Source: Acidobacteriota bacterium
Lineage (GTDB): Bacteria > Acidobacteriota > Terriglobia > Terriglobales > Acidobacteriaceae
Reading direction: 5' to 3'
Assembly (NCBI GenBank): GCA_021846275.1
Contig: JAJZBZ010000002.1
Location: 248,001-312,000, forward strand
Length of the DNA stretch: 64,000 nt
Positions 1 through 64,000 of this stretch are shown here, one piece after another; position 1 is the stretch's first letter; every line of letters starts with the position of its first letter. A program made the translations under genes and the position numbers. Below the pieces are notes generated by a model that saw only the letters and a program-made list of their open reading frames with translations, ran no database searches and was not told where the DNA came from.

Positions 1-122
1 ACTTCGATTTGAAATCTGCCGCTGGCCGCGATCCGCTCAACGGCCCAGCGGGCGACGGTATCACAAAACCGACCGGGGCGCTTGCTGCCGAGGATGACGG
101 CGACACGGATGGATTCCGACAT
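1..122 (-). CDS. NADPH-dependent FMN reductase family protein, N-terminal part only
   Basis: Only the first 40 codons are present; the gene runs off the left edge of the window. Reading the minus strand from the ATG at 122 gives a start like [19 protein letters not shown], which has the beta-strand plus GSxRPGR phosphate-binding loop typical of the flavodoxin-like NADPH-dependent FMN reductases (SsuE/ArsH/ChrR type). A GGAGG-like ribosome site lies directly upstream. The gene is divergent from soxR and a SoxR operator sits in the shared gap, so it is probably a SoxR target used for quinone or flavin reduction under redox stress. The family call rests on a short fragment. Confidence 0.75.
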
Positions 123-185
123 TTTTCCTCCCGAACTTTGAACCGGAACTTCAAACCAGAACTCCGAAGCGGGGTTCTGGTATTT

Positions 186-216
186 ACACTAAGACCTCAA
201 GTAAACTTGAGGTCAA
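186..216 (-). promoter_or_regulatory. SoxR-type promoter for the divergent FMN reductase
   Basis: On the minus strand a -35 element TTGACC (211-216) and a -10 element TAGTGT (186-191) are separated by 19 bp. This overlong spacer is the hallmark of MerR/SoxR-activated promoters, in which the regulator untwists DNA to align the two boxes. The dyad at 195-212 fills the spacer. The orientation points to the FMN reductase gene starting at 122. Confidence 0.75.
195..212. promoter_or_regulatory. SoxR box
   Basis: CCTCAAGTAAACTTGAGG is an 18-bp dyad, perfect except for the central pair. It differs at only one position from the well known SoxR operator CCTCAAGTTAACTTGAGG. It lies six bases before the probable soxR start codon, and its right arm supplies the GAGG ribosome site for soxR, so bound SoxR could also limit its own expression. 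Confidence 0.88.
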
Positions 217-218
217 GC

Positions 219-713
219 GTGAAGACGAAAAAAGATTCTCCGCAAGCCGTAGCCTCAGAGCTGACTGTGGGCGAAGTGGCCAGGCGCAGTGGCGTGGCGG
301 TTTCGACGCTCCATTACTACGAGGCTGAGGGGTTGATCCGCAGTTGGCGGAACGAGGGAAATCAGCGGCGGTATGCGCGGGAGGTTCTGCGCCGAGTGGC
401 CGTGATCAAGGTGGCGCAGAGATCGGGAATCTCGCTGGCCGCGATTCGGCGGGCGCTGGAGTCGCTGCCGGGCAGACGCACGCCGGACGCGGAGGATTGG
501 AAGAAGCTGTCGAAGAAATGGAAGGCGGATTTGAATGAGCGGATCGAGCGAATGACGCGGCTTCGCGACCAGCTTGACAGTTGCATCGGCTGCGGGTGCC
601 TGTCGCTGGAGTCGTGTCCGCTGCGCAATCCGTGGGACAGGCTGGGGGAATCCGGTCCCGGTGCGCGGCTGCTGGATCCGGAGTGGGAAGACGGGAAGGC
701 GCAGCGAGATTGA
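219..713 (+). CDS. soxR: Redox-sensitive transcriptional activator SoxR (MerR family)
   Basis: The 164-residue protein has a MerR winged-helix domain (about residues 16-85, with [20 protein letters not shown]), a dimerisation helix (about 95-120) and a cysteine cluster C122-x2-C125-x-C127-x5-C133 that matches the [2Fe-2S] ligand pattern of SoxR. The cluster is oxidised by redox-cycling compounds, which switches on target promoters. The GTG at 219 is preferred because it gives normal SoxR length and has GAGG six bases upstream; a longer in-frame reading would run through the operator and the divergent gene. No soxS is present. In most non-enteric bacteria SoxR directly controls oxidoreductases and efflux genes, which fits the adjacent FMN reductase. 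Confidence 0.92.
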
Positions 714-750
714 GCGGGGCAGTGCTGTTTCCGTCGAATCGCGGTTCGGA

Positions 751-1137
751 TCAGGAGAGTTTTGGCGCGGCGGTGAAGAGCGGGCGGAAGCAGGAGCGGT
801 AGGCCCAGATGAGGAAGATTTCGAGGGCGGTGCAGACGGCTCCGGTGGCGATGCCGGGGGAGTGAAACAGCAGGTGGAACATGAGGATGTTGACGAGGAT
901 CGGCCCGAGCAGCACGAGGCCGAGCAGGACGAAGCGTCCGACGAGCAGCAGCAGTCCGCCAACGAGCATGAGGACGGCGAGGACCTTGGTGTAGTGGTGC
1001 GTCATCATGAGGGTCATGAAGGCGGTGGCGGCGGCAGGCATTCCGCCCATTTTGCCCTGCTTCAGAAGGCTGAACAGGCCCGAGGCGGCGAAGACGAAGC
1101 CGAGCAGGATGCGGGCAATGACGATGGCAATTTTCAT
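751..1137 (-). CDS. DoxX family membrane protein
   Basis: A 128-residue hydrophobic protein with four predicted membrane segments (about residues 2-22, 38-60, 64-88 and 95-118), the usual DoxX size and layout. The first segment has the RILLGFVFAASGLFSL pattern common in DoxX-like proteins. The ATG at 1137 is chosen because a GGGAG ribosome site precedes it and the family starts directly with the first membrane helix. It converges on soxR with only a 37-bp gap. DoxX proteins often accompany oxidoreductases and redox-stress genes; the biochemical role of this member is unknown. Confidence 0.8.
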   Translation of the reverse strand: MKIAIVIARILLGFVFAASGLFSLLKQGKMGGMPAAATAFMTLMMTHHYTKVLAVLMLVGGLLLLVGRFVLLGLVLLGPILVNILMFHLLFHSPGIATGAVCTALEIFLIWAYRSCFRPLFTAAPKLS

Positions 1138-1297
1138 GGCGACTCCCATTTGCGCGAGACGAGACGCGGCAAAGTGCATGCGCAGAGTGGGATAAGGATA
1201 CACAGGCGGTTCGTGGCGGGCAAATGCGCTTTGTCGCGAGCACTTCCCTGCCCTTCGGTCGATCCTGCGATTCCCTTGTTACAGCTCCCGGCGAACT

Positions 1298-1402
1298 CTA
1301 TTTCACGCTGTTGTACTCGGCGGCGGTGACGGGCTGGAGCCAGATGGTTGGGCCTTTCTGAGTGGGTGTGACGGCGATGAGGGTATCGCTTTCCCTAGCG
1401 GG
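1298..1402 (-). pseudogene. Possible coding remnant in frame after the cupin-CMD stop codon
   Basis: Directly after the TAA of the cupin-CMD gene (1403-1405) the same frame stays open for 34 codons to a TAG at 1298. It ends in a protein-like stretch, DTLIAVTPTQKGPTIWLQPV followed by TAAEYNSVK. It has no start codon or ribosome site of its own. It could be the tail of a lost gene, a readthrough extension, or chance. The cupin-CMD gene ends naturally before it. Confidence 0.25.
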
Positions 1403-2260
1403 TTACTTTTCCTGGAAGACTTCGCGGGCGATGGCTACGGCGCTGACGGCGTTGGGCCAGCCGGAGTAGAAGGCCATCTGGGTGATGACCTCGACGATTT
1501 CATCGCGGGTGACGCCGTTGCGGAGCGCGAGCCGGATGTGCGAGCGCAACTGGTCGGGACGGTTGAGGGCGATGAGCGCGGCGACGGTGATGAGGCTGCG
1601 ATCACGCGGGGAAAGTTCCGGGCGTTGCCAGACGTCGCCGAAGAGGACGTTGTCGGTGAGTTCGGCGAGTTTGGGGTCGATGTCGCCCATGAGCTTCTGG
1701 GCGGCGGAGGGTTGCTGGGACATGGGTGCGGCTCCTTTGAGTGCTGCTCCTTTGGGTACGGCTCCATTGGATGGGGATGGCGGGGTCGCATACTGCGCAT
1801 CGCTGACCTTCTCCATCCAGTGGACTGTCTTTCCGTCGAGTTGCTCGACGATGGCGATGTGCGTCATCGGGCTGTTTGGCGCGGCACCGTGCCAGTGCTT
1901 CTGTCCGGGCGGAATCCAGACGATATCGCCGGCGTGGATTTCCTCGACGGGATCGCCCCATCGCTGGACCAGTCCGGTGCCGGAGGTGACGATGAGGATC
2001 TGTCCCAGCGGATGCGTGTGCCAGTCGGTGCGAGCGCCGGGCGCGAAGGTGATGAGCGCGCCACTGGTGTGCGCGGGTGCTATGGCCGGGAACAACGGCT
2101 GGACGCGAACGAGGCCGGTGAAGTGGTCAGACGGTGCCGGACGGGAGGGTTGCGAGCCAGCATGAAGAATCTGGATTGCACCGGGGTCGGTCGCGGTCTG
2201 GCCATGCAGATCGGGTGTTGCGATGAGCAGCAGGACTGCAACTGCTGCGACGAGCTTCAT
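1403..2260 (-). CDS. Exported cupin / carboxymuconolactone decarboxylase (AhpD-like) fusion protein
   Basis: A 285-residue protein with a signal peptide (residues 1-21), a cupin barrel (about 50-150) and a C-terminal carboxymuconolactone-decarboxylase domain (about 185-282). The cupin has likely metal ligands H81, H83, Q87 and H122/H124 in a DWHTHPLGQ motif. The CMD domain has the [11 protein letters not shown] and [10 protein letters not shown] motifs but no cysteine, so it is not an AhpD-type peroxidase. A Pro/Ala-rich linker (158-185) joins the parts. Similar fusions are often called mandelonitrile-lyase-like cupin proteins, but the substrate cannot be read from the sequence. It lies in a same-strand run below the molybdenum hydroxylase and aldo/keto reductase genes, with a 36-bp gap to the latter. 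Confidence 0.82.
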
Positions 2261-2296
2261 GGTGTCCCTTCCTGGGAAGCCGCAGGAAAGCGGCGG

Positions 2297-5531
<3,235 letters not shown>

Positions 5532-5535
<4 letters not shown>

Positions 5536-6008
5536 TGTCCCACTCCCTTCGCGGAGATCAGTCCGGCTGCGTGATGAATGGCTTCGCGAATGCGCGGGTA
5601 GGTGCCGCAGCGGCAGAGGTTGCCGTTCATGGCGGCATCGATCTCGGCATCTGTGGGCGCGGGCGTGGTGGAAAGCAACGCGGTGGCGGACATGATCTGT
5701 CCAGGCTGGCAGTAGCCGCACTGGGGAACGTCCACTTCCTGCCAGGCCTGCTGGACGAAATGGGTTTCGGTGTCGGCGAGTCCTTCGATGGTGGTGACTT
5801 CGCGGCTCTGCACGGAGCTGACGGGCGTCGAGCAGGATCGAACGGCGTGGCCATCGAGGTGGACGGTGCAGGCTCCGCACAGGGAGATGCCGCAGCCGTA
5901 CTTTGTGCCCTTCATGCCGAGCACGTCACGCAGAACCCAGAGCAGCGGCGTGTCGCCCGCCACATCGACGGTGTGAGACTGTTTGTTCACTTGCAATGTG
6001 ATCGCCAT
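5532..6008 (-). CDS. iorA: [2Fe-2S] subunit of an isoquinoline-1-oxidoreductase-type hydroxylase
   Basis: 158 residues, the usual size. The N-terminal plant-ferredoxin-like domain holds C39, C44, C47 and C59 ([20 protein letters not shown] then SC). The C-terminal helical domain holds C97, C100, C132 and C134 (CGYCQPGQ and CRCGTYPRI). These ligate the two [2Fe-2S] clusters that pass electrons from the molybdenum site of IorB. The ATG at 6008 is chosen as the conserved start (MAITLQVNK). It is the first gene of the minus-strand iorA-iorB-AKR operon, divergent from an AraC-type regulator gene that probably controls it. Confidence 0.93.
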
Positions 6009-6342
6009 TGTGCGTCCTCCCGGGTCGCTTCGATTCTTTTTGTTTCCTACGCATCGTTCCTGAGGTGCATCCTGTGCAACCGGCACAGGAATCAGCGATG
6101 CCGCCGCTTGGATCTCCGCAGCGTTGTGCTGAGTGAGATACGAACAAAATTAATTTATTCCCAATCCCTGGCATTTGTCGCGCGCAGGCGGTAAATTCTT
6201 CACCGATCGAAGTGTAGGCGCGGCGGCGGGCGAAGGGCTAGCCTGATTCTGCCGATCTTTTGCCTGATTCTCTTGCTGAGGAGGTTTGCGCTGGCACCGA
6301 TGGTGCGTCCGGTCTATGCTTGGACGCAAGAGGATGAGCGGA
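6009..6342. promoter_or_regulatory. Divergent regulatory region between iorA and the AraC gene
   Basis: This 334-bp gap has no gene. It contains a perfect 7-5-7 inverted repeat, CCTGTGC-AACCG-GCACAGG (6071-6089), in the likely iorA leader, and an AT-rich patch (about 6145-6162) that could hold the divergent promoters. The dyad is a candidate operator for the AraC-type regulator or an RNA hairpin. No riboswitch was recognised. Confidence 0.45.
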
Positions 6343-7302
6343 ATGAAACAAGGAGAAAATCGCATTGCGTCGGTGCCACCGGCGGCGCGAACAGTGGAAG
6401 ACTGGCGGGCGGAACTGGCGGCGAAGATTGCCTGGTTCACCGGTGACAAAGAGCGACTGGTGACGGCGGTTCCGGGAGTGACGCTGGTGCGGAGGACGGC
6501 TCCGACGGCTCCGTGTACGGGAACGTATATGCCGAGCGTGATTGTGGTGGCGCAGGGAAGGAAACGCGTGGACCTGGGCCGGACGACGTTCTTCTATGAC
6601 TCGACGCGGTTTCTGCTCACTTCGCTGGACCTGCCGATTGTGAGCCAGGTGGTGGAGGCGAGCCGGACGCGGCCGCTGCTGGCAATGTGTTTGCAACTGG
6701 AGATACCGATGGTGCGCGAGTTGCTGAACCGGGAGGACGTTACGGTGGCTGCGGCACAGGCGAACGCGTCGGCGATGGTGACGGGCGCGGTGACGGCGGA
6801 GATGCTGAACGCCTGTTGTCGGCTGGTCGATCTGATGGCGCATCCGGGGGATATTCCATTTTTGAGCGGGCAGATTCAGCGCGAGATTGTGTATCGGCTG
6901 CTGCGTGGGCCGGAGGGTGCGCGGCTGCGCGCGATTGCGACGACGGGCGACCAGAGCCAGCGCACGGCGCGGGCGATTGCGTGGATTCGCGACAACTACG
7001 CGCGGGCGGTGCGCGTGGAGGAGCTGGCGGAGATGGCGGGCATGGGGGTATCGACGCTGCACCACCACTTCCGGCTGCTGACGCATATGAGTCCGCTGCA
7101 ATATCAGAAGCAGTTGCGATTGCAAACCGCGCGGGGACGGATGCTGCTGGATGGAGTGGATGCTTCGACGGTGGCCTTCGAGGTGGGATATGAGAGCGTA
7201 AGCCAGTTCAATCGCGAGTACAGCCGACTGTATGGACAGCCGCCGATGCGCGATATTCGGGCGCTGCGCGAGAGTAGCGCCGTTTCGCTGCATGTGGCCT
7301 GA
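6343..7302 (+). CDS. AraC family transcriptional regulator
   Basis: 319 residues. The N-terminal effector domain (about residues 25-180, starting TAVPGVTLVRRTAPTAPCTG) is of the AraC_N type, and a C-terminal double helix-turn-helix (about 215-310) includes MGVSTLHHHFRLLTHMSPLQ and VGYESVSQFNREYSRLYGQP. The ATG at 6343 has AGAGG nine bases upstream; a further in-frame ATG at 6334 is too close to that site. It is transcribed away from the iorA-iorB-aldo/keto reductase operon. AraC_N regulators are very often beside aldehyde or alcohol oxidoreductases, so it is probably the local activator. The effector is unknown. Confidence 0.9.
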   Translation: MKQGENRIASVPPAARTVEDWRAELAAKIAWFTGDKERLVTAVPGVTLVRRTAPTAPCTGTYMPSVIVVAQGRKRVDLGRTTFFYDSTRFLLTSLDLPIVSQVVEASRTRPLLAMCLQLEIPMVRELLNREDVTVAAAQANASAMVTGAVTAEMLNACCRLVDLMAHPGDIPFLSGQIQREIVYRLLRGPEGARLRAIATTGDQSQRTARAIAWIRDNYARAVRVEELAEMAGMGVSTLHHHFRLLTHMSPLQYQKQLRLQTARGRMLLDGVDASTVAFEVGYESVSQFNREYSRLYGQPPMRDIRALRESSAVSLHVA

Positions 7303-7403
7303 AACGGTCTCTTTACTGGACGGGAACCTTTGACGCGGGGTGGACGCGATTCGCGCGGCGCGGCGGTGGATGGCGCATTAGAGTCAGAGCAGGGTGACTC
7401 GAA

Positions 7404-9674
7404 GTGAGCGCGCGATGGCGGAACAGATCGGGCAGGGCTGCGTGGGGCGCGGGATGCGTTCTGATGGCGGTGCTGTGCCTGTCGGCGGATGGACGCGCGG
7501 TCGGAGTGAACGAAAGTCGGCGCGGGAGTTCGAGCGAAGCGGCGTTTGCGCAGGCCGTGGCTGCGCGCGCGCGGCTGGAGGCTGTGCCAGTCGCAGCGCG
7601 CACGCGGGCGCAGTACGAAGCGGTGCTGAATGAATTTCGCGCGGTGTATCACGAGTGGCCGACGGCGGGGAAGGCTCCGGCGGCGGTGGAGGCTGTGGGT
7701 GAGCTGCTGGCAGAGGCCGGACGCGAGCGTGGAGTGGGGCGCGAGCGCGGCGCGGGTAGCGAGAACAAAGTCGGGCGCGAGCATGATCTGGAAGCGGCGC
7801 GCGGCGAGTTTGCGTTTCTGGTGAAGCAGTATCCGGCGAGTCCGGAGGTGGCTGAGGCGCTGCTGAACGCCGGGGAGCTGTGCGCGAACGATCTTCACGA
7901 TGCAGGCTGCGCGCGGGAGAATCTGACGGCGGTGCTGCGGCGATTTCCAGATAGCTCGTATGCGGAGCAGGCGGCGCTGGACCTGAAGCCGTGGAGCGCG
8001 AACCATTCGACACACAGAGAGACTGCGGACGCAGGCAATGCTGGCGCGAGCAAGCCGGGCACGACGCGCGCGGCAACGCAGGCGGCGATGGCTGACTCGT
8101 CCACGACGCGGATGGCTGCGGCAGTTGCGACGAAGCCCACCGATGCGGCGACACCTGCGCCGGAGCGAGTGAGTTCGCGTGGGGCAGCGACAGCGGCGAC
8201 AGTTGTGGCCAGTGCGGATGCTCCGGTCGAGGGTGTGCGTGGCGGAGCGCGCGGCGCGCAGGTGGCGGAGATTACCGGGATTCGGCACTGGTCGAATCCG
8301 GTTTCGACGCGGATTGCCATCGACCTGAGCCGCGAGGTGGAGTATGAGGCGGCGCGGGTGTCGCATCCGGATCGGATTTTCTTTGACCTGAAGGGGGCGC
8401 GGCTGGCGCGCGGGCTGAGCGGGCGCGAGGTGGAAGTGATTGACGACGGGTATCTGAAGCGGATTCGCGCGGCGCAGTACAGGCCGGACGTGACGCGCGT
8501 CGTGCTGGATGTGACGGATGTGAGCGATTATTCGGCGTTTCTGCTACCGAATCCGTGGCGGCTGATTCTGGATATACATGGCGGGCGCGCGGCGCAGACG
8601 GCCAGCCAGGCGGCGACGCGGCAGGCTGCGCAGACAAAAGGGGCGACGCAGCAAGCCGCGCAGGCGACAGAGGCGACGCAGCAGGCGGTGTCGCAAGCCA
8701 CGATGTCGGCAACGAAGACGGCTGCGGCGGTGACGGCGGCTTTGAAGACCGGACGCGAGGCAGCGGTGAAGTCCGCGCGGAAGGCGAACGCGGGCCAGAT
8801 GAGTACGGCGGCGGATTTGGCGGGCAGGACGGCGGCTTCGACTCCGGTGGCTTCGACTCCGGCTGCGATGGCGCAGGCTGCGCAGCCGACTTCGACTGGA
8901 GAGCGGTCGCTGGTGCGCGCGCTGGGGCTGAAGGTGAATCGGATTGTGATTGACGCCGGGCATGGCGGGCATGATTCGGGAACGCTCGGTCCGGGCGGGA
9001 TCGAAGAGAAGGACGTGGTGCTGGATGTGGCGCTGCGGACGGGCAGGCTGCTGGAGAAACGCATCGGGGCGAAGGTGATTTATACGCGGGATGACGATAC
9101 GTTTGTGCCGCTGGAGACGCGGACGGCGATGGCGAACAAGGCGCAGGCGGATCTGTTTCTGTCGATTCACGCCAACTCCAGCCCGGAGCCGGAGGCGCGC
9201 GGCGTGGAGACGTATTATCTGAACTTCACGAGCGATCCGCAGGCGTTGGAGTTGGCGGCAAGGGAGAATGCGGTTTCGGATGCGGGCGTGCATCAGCTTT
9301 CCGACCTGGTGAGGAAGATTGCGCTGAAGGACAAGATTGAGGAGTCGCGGGAGTTTGCCGCGGATGTGGACGAGTCGCTCTATCACGGGCTGAGTGACGG
9401 CGCGGTGGAGTTCAAGGATCGCGGTGTGAAGAAGGCTCCGTTTGTGGTGCTGATCGGGGCGCAGATGCCTTCGGTGCTGGCAGAGATCAGTTTTCTGACG
9501 AATCCGGAGGATGCGCGGCTGCTGCGGCAGGCGGCTTGGCGGGAGCGGATTGCCGAGAGCCTGGCGGCGGGTGTGGAGCGCTACCTGAGCGGGCTGAGCA
9601 GCACGAAACCGATGATGGAAGCGGGCGGCGAGGCGGTGCAGAGCGAAGCCGACGCGGCAGACGAACGGAGATGA
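7404..9674 (+). CDS. N-acetylmuramoyl-L-alanine amidase with AMIN domain
   Basis: 756 residues, longer than typical AmiA/B/C. An N-terminal signal or membrane anchor (about 10-30) leads to a helical TPR-like region (47-195), an AMIN septal-targeting domain (288-393), an Ala/Gln/Thr-rich linker (395-500) and a zinc amidase_3 domain (510-733). Zinc and catalytic residues are visible: H520 in IDAGHGGHDSG, E534/E535, H589 in LSIHANSS and E694 in VLAEISFLTN. It should cleave the bond between MurNAc and the stem peptide during daughter-cell separation. It ends with a 4-bp ATGA overlap with the next gene, a glycosyltransferase. The low-complexity linker probably spans the periplasm to reach peptidoglycan. 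Confidence 0.92.
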   Translation: MSARWRNRSGRAAWGAGCVLMAVLCLSADGRAVGVNESRRGSSSEAAFAQAVAARARLEAVPVAARTRAQYEAVLNEFRAVYHEWPTAGKAPAAVEAVGELLAEAGRERGVGRERGAGSENKVGREHDLEAARGEFAFLVKQYPASPEVAEALLNAGELCANDLHDAGCARENLTAVLRRFPDSSYAEQAALDLKPWSANHSTHRETADAGNAGASKPGTTRAATQAAMADSSTTRMAAAVATKPTDAATPAPERVSSRGAATAATVVASADAPVEGVRGGARGAQVAEITGIRHWSNPVSTRIAIDLSREVEYEAARVSHPDRIFFDLKGARLARGLSGREVEVIDDGYLKRIRAAQYRPDVTRVVLDVTDVSDYSAFLLPNPWRLILDIHGGRAAQTASQAATRQAAQTKGATQQAAQATEATQQAVSQATMSATKTAAAVTAALKTGREAAVKSARKANAGQMSTAADLAGRTAASTPVASTPAAMAQAAQPTSTGERSLVRALGLKVNRIVIDAGHGGHDSGTLGPGGIEEKDVVLDVALRTGRLLEKRIGAKVIYTRDDDTFVPLETRTAMANKAQADLFLSIHANSSPEPEARGVETYYLNFTSDPQALELAARENAVSDAGVHQLSDLVRKIALKDKIEESREFAADVDESLYHGLSDGAVEFKDRGVKKAPFVVLIGAQMPSVLAEISFLTNPEDARLLRQAAWRERIAESLAAGVERYLSGLSSTKPMMEAGGEAVQSEADAADERR

Positions 9675-11029
9675 ACGCAGGAGACAACGACGGGCAGAAT
9701 ACGGCGATGCGCACCGGGCAGGCCGGGCGCGCGGAGCAGCCGATGCGCGTGGTGCTGACCAATATCGGCACGATGGGCGACGTGCATCCGCTGATTGCGC
9801 TGGCGCTGGAGCTGGGTCAGCGCGGGCACGAGCCGGTGCTGGCCGTGCCGGAGGTTTTTCGCGAACGGGTGAGGGGGATTGCGTTTCACGCGGTGAGGCC
9901 GGATATTGACCCGGCGGATACGGAGCTGGCGGCGCGGATTTACGAGCCGAAGCACGGGACTGAGTACGGGCTGAGGCGGTTTCTGTTTCCACGCCTGCGA
10001 GAGAGCTATGAGGATTTGCTGGCGGCGGTGAGTGGGCCGCGACGGGCGGATTTGCTGGTGACCGGCGAGCTGAACTATGCCGCGCCGCTGGTGGCGGAAA
10101 AGACGGGGATTCCGTGGGCCAGCGCGGTGCTGGCTCCGATCAGTTTTTTTTCGGTGTACGACCCGTCGGCGCTGCCGATGTATGAGTGGCTGAGCGCGAC
10201 GTATGGGCGTGTGCCGGGGATGGGCCGGGTGGTGAACGGGCTGGCAAGGGCGATCAGCCGGAAGTGGCCGGAGCCGATTGTGGCGCTGCGGCGGGAACTG
10301 GGATTGCCGCCGACGAAGGTGAACCCGCTGTTTGAGGGCAAGCACTCGCCGCTGCTGGTGCTGGCGCTGTTTGATCGGCTGCTGGGCGAGCGACAAAGGG
10401 ACTGGCCGGCGATGACAGTCGAGACGGGATTCTGTTTCCACGACGCGGACTGCGGGATGACGGCGCTGCCGGGCGGGATGGAGCGGTTTCTGGACGCGGG
10501 CGCTGCGCCGGTGGTCTTCACGCTGGGTTCGGCGGCGGTGATGACGGCGGGGAATTTCTTCCGCGTGGCGGCTGAGGCCTGCGAGCGGATGGGTCGGCGG
10601 GCCGTTCTGCTGGTGGGGCCGGACAGGCGAAACTTGCCCGACGGAAATCTGCCGGAGTCGATCTGCGTGGCCGAGTATGCGCCGCATTCGCTCTTGTTTC
10701 CGCGCGCGGCGGCGGTGGTGCATCAGGGTGGAGTGGGGACGGTGGCGCAGTGTCTGCGCGCGGGGGTGCCGATGGTGGTGGTGCCGTGGAGCCATGACCA
10801 GCCGGACAATGCGTACCGCATGGTGAGGCTGGGCGTGGCGCGGAGCATGAAACGAAACGATCTGACGACTGCTCGGCTGGCGCGGGAGCTGACGGAGCTG
10901 TTGGGAAATTCAGGGTATGCGATGGCGGCGCGTGCGGCGAGGCAGGGGATGGCGGGAGTGGATGGGTGTGGCGCGGCTTGCGACGCGATGGAGAAACTGG
11001 TGATGGCGCGACGGATTGCCGTCGGGTGA
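9671..11029 (+). CDS. GT1-family (UGT/MGT-like) glycosyltransferase
   Basis: 452 residues in a two-Rossmann GT-B fold. The N-terminal acceptor domain begins MRVVLTNIGTMGDVHPLIAL. The C-terminal donor domain has the UGT signature AAVVHQGGVGTVAQCLRAGV followed by PMVVVPWSHDQPDNA, so it should move a sugar from a nucleotide-sugar to a lipid, sterol or secondary metabolite. The annotated ATG overlaps the amidase stop (ATGA), suggesting coupling. An alternative ATG at 9743 (MRVVLTNIG) has a better GGAG ribosome site and fits the usual family start. The context hints at a glycolipid or envelope role, which is inference. Confidence 0.85.
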   Translation: MNAGDNDGQNTAMRTGQAGRAEQPMRVVLTNIGTMGDVHPLIALALELGQRGHEPVLAVPEVFRERVRGIAFHAVRPDIDPADTELAARIYEPKHGTEYGLRRFLFPRLRESYEDLLAAVSGPRRADLLVTGELNYAAPLVAEKTGIPWASAVLAPISFFSVYDPSALPMYEWLSATYGRVPGMGRVVNGLARAISRKWPEPIVALRRELGLPPTKVNPLFEGKHSPLLVLALFDRLLGERQRDWPAMTVETGFCFHDADCGMTALPGGMERFLDAGAAPVVFTLGSAAVMTAGNFFRVAAEACERMGRRAVLLVGPDRRNLPDGNLPESICVAEYAPHSLLFPRAAAVVHQGGVGTVAQCLRAGVPMVVVPWSHDQPDNAYRMVRLGVARSMKRNDLTTARLARELTELLGNSGYAMAARAARQGMAGVDGCGAACDAMEKLVMARRIAVG

Positions 11030-11046
11030 GAGTGGGCGCAAAAAAC

Positions 11047-11074
11047 AATCGGGCGGGATTGCTCCCGCCCGATT
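11047..11074 (-). terminator. Rho-independent terminator of the cold-shock gene
   Basis: A perfect 12-bp stem (AATCGGGCGGGA / TCCCGCCCGATT) with a 4-base loop is followed on the minus strand by a GTTTTTTG tract. It lies just downstream of the minus-strand csp gene. It may also stop plus-strand transcription from the glycosyltransferase, but there is no T-run in that direction. Confidence 0.85.
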
Positions 11075-11109
11075 CAATGGTTCGATCCGGCAAGCCGGAA
11101 GAAGCATGA

Positions 11110-11310
11110 TTAGAGAGGCTGCACGTCGGCAGCCTGCCATCCCTTGGGGCCTTTGACCACATTGAACTGCACGGCCTGGCCTTCCTGAAGGCTTTTGAAG
11201 CCATTGGAGTTGATGGCGGAGTAATGCACGAAGACATCTTCGCCGTTCTGACGCGAGATGAAGCCGAAGCCCTTCGCGTCGTTAAACCATTTCACAGTAC
11301 CTTGTTCCAT
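11110..11310 (-). CDS. Cold-shock domain protein (CspA family)
   Basis: 66 residues, exactly the family size. RNP1 is KGFGFI (13-18) and RNP2 is VFVHY (26-30), within an OB-fold starting [20 protein letters not shown]. It binds single-stranded RNA and DNA and acts as an RNA chaperone, for cold adaptation or constitutively. It is a single-gene unit with a strong terminator downstream. The roughly 200-bp gap upstream leaves room for a long 5' leader of the kind that controls csp translation, but no specific element was recognised. Confidence 0.95.
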
Positions 11311-11543
11311 TTGATTCGTATTTCCTGAACTTTGAATTGCGCTGAAGTGAAACGGAGCGAAGACAGGCAGAAGCTTGCTTGGTTGGGCGAGTACTGCTCA
11401 CGCCCGATTCGAATCTAACGCTACGCCAATGGTAACACCAGTTGTGGAAATTGCCTGCATGAAAAATTTGCGACAAAGGCAAAGGAGCCAGCGAGTTCGG
11501 TTTTGGGGCTGGGGTGGGCGGCGTGCTATGGTGGGCATTCATC

Positions 11544-12911
11544 ATGCTGCGCGATGGCGACAGGGACGAATGGATACGGCTGCTCCAGAGCGGTTTCGAC
11601 CAGCTTGAGGCTGGTTTTGCCGGGCTGCCGGAGTTTGCAGCGGCGACGGCTTTGGGCGGGGCCGTGGCCGGGAGTTTGGACGGTTTTGCGGCGGTGATTG
11701 GCGAGGCTGCGCGGCGGCTCGGCGACAACTATCCCTATTTTCATCCGCTCTATGCCGGGCAGATGCTGAAACCGCCGCATCCGGTGGCGCAGGCGGCGTA
11801 TGCGCTGGCGATGGCGATCAATCCGAACAACCATGCGCGAGACGGTGGGCGGGCCAGCTCCGAGATGGAGATCGAGGCCGTGGCCGGGATTGCGGCGATG
11901 ATGGGCTGGCGGGCTGAGCATGGGTTTCTGGGGCATCTGACATCGGGCGGGACGTTTGCCAATCTGGAGGCGCTTTGGGTGGCCGGGCAGGTGATGCCGG
12001 GCAGGCGCGTGGTGGCGAGCGAGCAGGCGCACTACACGCACAAGCGGATTACTTCGGTGTTGAAGATTCCCTTTGGCGAGGTCCGGAGCGACGACCGGGG
12101 ACGGATGGACCTGGAGGCGCTCGAGGACGAGCTGCGGCGGGGCGACGTGGGGACGGTGGTGGCGACGCTGGGCACGACGGCGATGGGTGCTGTGGACCCG
12201 CTCGACGGGATTCTCGCGCTGCGCGAGCGGTATGGATTTCGCCTGCATGTGGACGCGGCGTATGGAGGATATTTCCGGCTGATCGGCGCGGCGCTGGGCG
12301 AAGCAGCCGCGCGCGCGTTTGCGCGTATCGATGAGGCGGATTCGATCGTGATCGATCCGCACAAGCATGGGTTGCAGCCTTACGGGTGCGGCTGCGTGCT
12401 GTTTCGCGATGCGGGAGTGGGGCGATATTACAAGCATGAGTCGCCGTATACGTATTTCACCTCGTCGGCGCTGCATCTGGGCGAGATCAGCCTGGAGTGC
12501 AGCCGGGCGGGAGCCTCGGCGGTGGCGCTGTGGGCGACGCAGCGGCTGATGCCGCTGGTCGAGCTGGACGAGCCGGGCGATGAGTTTGCGCGCGGGCTGG
12601 CGCTGGGCAGACGGGCGGCGGTGGAGCTGAATCAGAGATTGCAGGCGGATGAGCGTTTTGAGGCTTTCCCCGGCGGACCTGAACTTGATATTGTGGTTTG
12701 GCGTGCAGTTGGCGCGGCTGAGCGGGCGCAGGAGGTCTTTGATCGCGCGGCAGAGTTGGATTTGCATCTGGCGCTGGTGCATTTGCCGAGGCGATATTTT
12801 GAAGCGGGCGCGAGCGGAATGACGAGCTGTCTTCGTTCGGTGTTGATGAAGCCGGAGCACGCGACGTGGCTGCCGGAGATTTGGAAACGGCTGGATCAGG
12901 CGGCATCCTGA
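11544..12911 (+). CDS. Pyridoxal-phosphate-dependent group II decarboxylase
   Basis: 455 residues. The PLP lysine is K274 in DSIVIDPHKHGLQPYGCG, the cofactor aspartate is D237 in LHVDAAYGGYF, and SGGTFAN (134-140) binds phosphate. This is the fold of glutamate, tyrosine, DOPA and sulfinoalanine decarboxylases (fold type I, group II). The closest characterised substrate class cannot be chosen from the sequence. The ATG at 11544 (MLRDGDRDEW) is used; the open frame extends a few codons further upstream without a good ribosome site. It lies 40 bp upstream of the epimerase-galK pair but has no obvious link to sugar metabolism. Confidence 0.85.
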   Translation: MLRDGDRDEWIRLLQSGFDQLEAGFAGLPEFAAATALGGAVAGSLDGFAAVIGEAARRLGDNYPYFHPLYAGQMLKPPHPVAQAAYALAMAINPNNHARDGGRASSEMEIEAVAGIAAMMGWRAEHGFLGHLTSGGTFANLEALWVAGQVMPGRRVVASEQAHYTHKRITSVLKIPFGEVRSDDRGRMDLEALEDELRRGDVGTVVATLGTTAMGAVDPLDGILALRERYGFRLHVDAAYGGYFRLIGAALGEAAARAFARIDEADSIVIDPHKHGLQPYGCGCVLFRDAGVGRYYKHESPYTYFTSSALHLGEISLECSRAGASAVALWATQRLMPLVELDEPGDEFARGLALGRRAAVELNQRLQADERFEAFPGGPELDIVVWRAVGAAERAQEVFDRAAELDLHLALVHLPRRYFEAGASGMTSCLRSVLMKPEHATWLPEIWKRLDQAAS

Positions 12912-12951
12912 CAGGGCGGAACGGGTTTGCGAAACGAGTGGAAGAAGAGGT

Positions 12952-13911
12952 TTGAGGAGAAGCAAACTGGCGGACGAATTTGAAAAGGTTATCATCGCGG
13001 CGAAGGGCTGTTCGCTCACTCTGCTGCCGGAGCTGGGCGGCAAGGTGGCCAGTTTGCGCGCGGATGGGCATGAGCTGATGCAGCAGCCGCTGCGTCCGCT
13101 GGCGCGGCGTGCGACCGGGATGAGCTTTGAGGCAAGCGATGCCAGCGGATGGGATGAGTGTCTGCCGACGGTGGCCGCATGCGCGCTGGAGACGGCGAGT
13201 GGAACGGTGGAGTTGGCCGACCACGGCGACCTGTGGCGCACGGCTTGGCGGGTGACGGCGCGGGAGACGGATGCGGTGACGATGGTGGCGCGGTGCGCGA
13301 GCCTGCCGCTGGAGCTGACGCGATCGATGATGCTGGCCGGGACGGACCGGGGATGGCGGCTGCGCGTGCTGTATTCGCTGCGCAATGTTGGCGGCGAGCG
13401 CGCGCCGTGGTGCTGGGCGGCGCATCCGCTGTTTGCCTGCGACGGCGGCGACACGGTGAGGCTGCCGGAGAGCGTGAAGCGGGTGAGGGTGGAGTTTTCG
13501 CGCGGCGAGCGAGTGGGCGCGGCGGGTGAGTGGATTGACTGGCCGCGCGGGCAGTTGCGCGGCGTTGCTTATGCCCTGGACGAGGCTGCGGAGGCTGCGA
13601 CGGGATGGGGGGAAAAACTCTTTACCGAAAGGCTGCGGGATGGCTGGTGCGAGATCGATCGGCTGCGAATCGGGTTGCGGCTGCGCGTGAGCTTTGACGT
13701 GGCGGCGACGCCGTATCTGGGGCTGTGGCTCTGCCATGGCGGATGGCCGGAGGATGGCGCGGCGCGACAGATGTGCCTGGCGGCGGAGCCGACGACGGCG
13801 CCCGTGGATGGGCTGGCGACGATGGGCGAGTGGAGCCGATGGCTGGAGCCGGGCGCGACGACCCACTGGCCGATGGATGTGGAGATTGAGCGCATGACGG
13901 CTTGGGCTTGA
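12952..13911 (+). CDS. Aldose 1-epimerase (galactose mutarotase) family protein
   Basis: 319 residues of galactose-mutarotase-like beta-sandwich: IIAAKGCSLTLLPELGGKVASL at the start, an AAHPLFACD motif with a candidate catalytic His near residue 165, and a C-terminal CLAAEPTTAPVD region that resembles the conserved Glu-containing loop of the family. The start is probably the TTG at 12952, preceded by AAGAGG; no ATG exists in the correct place. The gene is 15 bp upstream of galactokinase, which supports a role in converting beta- to alpha-D-galactose before phosphorylation. It could instead be a D-hexose-6-phosphate or other sugar epimerase of the same fold. Confidence 0.75.
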   Translation: MRRSKLADEFEKVIIAAKGCSLTLLPELGGKVASLRADGHELMQQPLRPLARRATGMSFEASDASGWDECLPTVAACALETASGTVELADHGDLWRTAWRVTARETDAVTMVARCASLPLELTRSMMLAGTDRGWRLRVLYSLRNVGGERAPWCWAAHPLFACDGGDTVRLPESVKRVRVEFSRGERVGAAGEWIDWPRGQLRGVAYALDEAAEAATGWGEKLFTERLRDGWCEIDRLRIGLRLRVSFDVAATPYLGLWLCHGGWPEDGAARQMCLAAEPTTAPVDGLATMGEWSRWLEPGATTHWPMDVEIERMTAWA

Positions 13912-13926
13912 AAGGGACGCGAGGCG

Positions 13927-15099
13927 ATGGAAGATGTAAAGCGAATGCGGGAGCTGCATCGGGCGCGATTTGACGCAGAGCCTGAGGTTTTTGCCGCGCC
14001 GGGCCGCGTGAACCTGATCGGCGAGCACACGGATTATGCCGAAGGGTTCGTGATGCCGGTGGCGATTGATTTTGCCACGCTGGCGGCAATTTCGCCGCGC
14101 GATGACGGGCGCGTGGTGATGTGGGCGGAGAACTATGGCGAGGAGCGCAGCTTTGACGCTGCGGCTCTGCCGCCGGAGCGCAGCGGCGAGTGGAGCGATT
14201 ATCCAGTGGGCGTGCTGCGGATGCTGGCTGAGGCTGGGGTTGCGATTCCGGCCTCAGCGAATTCAGGACTGAGCCTGAGTCTGTGGGGGGATGTGCCGCT
14301 GGGGTCGGGGCTGTCGAGTTCGGCGTCCGTGGAAGTGGCGACGGCGACGGCAGTGGTGGCGCTGGTGGGCGCGACAATTTCAGGGCCGGAGCTGGCGCGG
14401 CTCTGCCAGCGGGCGGAGAACGAGTTTGTGGGCGCGAACTGCGGGATCATGGACCAGTTTATTTCGGCAAATGGCAGGGCGAATCACGCGCTGCTGCTGG
14501 ATTGCCGCGACCTGAGCTACAGGCTGGCACCGATTCCGGAGAATGTGGCGCTGGTGATCGCGAACACGATGGTGCGGCACTCGATTGCGGGCGGCGAGTA
14601 TGGAACGCGGCGCGCGGAGGTGGAGTTGGCCTGCCGGATTCTGGCCGGACACAGGCCGGAGATTCGTTTTCTGCGCGATGCGACGGTGGAGGATCTGGCT
14701 CGCTGGGGCAGCGAGATTCCGGAGGCGGCGCGCAAACGGGCCCGGCACATTATTACGGAGAATGCGCGAACGGTGGCGGCGGCGGATGCGCTGGAGCGGC
14801 ACGACATGAAGCAACTGGGCGAGCTGATGCGCGAAGCGCACTGGAGCTATAGCCGGGACTTTGAGGCGAGCTGCGCAGAAGCGGACAGGATGGTGGAGCT
14901 GGCCGAGACGCTGCCGGGGTTGATTGGCGCGCGGCTGACGGGCGGAGGATTTGGCGGCTGCACGGTGAATCTGGTGGAGCAGGAGCAGGCGAACGGCTTC
15001 AAGGCTGCGCTCGGGAAGCTGTATGCGCAGGAGACGGGCATTGAGCCGGAGATTTATGTCTGCCACGCGTCGGATGGAGCGCATCGCGTGGCGCCATGA
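13927..15099 (+). CDS. galK: Galactokinase
   Basis: 390 residues, normal length. GHMP-kinase motifs are complete: GRVNLIGEHTDY (26-37, sugar-binding signature), PLGSGLSSSASVE (124-136, ATP-binding loop) and LTGGGFGGCTVNLV near the C-terminus. It phosphorylates alpha-D-galactose to galactose-1-phosphate, the first committed Leloir step. The mutarotase-like gene is immediately upstream. galT and galE are not in this window, so the later steps must be encoded elsewhere. Confidence 0.95.
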   Translation: MEDVKRMRELHRARFDAEPEVFAAPGRVNLIGEHTDYAEGFVMPVAIDFATLAAISPRDDGRVVMWAENYGEERSFDAAALPPERSGEWSDYPVGVLRMLAEAGVAIPASANSGLSLSLWGDVPLGSGLSSSASVEVATATAVVALVGATISGPELARLCQRAENEFVGANCGIMDQFISANGRANHALLLDCRDLSYRLAPIPENVALVIANTMVRHSIAGGEYGTRRAEVELACRILAGHRPEIRFLRDATVEDLARWGSEIPEAARKRARHIITENARTVAAADALERHDMKQLGELMREAHWSYSRDFEASCAEADRMVELAETLPGLIGARLTGGGFGGCTVNLVEQEQANGFKAALGKLYAQETGIEPEIYVCHASDGAHRVAP

Positions 15100-15438
15100 G
15101 ATGAGTCGTGTTTACGATGACGCATTGCCATGACATTTGTGCGTGCAGTGGTCGGCAAAATCCGTGCGCTGCACAACGCGCGATGCAGGCGGAGCAATCG
15201 CGCAGAAAAAGAAGGAGGGATGCGCGAGCGTCCATGGATTTTTCCGAAAGAAGCGAAGTTGCTTCTTGGTACAATCGAATTTCTGAAGGCTTGCGCGCCA
15301 ACCGCTTCCGCATGGGCTGAAACGTTGGGAAGTGGGTTGATTTCCGTCGCGCTGCCGGATTGATTTCGCCATTACCGGGAGACCTCCATCCCGGCACAGA
15401 ACGCGGCCTGGAAGATCGCCGCATGGAGCCTTGATTTC
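15100..15438. promoter_or_regulatory. Gap upstream of the glucan phosphorylase with hairpin and promoter-like box
   Basis: This 339-bp gap holds no convincing gene. It contains a perfect 7-6-7 inverted repeat AAGAAGC-GAAGTT-GCTTCTT (15248-15267) and, three bases later, a TACAAT box (15270-15275) that would make a good -10 element. The dyad overlaps the expected -35 region, so it could be an operator. A second small hairpin, CCGGGA/TCCCGG, lies at about 15376-15395. No tRNA or riboswitch was recognised. Confidence 0.35.
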
Positions 15439-17202
15439 ATGTTGAAGCCGTCCTCATTCCAACCGAGCAGTTACGAACCGACACCGGCCAACGGGCTGGT
15501 GGCTTATTTTTCGATGGAGATCGCCATCGATCCGCAGATGCCGACGTATTCCGGTGGACTGGGCATGCTGGCCGGGGACACGCTGCGCTCGGCGGCGGAC
15601 CTGAACACACCGATGGTGGCCTTTTCGCTGGTGCATCGCAAGGGCTACTTCCGCCAGATGCTGGACGCCGATGGCAAGCAGACGGAAGACTCGCAGCCGT
15701 GGCGCGTGGAAGAGTTCTGCGTGGAGGAGACGCCGCGCGTGACGGTGGCGCTGGAGAATCGCGTGGTCGCGCTGCGCGCGTGGCGCTATGACGTGGTGGG
15801 CCGATCGGGGCATCTGTTGCCGATTTATCTGCTGGATGCGGACCTGCCGGAAAACAGCGAATGGGATCGCGGGCTGACGGATCATCTGTATGGCGGCGAC
15901 GCGAATTACCGCTTGCAGCAGGAGGTTCTGCTGGGGATGGGCGGTGTGCGCATGGCGCATGCGCTGGGGCTGCCGGTGAATGTTTACCACATGAACGAAG
16001 GGCACGCGGCGCTGTTGACGCTGGCGCTGCTGGAGGCGCAGACGGGCGGCGGACCGCTGGGGCAGGTGACGGAAACGGACATTGAGGCGGTGCGGCGCAA
16101 GTGCGTCTTCACCACGCATACGCCGGTGCCGGCGGGGCATGATCGATTCAGCATGGAGCAGGCGCGGCGCATTCTGGGCGCGGAGCGAGCGGCGCGACTG
16201 GAAGCGCTGGGCGGCTGCCATGAAGGCTTGCTGAATATGACGTATGTGGCGCTGCGATTCAGCCGCTACTGCAATGGCGTGGCGCTGAAGCATGGCGAGG
16301 TTTCGCAGGCGATGTTTCCGGAGTACCGGGTGGACTCGATTACGAACGGTGTGCATGGGCCGACGTGGGTGAGCAGGCCGTTTGCGGAACTGCTGGACCG
16401 TCGGATGGAAAGCTGGCGGCGGGACCACTTGTATCTGCGGAATGCGATTGCGCTTCCTGTGGACGAGCTGACGGAGGCGCATGCGCAGGTCAAGGAAGCG
16501 CTGCTGGCCGAAGTGGCGGCGCGGACCGGGCTGGTGCTGAATCCGAAGGTGCTGACGCTGGGCTTTGCGCGGCGCGCGGCCACGTATAAGCGCGCGGACC
16601 TGCTGTTTCATGATCCGGAGCGGCTGCTGCGGATTGCGCAGAGTGGCGGCGGATTGCAGATTCTCTACGCGGGCAAGGCACATCCGCAGGACGAGCCGGG
16701 CAAAGCGCTGATTCATAGCGTGATTGAGAAGGCGAAGCAGTACTCTGGCGCTGACCTGCGCGTGGTGTATCTGGAGAACTACGACTGGCGACTGGGCGCG
16801 GCGCTGACGGCGGGAGTGGATGTGTGGGTGAATACGCCGCGCAGGCCGTATGAGGCGTCGGGCACGAGCGGGATGAAGGCGGCGCTGAATGGCGTGCCGT
16901 CGCTGTCGATTCTGGATGGATGGTGGATCGAGGGCTGCGTGGAAGGCGTGACCGGGTGGGCGATTGAGGACGGCGCGGACGACGAGGCGGAAGCGGAATC
17001 GCTCTATCAGAAGCTGGAAACGGCTGTGGTTCCGGCGTACGCCGACAGTGAGCGCTGGGCGCGGCTGATGCAGACGACGATTGCGCTGAATGGCTCGTTC
17101 TTCAACACGAACCGCATGGTCAAGCAGTACATCCGCAACGCGTATTACCCGCTACAACTGCTGGCTGCGCAGCCGGTGGCGGAGATGGTGAGCGCGGAGT
17201 AG
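15439..17202 (+). CDS. glgP: Alpha-glucan phosphorylase, short GT35 form
   Basis: 587 residues, clearly shorter than the 800-850-residue GlgP/MalP enzymes but typical of the TIGR02094-type alpha-glucan family phosphorylases. The PLP-binding lysine lies in YEASGTSGMKAALNGVPSLS. AYFSMEIAIDPQMPTYSGGL at the start, HMNEGHAALL and VFTTHTPVPAGHDRF are further family motifs. It releases glucose-1-phosphate from glycogen or maltodextrin. The ATG has GGAG nine bases upstream. It is a single-gene unit convergent with ruvB, with only 21 bp between the stop codons. Confidence 0.9.
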   Translation: MLKPSSFQPSSYEPTPANGLVAYFSMEIAIDPQMPTYSGGLGMLAGDTLRSAADLNTPMVAFSLVHRKGYFRQMLDADGKQTEDSQPWRVEEFCVEETPRVTVALENRVVALRAWRYDVVGRSGHLLPIYLLDADLPENSEWDRGLTDHLYGGDANYRLQQEVLLGMGGVRMAHALGLPVNVYHMNEGHAALLTLALLEAQTGGGPLGQVTETDIEAVRRKCVFTTHTPVPAGHDRFSMEQARRILGAERAARLEALGGCHEGLLNMTYVALRFSRYCNGVALKHGEVSQAMFPEYRVDSITNGVHGPTWVSRPFAELLDRRMESWRRDHLYLRNAIALPVDELTEAHAQVKEALLAEVAARTGLVLNPKVLTLGFARRAATYKRADLLFHDPERLLRIAQSGGGLQILYAGKAHPQDEPGKALIHSVIEKAKQYSGADLRVVYLENYDWRLGAALTAGVDVWVNTPRRPYEASGTSGMKAALNGVPSLSILDGWWIEGCVEGVTGWAIEDGADDEAEAESLYQKLETAVVPAYADSERWARLMQTTIALNGSFFNTNRMVKQYIRNAYYPLQLLAAQPVAEMVSAE

Positions 17203-17223
17203 ATACGCTGACCTGTAGCCAAG

Positions 17224-18267
17224 CTAAAAAAGTGATGCCGGGCGCCGGGGCATGGGGATGGCGAAGTGCTCGTACGCGAGGCGCGTGGCGACGCGGCCGC
17301 GCGGGGTGCGGTCGAGGAAGCCGATCTGGATGAGGAACGGCTCGTAGACCTCTTCGAGCGCGCCTTCGTCTTCGGAGAGAATGGCGGCGAGCGTGCCGAG
17401 GCCAACCGGGCCGCCGTCGTATTTTTCGATGATGGTGCGCAGCAGTCGGCGGTCGATTTCATCGAAGCCGTGCGGGTCAACGTCGAGCATGGTGAGCGCG
17501 GCGTGAGCGGTCTTGCGGTCAATCTCGCCGTTGCCGCGCACCTGTGCGTAGTCGCGGACGCGGCGCAGGAGGCGGTTGGCGATGCGCGGCGTGCCACGGC
17601 AGCGGAGTGCGATTTCAGCAGCGCCGTCGGTGTCTATGGGCACCTGCAGGACTTCGGCGGAGCGCTCGACGATGATGCGCAGTTCGTCTTCAGAGTAAAA
17701 CTCAAGCCGCAGCAGGATGCCGAAACGCGAGCGCAGCGGCGAGGAGAGCATGCCGAGCCGCGTGGTGGCGGCGACGAAGGTGAACGGGCGCAGCTCCATG
17801 ACGTGAGTGCGCGCCGATGGCCCCTGGCCGATGATGATGTCGAGCTTCAGGTCTTCGAGCGCGGTGTAGAGTTTTTCCTCGAGCACGGGTTGGAGACGGT
17901 GGATTTCGTCGAGGAAAAGCACCTGGCGCTCGCGCAGGTTGGTGAGGATGGCCGTCATGTCACCCTGAATCTGGATGGCGGAGCCGGCGGTCTGCTGGAA
18001 GCCGACGTCGAGTTCGTTGGCGATGATGGAGGCGAGAGTGGTTTTGCCGAGTCCCGGCGGGCCGGAAAGCAGGACGTGATCGAGAGCTTCGCCGCGGGAT
18101 TTGGCGGCTTCAAGAGCGATGGCGAGCTGCTCTTTGGCACGGGTCTGGCCGATGAATTCGCGGAGCCAGCGCGGACGGAGCTTGAGTTCAAAGCCGTCCT
18201 CTTCGCCGGAGCGCGCGGCGCTGATGAGCCGTTCGGGGGAGTCGCTGGAGTCTTTCTCGCGTGCCAT
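17224..18267 (-). CDS. ruvB: Holliday junction branch-migration ATPase RuvB
   Basis: 347 residues. Walker A is GPPGLGKT (69-76), Walker B is LFLDEIHRL with D120/E121, and the C-terminal winged helix includes [20 protein letters not shown]. The start [16 protein letters not shown] at 18267 gives normal RuvB length; the frame remains open upstream into the divergent dinB gene. RuvB is the hexameric motor of the RuvABC complex. ruvA and ruvC are not adjacent, and the neighbour is a divergent DinB-like gene. Confidence 0.97.
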
Positions 18268-18352
18268 GCTGAAGGCAAGTGTAACGGCAGCGGGGGCGGC
18301 GGGCAAACAGATCGATATCTTGCGGAAAATGGAGCGCGCTAAACTGAGCGAT

Positions 18353-18859
18353 ATGAGCTTCGACGAGATTCTGTTGCTGGTGGAGTACAACCACTGGGCG
18401 TGTGATCGCGCGCTGGATGCTGTGAGCGCGATTTCCAGCGAGCAGTTTCTGCGACCGATGGGGAACAGCTTCGGATCGATCCGCGATACGGTGGCGCATA
18501 TCTGCGCCGCTGAGCGGGTGTGGATTGCGCGGCTGAAGGATGAGCCAACCGAGGGACTGGCGGGGCCGGAGCGCATGCCGGATGCGGCGGCGGCGCGCAG
18601 GGAGTGGACGGAGCTGGAAGCCGAGATGCGTGCGGCGATTGCGCGGCTTGGCCCGGAAGGGATGGAGCGGAGGATCGATTACAACGATCTGCGTGGGAAT
18701 CCGCAGTCAGATCCGGTCTGGCAGATTGTGCAGCATGTGGTGAATCATGGCACGTATCATCGCGGGCAGATCACGACGATGCTGCGACAGGTGGATGCTG
18801 CGCCGCCTGCTTCGATGGACCTGATTGCGTTCCATCGTGAGCGGAATCGAAAGGCGTGA
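18353..18859 (+). CDS. DinB/YfiT-like putative metalloenzyme
   Basis: 168 residues forming the four-helix DinB-like fold. Likely metal histidines lie in [14 protein letters not shown] (first helix), [16 protein letters not shown] and [12 protein letters not shown]. The family includes mycothiol- and bacillithiol-dependent transferases and damage-induced proteins of unknown action; this is not the DinB DNA polymerase IV. The start at 18353 (MSFDEILLL) matches the family; an ATG at 18329 would add eight residues. It is divergent from ruvB. Confidence 0.83.
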
Positions 18860-18959
18860 ACGAAAGCTGCGGGCAACGAAGCGCGGGCCAGTCTTCGCTT
18901 GCCTGCGCTGACGAAAATTGGCGGTGCGGATGGCTCCGGTAGACTGGAGCTTGACGGAT

Positions 18960-20195
18960 ATGTATCTGAGCTTGCTGCGCCGGGTTGGGATGGGTAAATT
19001 TCGGTTGAGCGGATTTCGGTTTTCGGCGCCGCAGCGGGTGGCTGCCGGGCTGTTGCTGCTGTTTCTGGCGCAGGGGCTGTGGCTCGCCTCACGGCAGACG
19101 CTGAGCGAGCGGGATTATGCGTATGCGCGGTGTGGGCGCGAGATGTGGGAGCATGCGCCGCCGCTGGCGGGCTATTTTACGAGCTGCGGGAATATTCACG
19201 ACGGAGTGCTGGCGTATCGGCTGGCGGGGCTGCCGCTGTCGCTCTATGTGGACTGGGAGCGGGTGGCGGATCACTTTCGCAAGGCTGAGGATCGCGTGAT
19301 GGCGACCAGCAATGCGCCGGTTTCGGCCTGGGAGCTGCGGCACCAGATGACGCATGTGATGCTGATGCTGCGGCTGCCGTTCATGGCCGCCGGGCTGGTG
19401 CTGGGCGGCGTGTTGTGGTGGGTGACGCGGCGGCTCTATGGGAACGCGGGCGGGTATGTGGCGCTGGGGCTGTATTGTTTTTCGCCACCGCTGCTGCGGC
19501 TCGCGCTGATGCCGAATCCGGAGATATTGACGGCGCTCGGTTTTTTTGCGGCGATCTATACGGCGATTGGCGTGGCGCATGCGATGCAGGGGCCGAGGCG
19601 GAAGTGGCGTCCGCGGATTGTGCTGCTGACGCTGGCGTTTGGAGTGGTGGCTGCGTCGCACATTGCGGCGCTGCCGGTGGCCGTGGGGCTGAGCCTGGTG
19701 CTGATGCTGTGGATTGCCGACGGGCGGCGCAGCATGGTGTTGCCGGTGCTGCTGGCCTCGGGCGCGGGGGCGATGGTGCTGCTGTTTGCCTGTTACAACT
19801 TTTCGCCGGATGCGTTCAGTTATGTTTTTCGCTCGGACGCCGGGCAGCTTGGCGTTTCTCTGGAGCCGGTGAAGCGGTTCTATGGGGCGATGAGCAATGG
19901 CGGGCTGACGGTGGCGGCGGTGGCGGCGGTGTGGCTGTATGTGGCGCTGAAGCGGACGATTTACTTTGGCAATACGACGCCGCTGGTGGTGGCCGCGGTG
20001 CTGAGCCTGCTGGTGACGGTGGGCGTTCCGGGCGCGCCGCAGGTGTGGGCGCTGCCGTTTGTCTGCGCGTTTGTGGCGGGGGTTTTTGCCGATGCGTTTG
20101 AGATGCCGAAGGGGCGGGTGGGGATGGCGGCGGCGGCGGCGGTGTGCGGGTTGCAGGCGGTCTTCTGCCTGCTGAGCCTGCCGGGGTTGCTGTAG
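18960..20195 (+). CDS. Multi-pass membrane protein, possible GT-C glycosyltransferase
   Basis: About 411 residues with some nine to ten hydrophobic segments. A first helix (about 28-45) is followed by a long hydrophilic loop with two cysteines (YAYARCGREMW and YFTSCGNIHDG), then a chain of helices. The arrangement resembles polyprenyl-phosphate-dependent GT-C glycosyltransferases, in which the loop after helix 1 carries the catalytic Asp, here perhaps the D in LSERDYAYAR. No family signature is clear enough to name it. The start is uncertain among ATGs at 18930, 18960 and 18984. It sits upstream of gyrA on the same strand with a 174-bp gap. Confidence 0.6.
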   Translation: MYLSLLRRVGMGKFRLSGFRFSAPQRVAAGLLLLFLAQGLWLASRQTLSERDYAYARCGREMWEHAPPLAGYFTSCGNIHDGVLAYRLAGLPLSLYVDWERVADHFRKAEDRVMATSNAPVSAWELRHQMTHVMLMLRLPFMAAGLVLGGVLWWVTRRLYGNAGGYVALGLYCFSPPLLRLALMPNPEILTALGFFAAIYTAIGVAHAMQGPRRKWRPRIVLLTLAFGVVAASHIAALPVAVGLSLVLMLWIADGRRSMVLPVLLASGAGAMVLLFACYNFSPDAFSYVFRSDAGQLGVSLEPVKRFYGAMSNGGLTVAAVAAVWLYVALKRTIYFGNTTPLVVAAVLSLLVTVGVPGAPQVWALPFVCAFVAGVFADAFEMPKGRVGMAAAAAVCGLQAVFCLLSLPGLL

Positions 20196-20263
20196 TTTTG
20201 TCGGCGGCCGGAGTGATGGCCATAAATAATTGAAAATCATGGCTTTATTTGCGTGTTTTGAGC

Positions 20264-20293
20264 TTGCCCGATACCCCTCTGACCACCTAAAAT
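20264..20293 (+). promoter_or_regulatory. Probable sigma-70 promoter of gyrA
   Basis: TTGCCC (20264-20269) and TAAAAT (20288-20293) are separated by 18 bp, which is close to the housekeeping consensus. The predicted transcript would start near 20300, leaving a short leader before gyrA. Confidence 0.5.
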
Positions 20294-20369
20294 AGAGGCA
20301 GAAAGCCGCCGAAGCCCAGGCCCAGCATTTTCCCCCAGAGGGATGGCCCCTTCCCCGGCAGATCGAGCC

Positions 20370-22952
20370 ATGGCAGACGAACAGAACCCAAATCTCCCCG
20401 CAGAGTCCGGCGACGCGCCGCAGAACTCGAATACTCAGTCCAATATTCAGCCCATCAATATCGAAGAGGAGATGCGGCGATCGTATCTCGACTACTCGAT
20501 GTCGGTGATCATCGGTCGCGCGCTGCCGGATGTGCGGGATGGCCTGAAGCCGGTGCATCGGCGCGTGCTCTACACGATGAGCGAGATGGGGCTGGAGCAC
20601 AACAAGAAGTACACGAAGTGCGCCAAGGTGGTGGGGCAGACGATGGGCGTCTACCATCCGCACGGGGACTCTGCGATCTATGACACGATGGTGCGGCTGG
20701 CGCAGCCGTTTTCGCTGCGCTATCCGATGGTGGATGGGCAGGGGAATTTCGGGTCGGTGGATGGCGATCCACCGGCGGCGATGCGCTACACCGAGTGCAG
20801 GCTGACGCGGATTGCTGGCGAGATGCTGGCCGACATCGAGATGGAGACGGTGGATTTCGTCCCCAACTACGATGAATCGACCTCGGAGCCGGCGGTGTTG
20901 CCGACGCGGATTCCGAACCTGATTGTGAATGGGTCGAACGGCATCGCTGTTGGCATGGCGACGAATATTCCGCCGCACAACCTGACGGAGGTGGTGAACG
21001 CGGCGATTGAGTTGGTGAACCATCCGCAGGCGGGACTGATTGAGGTGCTGCGGCATATCCAGGGACCGGATTTTCCGACCGGCGGATTCATCTTTGGCAA
21101 GAGCGGAATTGCGCAGGCCTATACCAACGGACGCGGGCGATTCCTGATGCGCGCGCGGACGGAGATTGAGCAGATCACGAAGGAAAAGACGGCGATCATC
21201 GTCAGCGAGATTCCCTATCAGGTGAACAAGTCGAAGCTGATCGAGCGTATCGCCGAACTGGTGAACGAGAAGATCGTGGACGAGATCTCCGACGTGCGCG
21301 ACGAGAGCGACCGCGACGGGATGCGGATCGTGATCGAACTGAAGCGCGGATCGCAGCCGGAGATTGTGCTGAACCAGCTTTTCAAGCATACGCAGATGCA
21401 GGAAAGCTTTTCGATGATCTTCCTGGCGGTGGTGAACGGGCAGCCGCGCGAGCTGGGCATCGTGGACGCGCTGCGCTGCTTCATCGACCATCGGATCGAG
21501 GTGGTGCGTCGGCGCACGGTGTATCTGCTGCGCAAGGCGCGCGAGCGCGAGCATGTGCTGGAAGGCTACAGGATTGCGCTGGACAATCTGGACACGGTGA
21601 TTCGGATTATCCGTGGGTCGGGATCGCGGGCCGAGGCGCGCGAGAACCTGTATGCGTGGGGCAAGGGCAGCGAGATTGTGATCCGGCTGGATCGCGAGCG
21701 GTTGCATGGCGAGGAAAGCGGACTGACGCTGCGGCAGATTGACGCGATTCTGGAGTTGCAGCTTTACCGGCTGACGCAGCTTTCGATTGACGAGCTGATG
21801 AAGGAACTGGCAGAGGTGCGGGTGAAGATCGCCGAGTATGAGGGGATTCTGGCGTCGGAGGCGAAGCTGCGCGCGGTGATCGTGAAGGAACTGACCGAGG
21901 TGCGCGACAAGTATGGCGACGCGCGGCGGACGATGATCGTGGACGAGACGGCCGAGTTGCAGATGGAAGACCTGATTGCCGACGAGCAGGTGGCGGTGAC
22001 GGTGAGCCATCAGGGATATCTGAAGCGGACGCCGATCTCGACCTATCGCCAGCAGCGGCGCGGCGGCACGGGCCGTATGGGGATGAAGACGCGCGAAGAG
22101 GATCTTGTCGCGCAGCTTATCGTGGACTCGACGCATGCGTATCTGCTGTGCTTCACGAATACGGGCCGCGTGTACTGGCTGAAGGTGTATGAGGTGCCGG
22201 ATGTGGGCGCGGCAGGCAAGGGCAAGTCGATCCAGAGCCTGCTCAATCTGCAGCCGGGCGAGACGGTGAGGACGATTCTGCCGGTGAGGAATCTGGAGGA
22301 GGATGGCAAGTTCATCTTCTTCTGTACGCAGCGCGGAAAGGTGAAGAAGACGCCGCTGAAGGACTTCAGCAACGTGATGGCGCGCGGGATTATCGCCATC
22401 GGCATCGAGAAGGACGACGAACTGGTGGCGGCGCGCATCACCGACGGCAGCCAGATTGTCTTCCTCGCGACGCATCTGGGCATGGCGATTCGCTTTGACG
22501 AGGCGGATGTTCGCTCGATGGGCCGACCGGCGGCGGGTGTGCGCGGCATTGAACTGGGGCGCAATGATTACGTGGTTGGCTCGGCGGTGACGCCGAAGGA
22601 GCATGCGCCGGGAGCTTGCCTGATCCTGTCGGTGACGGAGAATGGATTTGGCAAGCGGACCGATGTGGAGGAGTATCGCTTGCAGACGCGCGGCGGCAAG
22701 GGCGTGATCAACGTGAAGACGATGGCGAAGAATGGCCGCGTGAACTGCATTCAACTGGTCGAGGAGCACTCGGAGCTGATGATTATCAGCCGCGCCGGCA
22801 AGATGATTCGCATCGACACGAAGACGATTCGCGCGGCGGGCCGCTCGACGCAGGGCGTGAAGCTGCTGAACCTGGAGCCGGACGACAAGGTGGCCGCTGC
22901 CGTGGTGCTGGCACCGGAAGACGCAAGAGACGACGGTGAGACGGTGCAGTAA
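20370..22952 (+). CDS. gyrA: DNA gyrase subunit A
   Basis: About 860 residues. The breakage-reunion domain contains the catalytic tyrosine in [10 protein letters not shown] and the quinolone-resistance region in [20 protein letters not shown], with Ser and Asp at the two key positions as in sensitive enzymes. The C-terminal beta-pinwheel includes a GyrA-box QRRGGTG (seen in [12 protein letters not shown]), which separates it from ParC. The start [10 protein letters not shown] (20370) is preferred on family grounds; an ATG at 20343 adds nine residues but has its ribosome site too close. It acts with GyrB to introduce negative supercoils. gyrB and dnaA are not nearby. Confidence 0.96.
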
Positions 22953-23264
22953 ATCGGCGTGTGTGACGAGCGGAAGCAATCCGGGCCCCGGTTGCAGGAA
23001 AATTGGCAAGCAGTCTCCACTGCAATCGGTCTGCTGTTCTGCACCCCGGCCTGACGCGTTCCTGTTGCGAAGGATGCAGGGAATTTCCGGCGAGCCATCG
23101 GTGCCTGATGAGGACGAAGTTGGCCAGAAACGAACCAGGCCCAAACCAGAACAGGAAATTATCAGACGCAAAGGCATCTGGAATGCTAATGGCAGCGGCC
23201 TGCTGGCGCGATAGACTATAGAAGCTCGGTATTACCACGAACTCCCTCTTCGGATTTTTTGCTT
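22953..23264. other. Intergenic gap with no recognised feature
   Basis: This 312-bp stretch between gyrA and the DUF5715 gene contains only short overlapping frames without ribosome sites or family motifs. No clear terminator, RNA gene or operator was found. A TATAGA-like box near 23216 could be the -10 element of the downstream gene. Confidence 0.4.
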
Positions 23265-24272
23265 ATGCGCAGCGCTACCCTGATCGGACTAGCACTTTCT
23301 GTCGCTTTTGCCTCCGCGGCACAGGCGAACACGGTGCCTGTGCATCCCTATCATCGACGGGCGCACCACGCTGCGACCGCGAAGCTGCACACGACGCAAT
23401 CCCGCACGGGAACGACCACGCACGGGACGACGGCGCACGCGGCAAGAGCAAAGTCCACGACAGGAACGACGGCTGCGCAGAGAACGGTTCCACACACGAC
23501 GAAGGCATCCACAAAGACGGCGGCTGCGCGCACCGCAACTGCGCACCGCGCCACGACAGTGGCGAGGCGTCGGCGCAGGACGACGACGCAGACGGCGGGA
23601 ATGAGTCGTCGTTATCCGGCGGCGCGGCGGCGTGCATCGCTGCGCGCAGTTTCTTTTCGCTGGGCCTCACCGCTGGCCGGGTCGCGGGAGTCGCTGATTC
23701 ATCAGAACGAGATGGCCGAGGCCGAGGGGCTGGAGCGGATTCAGGATGATGCCGACCTGAACAATCGGATTGCAGAGGGTGCGCTGGTGCCGGTACCGGT
23801 GAGCGAGTCGCTGCGCATCAACGAGGATCTGCCGGACAATCGGCGCTATTGCAGGCCGTGGACGGCGGATTTTCTGCGTTCGCTGGCCGAGGCGCACGCC
23901 GAAGCGTTTCCCTCCTCGCCGCTGGAGGTGACCTCGGCGGTGCGGACGGTCGAATACCAGCGCAGGCTCCAGCGCGTGAACGGGAATGCGGCGGCGGCGG
24001 ATGGCGATCTGGCTTCGCCACATCTGACGGGCGGCACGATTGACCTGGGCAAGAAGGGCATGAGTCGGCGTGAGATTGCGTGGATGCGCAACTGGCTGAT
24101 GCCGTTGCAGCAGGCGGGCAAGATTGACGTGGAAGAGGAGTTTCGCCAGGCATGCTTTCACATCTCGGTCTACAAGAGCTATGACGGAGATGCTCCCGAC
24201 CTGACGGAGCCGACCGCGGTGCAGCCGACTACGACGGTGGCCGATGGCCTGGCGGACGCGCCGGGACACTGA
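23265..24272 (+). CDS. Exported DUF5715 / LAS (M15-like) peptidoglycan-binding protein
   Basis: 335 residues. A signal peptide (1-20) is followed by a Thr/Ala/Arg/His-rich low-complexity region (25-125) and a C-terminal domain (135-305) of the DUF5715 type. The domain shows LAS-metallopeptidase features as in VanY: SAVRTVEYQ (226-234), SPHLTGGTID with zinc-ligand candidates H253 and D260, and a third candidate H299. In the active enzymes the last histidine is in an EWWH-type motif, but here the sequence is ACFH, so the catalytic acid position is Ala296. It may therefore bind peptidoglycan without cutting it, or use another residue. The ATG at 23265 is chosen over a TTG two codons upstream. 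Confidence 0.75.
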   Translation: MRSATLIGLALSVAFASAAQANTVPVHPYHRRAHHAATAKLHTTQSRTGTTTHGTTAHAARAKSTTGTTAAQRTVPHTTKASTKTAAARTATAHRATTVARRRRRTTTQTAGMSRRYPAARRRASLRAVSFRWASPLAGSRESLIHQNEMAEAEGLERIQDDADLNNRIAEGALVPVPVSESLRINEDLPDNRRYCRPWTADFLRSLAEAHAEAFPSSPLEVTSAVRTVEYQRRLQRVNGNAAAADGDLASPHLTGGTIDLGKKGMSRREIAWMRNWLMPLQQAGKIDVEEEFRQACFHISVYKSYDGDAPDLTEPTAVQPTTTVADGLADAPGH

Positions 24273-24335
24273 ATCCGCGATTCCCGCTGAAGATTCCAGT
24301 TGACAGCGTTCTCTGAGCTTGTTTGTCTTCTGCCT

Positions 24336-24355
24336 GTCGGTTCTCTGAAACCGAC
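24336..24355. terminator. Possible bidirectional terminator hairpin
   Basis: A 7-bp perfect stem GTCGGTT/AACCGAC with a six-base loop lies between the convergent DUF5715 and DUF2071 genes. No T-run follows on either strand, so this is only a weak terminator candidate. Confidence 0.3.
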
Positions 24356-24382
24356 GCACCGGAAGGATGCCTGCCACAAGAT

Positions 24383-25174
24383 TCAACCGGCGGCAGGGAC
24401 GGGCGCGCGGGGTGCGGGAGCTGCGACGAACTCCGCCTGCCAGACGTAGACGGCCAGGTGACGCGAGTAATAGAGAAGCGGTTTTCCGCCGGGCAGGTTC
24501 AGGCCAACGGCGCGGGCCAGATCGTTGCAGGTGATGTCGGCATCGGCCTCTTCGAGCGTCCACGGAATGTGGCGGATGGTGGAGCGCAGCAGGCGGCCGA
24601 GCGGGTCCTGGGTGAAGAGCGAGTAGCGCTCCGTGAGGAAAAACTCGATGGAGCCGGGGCGGCTCTCGGCGAGCTGGCGCGAGGGTCCGAGTCCGCGATA
24701 GCGCGCGGCAAAGCGAACCGGGCGGCGTGTGAGCAGGCGGCTGCTGGAGAAGGAAAATTCGCGGTCGCTGACGGGCCTCATGCGCATCTGTGCCCAGTAG
24801 TAGGGCAACTGGAAGAAGCCGCGGGCGATCATGACGGCGACGGGATTGGCGGCGTCGAGCGAGAAGAAGTAGACGCCGGGTGTGCCCGTGAGCGCGTCGC
24901 GAACGTAGGTGCGCAGATTCAGCTCCGGGAAGCGACGAAAGCCGGGCACGGAAGGCAGGCCGCGCAACTGGATCCGGTCCATGCGAAAGGGCACGACGCC
25001 AAGCCAGGCCGAGCCACGACAGAGATCGACATCGAGGCCGTCGGGCAGCAGGGCGGCGATTTTTTCCGGGTCCATGGGCCAGTGGGCGAAAAGCAGGTCG
25101 TCCCAGTGCTGGGTCATCGCCCAATCGCGAGCGTGCGAGGCGGCTCCGGGATTTGGCTGATCCGGACCAGACAT
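24383..25174 (-). CDS. DUF2071 (YqjF-like) family protein
   Basis: 263 residues. The sequence matches the DUF2071 layout: WDDLLFAHWPMDPEKIAALLP near the start, LDVDLCRGSAWLGVVPFRMD and FPELNLRTYVRDA in the middle, and GVYFFSLDAANPVAVMIARG. The family fold is acetoacetate-decarboxylase-like but its function is not known. The ATG at 25174 has a GGGGGAG ribosome site. It converges on the DUF5715 gene and is divergent from the thyX-like gene. Confidence 0.8.
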   Translation of the reverse strand: MSGPDQPNPGAASHARDWAMTQHWDDLLFAHWPMDPEKIAALLPDGLDVDLCRGSAWLGVVPFRMDRIQLRGLPSVPGFRRFPELNLRTYVRDALTGTPGVYFFSLDAANPVAVMIARGFFQLPYYWAQMRMRPVSDREFSFSSSRLLTRRPVRFAARYRGLGPSRQLAESRPGSIEFFLTERYSLFTQDPLGRLLRSTIRHIPWTLEEADADITCNDLARAVGLNLPGGKPLLYYSRHLAVYVWQAEFVAAPAPRAPVPAAG

Positions 25175-25266
25175 GCGACTCCCCCACATCATGCTAGACG
25201 AAGCGGATCATGTTTTGTGCTGAACGGCACGACGAGAATCCACAGGGAATCGCGAAGGCCACCCGG

Positions 25267-25291
25267 AGGATACGGCGAAATACCGTATCCT
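25267..25291 (+). promoter_or_regulatory. Stable stem-loop in the leader of the thyX-like gene
   Basis: AGGATACGG and CCGTATCCT form a perfect 9-bp stem around a 7-base loop (CGAAATA), ending 18 bases before the ATG at 25310. There is no T-run, so it is not a terminator. It could protect the 5' end of the mRNA, bind a protein, or be a DNA operator. Confidence 0.45.
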
Positions 25292-25309
25292 GAACGGCAG
25301 GGATTCGAG

Positions 25310-26905
25310 ATGACGAACGATTTGACGCAGGCGTCCGGGCAGCCGGAGATGGAAGTTTTTGCGGTACACGGGGCCGATCCGGAGGTGCTGGCCTATGCGA
25401 TGGCCAAGTATTCGCGGTCTGCGCTTTCGATGCGACAGTCGCTGGCCGAGATCAGCGCGCAGCGGGCGGAGCAGTTTCTGAATACTTTTTATTTTGCGTA
25501 CGGGCATCGCTCGATTGCCGACCTGGCGCATGTGGCGTTTGCCGTGGAGCGGCTTTCGCTGCTGGCGGCGATTGTGCTGGTGGACGAGCAGCGCTGGGAT
25601 GGGCAGGAGCGCTCGACGCGGTATCAGAATTTTCAGAAGTCGGGCTGGCACACGCCGGAGTTTGGCGCGGCAGCCGGGGATGCGCGGGCGCTTTATACGG
25701 CTACGGTGGAGCGGTTGTTTGCCAGCTACCAGACGGTTTCGGGCAAGGTGCTGGAGGCGCTGAAGACGCGCGTTGCGCAGCCGGCAGAGATGACGACGGA
25801 AGCGTATACGCGGACGCTGAAGGCGCGAGCCTTCGATGTGGCGCGGTATCTGCTGCCGCTGGCGACGAATACTTCGCTGGGGCAGATTGTGAATGCGCGC
25901 ACGCTGGAGACGCAGGTTTCGCGGCTGCTGACGAGCGAGTGTGCCGAGGTGCGCCGACTGGGCGAAAAGCTGCGCGAGGCGGCGACGGGACCGGCGTGGA
26001 ATGTGCAGGGCGAGGCAGGCGCGGCGCTCTGCGCGCAGATTACGGAGCAGATTACGGATCCGGCGCTGGCAGCCGAGGCCGAGCGGCTGCTGACGCGCCC
26101 CGTGCACGCCGCGCCGACGCTGGTGAAGTATGCGCTGGCGAATCCCTACGAAGCGAAGACGCGCGGCGAGCTGCGGCAGGCGGCATCCGAGCTGTTGCGC
26201 GGCGTGGAGGTGGCTCCGGCTCCGCTGGTCGATCTGGTGGAGCGGACGGAGTCACTGGAAATTGAGATTGCCGCGACGCTGCTTTACAGCGTGAGCCAGC
26301 ACAGCTTCCGCCAGATTCGCGATCTCGTCGCCGGGCTGCCTGCCGCGCGTGTCGAGGAGTGCATTGCGCTGGGTCTGCGCCATCGCGGGCGACACGATGA
26401 AGCCCTGCGCGCCTTCCACGCCGGGCAGGGAGTGCGCTTTGACATTCTGATGGACATCGGCGGATTTCGCGATATGCATCGGCATCGGCGATGCACGCAG
26501 ATCGTGCAGGAGTTCACGGGCGCGCATGGATGGGAGACGCCGGAGGGTGGCGACCTGGGCGCGGACGTGATGCTGCTGACCGAAGCAGGCGCGCGCGAGG
26601 AGTTCGACGCGGCCTGTCGCGCGGCGCACGAGGCGAGCGCGACGATTGCGGCGAGTGGGATTGCGGAGGCTGCGCAGTCGGCGCTCTATCTGCTGCCGCT
26701 CGGAACGCGCATTCGCTCGCTCTTCAAGATGGATTTTGCCGAGGCGCAGTACATCAGCGAGCTGCGCAGCGGCGTGGCCGGCCACTTCAGCTATCGGCGT
26801 GTGGCGTGGGAGATGTATCTGGCGTTTCAGCGGCAGCATCCGGCGCTGGCGCGGCACTGGCGCGTGACGGATTTCACCGAACCGATTGATTTGCTGAAGC
26901 GATAG
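25310..26905 (+). CDS. thyX: Double-domain ThyX-like FAD-dependent thymidylate synthase
   Basis: 531 residues, about twice the size of classical ThyX. Domain 1 (about 15-235) has FAYGHRSIADLAHVAFAVE, QRWDGQERSTRY (94-105) and NARTLETQVSRLLTSECAEV (195-214), which resembles the dUMP-binding C-terminal motif of ThyX. Domain 2 (about 260-525) has QHSFRQIRDLV, a RHRR stretch (391-394) and LPLGTRIRSLFKMDFAEAQY. The canonical RHRxxSxNExSxRY motif appears divided: the SxRY end is in domain 1 and RHR in domain 2. It probably methylates dUMP with FAD and methylenetetrahydrofolate, but activity is not assured. ATG with an AGGGA ribosome site; the frame is open far upstream only as antisense of the DUF2071 gene. 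Confidence 0.8.
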   Translation: MTNDLTQASGQPEMEVFAVHGADPEVLAYAMAKYSRSALSMRQSLAEISAQRAEQFLNTFYFAYGHRSIADLAHVAFAVERLSLLAAIVLVDEQRWDGQERSTRYQNFQKSGWHTPEFGAAAGDARALYTATVERLFASYQTVSGKVLEALKTRVAQPAEMTTEAYTRTLKARAFDVARYLLPLATNTSLGQIVNARTLETQVSRLLTSECAEVRRLGEKLREAATGPAWNVQGEAGAALCAQITEQITDPALAAEAERLLTRPVHAAPTLVKYALANPYEAKTRGELRQAASELLRGVEVAPAPLVDLVERTESLEIEIAATLLYSVSQHSFRQIRDLVAGLPAARVEECIALGLRHRGRHDEALRAFHAGQGVRFDILMDIGGFRDMHRHRRCTQIVQEFTGAHGWETPEGGDLGADVMLLTEAGAREEFDAACRAAHEASATIAASGIAEAAQSALYLLPLGTRIRSLFKMDFAEAQYISELRSGVAGHFSYRRVAWEMYLAFQRQHPALARHWRVTDFTEPIDLLKR

Positions 26906-27017
26906 CGGCGGGTTGCGCTTCGGCAATTCCTATCGCGCAAAGAATCGATGCATTACTGGACGACTTGAGGATCGCAAAAGGCTGAATCGCAGGCGAACAA
27001 ATTGCTGCCAGCGCGTG

Positions 27018-27791
27018 TCAGTCGCGGTGTGCCGCGCGGGCGATCAATGTGGCGGAGTAGGCTGCGCCGAATCCGTTGTCGATGTTGACGACGGTCACGT
27101 TGGGCGAGCAGGAGTTGAGCATGCCGAGCAGCGCCGTGGTACCGCCGAAGCTGGCACCGTAGCCGACCGAGGTGGGAACCGCGATCACGGGCACACCGAC
27201 GAGTCCGCCGACGACCGACGGCAGCGCACCCTCCATGCCCGCGCAGACGATGACCACATGAGCGGCGGCAAGCTGGTCACGCACGGCGAGCAGACGATGA
27301 ACGCCGGCGACGCCAACATCGAAGAGGCGCGTGACGGCAGCGCCGAACAGCTCCGCCGTGACGGCGGCTTCCTCAGCCACGGGCAGGTCGCTGGTGCCGG
27401 CGCAGAGAACGGCGATCTGTCCGCGCGCGGGCGACGCTGGCGACTGGCGCAGTGTGAGTGCGCGCGCCGTTGTGTGATGCTGCGCGGTGGGCACGGCAGC
27501 CTGAACGGCGGCGACGGCGGCGGCATCGACGCGCGTGGCCAGCACATCCGCACCGGAGGCCGCCATCCGCGCGAAGATTTCGGCGGTCTGCTGCGCGGTT
27601 TTGCCGGCGGCGAAGATGACTTCGGGAAGTCCGTGGCGCAGGGTGCGGTGGTGGTCAATGCGCGCGTAGCCGATGTCCTCGAAGGGGCTGCGCGCCATCT
27701 CTTCCGCAAGCCGGCTGGCGGCGGCATCGGCGGTGAGTGAGCCGGATTCGACGGCGGCGAGCAGCGCAAGCAGCGCGGGACGATTCATCAC
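27018..27791 (-). CDS. larB: Nickel-pincer cofactor biosynthesis protein LarB
   Basis: 257 residues, normal length, with the AIR-carboxylase-like C-terminal domain: [20 protein letters not shown] (about 129-148), [31 protein letters not shown] and a glycine-rich [20 protein letters not shown]. LarB carboxylates and hydrolyses nicotinic acid adenine dinucleotide, the first step of nickel-pincer nucleotide synthesis. The N-terminal [20 protein letters not shown] matches the family. Its ATG overlaps the larC stop by 4 bp (ATGA), so it is the last gene of a larE-larC-larB operon. Confidence 0.95.
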
Positions 27792-29155
27792 GCGCGCTCC
27801 ACGGGCGCGGCGACCGACGACCGCGAATTTTGAGGTGGGGCCATCGCGTTCCAGGCTGCGATGGCTGCCTGATAGACGGTCTTGAGCGGCGCGTTATGCA
27901 TCTCGGCAGCGCGGCGGCAATCCTCAAACTCCGGCGCAGCGTTTACAACCTCGCCGCGCAGGAGGCCAAGCTTGATCGAAATCAAACCGTAGGCCGTCTC
28001 CGCCGCGACGTGACGACGCTCCAGCACGCGCCGGGTTTCGCGCCGCGTGCGCAGGCCGAGCGTCGTGGTCTCGCGGAAGAGCAACGCTTCCATGCGCGCC
28101 GCATCCGCAGGCCGGGCGAGCAGCGTGACGAGCGTTCCGGGGCGGCCTTTCTTCATCTGCACCGGCGCGAGCATCACGTCGAGCGCGCCCGCTGCGAGGG
28201 CGCACTGCGCGGCGTGAGCGATGATTTGCGGATTCTGATCGTCGAGCGCGGTTTCGAGAACGACCACATCCTCGCTGTCCGTTTGCGCGCTGTCTCCCAG
28301 CGACAGGCGCAGCACGTTGGGAAAGTGCCTGGGATTGCGACTGCCCGCGCCGTAACCGATTGCGGAGTAAGCCGTGGGCGGCGGTGTGCTCGTTTGCGGC
28401 GCAAGCGCGCGCAGGATGGCGGCTCCGGTGGGCGTGACCAGCTCTTTCTGAACGTGAGCCGAATAGGTGGGCAGGCCGCGCAGCAGTTCCGCCGTGGCGG
28501 GAGCGGGAACAGGGAAGGTTCCGTGCGCACACTCGACCATGCCGCCGCCAACGTTGATGGACGATACGTGCCAGGCGAGCGGGCCGGTTTGCTCCAGATA
28601 TTCGATCGCCGCGCTGGCGGCGACGATGTCCACGATGGCATCGACGGAGCCGACTTCGTGGAAGTGGATGGAATCGACGGGGACGTTATGAATTTTTGCC
28701 TCCGCCGCGCCGAGCAGTTCGAAGATCAGCGAGGCGCGCTCGCGCACCGACGGATTGAGCGGCGCGGCCTGAAGCAGCGAGCGAATCTGCGCGAGCGAGC
28801 GGCCGTGCGTGTGTGGATGCGTGTGCGCAGGCTCATGCTTGTGCGCGTGCTCGGCATCGTGGCTGTGCGCATGGTCGTGGTGGGGATGGTCACTGTGGGA
28901 ATGCGGATGATCGTGGGCGTGCTCGTGGCTGTGCGCGGGTTCAGCGACCTCAGCCGGTTTGCCATCGATGAGGACGTGAAATTTTGCCGAGGAAATGCCG
29001 CTGCGGTCCACTGTCTCCATTTGCAGAGTAACGCCGAGATTGAGCGAAGCCACGGCCTGCTCGATGACGGGGAACGGGACACCGACATCGATGGCGGCGG
29101 CGACGAACATGTCGCCGGCGATGCCGGCAAAACAATCAAGAAAGGCAATGCGCAT
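27788..29155 (-). CDS. larC: Nickel insertion protein LarC
   Basis: 455 residues. It begins MRIAFLDCFAGIAGDMFVAA, the conserved LarC start. A dense His-rich segment (about 74-118, with HSHEHAHDHPHSHSDHPHHD) is followed by HFHEVGSVDAIVDIVAASAA and the CTP-dependent C-terminal region (VVVLETALDDQNPQIIAHAA). LarC inserts nickel into the pincer nucleotide using CTP. The His stretch probably binds or stores Ni(II). In some bacteria LarC is split by a programmed frameshift; here it is one continuous frame. The larE stop is two bases upstream of its ATG. The open frame continuing upstream of 29155 overlaps larE and is ignored. Confidence 0.95.
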   Translation of the reverse strand: MRIAFLDCFAGIAGDMFVAAAIDVGVPFPVIEQAVASLNLGVTLQMETVDRSGISSAKFHVLIDGKPAEVAEPAHSHEHAHDHPHSHSDHPHHDHAHSHDAEHAHKHEPAHTHPHTHGRSLAQIRSLLQAAPLNPSVRERASLIFELLGAAEAKIHNVPVDSIHFHEVGSVDAIVDIVAASAAIEYLEQTGPLAWHVSSINVGGGMVECAHGTFPVPAPATAELLRGLPTYSAHVQKELVTPTGAAILRALAPQTSTPPPTAYSAIGYGAGSRNPRHFPNVLRLSLGDSAQTDSEDVVVLETALDDQNPQIIAHAAQCALAAGALDVMLAPVQMKKGRPGTLVTLLARPADAARMEALLFRETTTLGLRTRRETRRVLERRHVAAETAYGLISIKLGLLRGEVVNAAPEFEDCRRAAEMHNAPLKTVYQAAIAAWNAMAPPQNSRSSVAAPVERA

Positions 29156-29157
29156 GA

Positions 29158-30006
29158 TTACGGGGTCTCCGAAGCGGCTGAGGGAGTGGCGATGGCGGCG
29201 ATGGGCAAAACTGCGTTCATGGAACCGGAGCGGTAGCCTTCGGTATCGAGCGCGACGTAAAGGAAGCCCGCCGCGCGAACGGCGCGAGTGATCGCGTCCA
29301 GGGCGGGGAGCGTGAGCGCTTGCGGCAGTTCTTCGCGGGCAATTTCCACGCGGGCCAGCGAGCCGTGATGACGGACGCGGACGCGCGCGAAGCCGAGCGC
29401 GTGCAGAGCGTCCTCGGCCTGCTCGACCTGAGCAAGTGCTTCGGCTGTGACCTCGCGGCCGTACTCGATGCGCGAGGCCAGGCATGCGGAGGCTGGCTTG
29501 TTCCAGAGGCGCAGGCCAGCGGAGCGGGCGAGGGCGCGAATCTCGGCCTTGGTGAGCTGCGCCTCGGCCAGCGGCGCGCGCGCGGCGTGGAGCGCGGCGG
29601 CCTGCTGGCCGGGACGGAAGTCGCCGCGATCATCGAGGTTCATGCCGTAGGCGAGGTGGGCGTAGCCGAGCTGCTGGCGCAGCGCTTCCATCTGCGCGAA
29701 CAGCTCCTGCTTGCAGTGGAAGCAGCGCTGGGCATCGTTGCGCGCGTAATCGGGGTTGCTGAGTTCGACTGTGGCGAGGACGCGAACCGGGATTCCGTGC
29801 TCGTGCGCGAAGTCAAGCGCTGCGGCCAGTTCTGCGCGCGGCAGCGAGGCGGAATCCGCCAGAACGGCGAGCATGCGGTCACCGAGGACGCGGTGCGCAG
29901 CCCAGGCGAGGAAAGCGGAATCGGTGCCACCGGAGTAGGCGACGAGCAGGCCGTCCAGACGGGCAAGAATGCGATCCAGCTCGGCGCGTTTGGCGTGGAG
30001 TTCCAC
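29158..30006 (-). CDS. larE: ATP-dependent sacrificial sulfur transferase LarE
   Basis: 282 residues. The PP-loop ATP motif is SGGTDS (25-30). RCFHCKQELF (94-103) is the conserved family segment. The sulfur-donating cysteine is C175 in SACLASRIEYG, matching Cys176 of the Lactiplantibacillus enzyme. LarE adenylates the carboxylates of the nucleotide precursor and donates sulfur to form thiocarboxylates. It is the first gene of the minus-strand larE-larC-larB operon. The promoter must lie in the 170-bp gap shared with the divergent GH35 gene. No larA (lactate racemase) is found in the window. Confidence 0.95.
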   Translation of the reverse strand: MELHAKRAELDRILARLDGLLVAYSGGTDSAFLAWAAHRVLGDRMLAVLADSASLPRAELAAALDFAHEHGIPVRVLATVELSNPDYARNDAQRCFHCKQELFAQMEALRQQLGYAHLAYGMNLDDRGDFRPGQQAAALHAARAPLAEAQLTKAEIRALARSAGLRLWNKPASACLASRIEYGREVTAEALAQVEQAEDALHALGFARVRVRHHGSLARVEIAREELPQALTLPALDAITRAVRAAGFLYVALDTEGYRSGSMNAVLPIAAIATPSAASETP

Positions 30007-30093
30007 GTCCTCATGGTATCGCAGGCGTGAGTTCGGCGAACACCGCGCAAGATGAGGGATGGCAGCGGGCAGCGGATCGGCAAGGGGGTAGTC

Positions 30094-30116
30094 AACGCTT
30101 GCAGAAAACGCTTACA
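30094..30116. promoter_or_regulatory. LacI-like operator / direct repeat upstream of the GH35 gene
   Basis: The 10-mer AACGCTT(G/A)CA occurs twice with a 13-bp period (30094-30103 and 30107-30116). The second copy contains CGCTTACA, which is a half-site typical of LacI-family operators built on TGTAAGCGCTTACA. It lies in the divergent larE/GH35 gap, 62-84 bases before the GH35 start, suggesting sugar-responsive control. Confidence 0.45.
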
Positions 30117-30177
30117 ATGAGCGCGCCTTCGCTGCCGCATCCTTTGCCGCCGCGAGCAGAATTGAGGAGGAAATGCC

Positions 30178-31836
30178 ATGAGGAGAACGGAGCGCAAAAT
30201 GAGACTTGCCTGGCGCGGAGTGAACCAGCGCCGACGGGTGCTGCTGACGGCGATACTGACCGCGGGGATCGCGCTGGTGAACATCGGCGCGCAGGCGCAG
30301 GAGGCGAGCGCCACGCCGCAGATTGTGCATCGGGATGGGCGCTCCGCGCTGCTGGTGAATGGAAAGCCGTTTCTGGTGCTGGGTGGTCAGATCAACAACT
30401 CAAGTTCGTGGCCGACGACCATGCCCGCCGTGTGGTCGATGATGGATGCGATTCACGCCAACACGGTGGAGGCTCCGGTGTATTGGGAGCAGATGGAGCC
30501 GAAGCCGGGCGAGTTCGACTTCAGCACCGTCGATATGCTGGTGAATCAGGCGCGCGAGCATCATCTGCATCTGGTGCTGCTCTGGTTCGGAACGTGGAAG
30601 AATGGCGAGGATCACTACGTGCCGGAGTGGGTGAAGACCGATCCGGAGAAGTATCCGAGGATGATCGACGAGCGGGGCGAGCCGGTGCAGGTGTTGTCGG
30701 CAAACTCGGCGGCGAATCTCGATGCTGACCGCGCCGCGTTCGTCGCGCTGATGCGGCATCTGGCGCAGATCGACGGCAGCCAGCATACGGTGCTGATGAT
30801 GCAGGTGGAGAATGAGTCGGGAGCGATTGGCGCGGTGCGGGATCACTCGGCTGAGGCGGAAAAAGAGTTCGACGGGCCGGTGCCGCAGGTAGTGCTGTCC
30901 GCGATGGGGAAATCGCCGGGAACGTGGCGACAGGTCTTCGGATTCGACGCGGATGAGTATTTCCAGGCGTATTCGGTGGCGCGATATATCAATGCGATTG
31001 CGGCGGCGGGCAAGAAGGAGTTTGCGATTCCGATGTACTGCAATGTGTGGCTGGAGTATCCGCGCGGATACCAGATTCGCGGCCATCTGTTGCCGGGATA
31101 CGACTATCCGAGCGGCGGGCCGGTGCAGTCAAATATCGCGATCTGGAAGGCTGTGGCGACATCGATCGACGTGCTGGGGCCGGATCTCTACAGCGCGGAT
31201 CGGGGCTTTGAAAAAGAGGTGATGGCGACCTACAATCGCGCGGACAATCCGCTGTGGATACCGGAGACGGGGTCGAACAGGGCGTTTGGCGCGGAGTTTT
31301 TCTATGCCCTGGGGCGCGGTGCGATTGGCTTCTCGCCGTTTGGCACGGACCAGACGGGCTGGACCTTCGCGCCGGGCAGCTATCCGCACACGCTTGCGGA
31401 GAACTACGCTCTGATTGGCCCGATTGACGCCGAGGTTGCGGCGCTGAATGCGGAAGGAAAAATCCAGACCGCGGTGGAAGAATCTGGCGCAACGGAGGAG
31501 ACGCTGCATTTCGGCCGTTGGACGGCGTTCGTTGGCTTTGGCACGCGGCAGCCGGATGGCGAAACGCATGCGCCGGGCACGGCGGAACACGACGGACGCG
31601 CGCTGATCGGAGAGATCGGGCCGGATGATTTTCTGGTGACCGGAATCAACTGTCGCGTGACGTTTTTCCTGAGCGCGGGCCAGACGGGACACATGCAGAT
31701 TCTGCGCGCCGAGCAGGGCAGCTACAGCGGGACGACGTGGAAGCCGGAGCGGATTCTGAATGGCGATCAGACGGATCGCGGGCTGAACTTCCGCTCCGAT
31801 CCGCAGTATGTGCAACTGCATCTGGGCACATACTGA
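30178..31836 (+). CDS. Exported GH35-like beta-galactosidase with DUF5597-type C-terminus
   Basis: 552 residues. An N-terminal signal (RRRVLLTAILTAGIALVNIG, ends about residue 41) is followed by a TIM barrel: LLVNGKPFLVLGGQINNSSS, NTVEAPVYWEQMEPKPGEFD, an acid/base candidate E213 in QVENESG and a nucleophile candidate E363 in WIPETGS. These agree with GH35/GH42-type retaining beta-galactosidases. The C-terminal part resembles DUF5597. It should release terminal galactose in the periplasm, supplying the galK pathway. A strong GGAGG ribosome site fixes the ATG. It converges on a minus-strand operon and has LacI-like repeats upstream. Confidence 0.86.
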   Translation: MRRTERKMRLAWRGVNQRRRVLLTAILTAGIALVNIGAQAQEASATPQIVHRDGRSALLVNGKPFLVLGGQINNSSSWPTTMPAVWSMMDAIHANTVEAPVYWEQMEPKPGEFDFSTVDMLVNQAREHHLHLVLLWFGTWKNGEDHYVPEWVKTDPEKYPRMIDERGEPVQVLSANSAANLDADRAAFVALMRHLAQIDGSQHTVLMMQVENESGAIGAVRDHSAEAEKEFDGPVPQVVLSAMGKSPGTWRQVFGFDADEYFQAYSVARYINAIAAAGKKEFAIPMYCNVWLEYPRGYQIRGHLLPGYDYPSGGPVQSNIAIWKAVATSIDVLGPDLYSADRGFEKEVMATYNRADNPLWIPETGSNRAFGAEFFYALGRGAIGFSPFGTDQTGWTFAPGSYPHTLAENYALIGPIDAEVAALNAEGKIQTAVEESGATEETLHFGRWTAFVGFGTRQPDGETHAPGTAEHDGRALIGEIGPDDFLVTGINCRVTFFLSAGQTGHMQILRAEQGSYSGTTWKPERILNGDQTDRGLNFRSDPQYVQLHLGTY

Positions 31837-31890
31837 AGCGCCGCTGATGCGCTTGATGCGCGGCGAACAAGCTGGCTCCGGTGAGCGGAG

Positions 31891-33117
31891 TCACGTAAGC
31901 TGGGCCAGCATCTGGCGCATGTTCATGGGTGCTGCGGCGACGGTGTTGCGCGGCAGCGTCGGGCCGATGAGCACAGCCTGATTCTGCGCCTGACTCCAGA
32001 CCAGACACGCGCTCTGGTCGGCGCCGGTCAGCCGTTGCAGATCGACCCAGGCGTAGAAAGCGCCCATGTCGGCATCGAGCAGCGAACCGGCGGGATCGCT
32101 TGTGTTGCTCTCTGTTTTGCCGGAGAGCATTTCGTTCATGTTCAGGCTGCGCTGGCGCGGGGCAAAGCGCAGGACGAGCGTGAGCGGCTGCGCGCGGCGC
32201 AGCGCTTCGCGCGCAGCCCATTGGACGAAGGTCGTGCTGAAAATCTGCGTGCCGGAGCCTTGCGTGAGCACGTCGAGCTGGAAGCGCTGAAAGACCGGGC
32301 TGCCGGAGGCGGGATCGTCGGCATCCGTTGGCCACTTCAGCGACTCCGGAGTGATGCGCGCCATCGCTGTGCGCAGATGCTCCGGTCCCGCCCCTGCGCT
32401 GGAGAGAATCGTTCCGATGCGGTCGAGAAGCTGCGCACGAACCGGAGATAACGCGGCGTAGGAGCTGCTGGCCAACTGCGCGGCGAGCGCATGGTCAGAC
32501 ACTTCGCCATCGAAGTAGAGATGGCCGAAAGGAATTGGAGCTTTGTTTGCACGCTCCCGGGCAAAAGCAACCAGAGTGGGCCATCCGCCTGTGGGATCGA
32601 CCTGCGGGACGAAGACGCCATGAGGTCGCAGTTTGCGGAAGAGTGGATAGTCGGGCTTCTGTAGTTCCGGCCCGAGCACGACGAGCGCGACGCGCGGCAG
32701 GGCGGGCGCTGGGTCTGGCCGCGCCTGGCGCAGATGGTCGGCGTACTCGGTGGCGCTCTGGCGGAAGCTGTCGATCTGGTGAGTGGACCAGAGCGCGGCG
32801 GTGAACGCGTCGAGAAACTGCTGCGGGTGGCTGACCCAGTCGATGTGTGCGGCGGGCGCAGGCAGGCGAACGTCGGCGAAGCCCTGGAGCAGGCTGGTGC
32901 GCGCGGCAGGAGCCAGCGAAGCCAGAAAAGAAAACTGATCGTCAATGGCGCGCTGTTCGGCGGGAAACTTCCAGTCGTAGTCGCGCGCCTCACGCAGCAG
33001 CAGAGCGGCGAAGACCAGCGGCAGCGTGCGCACCAGTTCGAGGTGTTCTGTGATGACGGCGCGGGCGCGAGGCGGATACGCGGCAAAATCGGCAGCAGTG
33101 AGTTCCTGCGGCTGCAT
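31891..33117 (-). CDS. Uncharacterised protein in the TonB-receptor operon
   Basis: 408 residues, not recognised. It has no signal peptide or membrane segment and looks cytoplasmic. Visible features are LVLRFAPRQRSLNMNEMLSG and a Met-rich end (APMNMRQMLAQL). Its ATG overlaps the stop of the upstream phosphatase-fold gene by one base (TGATG), so it is translationally coupled and the last of four genes starting with a TonB receptor. Its conservation with the operon would be the main clue to its job. Confidence 0.8.
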   Translation of the reverse strand: MQPQELTAADFAAYPPRARAVITEHLELVRTLPLVFAALLLREARDYDWKFPAEQRAIDDQFSFLASLAPAARTSLLQGFADVRLPAPAAHIDWVSHPQQFLDAFTAALWSTHQIDSFRQSATEYADHLRQARPDPAPALPRVALVVLGPELQKPDYPLFRKLRPHGVFVPQVDPTGGWPTLVAFARERANKAPIPFGHLYFDGEVSDHALAAQLASSSYAALSPVRAQLLDRIGTILSSAGAGPEHLRTAMARITPESLKWPTDADDPASGSPVFQRFQLDVLTQGSGTQIFSTTFVQWAAREALRRAQPLTLVLRFAPRQRSLNMNEMLSGKTESNTSDPAGSLLDADMGAFYAWVDLQRLTGADQSACLVWSQAQNQAVLIGPTLPRNTVAAAPMNMRQMLAQLT

Positions 33118-34289
33118 CAGAGCACCTCGCTGAGCACGCGGCCCTGCGCACGCGGCGTGTCAAAGCCAAGCAGCGCTCCCAGCGTGGGCACCAGGTCGAG
33201 GGATTGCACGGGACGGTCGATCATTGCGCCCTGACGGACGCCGGGTCCGAGCGCCATGATCCAGGTGGTGCGCGAGAGCGCGTCGCCGGTGCGGTGATGC
33301 TGGAAGCCGTTGCCGCCGGAATCGAAATCAGAGTCGCGTCCAAAATCGGGCAGGATGAACATCGTTGTGCGCCCGGCGTATTCGGGGTCGGATTGAATCA
33401 TCTGCCATATCTCGGCGCAGAGCCGGTCAGAGCGCTGGATGCCCTCGATATACAGCGAGTACGCGCCGGAGTGCGCGACATCCATGTCGTGGAGCGTGAT
33501 CCAGAGCAGGCTGGGCGAGAGCTGGCGCATCAACTGCCGGGCGATGAAGACGGATAGTTCGTCGGCGCTGGAAAGCGTGAGCGCGTGCCGGGTGAAGTCA
33601 GAGACGGAGAGTTTGAGGATGGAGTCGAGCTGGCTCAGCTCGAACTCGCTGCCGCTCAGGTCCGGTGTGTAATAGGGATCCTCGTAGTTGTCGCGCAGCA
33701 GATGCTGAAAGGCGGCATCCGGCTGGCTTGGCATGGACGCGGCGAGCAGATGCTTGGGCAGGATGACGCCCGCGCCGAATCCCTTGCCGTAGCCGCGCGC
33801 ATCGCTTTCGCCGATGCGATTGAAGCCGTTGCTCGGCGCAACGACCCAGGCGTCGGAGGCGGGCCGATGCAGCGCCTTGCGGTAGTACTCGAAGACGGTC
33901 GGATTCGAGGGCGCGGTGGCGACAAAATTATCGAAGGTCTCGTAGACGCCGGTGGCCAGGCTGGCCGTGGCGACGTAGTGACCGAGGATGCCGTGGTTGA
34001 CGACGCGGCTGTAAAACGCGGCCTGCGGCAGCAGCGTCCGCATCAGGTGAGGAATGTTTTCCTGACCATCGGGCGCGAAGGTCTCCTCATCGCGTGCGCC
34101 TCCGCCGAAGGTGACGACGACAACCCTGCGACCGCGTGGCGGGGCGACGGCGCGCAGCGGCTGAAAACCGAGCAGCGGCGCGGCTGTGCCCATCAGCCCG
34201 GCGGCGCGCAGAAACTCACGGCGGTTGAGGGCGACGCGCTCGGATGCGTTGCGGAAGAAATCGGAATCGAGATGGCTGCGGCGCGTCAT
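33117..34289 (-). CDS. Tat-exported alkaline-phosphatase/sulfatase-fold protein (DUF1501-like)
   Basis: 390 residues. A Tat signal RREFLRAAGLMGTAAPLLG (about 23-41) precedes a domain starting RRVVVVTFGGGARDEETFAP. Metal-binding candidates are in ITLHDMDVAHSGAY and FILPDFGRDSDFDSGGNGFQ followed by HH, in the order expected for the alkaline phosphatase superfamily and DUF1501. The usual nucleophile motif (for example CxPSR of sulfatases) is not seen, so catalysis is uncertain. It sits between the TPR gene (4-bp ATGA overlap) and the unknown gene (1-bp overlap). It may process a ligand brought in by the TonB receptor. Confidence 0.72.
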   Translation of the reverse strand: MTRRSHLDSDFFRNASERVALNRREFLRAAGLMGTAAPLLGFQPLRAVAPPRGRRVVVVTFGGGARDEETFAPDGQENIPHLMRTLLPQAAFYSRVVNHGILGHYVATASLATGVYETFDNFVATAPSNPTVFEYYRKALHRPASDAWVVAPSNGFNRIGESDARGYGKGFGAGVILPKHLLAASMPSQPDAAFQHLLRDNYEDPYYTPDLSGSEFELSQLDSILKLSVSDFTRHALTLSSADELSVFIARQLMRQLSPSLLWITLHDMDVAHSGAYSLYIEGIQRSDRLCAEIWQMIQSDPEYAGRTTMFILPDFGRDSDFDSGGNGFQHHRTGDALSRTTWIMALGPGVRQGAMIDRPVQSLDLVPTLGALLGFDTPRAQGRVLSEVL

Positions 34290-35683
34290 TGCATTTTGAC
34301 CAGAAAGGTGGTGACCGAACGCAGGCGATTTTCCACTTCCGCGCGGTCGGCTTTGCTGTATTTCAGCTCGAGCGCAATCTGTTGCTGCGCCTTCTGTCTG
34401 TCGCCGTCATGATTGTAAGCAAGTGCGAGGCGATAGTGCGCCGTGGCATAGTCGGGCTTGCTGGCGATGGCCTGCTCCAGCAGCGGGATGCTCTGCTTCC
34501 ACTGGTTTTCCTGCTGCATCAGCAGCGCCATGGCAAACTGCGCATCGGGCATGCGCGGCTCGGCGCGCAGGGCGTGGGTGAGCAGCGTGCGCGCCGTATC
34601 AAGCTGCTGCTGCCCTTTGGGCTGATGGAGAATGCTGGTTGCGGCATAGGTGGCGATGACAGCGTTGCGCGGGTGACGCTCGGCAAAGCCAACCAGCGCG
34701 GCGCACTCCGGACGAATGCCTTCGGTGAGCACGGTGCAGTCGCGCCCGAGCAGCTCGGCGTAGAGCGCGTTGTCCGGATTTTTCCTGAGCAGTGTGGCGA
34801 AGATCGGAATGGCCTTGTCGTAGTAGCTGCCGCCGTAGTAAGCGACGCCAAGACCAAGCTGCATGCGCGTGCTGGCCGGGTAGCGCTTCACTCCCGCTTC
34901 AAACTCCTTGATGGCCGGATCGAAGGTCCAGTGCCGGAGAAACTCGATGCCAAGCAGGAAGACATTGCCTTCACTCGGATCGAGATTGGCCGCGCTGGCG
35001 TAATGCCGTGCCGCGTCCTCGAATTTTCCCAGGGACTCGTCCACATCGCCGTAAAGCGACTGAGCCTCTGCGGAATCTTCTACGCCAGGCATGCGTTGAA
35101 GCAGCGGTTCGGCCTGTGCGGCATGGCCGGATTGATAATCAGCCAGCGCGGCGTTGTAAAGAAGCGATGGGGCAGTGTCGTTCTTCTGGAGGTCGCTCTG
35201 CTGGAGCGCGACATGAAACGCGGACGCAGCTTTCGCAGGTTGATGCACGAGCATGTACGCCTGGCCAAGAGCAACCTGAGTGGATGCGTTCGATGGATCA
35301 AGCCGGGCACTGGCTTCGAGTGCGTGGATTGCGGGCAGGTTCTGATGCAGTTTCAGGTAAGCGGTGCCAAGGTTGGCCTCGGCAACGGCGGAGGATGGAT
35401 CATCCTGCGTGGCGGCAAGAAGACTGCTGAGCGCGGACTTCAGATCGCCAAGCTGCGCACAGGCAAGACCCAGTGACTCATCAACGGGAAAGTCATGCGC
35501 ATGGCGCGCGCGAAGCTGCGTCAGCAGTGTGCGAGCCTGAGCAAACTGGCCAGCCTGCATAGCGGACATGGCCTGCTGAAAGGCCTTATCGTCGGCGGAT
35601 TGGGCCGCAAGATGAACGGCGGAAAAAGCAAGCAGCACCGGGAGCAGCGCTGCGAGACGAAACGAAGTGAGGCGACAAGCCAT
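34286..35683 (-). CDS. Exported TPR-repeat protein
   Basis: 465 residues. A signal peptide (about 1-27, RLAALLPVLLAFSAVHLAAQ) is followed by about ten tetratricopeptide repeats, for example AVAEANLGTAYLKLHQNLPA and SLLYNAALADYQSGHAAQAE. Such repeats form a protein-binding superhelix. The ATG at 35683 is chosen because AGGAG precedes it and the signal peptide begins there. It is the second gene of the TonB-receptor operon, separated from the receptor by 60 bp that contain a stem-loop. Probably a periplasmic scaffold for substrate handling. Confidence 0.85.
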   Translation of the reverse strand: MACRLTSFRLAALLPVLLAFSAVHLAAQSADDKAFQQAMSAMQAGQFAQARTLLTQLRARHAHDFPVDESLGLACAQLGDLKSALSSLLAATQDDPSSAVAEANLGTAYLKLHQNLPAIHALEASARLDPSNASTQVALGQAYMLVHQPAKAASAFHVALQQSDLQKNDTAPSLLYNAALADYQSGHAAQAEPLLQRMPGVEDSAEAQSLYGDVDESLGKFEDAARHYASAANLDPSEGNVFLLGIEFLRHWTFDPAIKEFEAGVKRYPASTRMQLGLGVAYYGGSYYDKAIPIFATLLRKNPDNALYAELLGRDCTVLTEGIRPECAALVGFAERHPRNAVIATYAATSILHQPKGQQQLDTARTLLTHALRAEPRMPDAQFAMALLMQQENQWKQSIPLLEQAIASKPDYATAHYRLALAYNHDGDRQKAQQQIALELKYSKADRAEVENRLRSVTTFLVKMQ

Positions 35684-35698
35684 TCCGGAACGGCTCCT

Positions 35699-35733
35699 AC
35701 GATGCGGAGGCGGTGATTCCGCCCCCACATCGT
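35699..35733 (-). other. Intercistronic stem-loop between receptor and TPR genes
   Basis: ACGATG (35699-35704) pairs with CATCGT (35728-35733), GG with CC, and GGCGG (35709-35713) with CCGCC (35719-35723) around a TGATT loop; two single mismatches interrupt the stem. It lies between the receptor stop and the AGGAG ribosome site of the TPR gene. There is no T-run, so it may act as an RNA-processing or stability element that lowers expression of the distal genes. Confidence 0.5.
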
Positions 35734-35743
35734 GAAGTCTATC

Positions 35744-38700
35744 TCACCACTGATACTTCATTGCGAACTGGAAGAAGCGCGCATCGGGAGTAAAGTTCTG
35801 GAAGAAGCGGGGTCCGGTGATCTGGCCGCCGTTGGAGTTGATATTGGTTACGGACGGGATGCCGTACGCTGGCGTGTTCAGCACGTTGAAGATATCGGCG
35901 CGGAACTCCAGATATTGCGTCCGGTAGACCGGGAACTGCTTGAAGATGGACATGTTGATGCGCTCGTAGCCAGGACCGTAGACCTCGTTGCGCTTGCCGC
36001 CAAGCAGTTGCAGCACCTGGCTGGTGGCCGTGACCTGAGCCGGATACAGGTAGCCAGGCTGTGGCGTGGAATAGCTTCCGTTGTTTGGTCCGGGACTGAT
36101 CTCCGTGCCGGAGACCGGGTTGGCGAAGGCGCAGGGGTTGTACCAGTTCTGCAGCGTCTTCACCTTAGCCGGGCAGGTCACATTCGGATTGGTCGGGTTG
36201 GGCGAGCCACCACCTTTGTAGGGGTCGCCGACGATGATCGCGCGAGTTCCACCGCCAGACGGGCCGGTGTTGTTGGGATAGACGGTGAACGGACTGCCGG
36301 TCTGATCGAAGAAGGTCAGGTTGGTGGACCACTCGCCGACCAGAGCATTCAGCACGCCTCCGTGATTCAGATGAGCGCGACCCTTGCCGAATGGCAGATC
36401 ATAATATCCGTTGAAGGTGAAGCGCTCGCGGATGTCGAAGGGAGAGTTGCTGTAGTCATAGGGGATGGGCAAGAGATTGTTATTGCGGTAACCGCCGTCG
36501 CCGTTGCTGCCCAGCGGAGTTGGGGAATCATCCAGAGCGTGCGCCCAGGTGTAGCTGGCCAGGAAGTTCAGCCCGTGGGACATGCGCTTCTGCACCTTGG
36601 CCTGGAGCGAGTTGTAGTTGCTTTCGCCTTCGTAGCTGGTGTAGGCAGTTCCGCCGAAATCAGGGAACGGTCGATAGATTTGCGAGTTGATCGACGGGTT
36701 GGTGAGAGCAAAGGGATTGTTCGGATCCGGGAAGACCTGGAGGTGACGCGATACGTCGCCGACGTAGGAGAGCGTCATGGCCAGGTTGGGATTGAACTGA
36801 TGCTCAAAGGAGAGGTTGTAGTCCTCGGTATATGGCGTCTTTGTGTTCTGATCCGAACCTCGCAAAGCAGGCGTGGAGATGAAGTTTGCCAGACCTTCTG
36901 CGAGCTGAGTGGTGAATCCGTTTTCCAGCGAGACGCCGCCGTAGGCCGGGTCACTGATGCTGGGGCAGTTGTTGGCCACGCAGTTTGGAGCCGGGAAGGT
37001 GTCGGTGAACTGGAAGGGATAGTTTTCACCGAGGTTCGGGTAGTAACCCGTACTTTCCAGGCCGCCGTAGAAGATGCCGAATCCGGCGCGGACGACATCG
37101 TTCTCATCGATCGCATAGGAGACGCCGATGCGCGGCGCAAAGTTGGTCTTCTGCGCGTTGATGAGCGCGGGGTTGCTGACGTACTGGAGCGAGATATTGT
37201 CCTTGGCCAGCAGGTTGGTGAACAGCGAATTGATGGGGAAGCTCTTTTGCTGCTCGGGAATCTCATACGTGGCCTGACCGAAACCCGGTCCTTCCGCTCC
37301 GGTGACGTAGTAGCTTGCCTGGTATCCGCCCACATCCTTGTAGGGCTGATAGTAGTCGTAGCGTAGACCGAGGTTGACGGTCAGTTTGTTGTTGACGCGC
37401 CAATCATCCTGGAAGTATCCGGCGCGATACCAGTGAGCGTCGCCGTTTTGAAATTCGTTGGAAATCTGCGCGAAGTTGTTCTGATCGGCGAGGAAGTCGG
37501 CGACGCCGTATCCGGTGAAGGCCGCATTCAGGTTGCTGGTATAGGTGCCGTTGAAGCTGTAAGTGCCGCGCGGATAGGGCGGCTGCAGCGTGGAGAATCG
37601 GACGCTCTGGAAGTTCACGCCGAAGTGCAGCGTGTGATTGCCGGCGACCTTGGTCACGTTGTCGAGAATCTGGAAGACGTTCTCGTGTTCGTCGGTGACG
37701 TAGAAGGTGGTGCTGCCGAAGCTGGAGACGCCGCCGATGGAGACGTTGGGCAGGCCGCCGTTCTGCGGAAAATCAGGGCCGTAGGGAATGCCGCCGAGAC
37801 CGAGTGTGGCTGCAATGTCCGTGTTCGCATTGGGCTGCACGTATCCGTCGTGCAGATAGTTGTAACCGAAGCGGAATTCGTTGGAGAGCGTTGGGGTGAA
37901 GACGTGCGTTTCGCTGAGGACGAAGTTTTCGCCGAGGTTGATGATGTTTCCGTCGTTGCCGAAGCCGCCGCCGTCGAGGATGGGACCGAGCGGCGGGAGA
38001 TAGTTGCCCGGCTCATGGTAGTAGCTGAAGCGCGCAAACGTCTGATCGCTGTTGGTCGCGTTCCAGTCCATGCGGGTGTCCCACTGGAAGGTGTTGTCGC
38101 TGTCGTTCGCGTTGACGATGTAGTTGTTGAAGGTTTTGCCGCCGTTTGCGTTTGGCATGGGATAAAGATTCAGCAGATTCTGCGCGACCTTGTCAATCTG
38201 GCTGGAGCAGAAGACGTTCTGTTGCCCGTTGCATTGAAGCAACTGGCCGTTCTGCTTGTTCGGCTCATAGAGATAAATCGGCTGCGCCGCGCCGGTGAGC
38301 GAGGGACTGAGGAGTTCGCTGAAGTTGCCCTGGCGCATGAGCGGCGTCGGCACGGTGAGCGTCTGCGTGTTGCCGAAGATGATGCGGTTGGCCTGCGTAT
38401 CGCCAAAGAAGAAGAGCTTGTTCTTCAGGATCGGGAAGCCGAGCGTGGCACCGAACTGGTTCTCGTGATAGTTCGGGTTGGTGAGCGCGTTGAAGTTCTT
38501 GGCATCGAGAACGGTATTGCGCAGGTACTCCCATGCGTCGCCGTGAATTTCGTTGGTTCCTGACTTAATCGTTGCATTCACGACGGCACCGGCGGAGTGA
38601 CCAAACTCGGCGCTGTAGTCGCTGGTCTGCACTTTGAACTCGGACAGGGCATCCGGCGGGGGCTGAACGACGTAGCTGGCACCATTGGCGAAGTCAACGA

Positions 38701-39301
38701 CGTTCACGTTGTTGTCGACGCCGTCGAGGATGAAGTTGTTCTGTTCGGCGCGCTGGCCGTTGGCTTCAAAATCGCCCTTGCCGCCGCCACGGGAGCCATT
38801 GGAGGGATCGGTGCCGGTGGAGAGCTGAGCGATGTAGACCCAGTTCCTGCCATTCAGTGGAACATGGTTGATGGTCTGGGCCGTCATGACCTGGCCGACC
38901 GAGCCGCTCTCTGTCTGGAGCAGTGGAGGCGCGGTGGTGACGGTGACCGTCTCGGTGACCGCGCCAGGCTTGAGCGCGATGTTCACGCTGAGGCGCTCCT
39001 GCACCTGGATGGTCACATTCTCCTGCTTGGTGCTCTCAAAGCTGGGTGCCGAGGCGGTGACCGAGTAAACACCGATGCGCAGCGGCGAGAAGGTGTATAC
39101 GCCACCGGAGTCGGATTTGCTGGTGCTGGTGAATCCGGTATCGTTGTTGGTGATGGTGACCGTGGCACCGGGCACGATGGCACCGGAAGTGTCGGTGACG
39201 ACGCCGGTGAGCGCACCGGAGTCCTGTTGCGCGCGAGCACTGAAGGGAGCAACCAGGACAGCGATTGCCACGAGGATCATGCCTAGCCGGGAGAGTTTCA
39301 T
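35744..39301 (-). CDS. TonB-dependent receptor, Oar-like, with carboxypeptidase-regulatory domain
   Basis: 1185 residues. Signal peptide (1-24, ending ARA-QQ), a CarboxypepD_reg beta-sandwich (about 28-115, with LTGVVTDTSGAIVPGATVTI), a plug domain (about 120-260, with NHVPLNGRNWVYIAQLSTGT) and a large outer-membrane barrel ending in an aromatic residue (FAMKYQW). This is the Acidobacteria/Bacteroidota type of receptor used for uptake of oligosaccharides or peptides. GGAGG precedes the ATG. It is the first gene of an operon with a TPR protein, a Tat-exported phosphatase-fold protein and an unknown protein. A promoter and LacI-like operators lie upstream. Confidence 0.93.
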   Translation of the reverse strand: MKLSRLGMILVAIAVLVAPFSARAQQDSGALTGVVTDTSGAIVPGATVTITNNDTGFTSTSKSDSGGVYTFSPLRIGVYSVTASAPSFESTKQENVTIQVQERLSVNIALKPGAVTETVTVTTAPPLLQTESGSVGQVMTAQTINHVPLNGRNWVYIAQLSTGTDPSNGSRGGGKGDFEANGQRAEQNNFILDGVDNNVNVVDFANGASYVVQPPPDALSEFKVQTSDYSAEFGHSAGAVVNATIKSGTNEIHGDAWEYLRNTVLDAKNFNALTNPNYHENQFGATLGFPILKNKLFFFGDTQANRIIFGNTQTLTVPTPLMRQGNFSELLSPSLTGAAQPIYLYEPNKQNGQLLQCNGQQNVFCSSQIDKVAQNLLNLYPMPNANGGKTFNNYIVNANDSDNTFQWDTRMDWNATNSDQTFARFSYYHEPGNYLPPLGPILDGGGFGNDGNIINLGENFVLSETHVFTPTLSNEFRFGYNYLHDGYVQPNANTDIAATLGLGGIPYGPDFPQNGGLPNVSIGGVSSFGSTTFYVTDEHENVFQILDNVTKVAGNHTLHFGVNFQSVRFSTLQPPYPRGTYSFNGTYTSNLNAAFTGYGVADFLADQNNFAQISNEFQNGDAHWYRAGYFQDDWRVNNKLTVNLGLRYDYYQPYKDVGGYQASYYVTGAEGPGFGQATYEIPEQQKSFPINSLFTNLLAKDNISLQYVSNPALINAQKTNFAPRIGVSYAIDENDVVRAGFGIFYGGLESTGYYPNLGENYPFQFTDTFPAPNCVANNCPSISDPAYGGVSLENGFTTQLAEGLANFISTPALRGSDQNTKTPYTEDYNLSFEHQFNPNLAMTLSYVGDVSRHLQVFPDPNNPFALTNPSINSQIYRPFPDFGGTAYTSYEGESNYNSLQAKVQKRMSHGLNFLASYTWAHALDDSPTPLGSNGDGGYRNNNLLPIPYDYSNSPFDIRERFTFNGYYDLPFGKGRAHLNHGGVLNALVGEWSTNLTFFDQTGSPFTVYPNNTGPSGGGTRAIIVGDPYKGGGSPNPTNPNVTCPAKVKTLQNWYNPCAFANPVSGTEISPGPNNGSYSTPQPGYLYPAQVTATSQVLQLLGGKRNEVYGPGYERINMSIFKQFPVYRTQYLEFRADIFNVLNTPAYGIPSVTNINSNGGQITGPRFFQNFTPDARFFQFAMKYQW

Positions 39302-39314
39302 GTGAGCCTCCAGA

Positions 39315-39324
39315 AAAACGTTTT
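39315..39324. promoter_or_regulatory. LacI-like palindrome AAAACGTTTT
   Basis: A perfect 10-bp palindrome with the central CG typical of LacI/GalR-family operators, flanked by GA and CA. It overlaps the ribosome-site side of the TonB-receptor leader, 14 bases before the ATG. Confidence 0.4.
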
Positions 39325-39390
39325 CATTGGCACATCGGCGTAACGAGCTTCCGATGCTTTAGCCGAACCGACTGAGACGGCCCAGCCCAT

Positions 39391-39406
39391 GAATGCGTTT
39401 ACATTC
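39391..39406. promoter_or_regulatory. LacI-like operator in the TonB-receptor leader
   Basis: GAATG-CGTTTA-CATTC forms a 5-bp inverted repeat. On the minus strand it contains TGTAAACGCATT, which is near the TGTAAACGTTTACA-type operators of LacI-family sugar repressors. It lies about 45 bases downstream of the predicted transcription start, a good position for repression. Confidence 0.45.
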
Positions 39407-39452
39407 TTCGGTCTTTCAGTTAACGAACAAAGCCGAATTCCAACGCGAGAGA

Positions 39453-39482
39453 AGTTTAGGGGATGCGAATGCCGCTTGTCAA
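39453..39482 (-). promoter_or_regulatory. Promoter of the TonB-receptor operon
   Basis: On the minus strand TTGACA (39477-39482) is a perfect -35 box, followed after 18 bp by TAAACT (39453-39458) as -10. Transcription would start near 39446. Confidence 0.55.
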
Positions 39483-39706
39483 GATTCTTTCGATGGAAAA
39501 TTTGAAATATATTTTGCCTTGCCGCCGTCCACCCACCGATGGAGCTGGTATGTGCTTTACTAATTTGATTTATGGGAGAAATCGACGGAAGCAGGACCCG
39601 CCCGGAGGGAACGCCTGGGATTTGACTTGGGAAGGCATCCTTCGCCAGTCTGTTGGCTGAGCGCTCCGGCCTGTTGGCGGAAAGCATGCGCGGCGAAGGG
39701 ATCGAG

Positions 39707-40621
39707 ATGAACGGTGCAAGAACCGGATTGGCAGCCGGAGAAAACCCGGTCGGACAGCAGCGGCTGACGCGGCGCAGGCTGATCCAGAGTGGTGCCGCGC
39801 TGCTGGGTTCGGGCGCAGTGCCCGGCTACGGCAGCCAGGACTCCGGGCTGGCAGCAATTCGCAGCAGCCGCATTCGCCAGTCAGCCTGCCGCTGGTGCTA
39901 TGCGCAGATTTCGCTGGACGATCTGTGTGCGGCTGGAGCGGCGATGGGACTTTACGGCATCGACCTGTTGCAGCCGGACGAGTACGCCGTGCCGCAACGC
40001 TACGGGATGGTCTGTACGATGGGCTACGCCGGGGCGGGTGAGATTGCGCATGGTGTGAATCGGCTGGAAAATCACGCAGCGATTGAGCAGGGGCTGCGTA
40101 AGAATCTTCCCCTGGCGCAGAAAGCCGGGGTGAAGCGCGTGATCACCTTCTCCGGCAATCGCGATGGACTCTCTGACGATGAGGGCAAGCGAAATGCGAT
40201 TGCGGGGCTGAAACGACTGAAGCCGATGATGGAGGACTCCGGCGTGATGCTCTGCATGGAGCTGCTGAACAGCAAGGTGAACCATCCGGACTACATGGCC
40301 GACCACACGGCCTGGGGCGTCGAGGTCATCCAACAGGTGGATTCGCCATTCGTCCGTTTGCTCTACGATGTGTACCACATGCAGATCATGGAGGGAGACC
40401 TGATTGCGACGATTCGCGCGAACATCTCTTCGATCGGCCACTTCCACACCGGCGGCGTGCCTGGACGGCACGAGCTGAACGACGAGCAGGAAGTGCAGTG
40501 GGATGGGGTGATGCGCGCGATTGCGGCGACCGGCTATGACGGCTATGTGGCGCATGAGTTTCTGCCGCTGGGCGATCCGCTGGCCAGTCTGCGTCAGGCG
40601 GTGAAGCTGTGTGCGGTGTGA
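39707..40621 (+). CDS. Tat-exported hydroxypyruvate-isomerase-like TIM-barrel protein
   Basis: 304 residues. A Tat-like signal (RRRLIQSGAALLGSGAV, about 21-37) precedes an AP-endonuclease-2-type TIM barrel: LMGLYGIDLLQ region, RVITFSGNRDG, CMELLNSKVNHPDYMADHTA, LLYDVYHMQIMEGDL and HFHTGGVPGRHELNDEQEVQ. The Glu/Asp/His/Glu metal-site pattern of hydroxypyruvate isomerase and xylose-isomerase-like epimerases is visible. It probably interconverts a keto-acid or keto-sugar, perhaps in the periplasm. The ATG at 39707 has a GAAGGGA site; an ATG at 39686 is an alternative. It is followed 72 bp later by a CRTAC1 gene. Confidence 0.82.
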   Translation: MNGARTGLAAGENPVGQQRLTRRRLIQSGAALLGSGAVPGYGSQDSGLAAIRSSRIRQSACRWCYAQISLDDLCAAGAAMGLYGIDLLQPDEYAVPQRYGMVCTMGYAGAGEIAHGVNRLENHAAIEQGLRKNLPLAQKAGVKRVITFSGNRDGLSDDEGKRNAIAGLKRLKPMMEDSGVMLCMELLNSKVNHPDYMADHTAWGVEVIQQVDSPFVRLLYDVYHMQIMEGDLIATIRANISSIGHFHTGGVPGRHELNDEQEVQWDGVMRAIAATGYDGYVAHEFLPLGDPLASLRQAVKLCAV

Positions 40622-40693
40622 GGCGCGAATGAACATCAGGCAGGAAAGCAGCGGGAAGCCGCTCGATGCAAACGGAAAGAGGAACAGCGGAAG

Positions 40694-42427
40694 ATGCGTC
40701 GACGAAAATTTCTGAAAACGACGGCGGCGATCAGCGGTCTGTTCTGCCTGCCGCGAGAAATGAAAGCCTTTGCAGCCACAGTCGGCCCGCAGAGCGCCGC
40801 GCCAGCAAGCGGGAATGCAATGGCGGGCGCGAAGTTTGTGGACGTGACTGCGGCGCGCGGCGTTTCCTTCCTGGGCAAGGCTTCGCATACGTCACAGAAA
40901 TATCTGCTGGAGACAATGGGATCGGGCGTTGCACTGTTCGATTATGACAACGACGGCCGACTGGATATTTTCTTTGTGAATGGAGCGCCGCTGGGCGACC
41001 CGACGCATCCGGGCACGATTCCGCAGAAGACCGGGCCTGAGTACTGGAACCGGCTCTTTCATCAGCGTGCGGATGGAACATTCGAGGACGTGACGGAAAA
41101 GGCCGGATTGCAGGGCATCGGCTACGGCATGGGCGTGGCCGTCGGCGACTACGACAACGACGGGTTTCAGGATCTCTACGTGACCGGCTACGGCGGCAAC
41201 CGACTCTATCACAACAACGGCGATGGAACCTTTACTGACGTGACGGAGAGCAGCGGCACCGGCGGCGACGGATGGAGCACGAGCGCGATCTGGGTGGACC
41301 TGGACAACGACGGACTGCTCGACCTGGTGGTGCTGCGCTATCTGAAGTGGGATTTCCCGGACATCTGGTGTGGCGAGCATCGCGAGGGATACCGCAGCTA
41401 TTGCCACCCGGATTTGTTTCCGGCGATTTCGCCACTGGTCTTTCACAACGAAGGCAATGGGCGATTCACGGAAGTGTCGGCGAAGCTGGGACTGGCGCAG
41501 CCGGGCAAGGGGCTGGGCATCTCGGCTGCGGACTATGACCAGGATGGGCACATCGATCTGTTCATCGCCAACGACTCGATGACGGAGTTTCTCTATCACA
41601 ACAAGGGCGACGGCACGATGGAGGACGCCGGACTGCTGGCCGAGGTTGCCGTGGACGGCATGGGCAACACCTACGCGGGGATGGGCACGGATTTCCAGGA
41701 CTACGACAACGACGGGCGACCGGACCTGATTGTGACGAATCTGGCGAACCAGAAGTACGCGCTCTACCAGAACAACGGGGACGGCACGTTCACCTACGCC
41801 AGCTACCTCTCCGGTGTGGGCGGAGCGACGCTGCTGCACTCGGGATGGGGCGTGCGCTTCCTGGACTACGACAACGACGGGTGGAAGGACATTCTCGTCA
41901 CGCAGGGACACGTGATCGACAATGTCGAGCTGACCTTTCCGCAACTGCGCTACAAGGAATCGATGATGCTTCTGCGGAATCTGGGCAACGGAAAGTTCGA
42001 GGATATTTCCAGCCAGTCCGGCGATGTCTTTCATCAGCTCTGGGTGGGTCGCGGGCTGGCGCGCGGCGACTTTGACAACGATGGCCGACTGGATGTGGTG
42101 GTGACGACGAACGACGGACCCGCGTATCTTTTGCGCAACGAAACCGAGACCGGCAACCACTGGATACGGCTCTATCTGGTCGGGCACAAGAGCAATCGCG
42201 ACGCCATCGGGGCTGTCATCAAACTGACCACCGCCGCCGGTTCGCAGTGGTGGACGGTTACGACCGCGGGCAGCTACTGCTCGTCCAGCGATAAGCGCGC
42301 GCACTTCGGACTGGGCGGGGAAACAGTCGCCGAGACGATTGAGATTCGCTGGCCAAGCGGCATACGCCAGACGCTGCGGAATGTGACTGGCGACCGCGAG
42401 GTGCGGATCGAAGAGCCGTCGGCGTAA
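40694..42427 (+). CDS. CRTAC1-family FG-GAP/ASPIC-UnbV repeat protein (exported)
   Basis: 577 residues. A Tat-like signal (RRRKFLKTTAAISGLFCLP, 2-20) leads to several FG-GAP/VCBS beta-propeller blades with calcium-binding loops such as DYDNDGRLDIFFVNG, DYDNDGFQDLYVTG and DFDNDGRLDVVVTT. The C-terminal ASPIC/UnbV domain (about 475-570) includes NHWIRLYLVGHKSNRDAIGA and IEIRWPSGIRQTLRN. The fold is an extracellular or periplasmic adhesion or carbohydrate-interaction platform; no enzyme activity is established. It follows the isomerase gene. A terminator lies immediately downstream. Confidence 0.88.
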   Translation: MRRRKFLKTTAAISGLFCLPREMKAFAATVGPQSAAPASGNAMAGAKFVDVTAARGVSFLGKASHTSQKYLLETMGSGVALFDYDNDGRLDIFFVNGAPLGDPTHPGTIPQKTGPEYWNRLFHQRADGTFEDVTEKAGLQGIGYGMGVAVGDYDNDGFQDLYVTGYGGNRLYHNNGDGTFTDVTESSGTGGDGWSTSAIWVDLDNDGLLDLVVLRYLKWDFPDIWCGEHREGYRSYCHPDLFPAISPLVFHNEGNGRFTEVSAKLGLAQPGKGLGISAADYDQDGHIDLFIANDSMTEFLYHNKGDGTMEDAGLLAEVAVDGMGNTYAGMGTDFQDYDNDGRPDLIVTNLANQKYALYQNNGDGTFTYASYLSGVGGATLLHSGWGVRFLDYDNDGWKDILVTQGHVIDNVELTFPQLRYKESMMLLRNLGNGKFEDISSQSGDVFHQLWVGRGLARGDFDNDGRLDVVVTTNDGPAYLLRNETETGNHWIRLYLVGHKSNRDAIGAVIKLTTAAGSQWWTVTTAGSYCSSSDKRAHFGLGGETVAETIEIRWPSGIRQTLRNVTGDREVRIEEPSA

Positions 42428-42433
42428 ATCTCG

Positions 42434-42473
42434 CGAGCAGCGCCAGGATCAGGACGCTGCTCGGGGAATTTTT
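42434..42473 (+). terminator. Rho-independent terminator after the CRTAC1 gene
   Basis: CGAGCAGCG (42434-42442) pairs with CGCTGCTCG (42455-42463) around a 12-base loop, followed shortly by TTTTT (42469-42473). It separates the plus-strand CRTAC1 gene from the convergent GH3 gene. Confidence 0.7.
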
Positions 42474-42501
42474 GCGGACTGAACGAAGGCTGCGACTGGC
42501 C

Positions 42502-44865
42502 TCAGTGAACGACGAGCGAGGTGGTCAGGTCAGCCAGCGAGCTGTCACCGACGAAGATTTTGTAGGTCGTCGGCTCCACGACCTGTTTGCTCTGCGCATT
42601 CCAGAAGCTCAGTTCGTCGAAGCCAAGCGGCAGCGTGACGGTTTTCGTCTCGCCCGGTTGCAGAGTGAGGCGCGCAAAACCTTTCAGCTCGCGCACGGGC
42701 TGCTCGACGGAAGCGGCCGTGTTGCGGATGTAAAGCTGGGCGACTTCCGTGCCTGCGCGTGAGCCGGTATTGGTGACCGTGAAGCTTACCTCTACCTTCG
42801 CCGCATCGCCCGCACGCAGGCTGGCCGCAGCGATCTCCGGCTGGCTCAGCGTGGGCTGGCTGAAGCGGAAGCTCGTGTAGCTCAATCCCCAGCCGAATGG
42901 AAACTGCGCCGAGTTGTTCACGTCGAGATAACGCGACTGAAACTTTTCTTCGCCGTTTGCGGGGAAATGATTCAGGTCGCCGTGTGCCGGGCGGCCAGTG
43001 GGAAGCTGAGCATAGTAGAGCGGCTCCTGACCGACGGCGCGCGGGAAGCTGGTGGTCAGCTTCGCGCCGGGGTTGGCATCGCCGAAGAGAATGTCGGCGA
43101 CGGCGTGTCCGGCTTCGATGCCGGGAAACCATGCCTGGACAATCGCGGGGATGTGTTCGGCGGCCCAGGGAATTTCGCTGGGCCGTCCGGTGAAGAGCAC
43201 GAGCACGACGGGTTTGCCAGTGGCAGCGACGGCTTCCAGCAACTTTTCCTGATCGCCAGGCAGGCTCAGGTGCGCGCGGCTGGAGGCTTCGCCGGTCATG
43301 GCCACCGCGCTCTCGCCCAGCGCCAGCACGGCGACATCAGCCTTCTTTGCAATCGCAACTGCGGCAGCGATTCCGTTCTCGTTGTCCCAGACGGGCGTTG
43401 TCGGCTGGCCGAGGAATTTGTGCAGATACTCCTCGTTTTCTCCCTTGAGGATGCTTACGCCTTTGGCATAGAGAAGCTGGTTGCCGAGCCGCTGGCTGAG
43501 CGCCTGCCGCAGCGTGACCGCGTCCTTCGGATTGCCCAGCGCGCCCCACGAGCCGAGCATATCCTGCTGCGAATCGGCGAACGGGCCGATCAGCGCCACC
43601 GTCTTCACGGATTTGCCGAACGGAAGCACTTTGCCCACGCCTTCCAGTGCGTCATTTTTCAGCAGGACGATGGTTTCGACGGCGGCCTTGCGCGCCTCGG
43701 CGCGTTTCTCCGGCGTGGCCACGTAAGCGGGCGTGGGCGCGATGTAGGGATGATCGAAGAGGCCGAGCGCGAACTTGACGCGCAGGACGCGTCGCGTGGC
43801 CTCGTCAATGACCGACTCCGGAATCACGCCGGAGCGCACCTGCGCCGCAAGCGTCGTTGCGTAGAGACCACCCTCCATGTCCATATCGACGCCAGCCGTG
43901 ATCGCCTTGCGCGCGACCGTGCTGCCGTCGGCTCCGATCGAGTGATTCAGCAGTTCCGAAACCGCGCCCCAGTCCGAGACGACGAAGCCGTCGAATCCCC
44001 ATTCGCGGCGCAGAATCTGCGTGAGCGTATACGGATTTGCGCTTGCCGGAACACCATTGATCGAGTTGAACGAACTCATCACCGTGGCCGCGCCTGCTTC
44101 AACCGCGGCGTGATAGGGCGGCAGATAAACCTGACGGAGCGTGACGTCAGACATGTCGGTCGCGTTGTAGTCACGCCCGGCGATGGCTGCGCCGTAGGCG
44201 GCGAAGTGCTTCACGCTGACGGCGACCGAATCCGGCTTGCTGAGGTCACCCTGCTGGTATCCCTCGACGTAGGCCCGCGCGAGCGCCGAACCCAGATACG
44301 GATCTTCGCCGGCGGACTCGACAATGCGTCCCCAGCGCGGATCACGCGCAATATCGACCATCGGCGAAAATACCCACGGCACGCCCTCGGCGCGCGACTC
44401 GACGGCGGCGGTGTGCGCGACGCTGCGAATGAGTTCGGGATTCCACGAGCTGGCCAGCGCAATCGGAACCGGGAAGGTTGTGTGCATGCCGTGAATGACA
44501 TCGAGGCCGAAGAGCAGCGGGATGTGGAGTGGGGATTTCTCCACGGCGATGTGTTGCAGACGGTTCACATCGCCCGAGCCGTGGATGTTCAGCAGGGAGC
44601 CGATCTGGCCGCGCGCGACCAGGTCTTCGTAGCTGAGATGGGAGGCATCGGGTCCGGTCGCCGAGCCGTACGAGTACTGGACGAGCTGGCCAATCTTGTC
44701 CTCAAGCGACATCTTCTTCATCAGCGCGTCGACGCGGTCATTGATCGCGCGGCTGGCAAGCTGCGGATTCGATGGCGATGCCTGCGCGGGAGCGGGCTTT
44801 GTGGCAAGCACAATGAGTATGAGCGGTGCGACGAACAAGAGCGGTCGGAGGACAGAGTTTGTCAT
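42502..44865 (-). CDS. bglX: Periplasmic GH3 beta-glucosidase
   Basis: 787 residues with a signal peptide (about 1-28). The GH3 N-domain has SVKHFAAYGA (K219/H220) and the nucleophile D298 in GFVVSDWGAVSEL. The GH3 C-domain and a fibronectin-III-like end (VSFTVTNTGSRAGTEVAQLY, LKGFARLTLQPGETKTVTLP) complete the BglX architecture. It should remove terminal beta-glucose from oligosaccharides in the periplasm. The ATG at 44865 is chosen because it begins the signal peptide. It is 48 bp downstream of hemG on the same strand, probably by position rather than function. Confidence 0.93.
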   Translation of the reverse strand: MTNSVLRPLLFVAPLILIVLATKPAPAQASPSNPQLASRAINDRVDALMKKMSLEDKIGQLVQYSYGSATGPDASHLSYEDLVARGQIGSLLNIHGSGDVNRLQHIAVEKSPLHIPLLFGLDVIHGMHTTFPVPIALASSWNPELIRSVAHTAAVESRAEGVPWVFSPMVDIARDPRWGRIVESAGEDPYLGSALARAYVEGYQQGDLSKPDSVAVSVKHFAAYGAAIAGRDYNATDMSDVTLRQVYLPPYHAAVEAGAATVMSSFNSINGVPASANPYTLTQILRREWGFDGFVVSDWGAVSELLNHSIGADGSTVARKAITAGVDMDMEGGLYATTLAAQVRSGVIPESVIDEATRRVLRVKFALGLFDHPYIAPTPAYVATPEKRAEARKAAVETIVLLKNDALEGVGKVLPFGKSVKTVALIGPFADSQQDMLGSWGALGNPKDAVTLRQALSQRLGNQLLYAKGVSILKGENEEYLHKFLGQPTTPVWDNENGIAAAVAIAKKADVAVLALGESAVAMTGEASSRAHLSLPGDQEKLLEAVAATGKPVVLVLFTGRPSEIPWAAEHIPAIVQAWFPGIEAGHAVADILFGDANPGAKLTTSFPRAVGQEPLYYAQLPTGRPAHGDLNHFPANGEEKFQSRYLDVNNSAQFPFGWGLSYTSFRFSQPTLSQPEIAAASLRAGDAAKVEVSFTVTNTGSRAGTEVAQLYIRNTAASVEQPVRELKGFARLTLQPGETKTVTLPLGFDELSFWNAQSKQVVEPTTYKIFVGDSSLADLTTSLVVH

Positions 44866-44913
44866 AGCCCTGCCATTGTACCGCCGTGAGGGAAGCATCG
44901 GCCAAGCGATTGT

Positions 44914-46374
44914 TTACCTGACGGCTGCGCGCTGAAGCGACTGGGCCAGAGCGCCAGCAGCAGCGCGGCCCAGTCGAATGCAATCGGAGATGCCGATGCC
45001 GTCATAAGCGTTGCCGGCCAGATGCAGACGCGGCAGTGCGCCGGCGTATTCGCGGATGCGCGTGATGCGCGCGGCGTGGCCGACGCTGTACTGCGCCATG
45101 GAGCGCGGCCAGCGGCGAACTTCAACGACCTGCGGCATGCACGCGATGCTGAGAATGCCGCGCAGGTCTTCGCGCATGCGCCGCACAATCTCTTCGTCGC
45201 TTTCCTCCATCATCGACTCGTCTCGCATGCCTCCGGCGAAGCATCGCAACACAGCCTTGCCCGGTGCGGTGCGACCGGGGAATTTGCGATGGACAAAGGT
45301 GCAGGCCAGCATCGCGCGGCGTTCAACAGAAGGCACCAGAAAACCGAAGCCGGGCGGCAGCGGCGGAATCTCCGCTTCGTCGTAAAGCAGATTGACCGTG
45401 ATGGACGAGCTGTAGGGAATTGCCGCCAGCTCCTGACCCAAAGGCCCATGCACCTCTCGCAGGATGCGCGCCGCGACCCACGCCGGAGTGGCGAGGATCA
45501 CGGCGTCGAAGCGTTCGGTGGGTTCGCCGTGAAAGCGCAGCCGCCAGCCGCTTGCGTCCAGCGTGAGCAGGTCCGCCGAGAAGCCACAGTGCAGCCGCGC
45601 CGGATCGATTCGCGCAACGAGCGCATCGACGAGTTGCTGCAATCCACCGCGCAGGGTGGTGAAGATCGTCCGATGCTGGCCGCCGTGCTGCGCGCCTGTC
45701 TGCTGTGCCGCATGCTGCTTCTTTCGCGCCGCCAGCATCCCGCGCGTCAGAGAACCGTACTCAGCCTCCAGGCGCACCAGCGCGGGCAACACCGATTGTG
45801 CGCTTAACTGTTCGGCGTCGCCGCCGTAAATCCCGGAGAGCAGCGGGTCGGCGAGCCGATCCACGACCGCCTGACCGTAGTGGCGGCGCACAAGGCTCGC
45901 CACCGATTCATCCTCACCGCCGGGACGCGCGCGACGCAGCCATCCCATCGCCAGGTACTCCAGGCCCATGCGCAGCTTGGTAATCGGATCGAAGAGCGGC
46001 GTGGTGAGCGTGGGCACGAGGCGCGTGGGCACCAGAAACATCAGCCCGTCGGGCAGCGGAACCAGCCGCCTGCCCACCAGAATGAAAGTGCGCCGCTGAG
46101 CATCATCCGAGCCAAGAAGCTGATCGCCGAGTCCAAGCTCGCGGCACAGCTCGATGGCTGCTGGCTTTTCCGTCAGAAAAGAGTCCGGACCGTGCTCAAG
46201 AACTGTTCCGTCCGCGCAGGGCGAGGGGACGACGCGCGAGGAGATCACGCCGCCCGGGCGCGAAGCCGACTCGTAGATATCGTAGTCCAGCTCCGCGCCC
46301 TGCCGCCGCGCCTGTTCCAGTTCATAGGCCGCCGCCAGTCCAGCAATGCCCGCTCCGACAATCGCGATTCGCAT
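44914..46374 (-). CDS. hemY: Protoporphyrinogen oxidase (HemG/HemY, PpoX type)
   Basis: 486 residues. The FAD-binding motif is at the start: MRIAIVGAGIAGLAAAYELE with the GxGxxG core, then YESASRPGGVISS. The C-terminal HLAGNAYDGIGISDCIRLGR region is the conserved FAD contact of oxygen-dependent protoporphyrinogen oxidases. It oxidises protoporphyrinogen IX or coproporphyrinogen III in heme synthesis. The ATG at 46374 is chosen because MRIAIVGAG is the family start. Upstream by 41 bp, on the same strand, is the radical SAM gene, and beyond it is cytochrome bd, so a heme-related cluster is likely. Confidence 0.92.
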   Translation of the reverse strand: MRIAIVGAGIAGLAAAYELEQARRQGAELDYDIYESASRPGGVISSRVVPSPCADGTVLEHGPDSFLTEKPAAIELCRELGLGDQLLGSDDAQRRTFILVGRRLVPLPDGLMFLVPTRLVPTLTTPLFDPITKLRMGLEYLAMGWLRRARPGGEDESVASLVRRHYGQAVVDRLADPLLSGIYGGDAEQLSAQSVLPALVRLEAEYGSLTRGMLAARKKQHAAQQTGAQHGGQHRTIFTTLRGGLQQLVDALVARIDPARLHCGFSADLLTLDASGWRLRFHGEPTERFDAVILATPAWVAARILREVHGPLGQELAAIPYSSSITVNLLYDEAEIPPLPPGFGFLVPSVERRAMLACTFVHRKFPGRTAPGKAVLRCFAGGMRDESMMEESDEEIVRRMREDLRGILSIACMPQVVEVRRWPRSMAQYSVGHAARITRIREYAGALPRLHLAGNAYDGIGISDCIRLGRAAAGALAQSLQRAAVR

Positions 46375-46415
46375 CCCGCGTGGCACCTCACACTGATCAG
46401 TGTATGCGTTCGCGA

Positions 46416-47708
46416 CTATCGAATCGAAACAAGCGCAGGCGATGCCGTCACCTCCTCGATCCCTTGCAGAGCGACGCTGCGCCGACTCTGTTCCGACTTC
46501 CAGCCGCGTGGCTGATAGGTGCAGCAGGGTTCCTCAGCCAGGGGGTCGCCGGTAATTGCGAAGGCTCGGGCACGCGAGCCGCCGCAGATCTGGCGATACT
46601 CGCAGACACCGCATTTGCCGCGCAGTTGATCCGTATCGCGCAGAGCACGAAAGATCGGTGCTTCGCGATAAATCTCCGCCAGCGGTTTTTCCAGAATGGA
46701 GCCAGCGCGCAGCGGCAGAAAGCCGCTGGGAAAGACTTCGCCGCGATGGGAGATGAAGACGAATCCGCGACCATCGTTGACGCGCCGCGTGGCCCAGCCC
46801 AGATTGCGCGATGCCGTTGTCGCCTTCGGCGCGCCAGCCTCATATTCGGCAGTCGCTTGCGCCATGGTGCGGGTCTGGTCGCCATGCGCGGCCTGCCGCT
46901 CCTGCAGATTGTGCTGCAACAGGTAGCGCCGATAGTGCATGGCCTCAGTGGTTTTAATCTGAAACGGCGCACGACGAGACAACTCATAGAGATGGCCAAA
47001 GATGGCCTCGAACTCCTCGCCGGTCAGCATGTCGGCCTGTTGTCCGCGACCAACCGGGACGAGGAAAAACAGGTTCCACATCACCACCTGAAGCCGCTCC
47101 AGCAGCGTCGTCATCGACTCCAGATCGTGGACATTGTGGCGGCTAAGCGTGGTGTGAACCTGAATGGGAAGCCCGGCTTCGGCTGCCCATCCCACGGCCT
47201 CAACCGTGCGCTGCCACGCGCCCGGCAGTCCGCGGAACTGATCATGAATCTCCGGCGTTGAGCCATCGAGCGAGATGCCCAACCGCACCAGTCCCGCATC
47301 ACGCAGCTGGAAGATGGCCTCACGCGTGAGCAGCGGCGTGGCACTGGGCGTGAGCGCGACACGCACGCCGCGCGAGGCGGCATGGCTGACCAACTCGAAG
47401 ATGTCTGCTCGCTTGAGGGGGTCGCCGCCTGTGAGCACGAAAACAGGTACGCGCATGGCGGCGATCTCGTCAATCAACGCCTTGCCCTGCTCGGTGGTCA
47501 ACTGCCTGGCATGCGGCTCCGGCTGCGCGGCCGCGCGGCAGTGTTTACAGGCGAGATCGCAGGATTGCGTAACCTCCCAGATGGCAAGAAATGGCGTCTC
47601 GTCGTAGTTCAGCGAGCCGCGCGCCGGAAGCTCCACCATGGGCGCGGCAGGCATGTGGGTAACCGGGATTGGCATGGCAGACATCGGATGCACCGACTCG
47701 GAATTCAT
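46416..47708 (-). CDS. Radical SAM/SPASM protein, TIGR04053-like
   Basis: 430 residues. The radical SAM cluster motif is C50-x3-C54-x2-C57 (SCDLACKHC), followed by VFVLTGGDPLKRADI and GISLDGSTPEIHDQFRG. A C-terminal SPASM-like region has CGVCEYRQICGGSRARA and a final CC pair, likely ligands for a second [4Fe-4S] cluster. The order and motifs suit the TIGR04053 group, related to heme-pathway radical SAM enzymes such as AhbD and NirJ. Next to hemY and cydAB it could act in heme side-chain chemistry, but the reaction is not established. GGAGGT precedes the ATG. Confidence 0.82.
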   Translation of the reverse strand: MNSESVHPMSAMPIPVTHMPAAPMVELPARGSLNYDETPFLAIWEVTQSCDLACKHCRAAAQPEPHARQLTTEQGKALIDEIAAMRVPVFVLTGGDPLKRADIFELVSHAASRGVRVALTPSATPLLTREAIFQLRDAGLVRLGISLDGSTPEIHDQFRGLPGAWQRTVEAVGWAAEAGLPIQVHTTLSRHNVHDLESMTTLLERLQVVMWNLFFLVPVGRGQQADMLTGEEFEAIFGHLYELSRRAPFQIKTTEAMHYRRYLLQHNLQERQAAHGDQTRTMAQATAEYEAGAPKATTASRNLGWATRRVNDGRGFVFISHRGEVFPSGFLPLRAGSILEKPLAEIYREAPIFRALRDTDQLRGKCGVCEYRQICGGSRARAFAITGDPLAEEPCCTYQPRGWKSEQSRRSVALQGIEEVTASPALVSIR

Positions 47709-47755
47709 GGACTGACCTCCACATTCACGGTGTACGCCTTCGTTTGAGCATTCGC

Positions 47756-47771
47756 TGTGACGTGGATCACT
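47756..47771. promoter_or_regulatory. CRP/FNR-type operator between the radical SAM gene and cydA
   Basis: TGTGAC-GTGG-ATCACT matches the CRP-type dyad TGTGAN6TCACA in all positions but the last. It lies 48 bases upstream of the radical SAM start and about 180 bases upstream of cydA, so it could control both directions. Confidence 0.55.
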
Positions 47772-47949
47772 CCCGCGAGGTACATCCGAGTGCGAATCTG
47801 TTTTCGCATCTTGAAACGATCAGTTCCTCTGCGCCGCAGGAGTGAGTTGGCGCTGTGGACGCGAAGCGCCGTCTGGCGCAGAATGAAGTCAGGCATCAGA
47901 GTGCGACAAAGAGGAGCTTGGACACACGGCCCGTCGCCAGGAGAAGAAG

Positions 47950-49290
47950 ATGAACGCCGAGGTCATGCACCGCATCCAGTTTGCCTTCACCGTTACCTTT
48001 CACTATCTCTTTCCGCAGCTCACCATGGGGCTGGCGCTGCTGATCGTCGTGCTGAAGACGGTCGCACTGCGCACCGGCGACGAACGCTGGCATGAGGCTG
48101 CGCGTTTCTGGGGCCGCATCTTCGGCATCAACTTTGTCTTCGGCGTCGTCACCGGCATCCCGATGGAGTTTGAGTTCGGCACCAACTGGGCGCAGTTCTC
48201 GCGCATGACCGGCGGCGTGATTGGCCAGCCGCTGGCGATGGAAGGCGTATTTTCCTTCTTCTTGGAGTCAGCCTTTCTTGGCCTGTTTCTTTACGGCGAA
48301 AAGCGGCTCTCACGCACCTGGCACTGGCTCTCGTCGGTACTGGTCTTTCTCGGCTCCTGGCTGTCGGGTTACTTCATCATCGTCACCGACGCGTGGATGC
48401 AGCATCCGGTGGCCTACCAGATCAACGCGCGGGGCCAGTTCGAAATCACCAGCTTTGTCGGCCTGCTGACCAATCCCTGGGCGATTCTCCAGTACATGCA
48501 CAATATGTGCGGCGCGGTGATTACCGGAGCCTTCGTCATGGCCGCGACGGGCGCGTTCTACCTGCTGGAGGACCGATTGCAGGAGTACTCGCGCATCTAT
48601 CTGCGCGTCGGCGTGACGGCGGGCGTGCTGGCCTGCATTGCGATCATCTTTCCCACGGGCGATCTGTCCGGAAAGTATGTCGCGCACCACCAGCCGGTTT
48701 CCATCGCGGCGATGGAAGGCCTGTTTCATACGCAAAAGGGTGCCGGTATTGTCCTGCTGGGTCAGCCGGTCGAGAGTACCGGGCAGATTGATAATCCACT
48801 GGTTGTGAACGGCGTGCTCAGTTTCCTGATTTATGGCACGACCAAGGCTGAGGTGCAGGGGCTGGATGCTTTTCCGCGCGACCAGTGGCCGTCCACGCTG
48901 CCGCTGCTGTTTTACGCGTATCACATCATGGCCGGACTGGGAACGTACTTCGTCGCGGTGATGGCGCTGGCGGCTTTCCTGCTGTGGCGCGGCAAGCTCT
49001 GGTCTTCGCGCTGGATGCTCTGGGCGCTCCTGCTGAGTTTTCCGCTGCCTTACATCGCCAATACGGCAGGATGGATGACTGCCGAGATTGGCCGCCAGCC
49101 GTGGCTGGTGTATGGGTTGCTGCGCACCGGGCAGGGATTTTCCGCGAACGTCTCGGCCAGCAATACGCTCTTCACGCTGCTCGGCTTCATGGGCATGTAC
49201 GCGCTGCTGGCCATTCTCTTCATCGTGCTCATCTATCGCGAGATCAGCCGTGGTCCGGTCGTCACGCATGAGGCCGTCGCCGCGGACTGA
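47950..49290 (+). CDS. cydA: Cytochrome bd-type quinol oxidase subunit I
   Basis: 446 residues with about nine membrane helices. Heme ligand candidates are H18 in FHYLFPQLTMG and H184 in QYMHNMCGAV. The proton-path glutamates are E98 and E106 in AMEGVFSFFLESAF. The GWMTAEIGRQPWLVYG motif is conserved. The length indicates the short Q-loop class (E. coli CydA is 522 residues), as in many CIO-type oxidases. It reduces oxygen to water with quinol at very low oxygen tension. AGGAG precedes the ATG; cydB follows after 48 bp. Confidence 0.95.
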   Translation: MNAEVMHRIQFAFTVTFHYLFPQLTMGLALLIVVLKTVALRTGDERWHEAARFWGRIFGINFVFGVVTGIPMEFEFGTNWAQFSRMTGGVIGQPLAMEGVFSFFLESAFLGLFLYGEKRLSRTWHWLSSVLVFLGSWLSGYFIIVTDAWMQHPVAYQINARGQFEITSFVGLLTNPWAILQYMHNMCGAVITGAFVMAATGAFYLLEDRLQEYSRIYLRVGVTAGVLACIAIIFPTGDLSGKYVAHHQPVSIAAMEGLFHTQKGAGIVLLGQPVESTGQIDNPLVVNGVLSFLIYGTTKAEVQGLDAFPRDQWPSTLPLLFYAYHIMAGLGTYFVAVMALAAFLLWRGKLWSSRWMLWALLLSFPLPYIANTAGWMTAEIGRQPWLVYGLLRTGQGFSANVSASNTLFTLLGFMGMYALLAILFIVLIYREISRGPVVTHEAVAAD

Positions 49291-49338
49291 GCGCACGAGG
49301 CAATCAACGACGAATGGGTGGAAGATCGGGAGGGATCA

Positions 49339-50382
49339 ATGCTGGGCGTTCTCTGGTTCTGGATGGTCGGCGTGATGATCGTGGCCTACGTTGTGCTGGA
49401 TGGCTTTGATCTTGGCGCAGGCGTGCTTCATCTCTTCGTCGCACGCAGCGAAGACGAGCGCCGGATGGTGGTCCAATCCATCGGCCCGGTCTGGGATGGC
49501 AATGAGGTGTGGCTGCTGGCCGGCGGCGGCACGCTCTATTTCGCGTTCCCGTGGCTCTACGCCTCGGCCTTCAGCGGCTTCTATCTTCCGCTGATGATCG
49601 TCCTCTGGCTGCTGATGGCGCGCGGCGTCACGCTGGAGCTGCGCAACCACATTGACGTCGGCGTCTGGCGCGCGCTGCTGGATGGCCTGTTCGCGCTGGC
49701 CAGCACGCTGCTGACGATCTTCCTCGGCGCGGCGCTTGCCAACGTGATTCGCGGCGTGCCGCTCGATGCGGATGGCTATTTCTTTCTGCCACTGTGGACG
49801 GACTGGCGGCCCGGCGTTCATCCGGGCGTGCTCGACTGGTATACGGTTCTGGGCGGACTGATGGCCTGTGCCGCGCTGGCTTTGCACGGCTCGCTGTGGC
49901 TGAGCCTGAAGACGACCGGCGAGCTGGAGAAGCGCGCCGGAGACGCGGTCGCGCCGCTGTGGACGGCGGTGCTGCTGCTCACGCTGCTCAGCGTGCCCGC
50001 CACAATGGCCGTGCAGCCCTCCACGCTCACGAATTACAACCGCTATCCGATCACCTGCGTCATTCCGCTGGGTGTGTTGCTAACCCTGGTCGGCGCTCTG
50101 GTCTTCCATCGGCGAGGCCAGTCCTTGCGGGCTTTTCTCAGCTCCTGTGGCTATCTGGCGCTCATGCTGGTCGGTGCCTGCTGGGGACTCTTCCCCACGC
50201 TGCTGCCAGCAACCACCGGCGCTGACCGGAGCATCACACTGAGCAGCGCCATCTCCAGCCCGTACACGCTGCACGTCGGGCTGCTCTGGTGGATATTCGG
50301 AATGCTGCTTGCCGCGCTCTACTTCACGATCTCCTACACGATGTTCCGCGGCAAGGTGGACAGCCACGCGCAGCATGGGTGA
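49339..50382 (+). CDS. cydB: Cytochrome bd-type quinol oxidase subunit II
   Basis: 347 residues with eight to nine membrane helices. The family opening is present: VLDGFDLGAGVLHLF and GPVWDGNEVWLLAGGGTLYF followed by AFPWLYA. The ATG at 49339 has a GGGAGGGA ribosome site, better than a GTG-like extension seven codons upstream. It forms the heterodimer with CydA. A bidirectional-type terminator follows. cydCD (assembly exporter) is not in the window. Confidence 0.95.
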   Translation: MLGVLWFWMVGVMIVAYVVLDGFDLGAGVLHLFVARSEDERRMVVQSIGPVWDGNEVWLLAGGGTLYFAFPWLYASAFSGFYLPLMIVLWLLMARGVTLELRNHIDVGVWRALLDGLFALASTLLTIFLGAALANVIRGVPLDADGYFFLPLWTDWRPGVHPGVLDWYTVLGGLMACAALALHGSLWLSLKTTGELEKRAGDAVAPLWTAVLLLTLLSVPATMAVQPSTLTNYNRYPITCVIPLGVLLTLVGALVFHRRGQSLRAFLSSCGYLALMLVGACWGLFPTLLPATTGADRSITLSSAISSPYTLHVGLLWWIFGMLLAALYFTISYTMFRGKVDSHAQHG

Positions 50383-50428
50383 ACGGGCGCAACCGCCTGA
50401 CCCGCTGGGACACTGCGATCTCAGCGAA

Positions 50429-50457
50429 GAAAAACTCCAACCTCGGTGGAGTTTTTC
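50429..50457 (+). terminator. Terminator after cydAB
   Basis: GAAAAACTCCA (50429-50439) pairs with TGGAGTTTTTC (50447-50457) around a seven-base loop. The T-rich 3' arm makes it a standard rho-independent terminator, and the A-rich 5' arm makes it bidirectional. Confidence 0.8.
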
Positions 50458-50485
50458 GCTGTTTGCCGCAAATTTTCTCTGCCAT

Positions 50486-50501
50486 TGTGATGCGAATCAC
50501 A
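50486..50501. promoter_or_regulatory. Perfect CRP/FNR-type operator upstream of the usp gene
   Basis: TGTGAT-GCGA-ATCACA is a perfect CRP-type palindrome (TGTGA-N6-TCACA). It lies 77-92 bases before the universal stress protein start, downstream of the cydAB terminator. Confidence 0.7.
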
Positions 50502-50577
50502 CCGCGCGACGGCAAATGGGCGCATGATAGTGGCAGCAACAGAAAGCTTCCGCTTCCTGCTCGCCAAGGAGGCAGTC

Positions 50578-51549
50578 ATGAAACCGCTCAAGCCTGCTCT
50601 TTCCAGCACAGATCCGCGTTGGATCCGGCCCTCCACGATCCTCTACGCCAGCGAAGCCAAACCGGAGGAACCCGCATTTTCAGGAGCGCTGGCCATGGCG
50701 CAGGAGTACGGCGCCAAGCTGATCCTGCTGCATGTCTTCGACGTGCTGGCCACGGCGACCGAGGACGCCAGCGGCATGCGCGCCGTCCATTATGAAAATG
50801 CGCTGCATCGCACGGAAGAAAAAATGGAGCCGATGCTCCAGCGCGCACGCGAGAAAAACGTGGAGGCGGAAGTTGTCGTCCGCACGGGAATCGCGGCCAC
50901 GCAGATTCTGGCCTGCGCCCACGAGCGCGATGTGGATCGCATTGTGATGGGCACGCGCGCGCCCGGGCGACTGGGAAAATTCTTCGTCGGTTCCGTGGCG
51001 GAGGAAGTTCTGCGCTCGGCCACTGTTCCCGTAGTCACATTTGGACCAAGCGCCCTTGATCCCAGGGTGCATGCGCACAAGCTCCGCAGACTTCTTTGCA
51101 CGGTCTCTCATCTGAGCTGTGACCTGGCACCGGCGCTGCTGGCCGGCCAGCTTGCGGCGTTGCACGGAGCGCAGCTTACGGTGCTGCATCTGGTGCCGCC
51201 GCGCGCCACGGCACCGCTTGATCCGGGTTGCTCAACGGCGACGCTCGAAGCCGAACTGAAGGCAATGTTGCCGCGCGAACTGCAATACGAGATTCTGGTC
51301 CGCTCGCTGCCCGCTGATTCGCTGATGGCGGACGAAATCCTGTTTCAGGCGCAACAGCGACAGAGCGACCTGGTCGTGCTGGGCGCGCATCCGGCATCGC
51401 TGCTGGCAACGCTCACGCGCCAGGGACTGGTCAATCAGGTGCTGGGCAAATCGATGTCTCCGGTGATGACGATCCGGCACGCGGTCGAGCAGAAGCAGCG
51501 GGAGGTGGATTATCTCTCCGAGTCCACCTGGATGGCGGGCATCTTCTGA
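50578..51549 (+). CDS. Tandem-domain universal stress protein (UspA family)
   Basis: 323 residues with two UspA domains (about 17-155 and 165-303). Domain 1 ends with the ATP-binding-type motif GTRAPGRLGKFFVGSVAEEV then LRSATVPVV. Domain 2 has VVLGAHPASLLATLTRQGLV and is more diverged, lacking the full GxxG-9x-G(S/T) signature. A strong AAGGAGG ribosome site six bases before the ATG fixes the start. It probably helps survival in oxygen limitation or energy stress; tandem Usp proteins are often in FNR/CRP-type regulons. The CRP-like operator upstream supports this. Confidence 0.88.
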   Translation: MKPLKPALSSTDPRWIRPSTILYASEAKPEEPAFSGALAMAQEYGAKLILLHVFDVLATATEDASGMRAVHYENALHRTEEKMEPMLQRAREKNVEAEVVVRTGIAATQILACAHERDVDRIVMGTRAPGRLGKFFVGSVAEEVLRSATVPVVTFGPSALDPRVHAHKLRRLLCTVSHLSCDLAPALLAGQLAALHGAQLTVLHLVPPRATAPLDPGCSTATLEAELKAMLPRELQYEILVRSLPADSLMADEILFQAQQRQSDLVVLGAHPASLLATLTRQGLVNQVLGKSMSPVMTIRHAVEQKQREVDYLSESTWMAGIF

Positions 51550-51574
51550 AGGCTGTTCCGTCCGATCACCGGCC

Positions 51575-53422
51575 TCAGCGTTGCACGCAGGGCCTGCCGC
51601 CGCACAACGCGCCGGTGATTCCCTTGCCTTCCATGATCGTGTAGATGCGATCCACGGCGGGCAGCTTCACCGTCTCCTTCGCGCCCGATGGCCAGTCGAT
51701 CTCGGCTGTGCCGGCGTCGGTCGCCTCGCCCAGCCCGAAGTGCGCGCGCTGATCGTTCGAGGAGATGAAGCTGCCGCCGCTCAGAATGTCCTCGCGCTGA
51801 CGCATGCCATTCGCCGTCAGATACACCGTCGCGCCAACTGCGTCGCGCGGACTCTTCGGGCCGCCGATCAGCTTCATCTCCACCCAGTGGTGATGATCCG
51901 GATTCACGTTGCGCAGCAGCACCGCCGGACCATCAACGGGGCTGATGACCACATCGATCTTGCCGTCGTTGAAAAGATCGCCGAAGGCCGCTCCACGACC
52001 GGGCGTAACCACGGCCAGCCCGGTGCCTTTGACGGGCGGAATGTACTCGAACTTCTCGCCGTGCAGATTGCGAAACAGCAGTGGCCGCTGTGCGTAGCTG
52101 GTGCCCCAGTCATGCTTGTCCACCTGGGGATAGACGTGGCCGTTGACCATGAAGATGTCTTTCCAGCCGTCGTTGTCGTAATCCAGAAAACCAGCGCCCC
52201 AGCCGAGAAATGGAATCGGCAGGCTGGAGATTCCCACCTCGTCGCTGACGTCGGTAAAGTTCAGTCCGCCATCGTTGCGATAAAGCACTTTGTAATCGTC
52301 CGAGAAATCGGTGATGAGAATGTCCAGCAGTCCGTTGTTGCGATAATCGCCGAGCGCCATGCCCATGGACGCTATCTCGCGGCCATCCTTGTTGACCGCG
52401 AAGCCGGAGATGTAACTGTCATCCTCAAAGGTGCCGTCGCCGTTGTTGTGATAGAGATAATTCGGCGTGGAATCGTCGGCGACGAGCAGGTCCATCCTGC
52501 CGTTATTTTCCAGATCGGCAAATGTCGTCGTGAATCCGTAGTACGCGCCGGGATCGCTGACGCCGGCCTTTACGCTCACATCGGTAAAGGTGCCGTCGCC
52601 GTTGTTATGAAAGAGATGGTCCGGCTCGCCCTTCAGCCCACGCGGGCCACACATGACGGCCATGCCGCGCAACTGACAGAAGGCATTCGGCACGGTGGGA
52701 TCGCCGAAAGACGGCTGATGGTGCGCGTCGTAGTGAAGATAGCCCGTGACGTAGACATCAAGCCTGCCGTCGCCGTCGTAGTCGCCCCAGGTCACGCCGT
52801 CCGACCAGTTGCCAAGCGTGATGCCGGCCTTTTCGCCCACGTCGGTGAAGGTGCCATCATGGTTGTTGTGGTAGAGCCGATTCTTGCCGTAATTGGCGAC
52901 GAAGATATCCGGCCAGCCATCGTTGTCGTAGTCGGCAATGGCCACGCCGAATCCCCAGCGGTCGTTGGTCACTCCGGCCTGCGCGGCAACGTCGGTGAAG
53001 GTCCCGTCGTGGTTGTTGTGAAAGAGCGCGGCGTGCGGCGGCGTGGTCTTTCCATCGAGCGCGTCATAGGTCGATCCGTTGACCATGTAAATGTCCAGCC
53101 AGCCGTCGTTGTCGTAGTCGATCAGGCCCACGCCGGAGCCATCGGTTTCAAGGATGTAATTCTTCGCCGGCGTACCCATCACATGCTTCCAGCCTGCCAG
53201 GCCGGACTGCTTCGAGATGTCCCGAAAGACAATGGGACCGACGTTTACAAAGCCACCGGCTGTAATCGGGCGATTCTGCGCGTCGTGAATTGGCTTGGAT
53301 GGAGCGCCGGATGCCGCGCCGCCCATGCCGCTCGACTGCTGCGCCCACGCAGGCATCGATGCAGGCTCAGTGGCAGCCAACAGACACGCCAGACTCATCA
53401 GGATGGCACAGGCTCTGCGCAT
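51575..53422 (-). CDS. CRTAC1-family FG-GAP/ASPIC-UnbV protein, downstream tandem copy
   Basis: 615 residues. A signal peptide (about 1-27, ending PAWAQQ) is followed by FG-GAP/VCBS propeller repeats with Ca-binding loops such as DYDNDGWLDIYMVNG, DYDNDGWPDIFVANYG and DYDGDGRLDVYVTG, and by an ASPIC/UnbV domain (AEIDWPSGAKETVKLPAVDR). It is strikingly similar along its length to the adjacent upstream gene, so the two arose by tandem duplication. The ATG at 53422 lies five bases after the stop of the first copy, suggesting one transcript. Probably secreted or periplasmic; no enzyme activity is known. Confidence 0.88.
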   Translation of the reverse strand: MRRACAILMSLACLLAATEPASMPAWAQQSSGMGGAASGAPSKPIHDAQNRPITAGGFVNVGPIVFRDISKQSGLAGWKHVMGTPAKNYILETDGSGVGLIDYDNDGWLDIYMVNGSTYDALDGKTTPPHAALFHNNHDGTFTDVAAQAGVTNDRWGFGVAIADYDNDGWPDIFVANYGKNRLYHNNHDGTFTDVGEKAGITLGNWSDGVTWGDYDGDGRLDVYVTGYLHYDAHHQPSFGDPTVPNAFCQLRGMAVMCGPRGLKGEPDHLFHNNGDGTFTDVSVKAGVSDPGAYYGFTTTFADLENNGRMDLLVADDSTPNYLYHNNGDGTFEDDSYISGFAVNKDGREIASMGMALGDYRNNGLLDILITDFSDDYKVLYRNDGGLNFTDVSDEVGISSLPIPFLGWGAGFLDYDNDGWKDIFMVNGHVYPQVDKHDWGTSYAQRPLLFRNLHGEKFEYIPPVKGTGLAVVTPGRGAAFGDLFNDGKIDVVISPVDGPAVLLRNVNPDHHHWVEMKLIGGPKSPRDAVGATVYLTANGMRQREDILSGGSFISSNDQRAHFGLGEATDAGTAEIDWPSGAKETVKLPAVDRIYTIMEGKGITGALCGGRPCVQR

Positions 53423-53427
53423 CGCTT

Positions 53428-55371
53428 TCAATGGCGGACTCCCGCGCGGGCCTGCGAAGCGCGCGCTCGACGCACGGCGCATGGCTTCCCGCCGCTGCAC
53501 ATCTGCGCCGTGATGCCGCGACCCTCCGTGATGGTATAAATCCGATCCACGGCGGGCAGTCGCACGAACTGCTTCGCGCCGGACGGCCAGCGAATCTCCG
53601 CCATGCCCGCGCTCGTCGCGTCGCCGAGACCGAAGTGAAGACGCTGGTCATTCGAGGAGATGTAGCTGCCGCCGCTCATCACGTCTCCGCGCTGGCGCAT
53701 GCCGTTGGCGCGCAGATAAACCGTCGCGCCGATGGCGTCGCGCGGGCTTTTGCGTCCGCCGACGAGCTTCATCTCCACCCAGTGATGATGGTCCGGGTTC
53801 ACATTCCGCAAGAGCACCGCAGGGCCGTCAATGGGATTGATGACCACGTCGATCTTGCCGTCATTGAAGAGATCGCCGAAGGCCGCGCCGCGACCTGGAA
53901 TCACGTCGGCCAATCCGGTGCCTTCCACCGCCGGAGCCAGTGCGAATTTGCCGTTATGCAGATTGCGAAAGAGCAGCGGCCGCTCCGCATAGGTCGTGCC
54001 CCAGCCGCGCTCGCCCGCGTCGGGATAGACATGGCCGTTTACGAGGAAAATATCCTTCCATCCGTCGTTGTCGTAGTCGATGAAGCCGTCGCCCCAGCCC
54101 AGAAACGGCCGCGTTGGCAGCGCAATTCCGGCAGGGTAGCTCACGTCGGTAAATGTTGCGTGACCGTCGTTGTGATAGAGCACCTTGTAGTCATCGGAAA
54201 AATCCGTGTCCACAATATCCAGCCGACCGTCGTTGTCGTAGTCGCCGATGCCCAGGCCCATCGAAGCCACCTCGCGGCCATCCTTGTTCACGGCAAAGCC
54301 GGACGAGTAGCTGTCATCCTCAAACGTTCCGTTGCCGCGATTGATGTAAAGATAGCTCGGCGTGGAATCATTGGCCACCAGCAGGTCCGGCCTGCCGTCG
54401 TCATTCAGGTCAACAAAGACCGCCGTAAAGCCGTAGTAGTGCGAGGGGTCGCTGACACCCGCCTTCACGCTGACGTCGGTAAACGTGCCGTCTCCATTGT
54501 TGTGGAAGAGATGGTCCGACTCGCCCTTCAGTCCGCGCGGACCGCACATGCCCACTTCGCCGCGAAACAGGCACTGCGCGTAGCCGACCTCGGCATTGCC
54601 GCTGTAAGGCAGATGATTGCGGTCGAAGTGAATGTAGCCGGAGATGAAAAGATCGAGCCTGCCATCGCCGTCGTAGTCGCCCCAGGTCGCTCCCGAGGAC
54701 CAGTTGCCCAGCGTGATGCCCGCCTTGTCGGCCACATCGGTAAAGGTTCCGTCGTGGTTGTTGTGATAGAGCCGATTCTTGCCCCAGTTCGTCACGACGA
54801 TATCCGGCCAGCCATCATTATCGAAGTCGCCAATCGCTACACCGTAGCCCCATCGGTCGTTGGTCACTCCAGCCTGCGCGGCAACATCGGTGAAGGTGCC
54901 GTCGTGGTTGTTGTGAAAGAGCGCGGCGTGCGGCGGCGTCACCTTGCCATCCATCGCGTCAAACGTCGATCCGTTGACCATGTAAATGTCGAGCCAGCCG
55001 TCGTTGTCGTAATCGATCAACCCGACGCCAGAGCCATCGGCGTCGATAATCAGCTGCTTGTCGGCGTTGCCCATCACATGCTTCCAGCTTGCAAGGCCGG
55101 ATTGCTTCGAGATGTCCTTGAAAATCGTCGGTCCGGCGGAGACGAATCCGCCCGCGGTGATGGGCCTGTGCTGTTCGTCCAGAATCACCGGAGCGGCCTC
55201 GCCGGTTGAGTTGCCTGTCGGTCCGCCCATGCCGCTGATTGGCGGCGGTGGCTGGGTCGGCGGCTGGGTCGGCTGCTGCGCCCACGTCGGCGGCGGCAGG
55301 CAAAGCAGCAGCGCTGCAACACTCCACGCGAAACTCTGCCCCCTGATCCGCAATTGACCCCTCTGGGCCAA
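53428..55371 (-). CDS. CRTAC1-family FG-GAP/ASPIC-UnbV protein, upstream tandem copy
   Basis: About 641-647 residues. It has a signal peptide (ends PTWAQQ), a Pro/Gln-rich short linker, FG-GAP/VCBS repeats and an ASPIC/UnbV domain (AEIRWPSGAKQFVRLPAVDR). It shares long identical blocks with the next gene, for example TPPHAALFHNNHDGTFTDVA. The start is uncertain: TTG at 55371 or TTG at 55353, the latter with AGAGGGG four bases upstream; no ATG is available. The C-terminus has an extra Arg/Ala-rich tail (RRARASQARAGVRH) absent from the other copy. Confidence 0.86.
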   Translation of the reverse strand: MAQRGQLRIRGQSFAWSVAALLLCLPPPTWAQQPTQPPTQPPPPISGMGGPTGNSTGEAAPVILDEQHRPITAGGFVSAGPTIFKDISKQSGLASWKHVMGNADKQLIIDADGSGVGLIDYDNDGWLDIYMVNGSTFDAMDGKVTPPHAALFHNNHDGTFTDVAAQAGVTNDRWGYGVAIGDFDNDGWPDIVVTNWGKNRLYHNNHDGTFTDVADKAGITLGNWSSGATWGDYDGDGRLDLFISGYIHFDRNHLPYSGNAEVGYAQCLFRGEVGMCGPRGLKGESDHLFHNNGDGTFTDVSVKAGVSDPSHYYGFTAVFVDLNDDGRPDLLVANDSTPSYLYINRGNGTFEDDSYSSGFAVNKDGREVASMGLGIGDYDNDGRLDIVDTDFSDDYKVLYHNDGHATFTDVSYPAGIALPTRPFLGWGDGFIDYDNDGWKDIFLVNGHVYPDAGERGWGTTYAERPLLFRNLHNGKFALAPAVEGTGLADVIPGRGAAFGDLFNDGKIDVVINPIDGPAVLLRNVNPDHHHWVEMKLVGGRKSPRDAIGATVYLRANGMRQRGDVMSGGSYISSNDQRLHFGLGDATSAGMAEIRWPSGAKQFVRLPAVDRIYTITEGRGITAQMCSGGKPCAVRRARASQARAGVRH

Positions 55372-55512
55372 AGTCTATCGCAGCCCGCGCCGGTCTCGCT
55401 GCGCGTCAGCCTTGGCCGCGCGTCCACGCCAGCCGCGAAGCGCCGCCGATTCCGCTTGCTCAACCGCAACAACTCAGCTACCGTGGTGAACACACGCACG
55501 AGGAGCATCTCC

Positions 55513-56676
55513 ATGCACGAGACCCATCACGCACCCGCCGCCGTCCTGCCCGCATCGCCGCATCGCCTGCTCTCGCTCGATGTCCTGCGCGGCATCACCA
55601 TCGCCTTCATGATCATGGTGAACAACAACGGCGACGGCCACTTCGCCTGGAGCTTCATGAAGCATGCCGACTGGAACGGCATGACCGCCACCGACCTGGT
55701 TTTTCCCACATTTCTCTTCGTCGTCGGCGCATCCATCGTCTTCGCCTTTGAGGCGCGGCTGGCGCGCGGAGCCACGCGGGCGCATCTCGCCGCTCAGGTC
55801 GCACGGCGCGCCGTGATCCTCTTCCTGCTCGGCCTCGTCGTCAATGGATTTCCCCACTTCCCGCTGGCCACGCTGCGCATCTACGGCGTCCTGCAGCGCA
55901 TCGCCATCTGCTACCTCGTTGTCGGACTTTTCTACCTCTGGGATCGTCGTCCAATGACCAAGTTTGTGGTCGCCGTCGCGGCGCTGCTCGGCTACTGGCT
56001 GCTGATGACCCATGTTTCCGTTCCCGGCTTCGGCATGCCGGGGCGCGATGTTCCCCTGCTGGACAAAAACGCAAATCTCGTCGCGTGGCTGGATCGCCAC
56101 ATTTTTCCCGGCAGGCTCTACGAAGGCGTGCGCGACCCGGAGGGTCTGCTCAGCGACCTGCCCGCTCTGGCCACCACGCTCTTCGGCGTTCTGGCCGGGC
56201 AGTGGCTGCGCACCGTGCATACCAAGACGCAGAAGGCCGAGGGAATGGCCGGAGCCGCCGCTCTCAGCTTCGCCCTCGGGCTGCTCTGGGCCGTCTGGTT
56301 CCCGCTCAACAAGAAACTCTGGACCAGCTCCTACGTGCTGGCAGCCGCGGGCATCTCCGCCGGTCTCTGGGCGCTGCTTTACTGGATGATCGAGTGCCGA
56401 GGCTGGCGCGGTCGATGGACCTGGCCGTGGGTCGTGCTCGGCTCAAACGCCATCGCCGCCTACATGGTCTCCGAACTGCTGCCCGGAGCGGTTGGTCTGG
56501 TTCCGGTCACCGTGGCGGGAAAACGCTCCGACGCGCTGCGCTGGGTCTTTGTCCACATCTTCAGCCGCGTGCCCAATCCGGGGCTGGGATGCTTCCTCTA
56601 CTCAGCCTGCTTTCTGCTGGTCTGCTTCCTGCCCGTCTGGTGGATGTATCGGCGACGGATTTTCCTGAAGGTTTGA
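55513..56676 (+). CDS. NagX-like acyltransferase (DUF5009 / heparan-alpha-glucosaminide N-acetyltransferase family)
   Basis: 387 residues, about ten membrane helices. The family signature is near the start: LLSLDVLRGITIAFMIMVNN, then DWNGMTATDLVFPTFLFVVG and YGVLQRIAICYLVVGLFYLW. These are the motifs of NagX/YeiB-like membrane acyltransferases that acetylate amino sugars or other glycans across the membrane. The ATG at 55513 has AGGAG upstream. It is divergent from the tandem CRTAC1 genes. A role in glycan use is likely but the acceptor is unknown. Confidence 0.85.
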   Translation: MHETHHAPAAVLPASPHRLLSLDVLRGITIAFMIMVNNNGDGHFAWSFMKHADWNGMTATDLVFPTFLFVVGASIVFAFEARLARGATRAHLAAQVARRAVILFLLGLVVNGFPHFPLATLRIYGVLQRIAICYLVVGLFYLWDRRPMTKFVVAVAALLGYWLLMTHVSVPGFGMPGRDVPLLDKNANLVAWLDRHIFPGRLYEGVRDPEGLLSDLPALATTLFGVLAGQWLRTVHTKTQKAEGMAGAAALSFALGLLWAVWFPLNKKLWTSSYVLAAAGISAGLWALLYWMIECRGWRGRWTWPWVVLGSNAIAAYMVSELLPGAVGLVPVTVAGKRSDALRWVFVHIFSRVPNPGLGCFLYSACFLLVCFLPVWWMYRRRIFLKV

Positions 56677-56697
56677 GCTTCGAGAAAACCTGGCGCC

Positions 56698-57300
56698 TCA
56701 GCGGCGGCGAAATCCGCCCGGACGGCGATCGCCGCGCCCACCCCGATCACCGCGTTCGCCCCTGTCGCCGCCGCGTCGCGGCATCGCCGGAATGGGCGCG
56801 GGCAGATGAGTTTTGCCTTCGGGGTAGACGACCAGATAGCGCTCGCTGCCCTCGCCGAGTGAGGCTGTCTCCACGCCCTCCATATCGCGAAAGAGCATGT
56901 GCAACCTGCGTCGCTCGCGCGAGTGGGTCGGCGGAAAGCTGTACGGCATGCCCGTCTCCAGCACGCGCGCAGCCGCTGTTTCGGCTGCCATGCGCAGCTC
57001 CTGCTCCTCCATCGCCTTGAAGTTCAGCGCGTCAAAGCTGAGCAGATAGTGCTCCTGCGGCTCAAGCCGCAGTGTCTGCGTGGCCATGTGTTCCAGCGCG
57101 CGCAGCAACTCGCCCTTGCGCTGCGTCAGCAGCGTCGCATCCGGCCCCATGAACTCCACCATCAGGGCTGGCATCTCTTCCTCACCCACGGCGTTGCCGG
57201 ACATCGCGCGAAACTTCAGCCGAAATCCTCCGTTGTGGATGATCCCGTTCAGCAGACCGGCGACTTTCTGGGCAGACTCTTGCAGATTCTCAATCGGCAT
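56698..57300 (-). CDS. R3H-domain nucleic-acid-binding protein with RGG-rich tail
   Basis: 200 residues. A KH-like/R3H C-terminal half contains the R3H pattern in HSRERRRLHMLFRDMEGVET (about 125-144), as in Jag/KhpB proteins. It ends in an Arg/Gly/Asp-rich tail with repeated RGD/RGG units (RRGGDRGERGDRGGRGDRRP), a type of segment that binds RNA. The usual N-terminal Jag domain and the yidC neighbour are missing, so it is an atypical stand-alone member. Start at 57300 (MPIENLQESAQKV). Confidence 0.78.
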   Translation of the reverse strand: MPIENLQESAQKVAGLLNGIIHNGGFRLKFRAMSGNAVGEEEMPALMVEFMGPDATLLTQRKGELLRALEHMATQTLRLEPQEHYLLSFDALNFKAMEEQELRMAAETAAARVLETGMPYSFPPTHSRERRRLHMLFRDMEGVETASLGEGSERYLVVYPEGKTHLPAPIPAMPRRGGDRGERGDRGGRGDRRPGGFRRR

Positions 57301-57390
57301 CTCGTTATCAGTATCGCAAATCCGCAAATGTATCCCAAATCCGTGCGTGCCGGATCCGGGTCTGGCGGCGTGCGCTCCTGCCAAACAGAA

Positions 57391-57422
57391 CGCGCCGGAG
57401 AACGAACTGGTTCCCCGGCGCG
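57391..57422 (-). terminator. Probable terminator of the second TonB-receptor gene
   Basis: CGCGCCGG-A-GAAC pairs with GTTC-C-CCGGCGCG around a six-base loop: a 13-bp stem with one mismatch. It lies about 80 bases beyond the receptor stop codon and upstream of the R3H gene. The following minus-strand sequence is only moderately T-rich (TTCTGTTT). Confidence 0.5.
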
Positions 57423-57500
57423 GAAAGTTTTCCTTCCGGCGAAAGAATATCGCCGACGCTGATCGAGACGCACGGTTATGCGGCCCGATCCGAGATCGGC

Positions 57501-60161
57501 TCAGAAGTGGAACTCAAGCGAGCCGTAAAGGCTGACCGGAGCGCCGGGGTAGGCCAGAATGTATCCAGCCTGGGTCGGGTCGGCCGTCGGGCCAAAGATG
57601 CCAGCCGAATTCGTTCCGTAGTAGCCGCCCGAGGAGATGAACTCGTAGATGTTGTACTTTGAGTTGGCCACATTCTGAGCGTTCAGAGCAAACTCCATGA
57701 ACTTCTTATACGGAACTTTCACACCCAGGTTCAGCGTGCCGTAGCTGGACATCTGCTGGTTGCTGGGCTGCGGAAACTGGTTGCCGGCCGAGTCCACGCC
57801 GTTGTTGTTGAAGATGTACTGCGCGCCGAGGAACTGGAACGCCACCATCGGTTCCACATGCAGGTCGTCGTTGATCCTCTTGTCATAGAAGAGACCGGCG
57901 TTCAGCGTCGAATCCGGCACGTAGGGCACATGCAGACCGTTGAAGTCCTGCTGCGGCGTCGAGGAGTTGATCGCGACCACGGTTGTGTAGTTCGTATAAA
58001 TCGAAGTCTCCAGGTTGAAGTTGGCAAAGACATGCAGACGCGCGATCGGATCGTCGTCAAACGAGGCGTTGAAGCCCTTGTACTCCGACGTTCCGTTTGC
58101 CGAGACGGTATTTCCATTCGCCAGCGTCGTGTCAATCTCCTGATTGGCCCAGCGCTGGTGATAGAAGGTGCCGGTGATGAGCATCGAGTTCAGCACGCCC
58201 GTTCCCTCGTGGTGAATTTTGAATCCCGCCTGCCAGTACTCCTGGCGCGAGAGGTGGTAGCTGGCCGGATCGACGCTCTGGAAGAGTCCGCCGCCGCCGC
58301 CCATCTGCGGCGCGCGAAGAGCTTCCATGAAGCCGCCGTAGACTTGCAGCCAGGGCAGCGCGCGCACGGTCGCGTTCACGGCAGGCTCCACGCCGCTGCG
58401 ATTCTCCAGGCCGCCGCACTCGGAACTCTGCACCTTCACGTTGCCGCTGGTCGAGGCTCCCGTCGCAGCGCAGTGGGATGCGAACGTCGCATTCGGTCCA
58501 AGCTGGAAATCCTCCGGCACAGCCGAAGAATAGCCTGTGCTGAAGCCGACGTAGCGCAGACTCGGCGTCAGGCTCACGTAGGAGTTGAAGCGAATCTCGT
58601 CCTGCGCCAGAATCGCGAAGTCGCCCTGGTTGTAGTAGGACGAGCGAATCTTGCCGCCCACGTTGGCGATGCGCTTCCCGCCGCCATCTGCCGTGTTGAA
58701 GAAGTTGTTGCGGCTGTTGTAGAGCGCGCTGATGTAGTAGCCGCCGACGGTGATGTAGTTGTAGGGCAACCGCTTGGTCACCAGCAGCCTGTCGCCCACC
58801 GTATCCGTGTATGGACTGTTCCACTCCTCAAGCTGCGGACCGGGATTGAAAAGGTCAAACTGCCGATAGTGCGAGCGCGCGATGTGCATGAACCACGACA
58901 GGTTTTCCAGATTCGTCGTCGGGTCAAGCTGCACATGCTCGCGCCCGTATACGAGGCCCATCTCGTTGGTGTCGTACTTTTCATAGCTCAGGTAGGGCAG
59001 TGTGCTGTAGTAGCCGGAAGTCTGCTGGCTGTACTGTTGTCCGGTTGGCGTTCCGTCCATGGTTATGAGTGGATTGGCCGTTATCGGAATCACCTGCGAA
59101 CGATAGCCCGCGCCGTGCGCATAGTAGCCGCCAATCTCAAAGCTGTTCGCCTGATAGCTCTTGATCGCCTTGCCGAAGAACGCCAGATCCTTGCCCGGAT
59201 TCTGGAAGCCATCCGGCGCGCTGCGGAAGTCGTTGCCATCGCCCACGCCGCCGCCCACAACCGCCGACCAGCCCTTCCAGATGCCGCTCGTGCCCACGAC
59301 GGCAATGTCCTTCTGGCTGAAGCTGCCGTAGGTCATCGACGCGTTCAAATGAGGTTTGGAAGTCGGCTGCACCGGCGTGAACTCCACCATGCCGCCGATA
59401 TTGTTGTACCAGCGCGAGTCCGCATCGCCGGGTCCGTAGGTCACGTTGGCATTCTGAATCAGAAACTGCTCCGGCAGTGTCGGCGACTGCCAAAGGTTCG
59501 TCGCCGGATCGACAATCGGCACGCCGTCAAAGGTGATCGCCAGCGCACCGCCGCCGGAGTAGCCGCCGTAGCCGCCCCAGCCCTGCGAAACGCCATTCAC
59601 GCCCACCGTGTACTTCGTCGCGCCGGTATTACCGTAGCCAGTCACGTTCGCGCCCGGCGTCTGGGAGATGATCTGCGCCGCGCCTGCCAGCGGTCCCACG
59701 GCCTCCATCTCCTTGCTGTCGAGCACGCGAAGCTGCTGGTCGCTTTCAAAGACCTCCTGCTGCGTCGGCTGCTCGGTCACACCCGGCATCGCCGCCGTCA
59801 CGTTCACGGTCTCGCCGGTCGAGGCAACCTTCAGCGTCACGCTTTCGGTCAGCGCCTGTCCGGCTGCCAGTTGCAGCGTGTCCAGGGTCGCGGTCTGGAA
59901 TCCCTGCCGGTTGACGACCACCTTGTAGCGTCCCGCCTTCAGGCCCATGACGCTGAAGCTGCCGTTGGCGTCGCTTGTCGTGTGCATCCCAGTGCCCGAG
60001 CCGAGGTTGGTCACCGTCACATCCGCTCCTGAAACGACAGCGCCCGTGTTATCCGTCACCGTTCCCGCGATGCTGCTTGTCGCCTGGGACCACGCCATCG
60101 TGGTCGCCAGAGCAAAGCAGGCCATCAGCGGAAAAATGCTGCTCAGAATAATCTTTTTCAA
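57501..60161 (-). CDS. TonB-dependent receptor with carboxypeptidase-regulatory domain (second receptor)
   Basis: 886 residues if it starts at the TTG at 60161, which has GAGGAGG eight bases upstream and begins directly with a Lys-Lys signal peptide (KKIILSSIFPLMACFALATT). The domains are CarboxypepD_reg (about 32-115, with IAGTVTDNTGAVVSGADVTV), plug (about 125-260) and a beta-barrel ending in FHF. It differs from the first receptor in length and in the absence of an adjoining TPR or phosphatase-fold gene, so it is a stand-alone uptake receptor. Ligand unknown. No ATG gives a complete signal peptide. Confidence 0.88.
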   Translation of the reverse strand: MKKIILSSIFPLMACFALATTMAWSQATSSIAGTVTDNTGAVVSGADVTVTNLGSGTGMHTTSDANGSFSVMGLKAGRYKVVVNRQGFQTATLDTLQLAAGQALTESVTLKVASTGETVNVTAAMPGVTEQPTQQEVFESDQQLRVLDSKEMEAVGPLAGAAQIISQTPGANVTGYGNTGATKYTVGVNGVSQGWGGYGGYSGGGALAITFDGVPIVDPATNLWQSPTLPEQFLIQNANVTYGPGDADSRWYNNIGGMVEFTPVQPTSKPHLNASMTYGSFSQKDIAVVGTSGIWKGWSAVVGGGVGDGNDFRSAPDGFQNPGKDLAFFGKAIKSYQANSFEIGGYYAHGAGYRSQVIPITANPLITMDGTPTGQQYSQQTSGYYSTLPYLSYEKYDTNEMGLVYGREHVQLDPTTNLENLSWFMHIARSHYRQFDLFNPGPQLEEWNSPYTDTVGDRLLVTKRLPYNYITVGGYYISALYNSRNNFFNTADGGGKRIANVGGKIRSSYYNQGDFAILAQDEIRFNSYVSLTPSLRYVGFSTGYSSAVPEDFQLGPNATFASHCAATGASTSGNVKVQSSECGGLENRSGVEPAVNATVRALPWLQVYGGFMEALRAPQMGGGGGLFQSVDPASYHLSRQEYWQAGFKIHHEGTGVLNSMLITGTFYHQRWANQEIDTTLANGNTVSANGTSEYKGFNASFDDDPIARLHVFANFNLETSIYTNYTTVVAINSSTPQQDFNGLHVPYVPDSTLNAGLFYDKRINDDLHVEPMVAFQFLGAQYIFNNNGVDSAGNQFPQPSNQQMSSYGTLNLGVKVPYKKFMEFALNAQNVANSKYNIYEFISSGGYYGTNSAGIFGPTADPTQAGYILAYPGAPVSLYGSLEFHF

Positions 60162-60375
60162 GCGCCAATCCTCCTCAAATTTCCTCAAAGACCCGGAATA
60201 TGTAACTTCGCGCATGCCAGAGACTCCAGGGCGCGCGCTGGTTACAACTCTGTCGGAACGAGATTGACGCCAGATGACGGATGCGTGAATGCCACGCGAA
60301 TTGGATGAAGATTCTGTAAATGCGCTCAGGTCATGCCTTGCGCGGAACGATCCGTAAACAGGTGCCAAAAAGAAA

Positions 60376-60402
60376 AAACGCACCGCGGCGAGCGGTGCGT
60401 TT
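60376..60402 (-). terminator. Rho-independent terminator of the DUF6580 gene
   Basis: AAACGCACCGC and GCGGTGCGTTT form a perfect 11-bp stem with a five-base loop. On the minus strand it is followed by TTTTTTCTTTTT, giving a strong terminator after the membrane-protein gene. Confidence 0.88.
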
Positions 60403-60431
60403 CATTTGAAGGAAATCGTTGGATTGGAAGG

Positions 60432-60968
60432 CTACACCGGGCGGTGTGCCTCGGCAGTCTGCGACGTCCAGCGCCGCAGCAAAACCGGCACCCCAAAGGC
60501 AAGCGCCAGCACCATCCCGGTCGAGATCACATCGCGCTCATAGAACGGAAGCCCGGCCACGAAGCAGGCCAGCAGCCCGCCCGCCGTCTTCGGATAAAGC
60601 GTCTGCGCGCCCAGCCACACAGCGAAATTCGAGAGCAGGAAAAACGAGGTCGGCCCCAGCAGCGCGGCCGCCACGCCGTGAAGAACCGTCGCGCGCTCCC
60701 GCAGCAGCACATGGCCCAGCGCCATCGCGCCCGCATACCAGGCCCACGTGACCACATACGCCTGCCAGGCAAAGTCATAGCCGAAGACGTGCGTCGTCGT
60801 GTAATAGTCCGACGCGGCCAGAACCACCACCGGCACCGCCATCTCCAGCCAGTTGCGCCGCGCGCCAAAGTACAGCAGCGAGCCGCCCACGGCCGTGAAT
60901 CCATACCAGCCCGCATGCGGCAGAACATGGCTCAGCACAGCGGCCAGCAAAAGCAGATAGGCAAACAT
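60432..60968 (-). CDS. DUF6580-like membrane protein
   Basis: 178 residues, about five membrane segments: FAYLLLLAAVLSHVLP, YGFTAVGGSLLYFGA, AVPVVVLAASDYYTTTHVFG and further helices. The pattern, with a tetra-residue DYYTT stretch in the third segment, suits the DUF6580/ECF-like membrane family, whose substrate is unknown. The ATG at 60968 has GAGGTGATC upstream. It is a single-gene unit with a strong terminator. Confidence 0.6.
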   Translation of the reverse strand: MFAYLLLLAAVLSHVLPHAGWYGFTAVGGSLLYFGARRNWLEMAVPVVVLAASDYYTTTHVFGYDFAWQAYVVTWAWYAGAMALGHVLLRERATVLHGVAAALLGPTSFFLLSNFAVWLGAQTLYPKTAGGLLACFVAGLPFYERDVISTGMVLALAFGVPVLLRRWTSQTAEAHRPV

Positions 60969-61088
60969 GATCACCTCAGAAAACGTGCGTATTCCAGTAT
61001 TGTCCGGCCCCGAGCCGCGGCGGTCAACTGCAAAGCTGTTGGCCCGATCAACAAAAGCATCCTGGCCAGCGCAGTCTCGGCATCACGG

Positions 61089-62183
61089 TCACCTCTGCGC
61101 GCGCCCGTTCAGGATCATCGCCACCGGCTCGTTTCCGCTCACCAAGTAGACCCATCCCGTCAGCGGCGACTCCATCAGTTGCTGGCTCAGCCGCCCCTCG
61201 GCGCTGCCGGCCGTGCGCAGATCCCGATAGGAGTAGGCAAACCGCAGATCGCTGAACTCGATCGTCGTCCAGCTTTGCGCGGGACGACCCACGCCATCCG
61301 CCTCCACCGGCCCCACATCCCGCACCACCGGCCACGAGGACCAGTCCTGATACACCTGCCCTAGCATCGTCCGCTTCGCCGCCTCGGTCGCCGCATCCGG
61401 CTGCGGTTTGTAGAGCAGGTTGGTCGTCGCATCGCTGTCCACCGAGCCGGTGCGCGTATCGATCTCCGCCGTCTGCCAGGCCTGCGGCAACTCCATGAGC
61501 GCATGCCAGCGGAATGGATTCCACGGATACGGCATGAGGGCCACGCGCAGCGGCTCGCTTGCCGTCACATCGGCGGCCATCAGTTTCTGTTGCGCATCCT
61601 GCTGCTCGGCCCATCGCCAGCAGCCGATCAGCGCCATTCCGCAGAGCGCGGCAATCGCCAGAGCGCGTCCGCGCGGCTGCCGCGCCCGCGCGCCAATCTC
61701 GCCGTCGGCCAGGCCCATCACTGCGGGAATCACCAGCCCCATTCCCAGCAGCAGCAGGAATGCAGGCTCGACGATGAAGACCAGATTTCCCGCGTACCAG
61801 TGCCTGTCAAACGGGAAAAACGGTCGCAGCCCGTAGGTATTCGTCCAGTCCAGCAGCAGATGGCTCAGGTCCGCGACAAGCGCCACCAGCCACAGCCAGC
61901 CCCAGCGCACCGGCTGTCCGTGTCTGCCCTTGCCGCCCCGCCATCGATCCCACAGCCACACCACGCCGATAACCGCCAGAGCCATCGCCGGCGCGGCCAC
62001 CAGCGTATGCGTAATGCCGCGATGGTGCTCCAGCCCGGAGACAGGCCCACGCAGACTCCACGCCACATCGATGTCCGGGGCTTCGGCGGCCAGCGTCGCG
62101 GCCAGCGTCGCATGGGCCGTCCTGCGGTTCCAGCCCGCGCGGCCCAGGCAGGCTCCCGTCAGCAAGTGCGTCACCGGATCCAT
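61089..62183 (-). CDS. YdjM/DUF457-like membrane-bound metal-dependent hydrolase
   Basis: 364 residues. It starts MDPVTHLLTGACLGRAGWNR with the conserved H6, then AEAPDIDVAW and HHRGITHTL, all motifs of the YdjM/DUF457 family, where His and Asp residues probably bind a metal. Several membrane helices follow (about 60-190) with a soluble C-terminal domain (200-360) that is longer than usual in the family. It is divergent from nadD, with only 56 bp between starts. The reaction is unknown. Confidence 0.82.
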   Translation of the reverse strand: MDPVTHLLTGACLGRAGWNRRTAHATLAATLAAEAPDIDVAWSLRGPVSGLEHHRGITHTLVAAPAMALAVIGVVWLWDRWRGGKGRHGQPVRWGWLWLVALVADLSHLLLDWTNTYGLRPFFPFDRHWYAGNLVFIVEPAFLLLLGMGLVIPAVMGLADGEIGARARQPRGRALAIAALCGMALIGCWRWAEQQDAQQKLMAADVTASEPLRVALMPYPWNPFRWHALMELPQAWQTAEIDTRTGSVDSDATTNLLYKPQPDAATEAAKRTMLGQVYQDWSSWPVVRDVGPVEADGVGRPAQSWTTIEFSDLRFAYSYRDLRTAGSAEGRLSQQLMESPLTGWVYLVSGNEPVAMILNGRAQR

Positions 62184-62239
62184 CGCGCCTCACCCTACCG
62201 GCCCCATTCTATCCGCAACGACTCGTCTACGATGAACTC

Positions 62240-63010
62240 ATGCCCGCAGCGAATTCCAATTCGCCCCGCAAAGCCTCGGCTCACGCCGCTCCGCGTATCG
62301 CCTTTTTCGGCGGCAGCTTTGACCCTCCGCACTGCGGCCATCTGGGCATCGCGCGCGCCGCCCGTCAGGCGCTAGCGCTCGACACTGTGCTCTTCGCGCC
62401 GGTCGGCCTCCAGCCGCTCAAGGCGGATCATCCCTCACCCACCGACTTTGCGCACCGTCTGGCGATGACCCGCATGGCCATCGCCGACGAACCTGGCTTC
62501 GAGCTTTCCCTGCTGGACGCGCCCAACGCCGACGGCGAGCCAAACTTTACCGCGTCCACCCTGGAGCGCCTGCGCGCGGAGCTGCCTTCCGCAGCGGAGC
62601 TGTTCCTGCTCATCGGCTCCGATTCCCTTCCGCAGTTCGCGCGGTGGCACCGCGCCGCGGAGATTCCCTTTCTTGCCTCGCTCGTCGTCGCCGCGCGTCC
62701 CGGCAAATCGACCGCGATGCTCGTCGATCCAACAATCTGGCTGCCAGCATCGCTGCGCCTGGATGGAGCCAGACAGAGACAGGAAAAATCCGGCCTGCGC
62801 AGCCTTCGGATTGCCAATCCTGCTGGCCACGCCGCACAGCTTCATTTCCTCGACGAACCGGATTATCCCGTCAGCGCCACAGAACTGCGCGCCCTGCTTG
62901 CCAGTGGCGCCGCATACGGTTTCACAAATCTGCTGCCGCCCGGCGTGCTCGACTATATCCGCGCCCACCGGCTCTATGCGGAGTCTTCCGGCAAGACAAT
63001 GGCAAGATAG
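62240..63010 (+). CDS. nadD: Nicotinate-nucleotide adenylyltransferase
   Basis: 256 residues. The nucleotidyltransferase motif GGSFDPPHCGHL (24-35) holds the HxGH-type signature, LLIGSDSLPQFARWHRAAEI is the substrate-binding region and PVSATELRALLASGAAYGF matches the conserved C-terminal (I/V)SxTxxR motif. It makes deamido-NAD from nicotinate mononucleotide and ATP. The Pro/Ser/Ala-rich N-terminal extension (1-18) is probably disordered. It is followed 105 bp later by rsfS, a classic nadD-rsfS pairing. Confidence 0.95.
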   Translation: MPAANSNSPRKASAHAAPRIAFFGGSFDPPHCGHLGIARAARQALALDTVLFAPVGLQPLKADHPSPTDFAHRLAMTRMAIADEPGFELSLLDAPNADGEPNFTASTLERLRAELPSAAELFLLIGSDSLPQFARWHRAAEIPFLASLVVAARPGKSTAMLVDPTIWLPASLRLDGARQRQEKSGLRSLRIANPAGHAAQLHFLDEPDYPVSATELRALLASGAAYGFTNLLPPGVLDYIRAHRLYAESSGKTMAR

Positions 63011-63115
63011 GAACACACGGCAAGCCCAGCCGCGCCGATCATGCGCTCCCGGATTCGCATCCTGCTACCATGAAGCGTGCTCCGCCGCACGCGGACAAGG
63101 AGAAACGCAACCGCC

Positions 63116-64000
63116 ATGCCCAACCGGGATACGCTTCTGCAACTGCTCGCCGCCGTGACCGCCTGTGACGACAAGAAGGCCGAGGATACGCGCATCCTCG
63201 CGCTCGATCCGATGGACTCCGGTCTGGCCGACTTTTTTCTCATCGCATCCGGTTCGAGCGACCGTCAGGTTCTGGCCATCGCCGACGAAATCGAGCTTCA
63301 GTTAAAGCGGAAATTTGGCATCTATCCGCGTTCTGTTGAAGGTCGTCAAAAATCGGAGTGGATTCTGCTCGATTATGTGGATATAGTTGTTCACGTCTTC
63401 CTTTCTGAGAAGCGCGCGTACTACGACATTGAACGGCTCCGGAAAAGCGCTCAAACGCTCACCGGCACAGAAGTGGGAATGCTGCTCCAACGCGAAGAAC
63501 GAGCGCGCAGGGAAAAGAAGACGCTGACTAGCGGTGCCAAATCAAAATCCGTGAAGGGAGAATCATCGATGAGTCCATCGCCCGCAAAACCGGCTGCGAA
63601 GAAGGCAGCCGCCAAACCCGCAGCCAAGAAGGCTGCTCCGAAGAAAGCTGCCGCAAAAAAGGCCGCTCCGAAGAAGGCAGCCGCCAAGAAACCGGCTGCG
63701 AAGAAGGCCGCTCCGAAGAAGGCTGCTGCAAAAAAGCCAGCCGCCAAGAAGGCTGCTCCGAAGAAGGCCGCTCCAGCGAAAAAAGCTGCTGCAAAAAAGC
63801 CAGCCGCAAAAAAGGCTGCTCCAAAGAAAGCTGCCGTGAAGAAAGCGGCTCCCGCAAAGAAAGCCGCCGCCAAGCCGACAGCCAAGAAGGTTGCCATCAA
63901 GGCCGCAGCCAAGCCTGCCGCCAAGAAGCCGACGGCTGCCAGCGTGACCATGCCCTCGATGTATCTGGCGCCTCCACGCACCAGCGTCGAAATGCCCGAG
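63116..64000 (+). CDS. rsfS: Ribosomal silencing factor RsfS fused in frame to a histone-H1-like Lys/Ala/Pro tail (incomplete at window edge)
   Basis: 295 codons are present and the frame is still open at the window edge. Residues 1-120 are RsfS: DDKKAEDTRILALDPMDSGL, ADFFLIASGSSDRQVLAIAD, SEWILLDYVDIVVHVFLSEK and RAYYDIERL. RsfS binds protein L14 of the large subunit and blocks subunit joining. Residues 155-285 are a tail of PAAKKA/APKKAA repeats like histone H1 or HctB proteins, ending in a less repetitive SVTMPSMYLAPPRTSVEMPE. An in-frame ATG at 63569 (M152) has GAAGGGAG eight bases before it, so the tail could also be made as a separate protein. No stop separates the parts. Confidence 0.8.
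   Translation, partial: MPNRDTLLQLLAAVTACDDKKAEDTRILALDPMDSGLADFFLIASGSSDRQVLAIADEIELQLKRKFGIYPRSVEGRQKSEWILLDYVDIVVHVFLSEKRAYYDIERLRKSAQTLTGTEVGMLLQREERARREKKTLTSGAKSKSVKGESSMSPSPAKPAAKKAAAKPAAKKAAPKKAAAKKAAPKKAAAKKPAAKKAAPKKAAAKKPAAKKAAPKKAAPAKKAAAKKPAAKKAAPKKAAVKKAAPAKKAAAKPTAKKVAIKAAAKPAAKKPTAASVTMPSMYLAPPRTSVEMPE
63569..64000 (+). other. Possible internal start producing a separate histone-H1-like protein
   Basis: ATG at 63569 is in frame with rsfS and has GAAGGGAG eight bases upstream, a normal ribosome site. From it the product would be MSPSPAKPAAKKAAAKPAAK and further repeats, about 33% lysine: a histone-H1-like DNA-binding protein. Whether it is made separately, as part of a fusion, or both cannot be decided here. 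Confidence 0.45.

Follow-up and report, generated by a model that had tools for sequence, protein, structure and literature searches.

A basic tail on the ribosome silencing factor RsfS across a family of Acidobacteriota, with a candidate internal start in one genus

In the acidobacterial genome analysed here, the ribosome silencing factor RsfS does not end with its folded core and continues, in the same reading frame, into a long tail of lysine, alanine and proline repeats. The fusion of RsfS and tail is confirmed as real and as conserved across the family. By sequence comparison the basic tail is the older trait, common to the family and overlooked by the first-pass annotation of this DNA, and a second start placed ahead of the tail is confined to one genus; this start inside rsfS is well supported but unproven. 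On balance, we consider it probable that one gene gives rise to two nested products, RsfS with a disordered polycation tail acting as an anchor and the same H1-like polycation in free form. A basic tail on RsfS throughout a family provides a natural system for disordered polycation tails on ribosome-dormancy factors, and the nested start of the genus, from which the tail would be made as a separate protein, allows nested in-frame coding to be put to the test. The window referred to below is the whole stretch of 64,000 nucleotides that was analysed (G000:C8:248001-312000), and all family and genus comparisons are relative to its genome.

The rsfS frame and its folded core

The rsfS gene lies on the + strand downstream of nadD (nicotinate-nucleotide adenylyltransferase; 62240-63010, + strand; TIGR00482 136.4 bits, cut-off 112.45), an adjoining gene order that is common in bacteria. 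Ahead of its ATG at 63116, with a spacing of 13 nt, stands AAGGAG (63097-63102, + strand), with a pairing energy of -6.9 kcal/mol calculated with an assumed anti-Shine-Dalgarno (anti-SD) sequence that is possibly not the host's own. According to the first-pass annotation, the frame runs on without a stop after the core, and the contig bears this out: the frame is open to the end of the window and, when the sequence past 64000 was inspected as had been proposed, a stop codon was found 39 bases further on (L003 3038-3040, equivalent to window positions 64037-64039). The product from ATG 63116 therefore has 307 aa, 199 residues of which lie beyond the core and comprise a linker and the Lys/Ala/Pro repeat, which finishes in MYLAPPRTSVEMPESIAASSDPKPEN. 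A search of the PHROGs phage families gave no match.

RsfS is usually taken for a small single-domain factor, and the core of such a factor is complete in the frame from 63116. It spans residues 1-108 (63116-63439, + strand), as delimited by PF02410, an AlphaFold2 model and the kept residues; PF02410 matches residues 13-108 with 99.5 bits (cut-off 21.6) and TIGR00090 scores 94.1 bits against the frame (cut-off 56.9). In the AlphaFold2 model of the fusion, built with 31 family sequences, residues 1-110 are confident (block-mean pLDDT 73-97), an additional helix is predicted at residues 117-138 and almost no structure follows, with block means of 49-62 from residue 141. The eight best PDB matches of the model are all RsfS/iojap structures (TM, target, 0.77-0.87), including 2o5a, 6sj6 and 4wcw. 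Four residues of Staphylococcus aureus RsfS picked for study as uL14 contacts in a passage of PMC9503621 (E70, W77, D81 and Y98) align with E75, W82, D86 and Y103 of the present protein, and the latter are invariant in 31/31 aligned family members. According to PMC7125091, RsfS binds uL14, close to bL19 and to helix 95 of 23S rRNA, and bars the 30S subunit; judging by the kept contact residues, the core encoded here would also bind uL14 and keep the 50S subunit from the 30S.

The core is followed by the linker (residues 109-151; 63440-63568, + strand), which contains the predicted helix (63464-63529, + strand); a charged stretch similar to the region of this helix is also present in the family consensus. 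Beyond the linker lies the K/A/P-repeat tail, the proposed second product of 156 aa with a net charge of +41, which extends on the + strand from 63569 to the window's end at 64000 and on to 64037-64039.

The basic tail within and beyond the family

The tail had been annotated as H1-like, a description that holds for its K/A/P repeat composition and fails with the histone-like models, since the scores of PF07382 (HC2; 33.7 bits) and NF038053 (49.4 bits) fall below their curated cut-offs of 40 and 80. Membership of the tail in HC2 was rejected because both cut-offs were missed, and 'H1-like' accordingly describes composition only. In the window's own genome the pattern KKAAxKKA occurs eight times, seven of them in the rsfS tail and one in a separate H1-like gene (L004 3495-4169, + strand; G000:C8 69494-70168), which has a weak HC2 match of its own (32.7 bits, cut-off 40). 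Relatives of this separate gene were found in 10/15 genus genomes, the weakest of which may be composition matches. After the repeats, the tails of the genus (L225-L238) end in short kept motifs; the one in the window's clade is YLxxPRSxAEMP-like, that of several others GAKPPVVK-like.

Conservation of the tail among related rsfS genes, a check suggested at the outset, was assessed across the family. The 154 locus rows represent 151 distinct genomes once repeats (L184, L186 and L204) are dropped, and 148 of these are readable, as L208 and L223 end at a contig edge and L224 has a masked stretch in the tail. PF02410 was detected in 141/150 family genomes, and a basic extension follows the RsfS core in all 148 readable genomes of the 151 examined. 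These tails measure 28-274 residues (median 64; in two of the 148, L011 and L161, the frame is still open where the fetched stretch ends), contain 23-44% Lys+Arg and carry a net charge of at least +7. At one extreme they are short RKKRA-type ends, at the other long KA repeats. The opposite arrangement, in which rsfS stops and a separate H1 gene stands beside it, had been named as the observation that would count against a fusion. It was seen in none of 144 genomes: in the 147 locus rows from these genomes, each with 300 nt or more of sequence past rsfS, no separate lysine-rich ORF (at least 50 residues, more than 20% Lys, both strands of the fetched stretch) lies near the gene.

Outside the family, the 68 loci read, of 103 found, in other acidobacterial families have 9-61 residues after the core (median 14); Lys+Arg reaches at least 23% in 14/68, and only 3/68 combine this with at least 28 residues. 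A further 74 non-acidobacterial loci, among the best 80 in a scan of named genomes and mostly from Streptomyces with some Bacteroidota, have 13-47 residues after the core and no KA repeat. As other acidobacterial families seldom reach the minimum length and basicity of the family's tails and the non-acidobacterial loci among those best 80 have no KA repeat, the long basic tail marks the family within this sample.

The same data bear on whether two genes were fused by an assembly or sequencing error. Nothing favours such an error except the oddity of the arrangement, and it is refuted by the relatives, as 14 genus genomes share the layout and 148 family genomes have basic tails; an error joining two genes was consequently rejected and is barely credible.

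A candidate start inside rsfS

The first-pass annotation had also proposed a second product from the ATG at 63569. This codon (63569-63571, + strand) is Met152 of the fusion and is preceded at 8 nt by the Shine-Dalgarno-like (SD) sequence AAGGGAG (63554-63560, + strand). The genus sample comprised 15 genomes, 14 with an RsfS match and one (G156, 84% complete) without. All 14 have, within the open frame, an SD-like sequence 5-9 nt ahead of an in-frame ATG or GTG, and in 13 of them AAGGGAG or AAAGGAG precedes the start codon in the same register, again 8 nt away. In the remaining genome, G102, the sequence is GGGGGAGG with GTG, in a different codon and peptide context (TGGGTTV) and likewise with a strong SD. 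Met occupies the start position in nine genomes and Val in five, every Val being encoded by GTG, and the predicted free tail protein would have 78-209 aa across the genus. Pairing energies, calculated with the same assumed anti-SD, which may differ from the host 16S rRNA, are -8.7 to -11.1 kcal/mol for the internal site versus -4.9 to -7.4 kcal/mol for the rsfS start, the internal site being the stronger in 14/14 genus members. By comparison, none of 99 tails of at least 36 residues from other genera (the masked L224 included) reaches -8.6 if the start codon must be ATG or GTG and the product no shorter than 30 residues, the best value being -6.1; once the limits on start codon and product are lifted, one short tail (L117) reaches -8.6. 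The proposal of a second product thus gains comparative support from a site present in 14/14 genus members and in 0/99 tails of other genera.

Constraint on synonymous codons points in the same direction. Among six close genomes, codons for the same residue are identical at 14/15 positions around the site, compared with 30/80 in the core and 7/15 in the linker, and synonymous sites around the internal start therefore appear constrained (Fisher P 8e-5, site versus core, with codons taken as independent and the regions unlike in amino-acid make-up). Beyond the site, 4/48 same-residue codons are identical, in a region where the repeats align poorly. The genus forms one clade on the RsfS tree (support 99/98; 145 rows and 108 columns, with repeats and truncated, masked, short or identical cores excluded and the bootstrap not fully settled), so that a single origin of the internal site is the simplest reading. 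By identity, the genus sample contains about seven distinct lineages, one of which is made up of the window's seven near relatives. In evolutionary order, the fused, family-wide tail would be the older trait and the internal start a later addition.

Other observations weigh against the internal start. Synonymous-codon shuffles match the SD in 10-421 of 1000 trials per genome (263/1000 in the window's genome), and owing to this weak significance in single genomes the case for the start rests on conservation across relatives and not on any one sequence. Start regions are usually open, with little RNA structure. The 121-nt segment at the internal start folds more stably than its shuffles (z -2.5) and is thus not the unstructured start expected. 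For the second product, a search that covered promoters of the sigma-70-like type found 0 sites in L003 1950-3200.

These observations leave room for a reading in which the fusion alone matters and the SD-like sequence is a by-product of the peptide motif KG[DE]SxM/V, with little or no second product. Codons for Lys-Gly-Asp/Glu do resemble an SD whenever Gly is encoded by GGA, the single-genome shuffles are not significant in most genomes and other genera have basic tails without such a site. However, G102 retains an SD and GTG despite its different peptide, the start position is only ever ATG or GTG, the synonymous freezing reaches beyond the motif and the Gly codon in the SD is GGA in 13/13 genomes, when GGA accounts for 38/139 Gly codons of these ORFs (these 13 included). 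For these reasons we judge a by-product of the peptide to be rather unlikely.

The converse reading takes the free H1-like protein as the main product and the full-length protein as a rare run-on, a lost stop having fused an H1 gene to rsfS. It draws on the greater strength of the internal SD over that of rsfS in every genus member, and on the C-terminal motifs of its own (GAKPPVVK and YLxxPRSxAEMP) that the part past the internal start bears. Against it, the frame is open in 14/14 genus members and the linker, 41-86 codons long, holds no in-frame stop in 776 codons over the 14 genomes, compared with 26 and 22 stops in the other two frames; moreover, fused tails without the internal site are present in other genera. 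The open linker and the fusions of other genera together speak against two genes running on by chance. The search for a donor gene was negative too: an 83-aa segment of L232 gave three weak matches in 150 genomes (E 2.5e-4 to 0.0075), none convincing, although this negative is itself weak, the query having failed to pick up the genus members included in that draw. An H1 gene with occasional run-on is, on this evidence, quite improbable.

Possible roles and relation to known systems

If two nested products are made, as we favour, the full-length RsfS would carry an intrinsically disordered and strongly positive C-terminal tail, for which we infer an anchoring role, putatively electrostatic and without sequence specificity. 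Being flexible, with about +40 net charges and a position near the uL14 site, the tail would be expected to bind rRNA or another polyanion within reach, the most likely target being rRNA near the binding site or other RNA, and such an anchor might lengthen the residence of RsfS on the 50S subunit or cluster silenced subunits. In the genus, the second ribosome entry (SD and ATG or GTG) in the same frame, for which conservation is the evidence of initiation, would produce the tail alone. The free H1-like polycation would be expected to bind DNA, RNA or polyphosphate and may compete with or supplement the tethered form.

Two further proteins with basic extensions were noted in the same genome. 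One, an R3H-domain protein encoded in the window (56698-57384, - strand; PF01424 52.7 bits, cut-off 26.8), scores 57.9 with the Jag/EloR model, below the cut-off of 145, and ends in an RG-rich basic tail; it is likely another RNA-binding protein with a basic disordered end. The other is an RluB-like pseudouridine synthase (L241 1-1914, - strand; G000:C11 near 90769) that runs off the locus; some 200 K/P/A-rich residues extend it at the N terminus, and its C-terminal end is RG-rich. The RluB model falls below its cut-off and TIGR00093 (pseudouridine synthase) lies above. A K/P/A-rich extension on this RluB-like rRNA enzyme favours an rRNA-directed use of the RsfS tail.

A wider tether has also to be weighed, in which the tail, by analogy with the KPAA tails of AlgP and PhaF, would keep silent 50S subunits of starved cells on the nucleoid or on polyphosphate. 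PMC9239181 ties AlgP to starvation bodies in Pseudomonas, and its account of AlgP and PhaF suggests that during starvation a KPAA tail can link a body to the nucleoid or associate with polyphosphate; given the similar tail composition, such a tether is conceivable for RsfS. Nothing, however, favours DNA over RNA, the separate H1-like gene exists in 10/15 genus genomes and rRNA is the closest polyanion, RNA making up most of the 50S subunit. A tether to chromatin or granules is for these reasons doubtful, though not far-fetched. It is unlikely, too, that the single gene links the silencing of translation with the packing of nucleic acids. In this extension of the model, tailed RsfS would retain silenced 50S subunits on an RNA, DNA or polyphosphate partner whilst the H1-like polycation is made in free form from the nested start; initiation at the two sites would then set the proportion of tethered to free tail, which might itself respond to ribosome state.

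In the literature on RsfS tails and C-terminal extensions, RsfS of acidobacteria, acidobacterial H1-like proteins, lysine-rich tails on nucleoid or ribosome proteins and internal starts, the tail is not described among the matches listed, which were confined to open-licence papers; in PMC12977618, both occurrences of 'C-terminal extension' concern LhpF and not RsfS. Each element is of a known kind, be it RsfS, a KA/KPAA tail or an internal start in frame, and a combination of the three was not found among those open-licence matches.

With RsfS/iojap/YbeB (PF02410, TIGR00090) and mitochondrial MALSU1 the window protein shares a complete core, the predicted fold and the uL14-contact residues, and it differs in its 199 additional residues, with the predicted helix 117-138 and the disordered polycation, and in the candidate nested start of the genus. 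AlgP and PhaF of Pseudomonas, with their KPAA repeats, resemble it in layout, a long disordered K/P/A repeat coming after a folded N-terminal part; the folded part here is, in contrast, a ribosome factor and not a granule protein. The HC2 and bacterial H1-like proteins (PF07382, NF038053) resemble the tail in composition and repeat style, at scores below the cut-offs. In-frame internal initiation is known to give N-terminally shortened forms of IF2, CheA, ClpB and others. The scheme proposed for rsfS is the same, an SD and ATG or GTG within a longer frame and in that frame, whereas the start predicted here would separate a polycation of low complexity from the domain that silences ribosomes.
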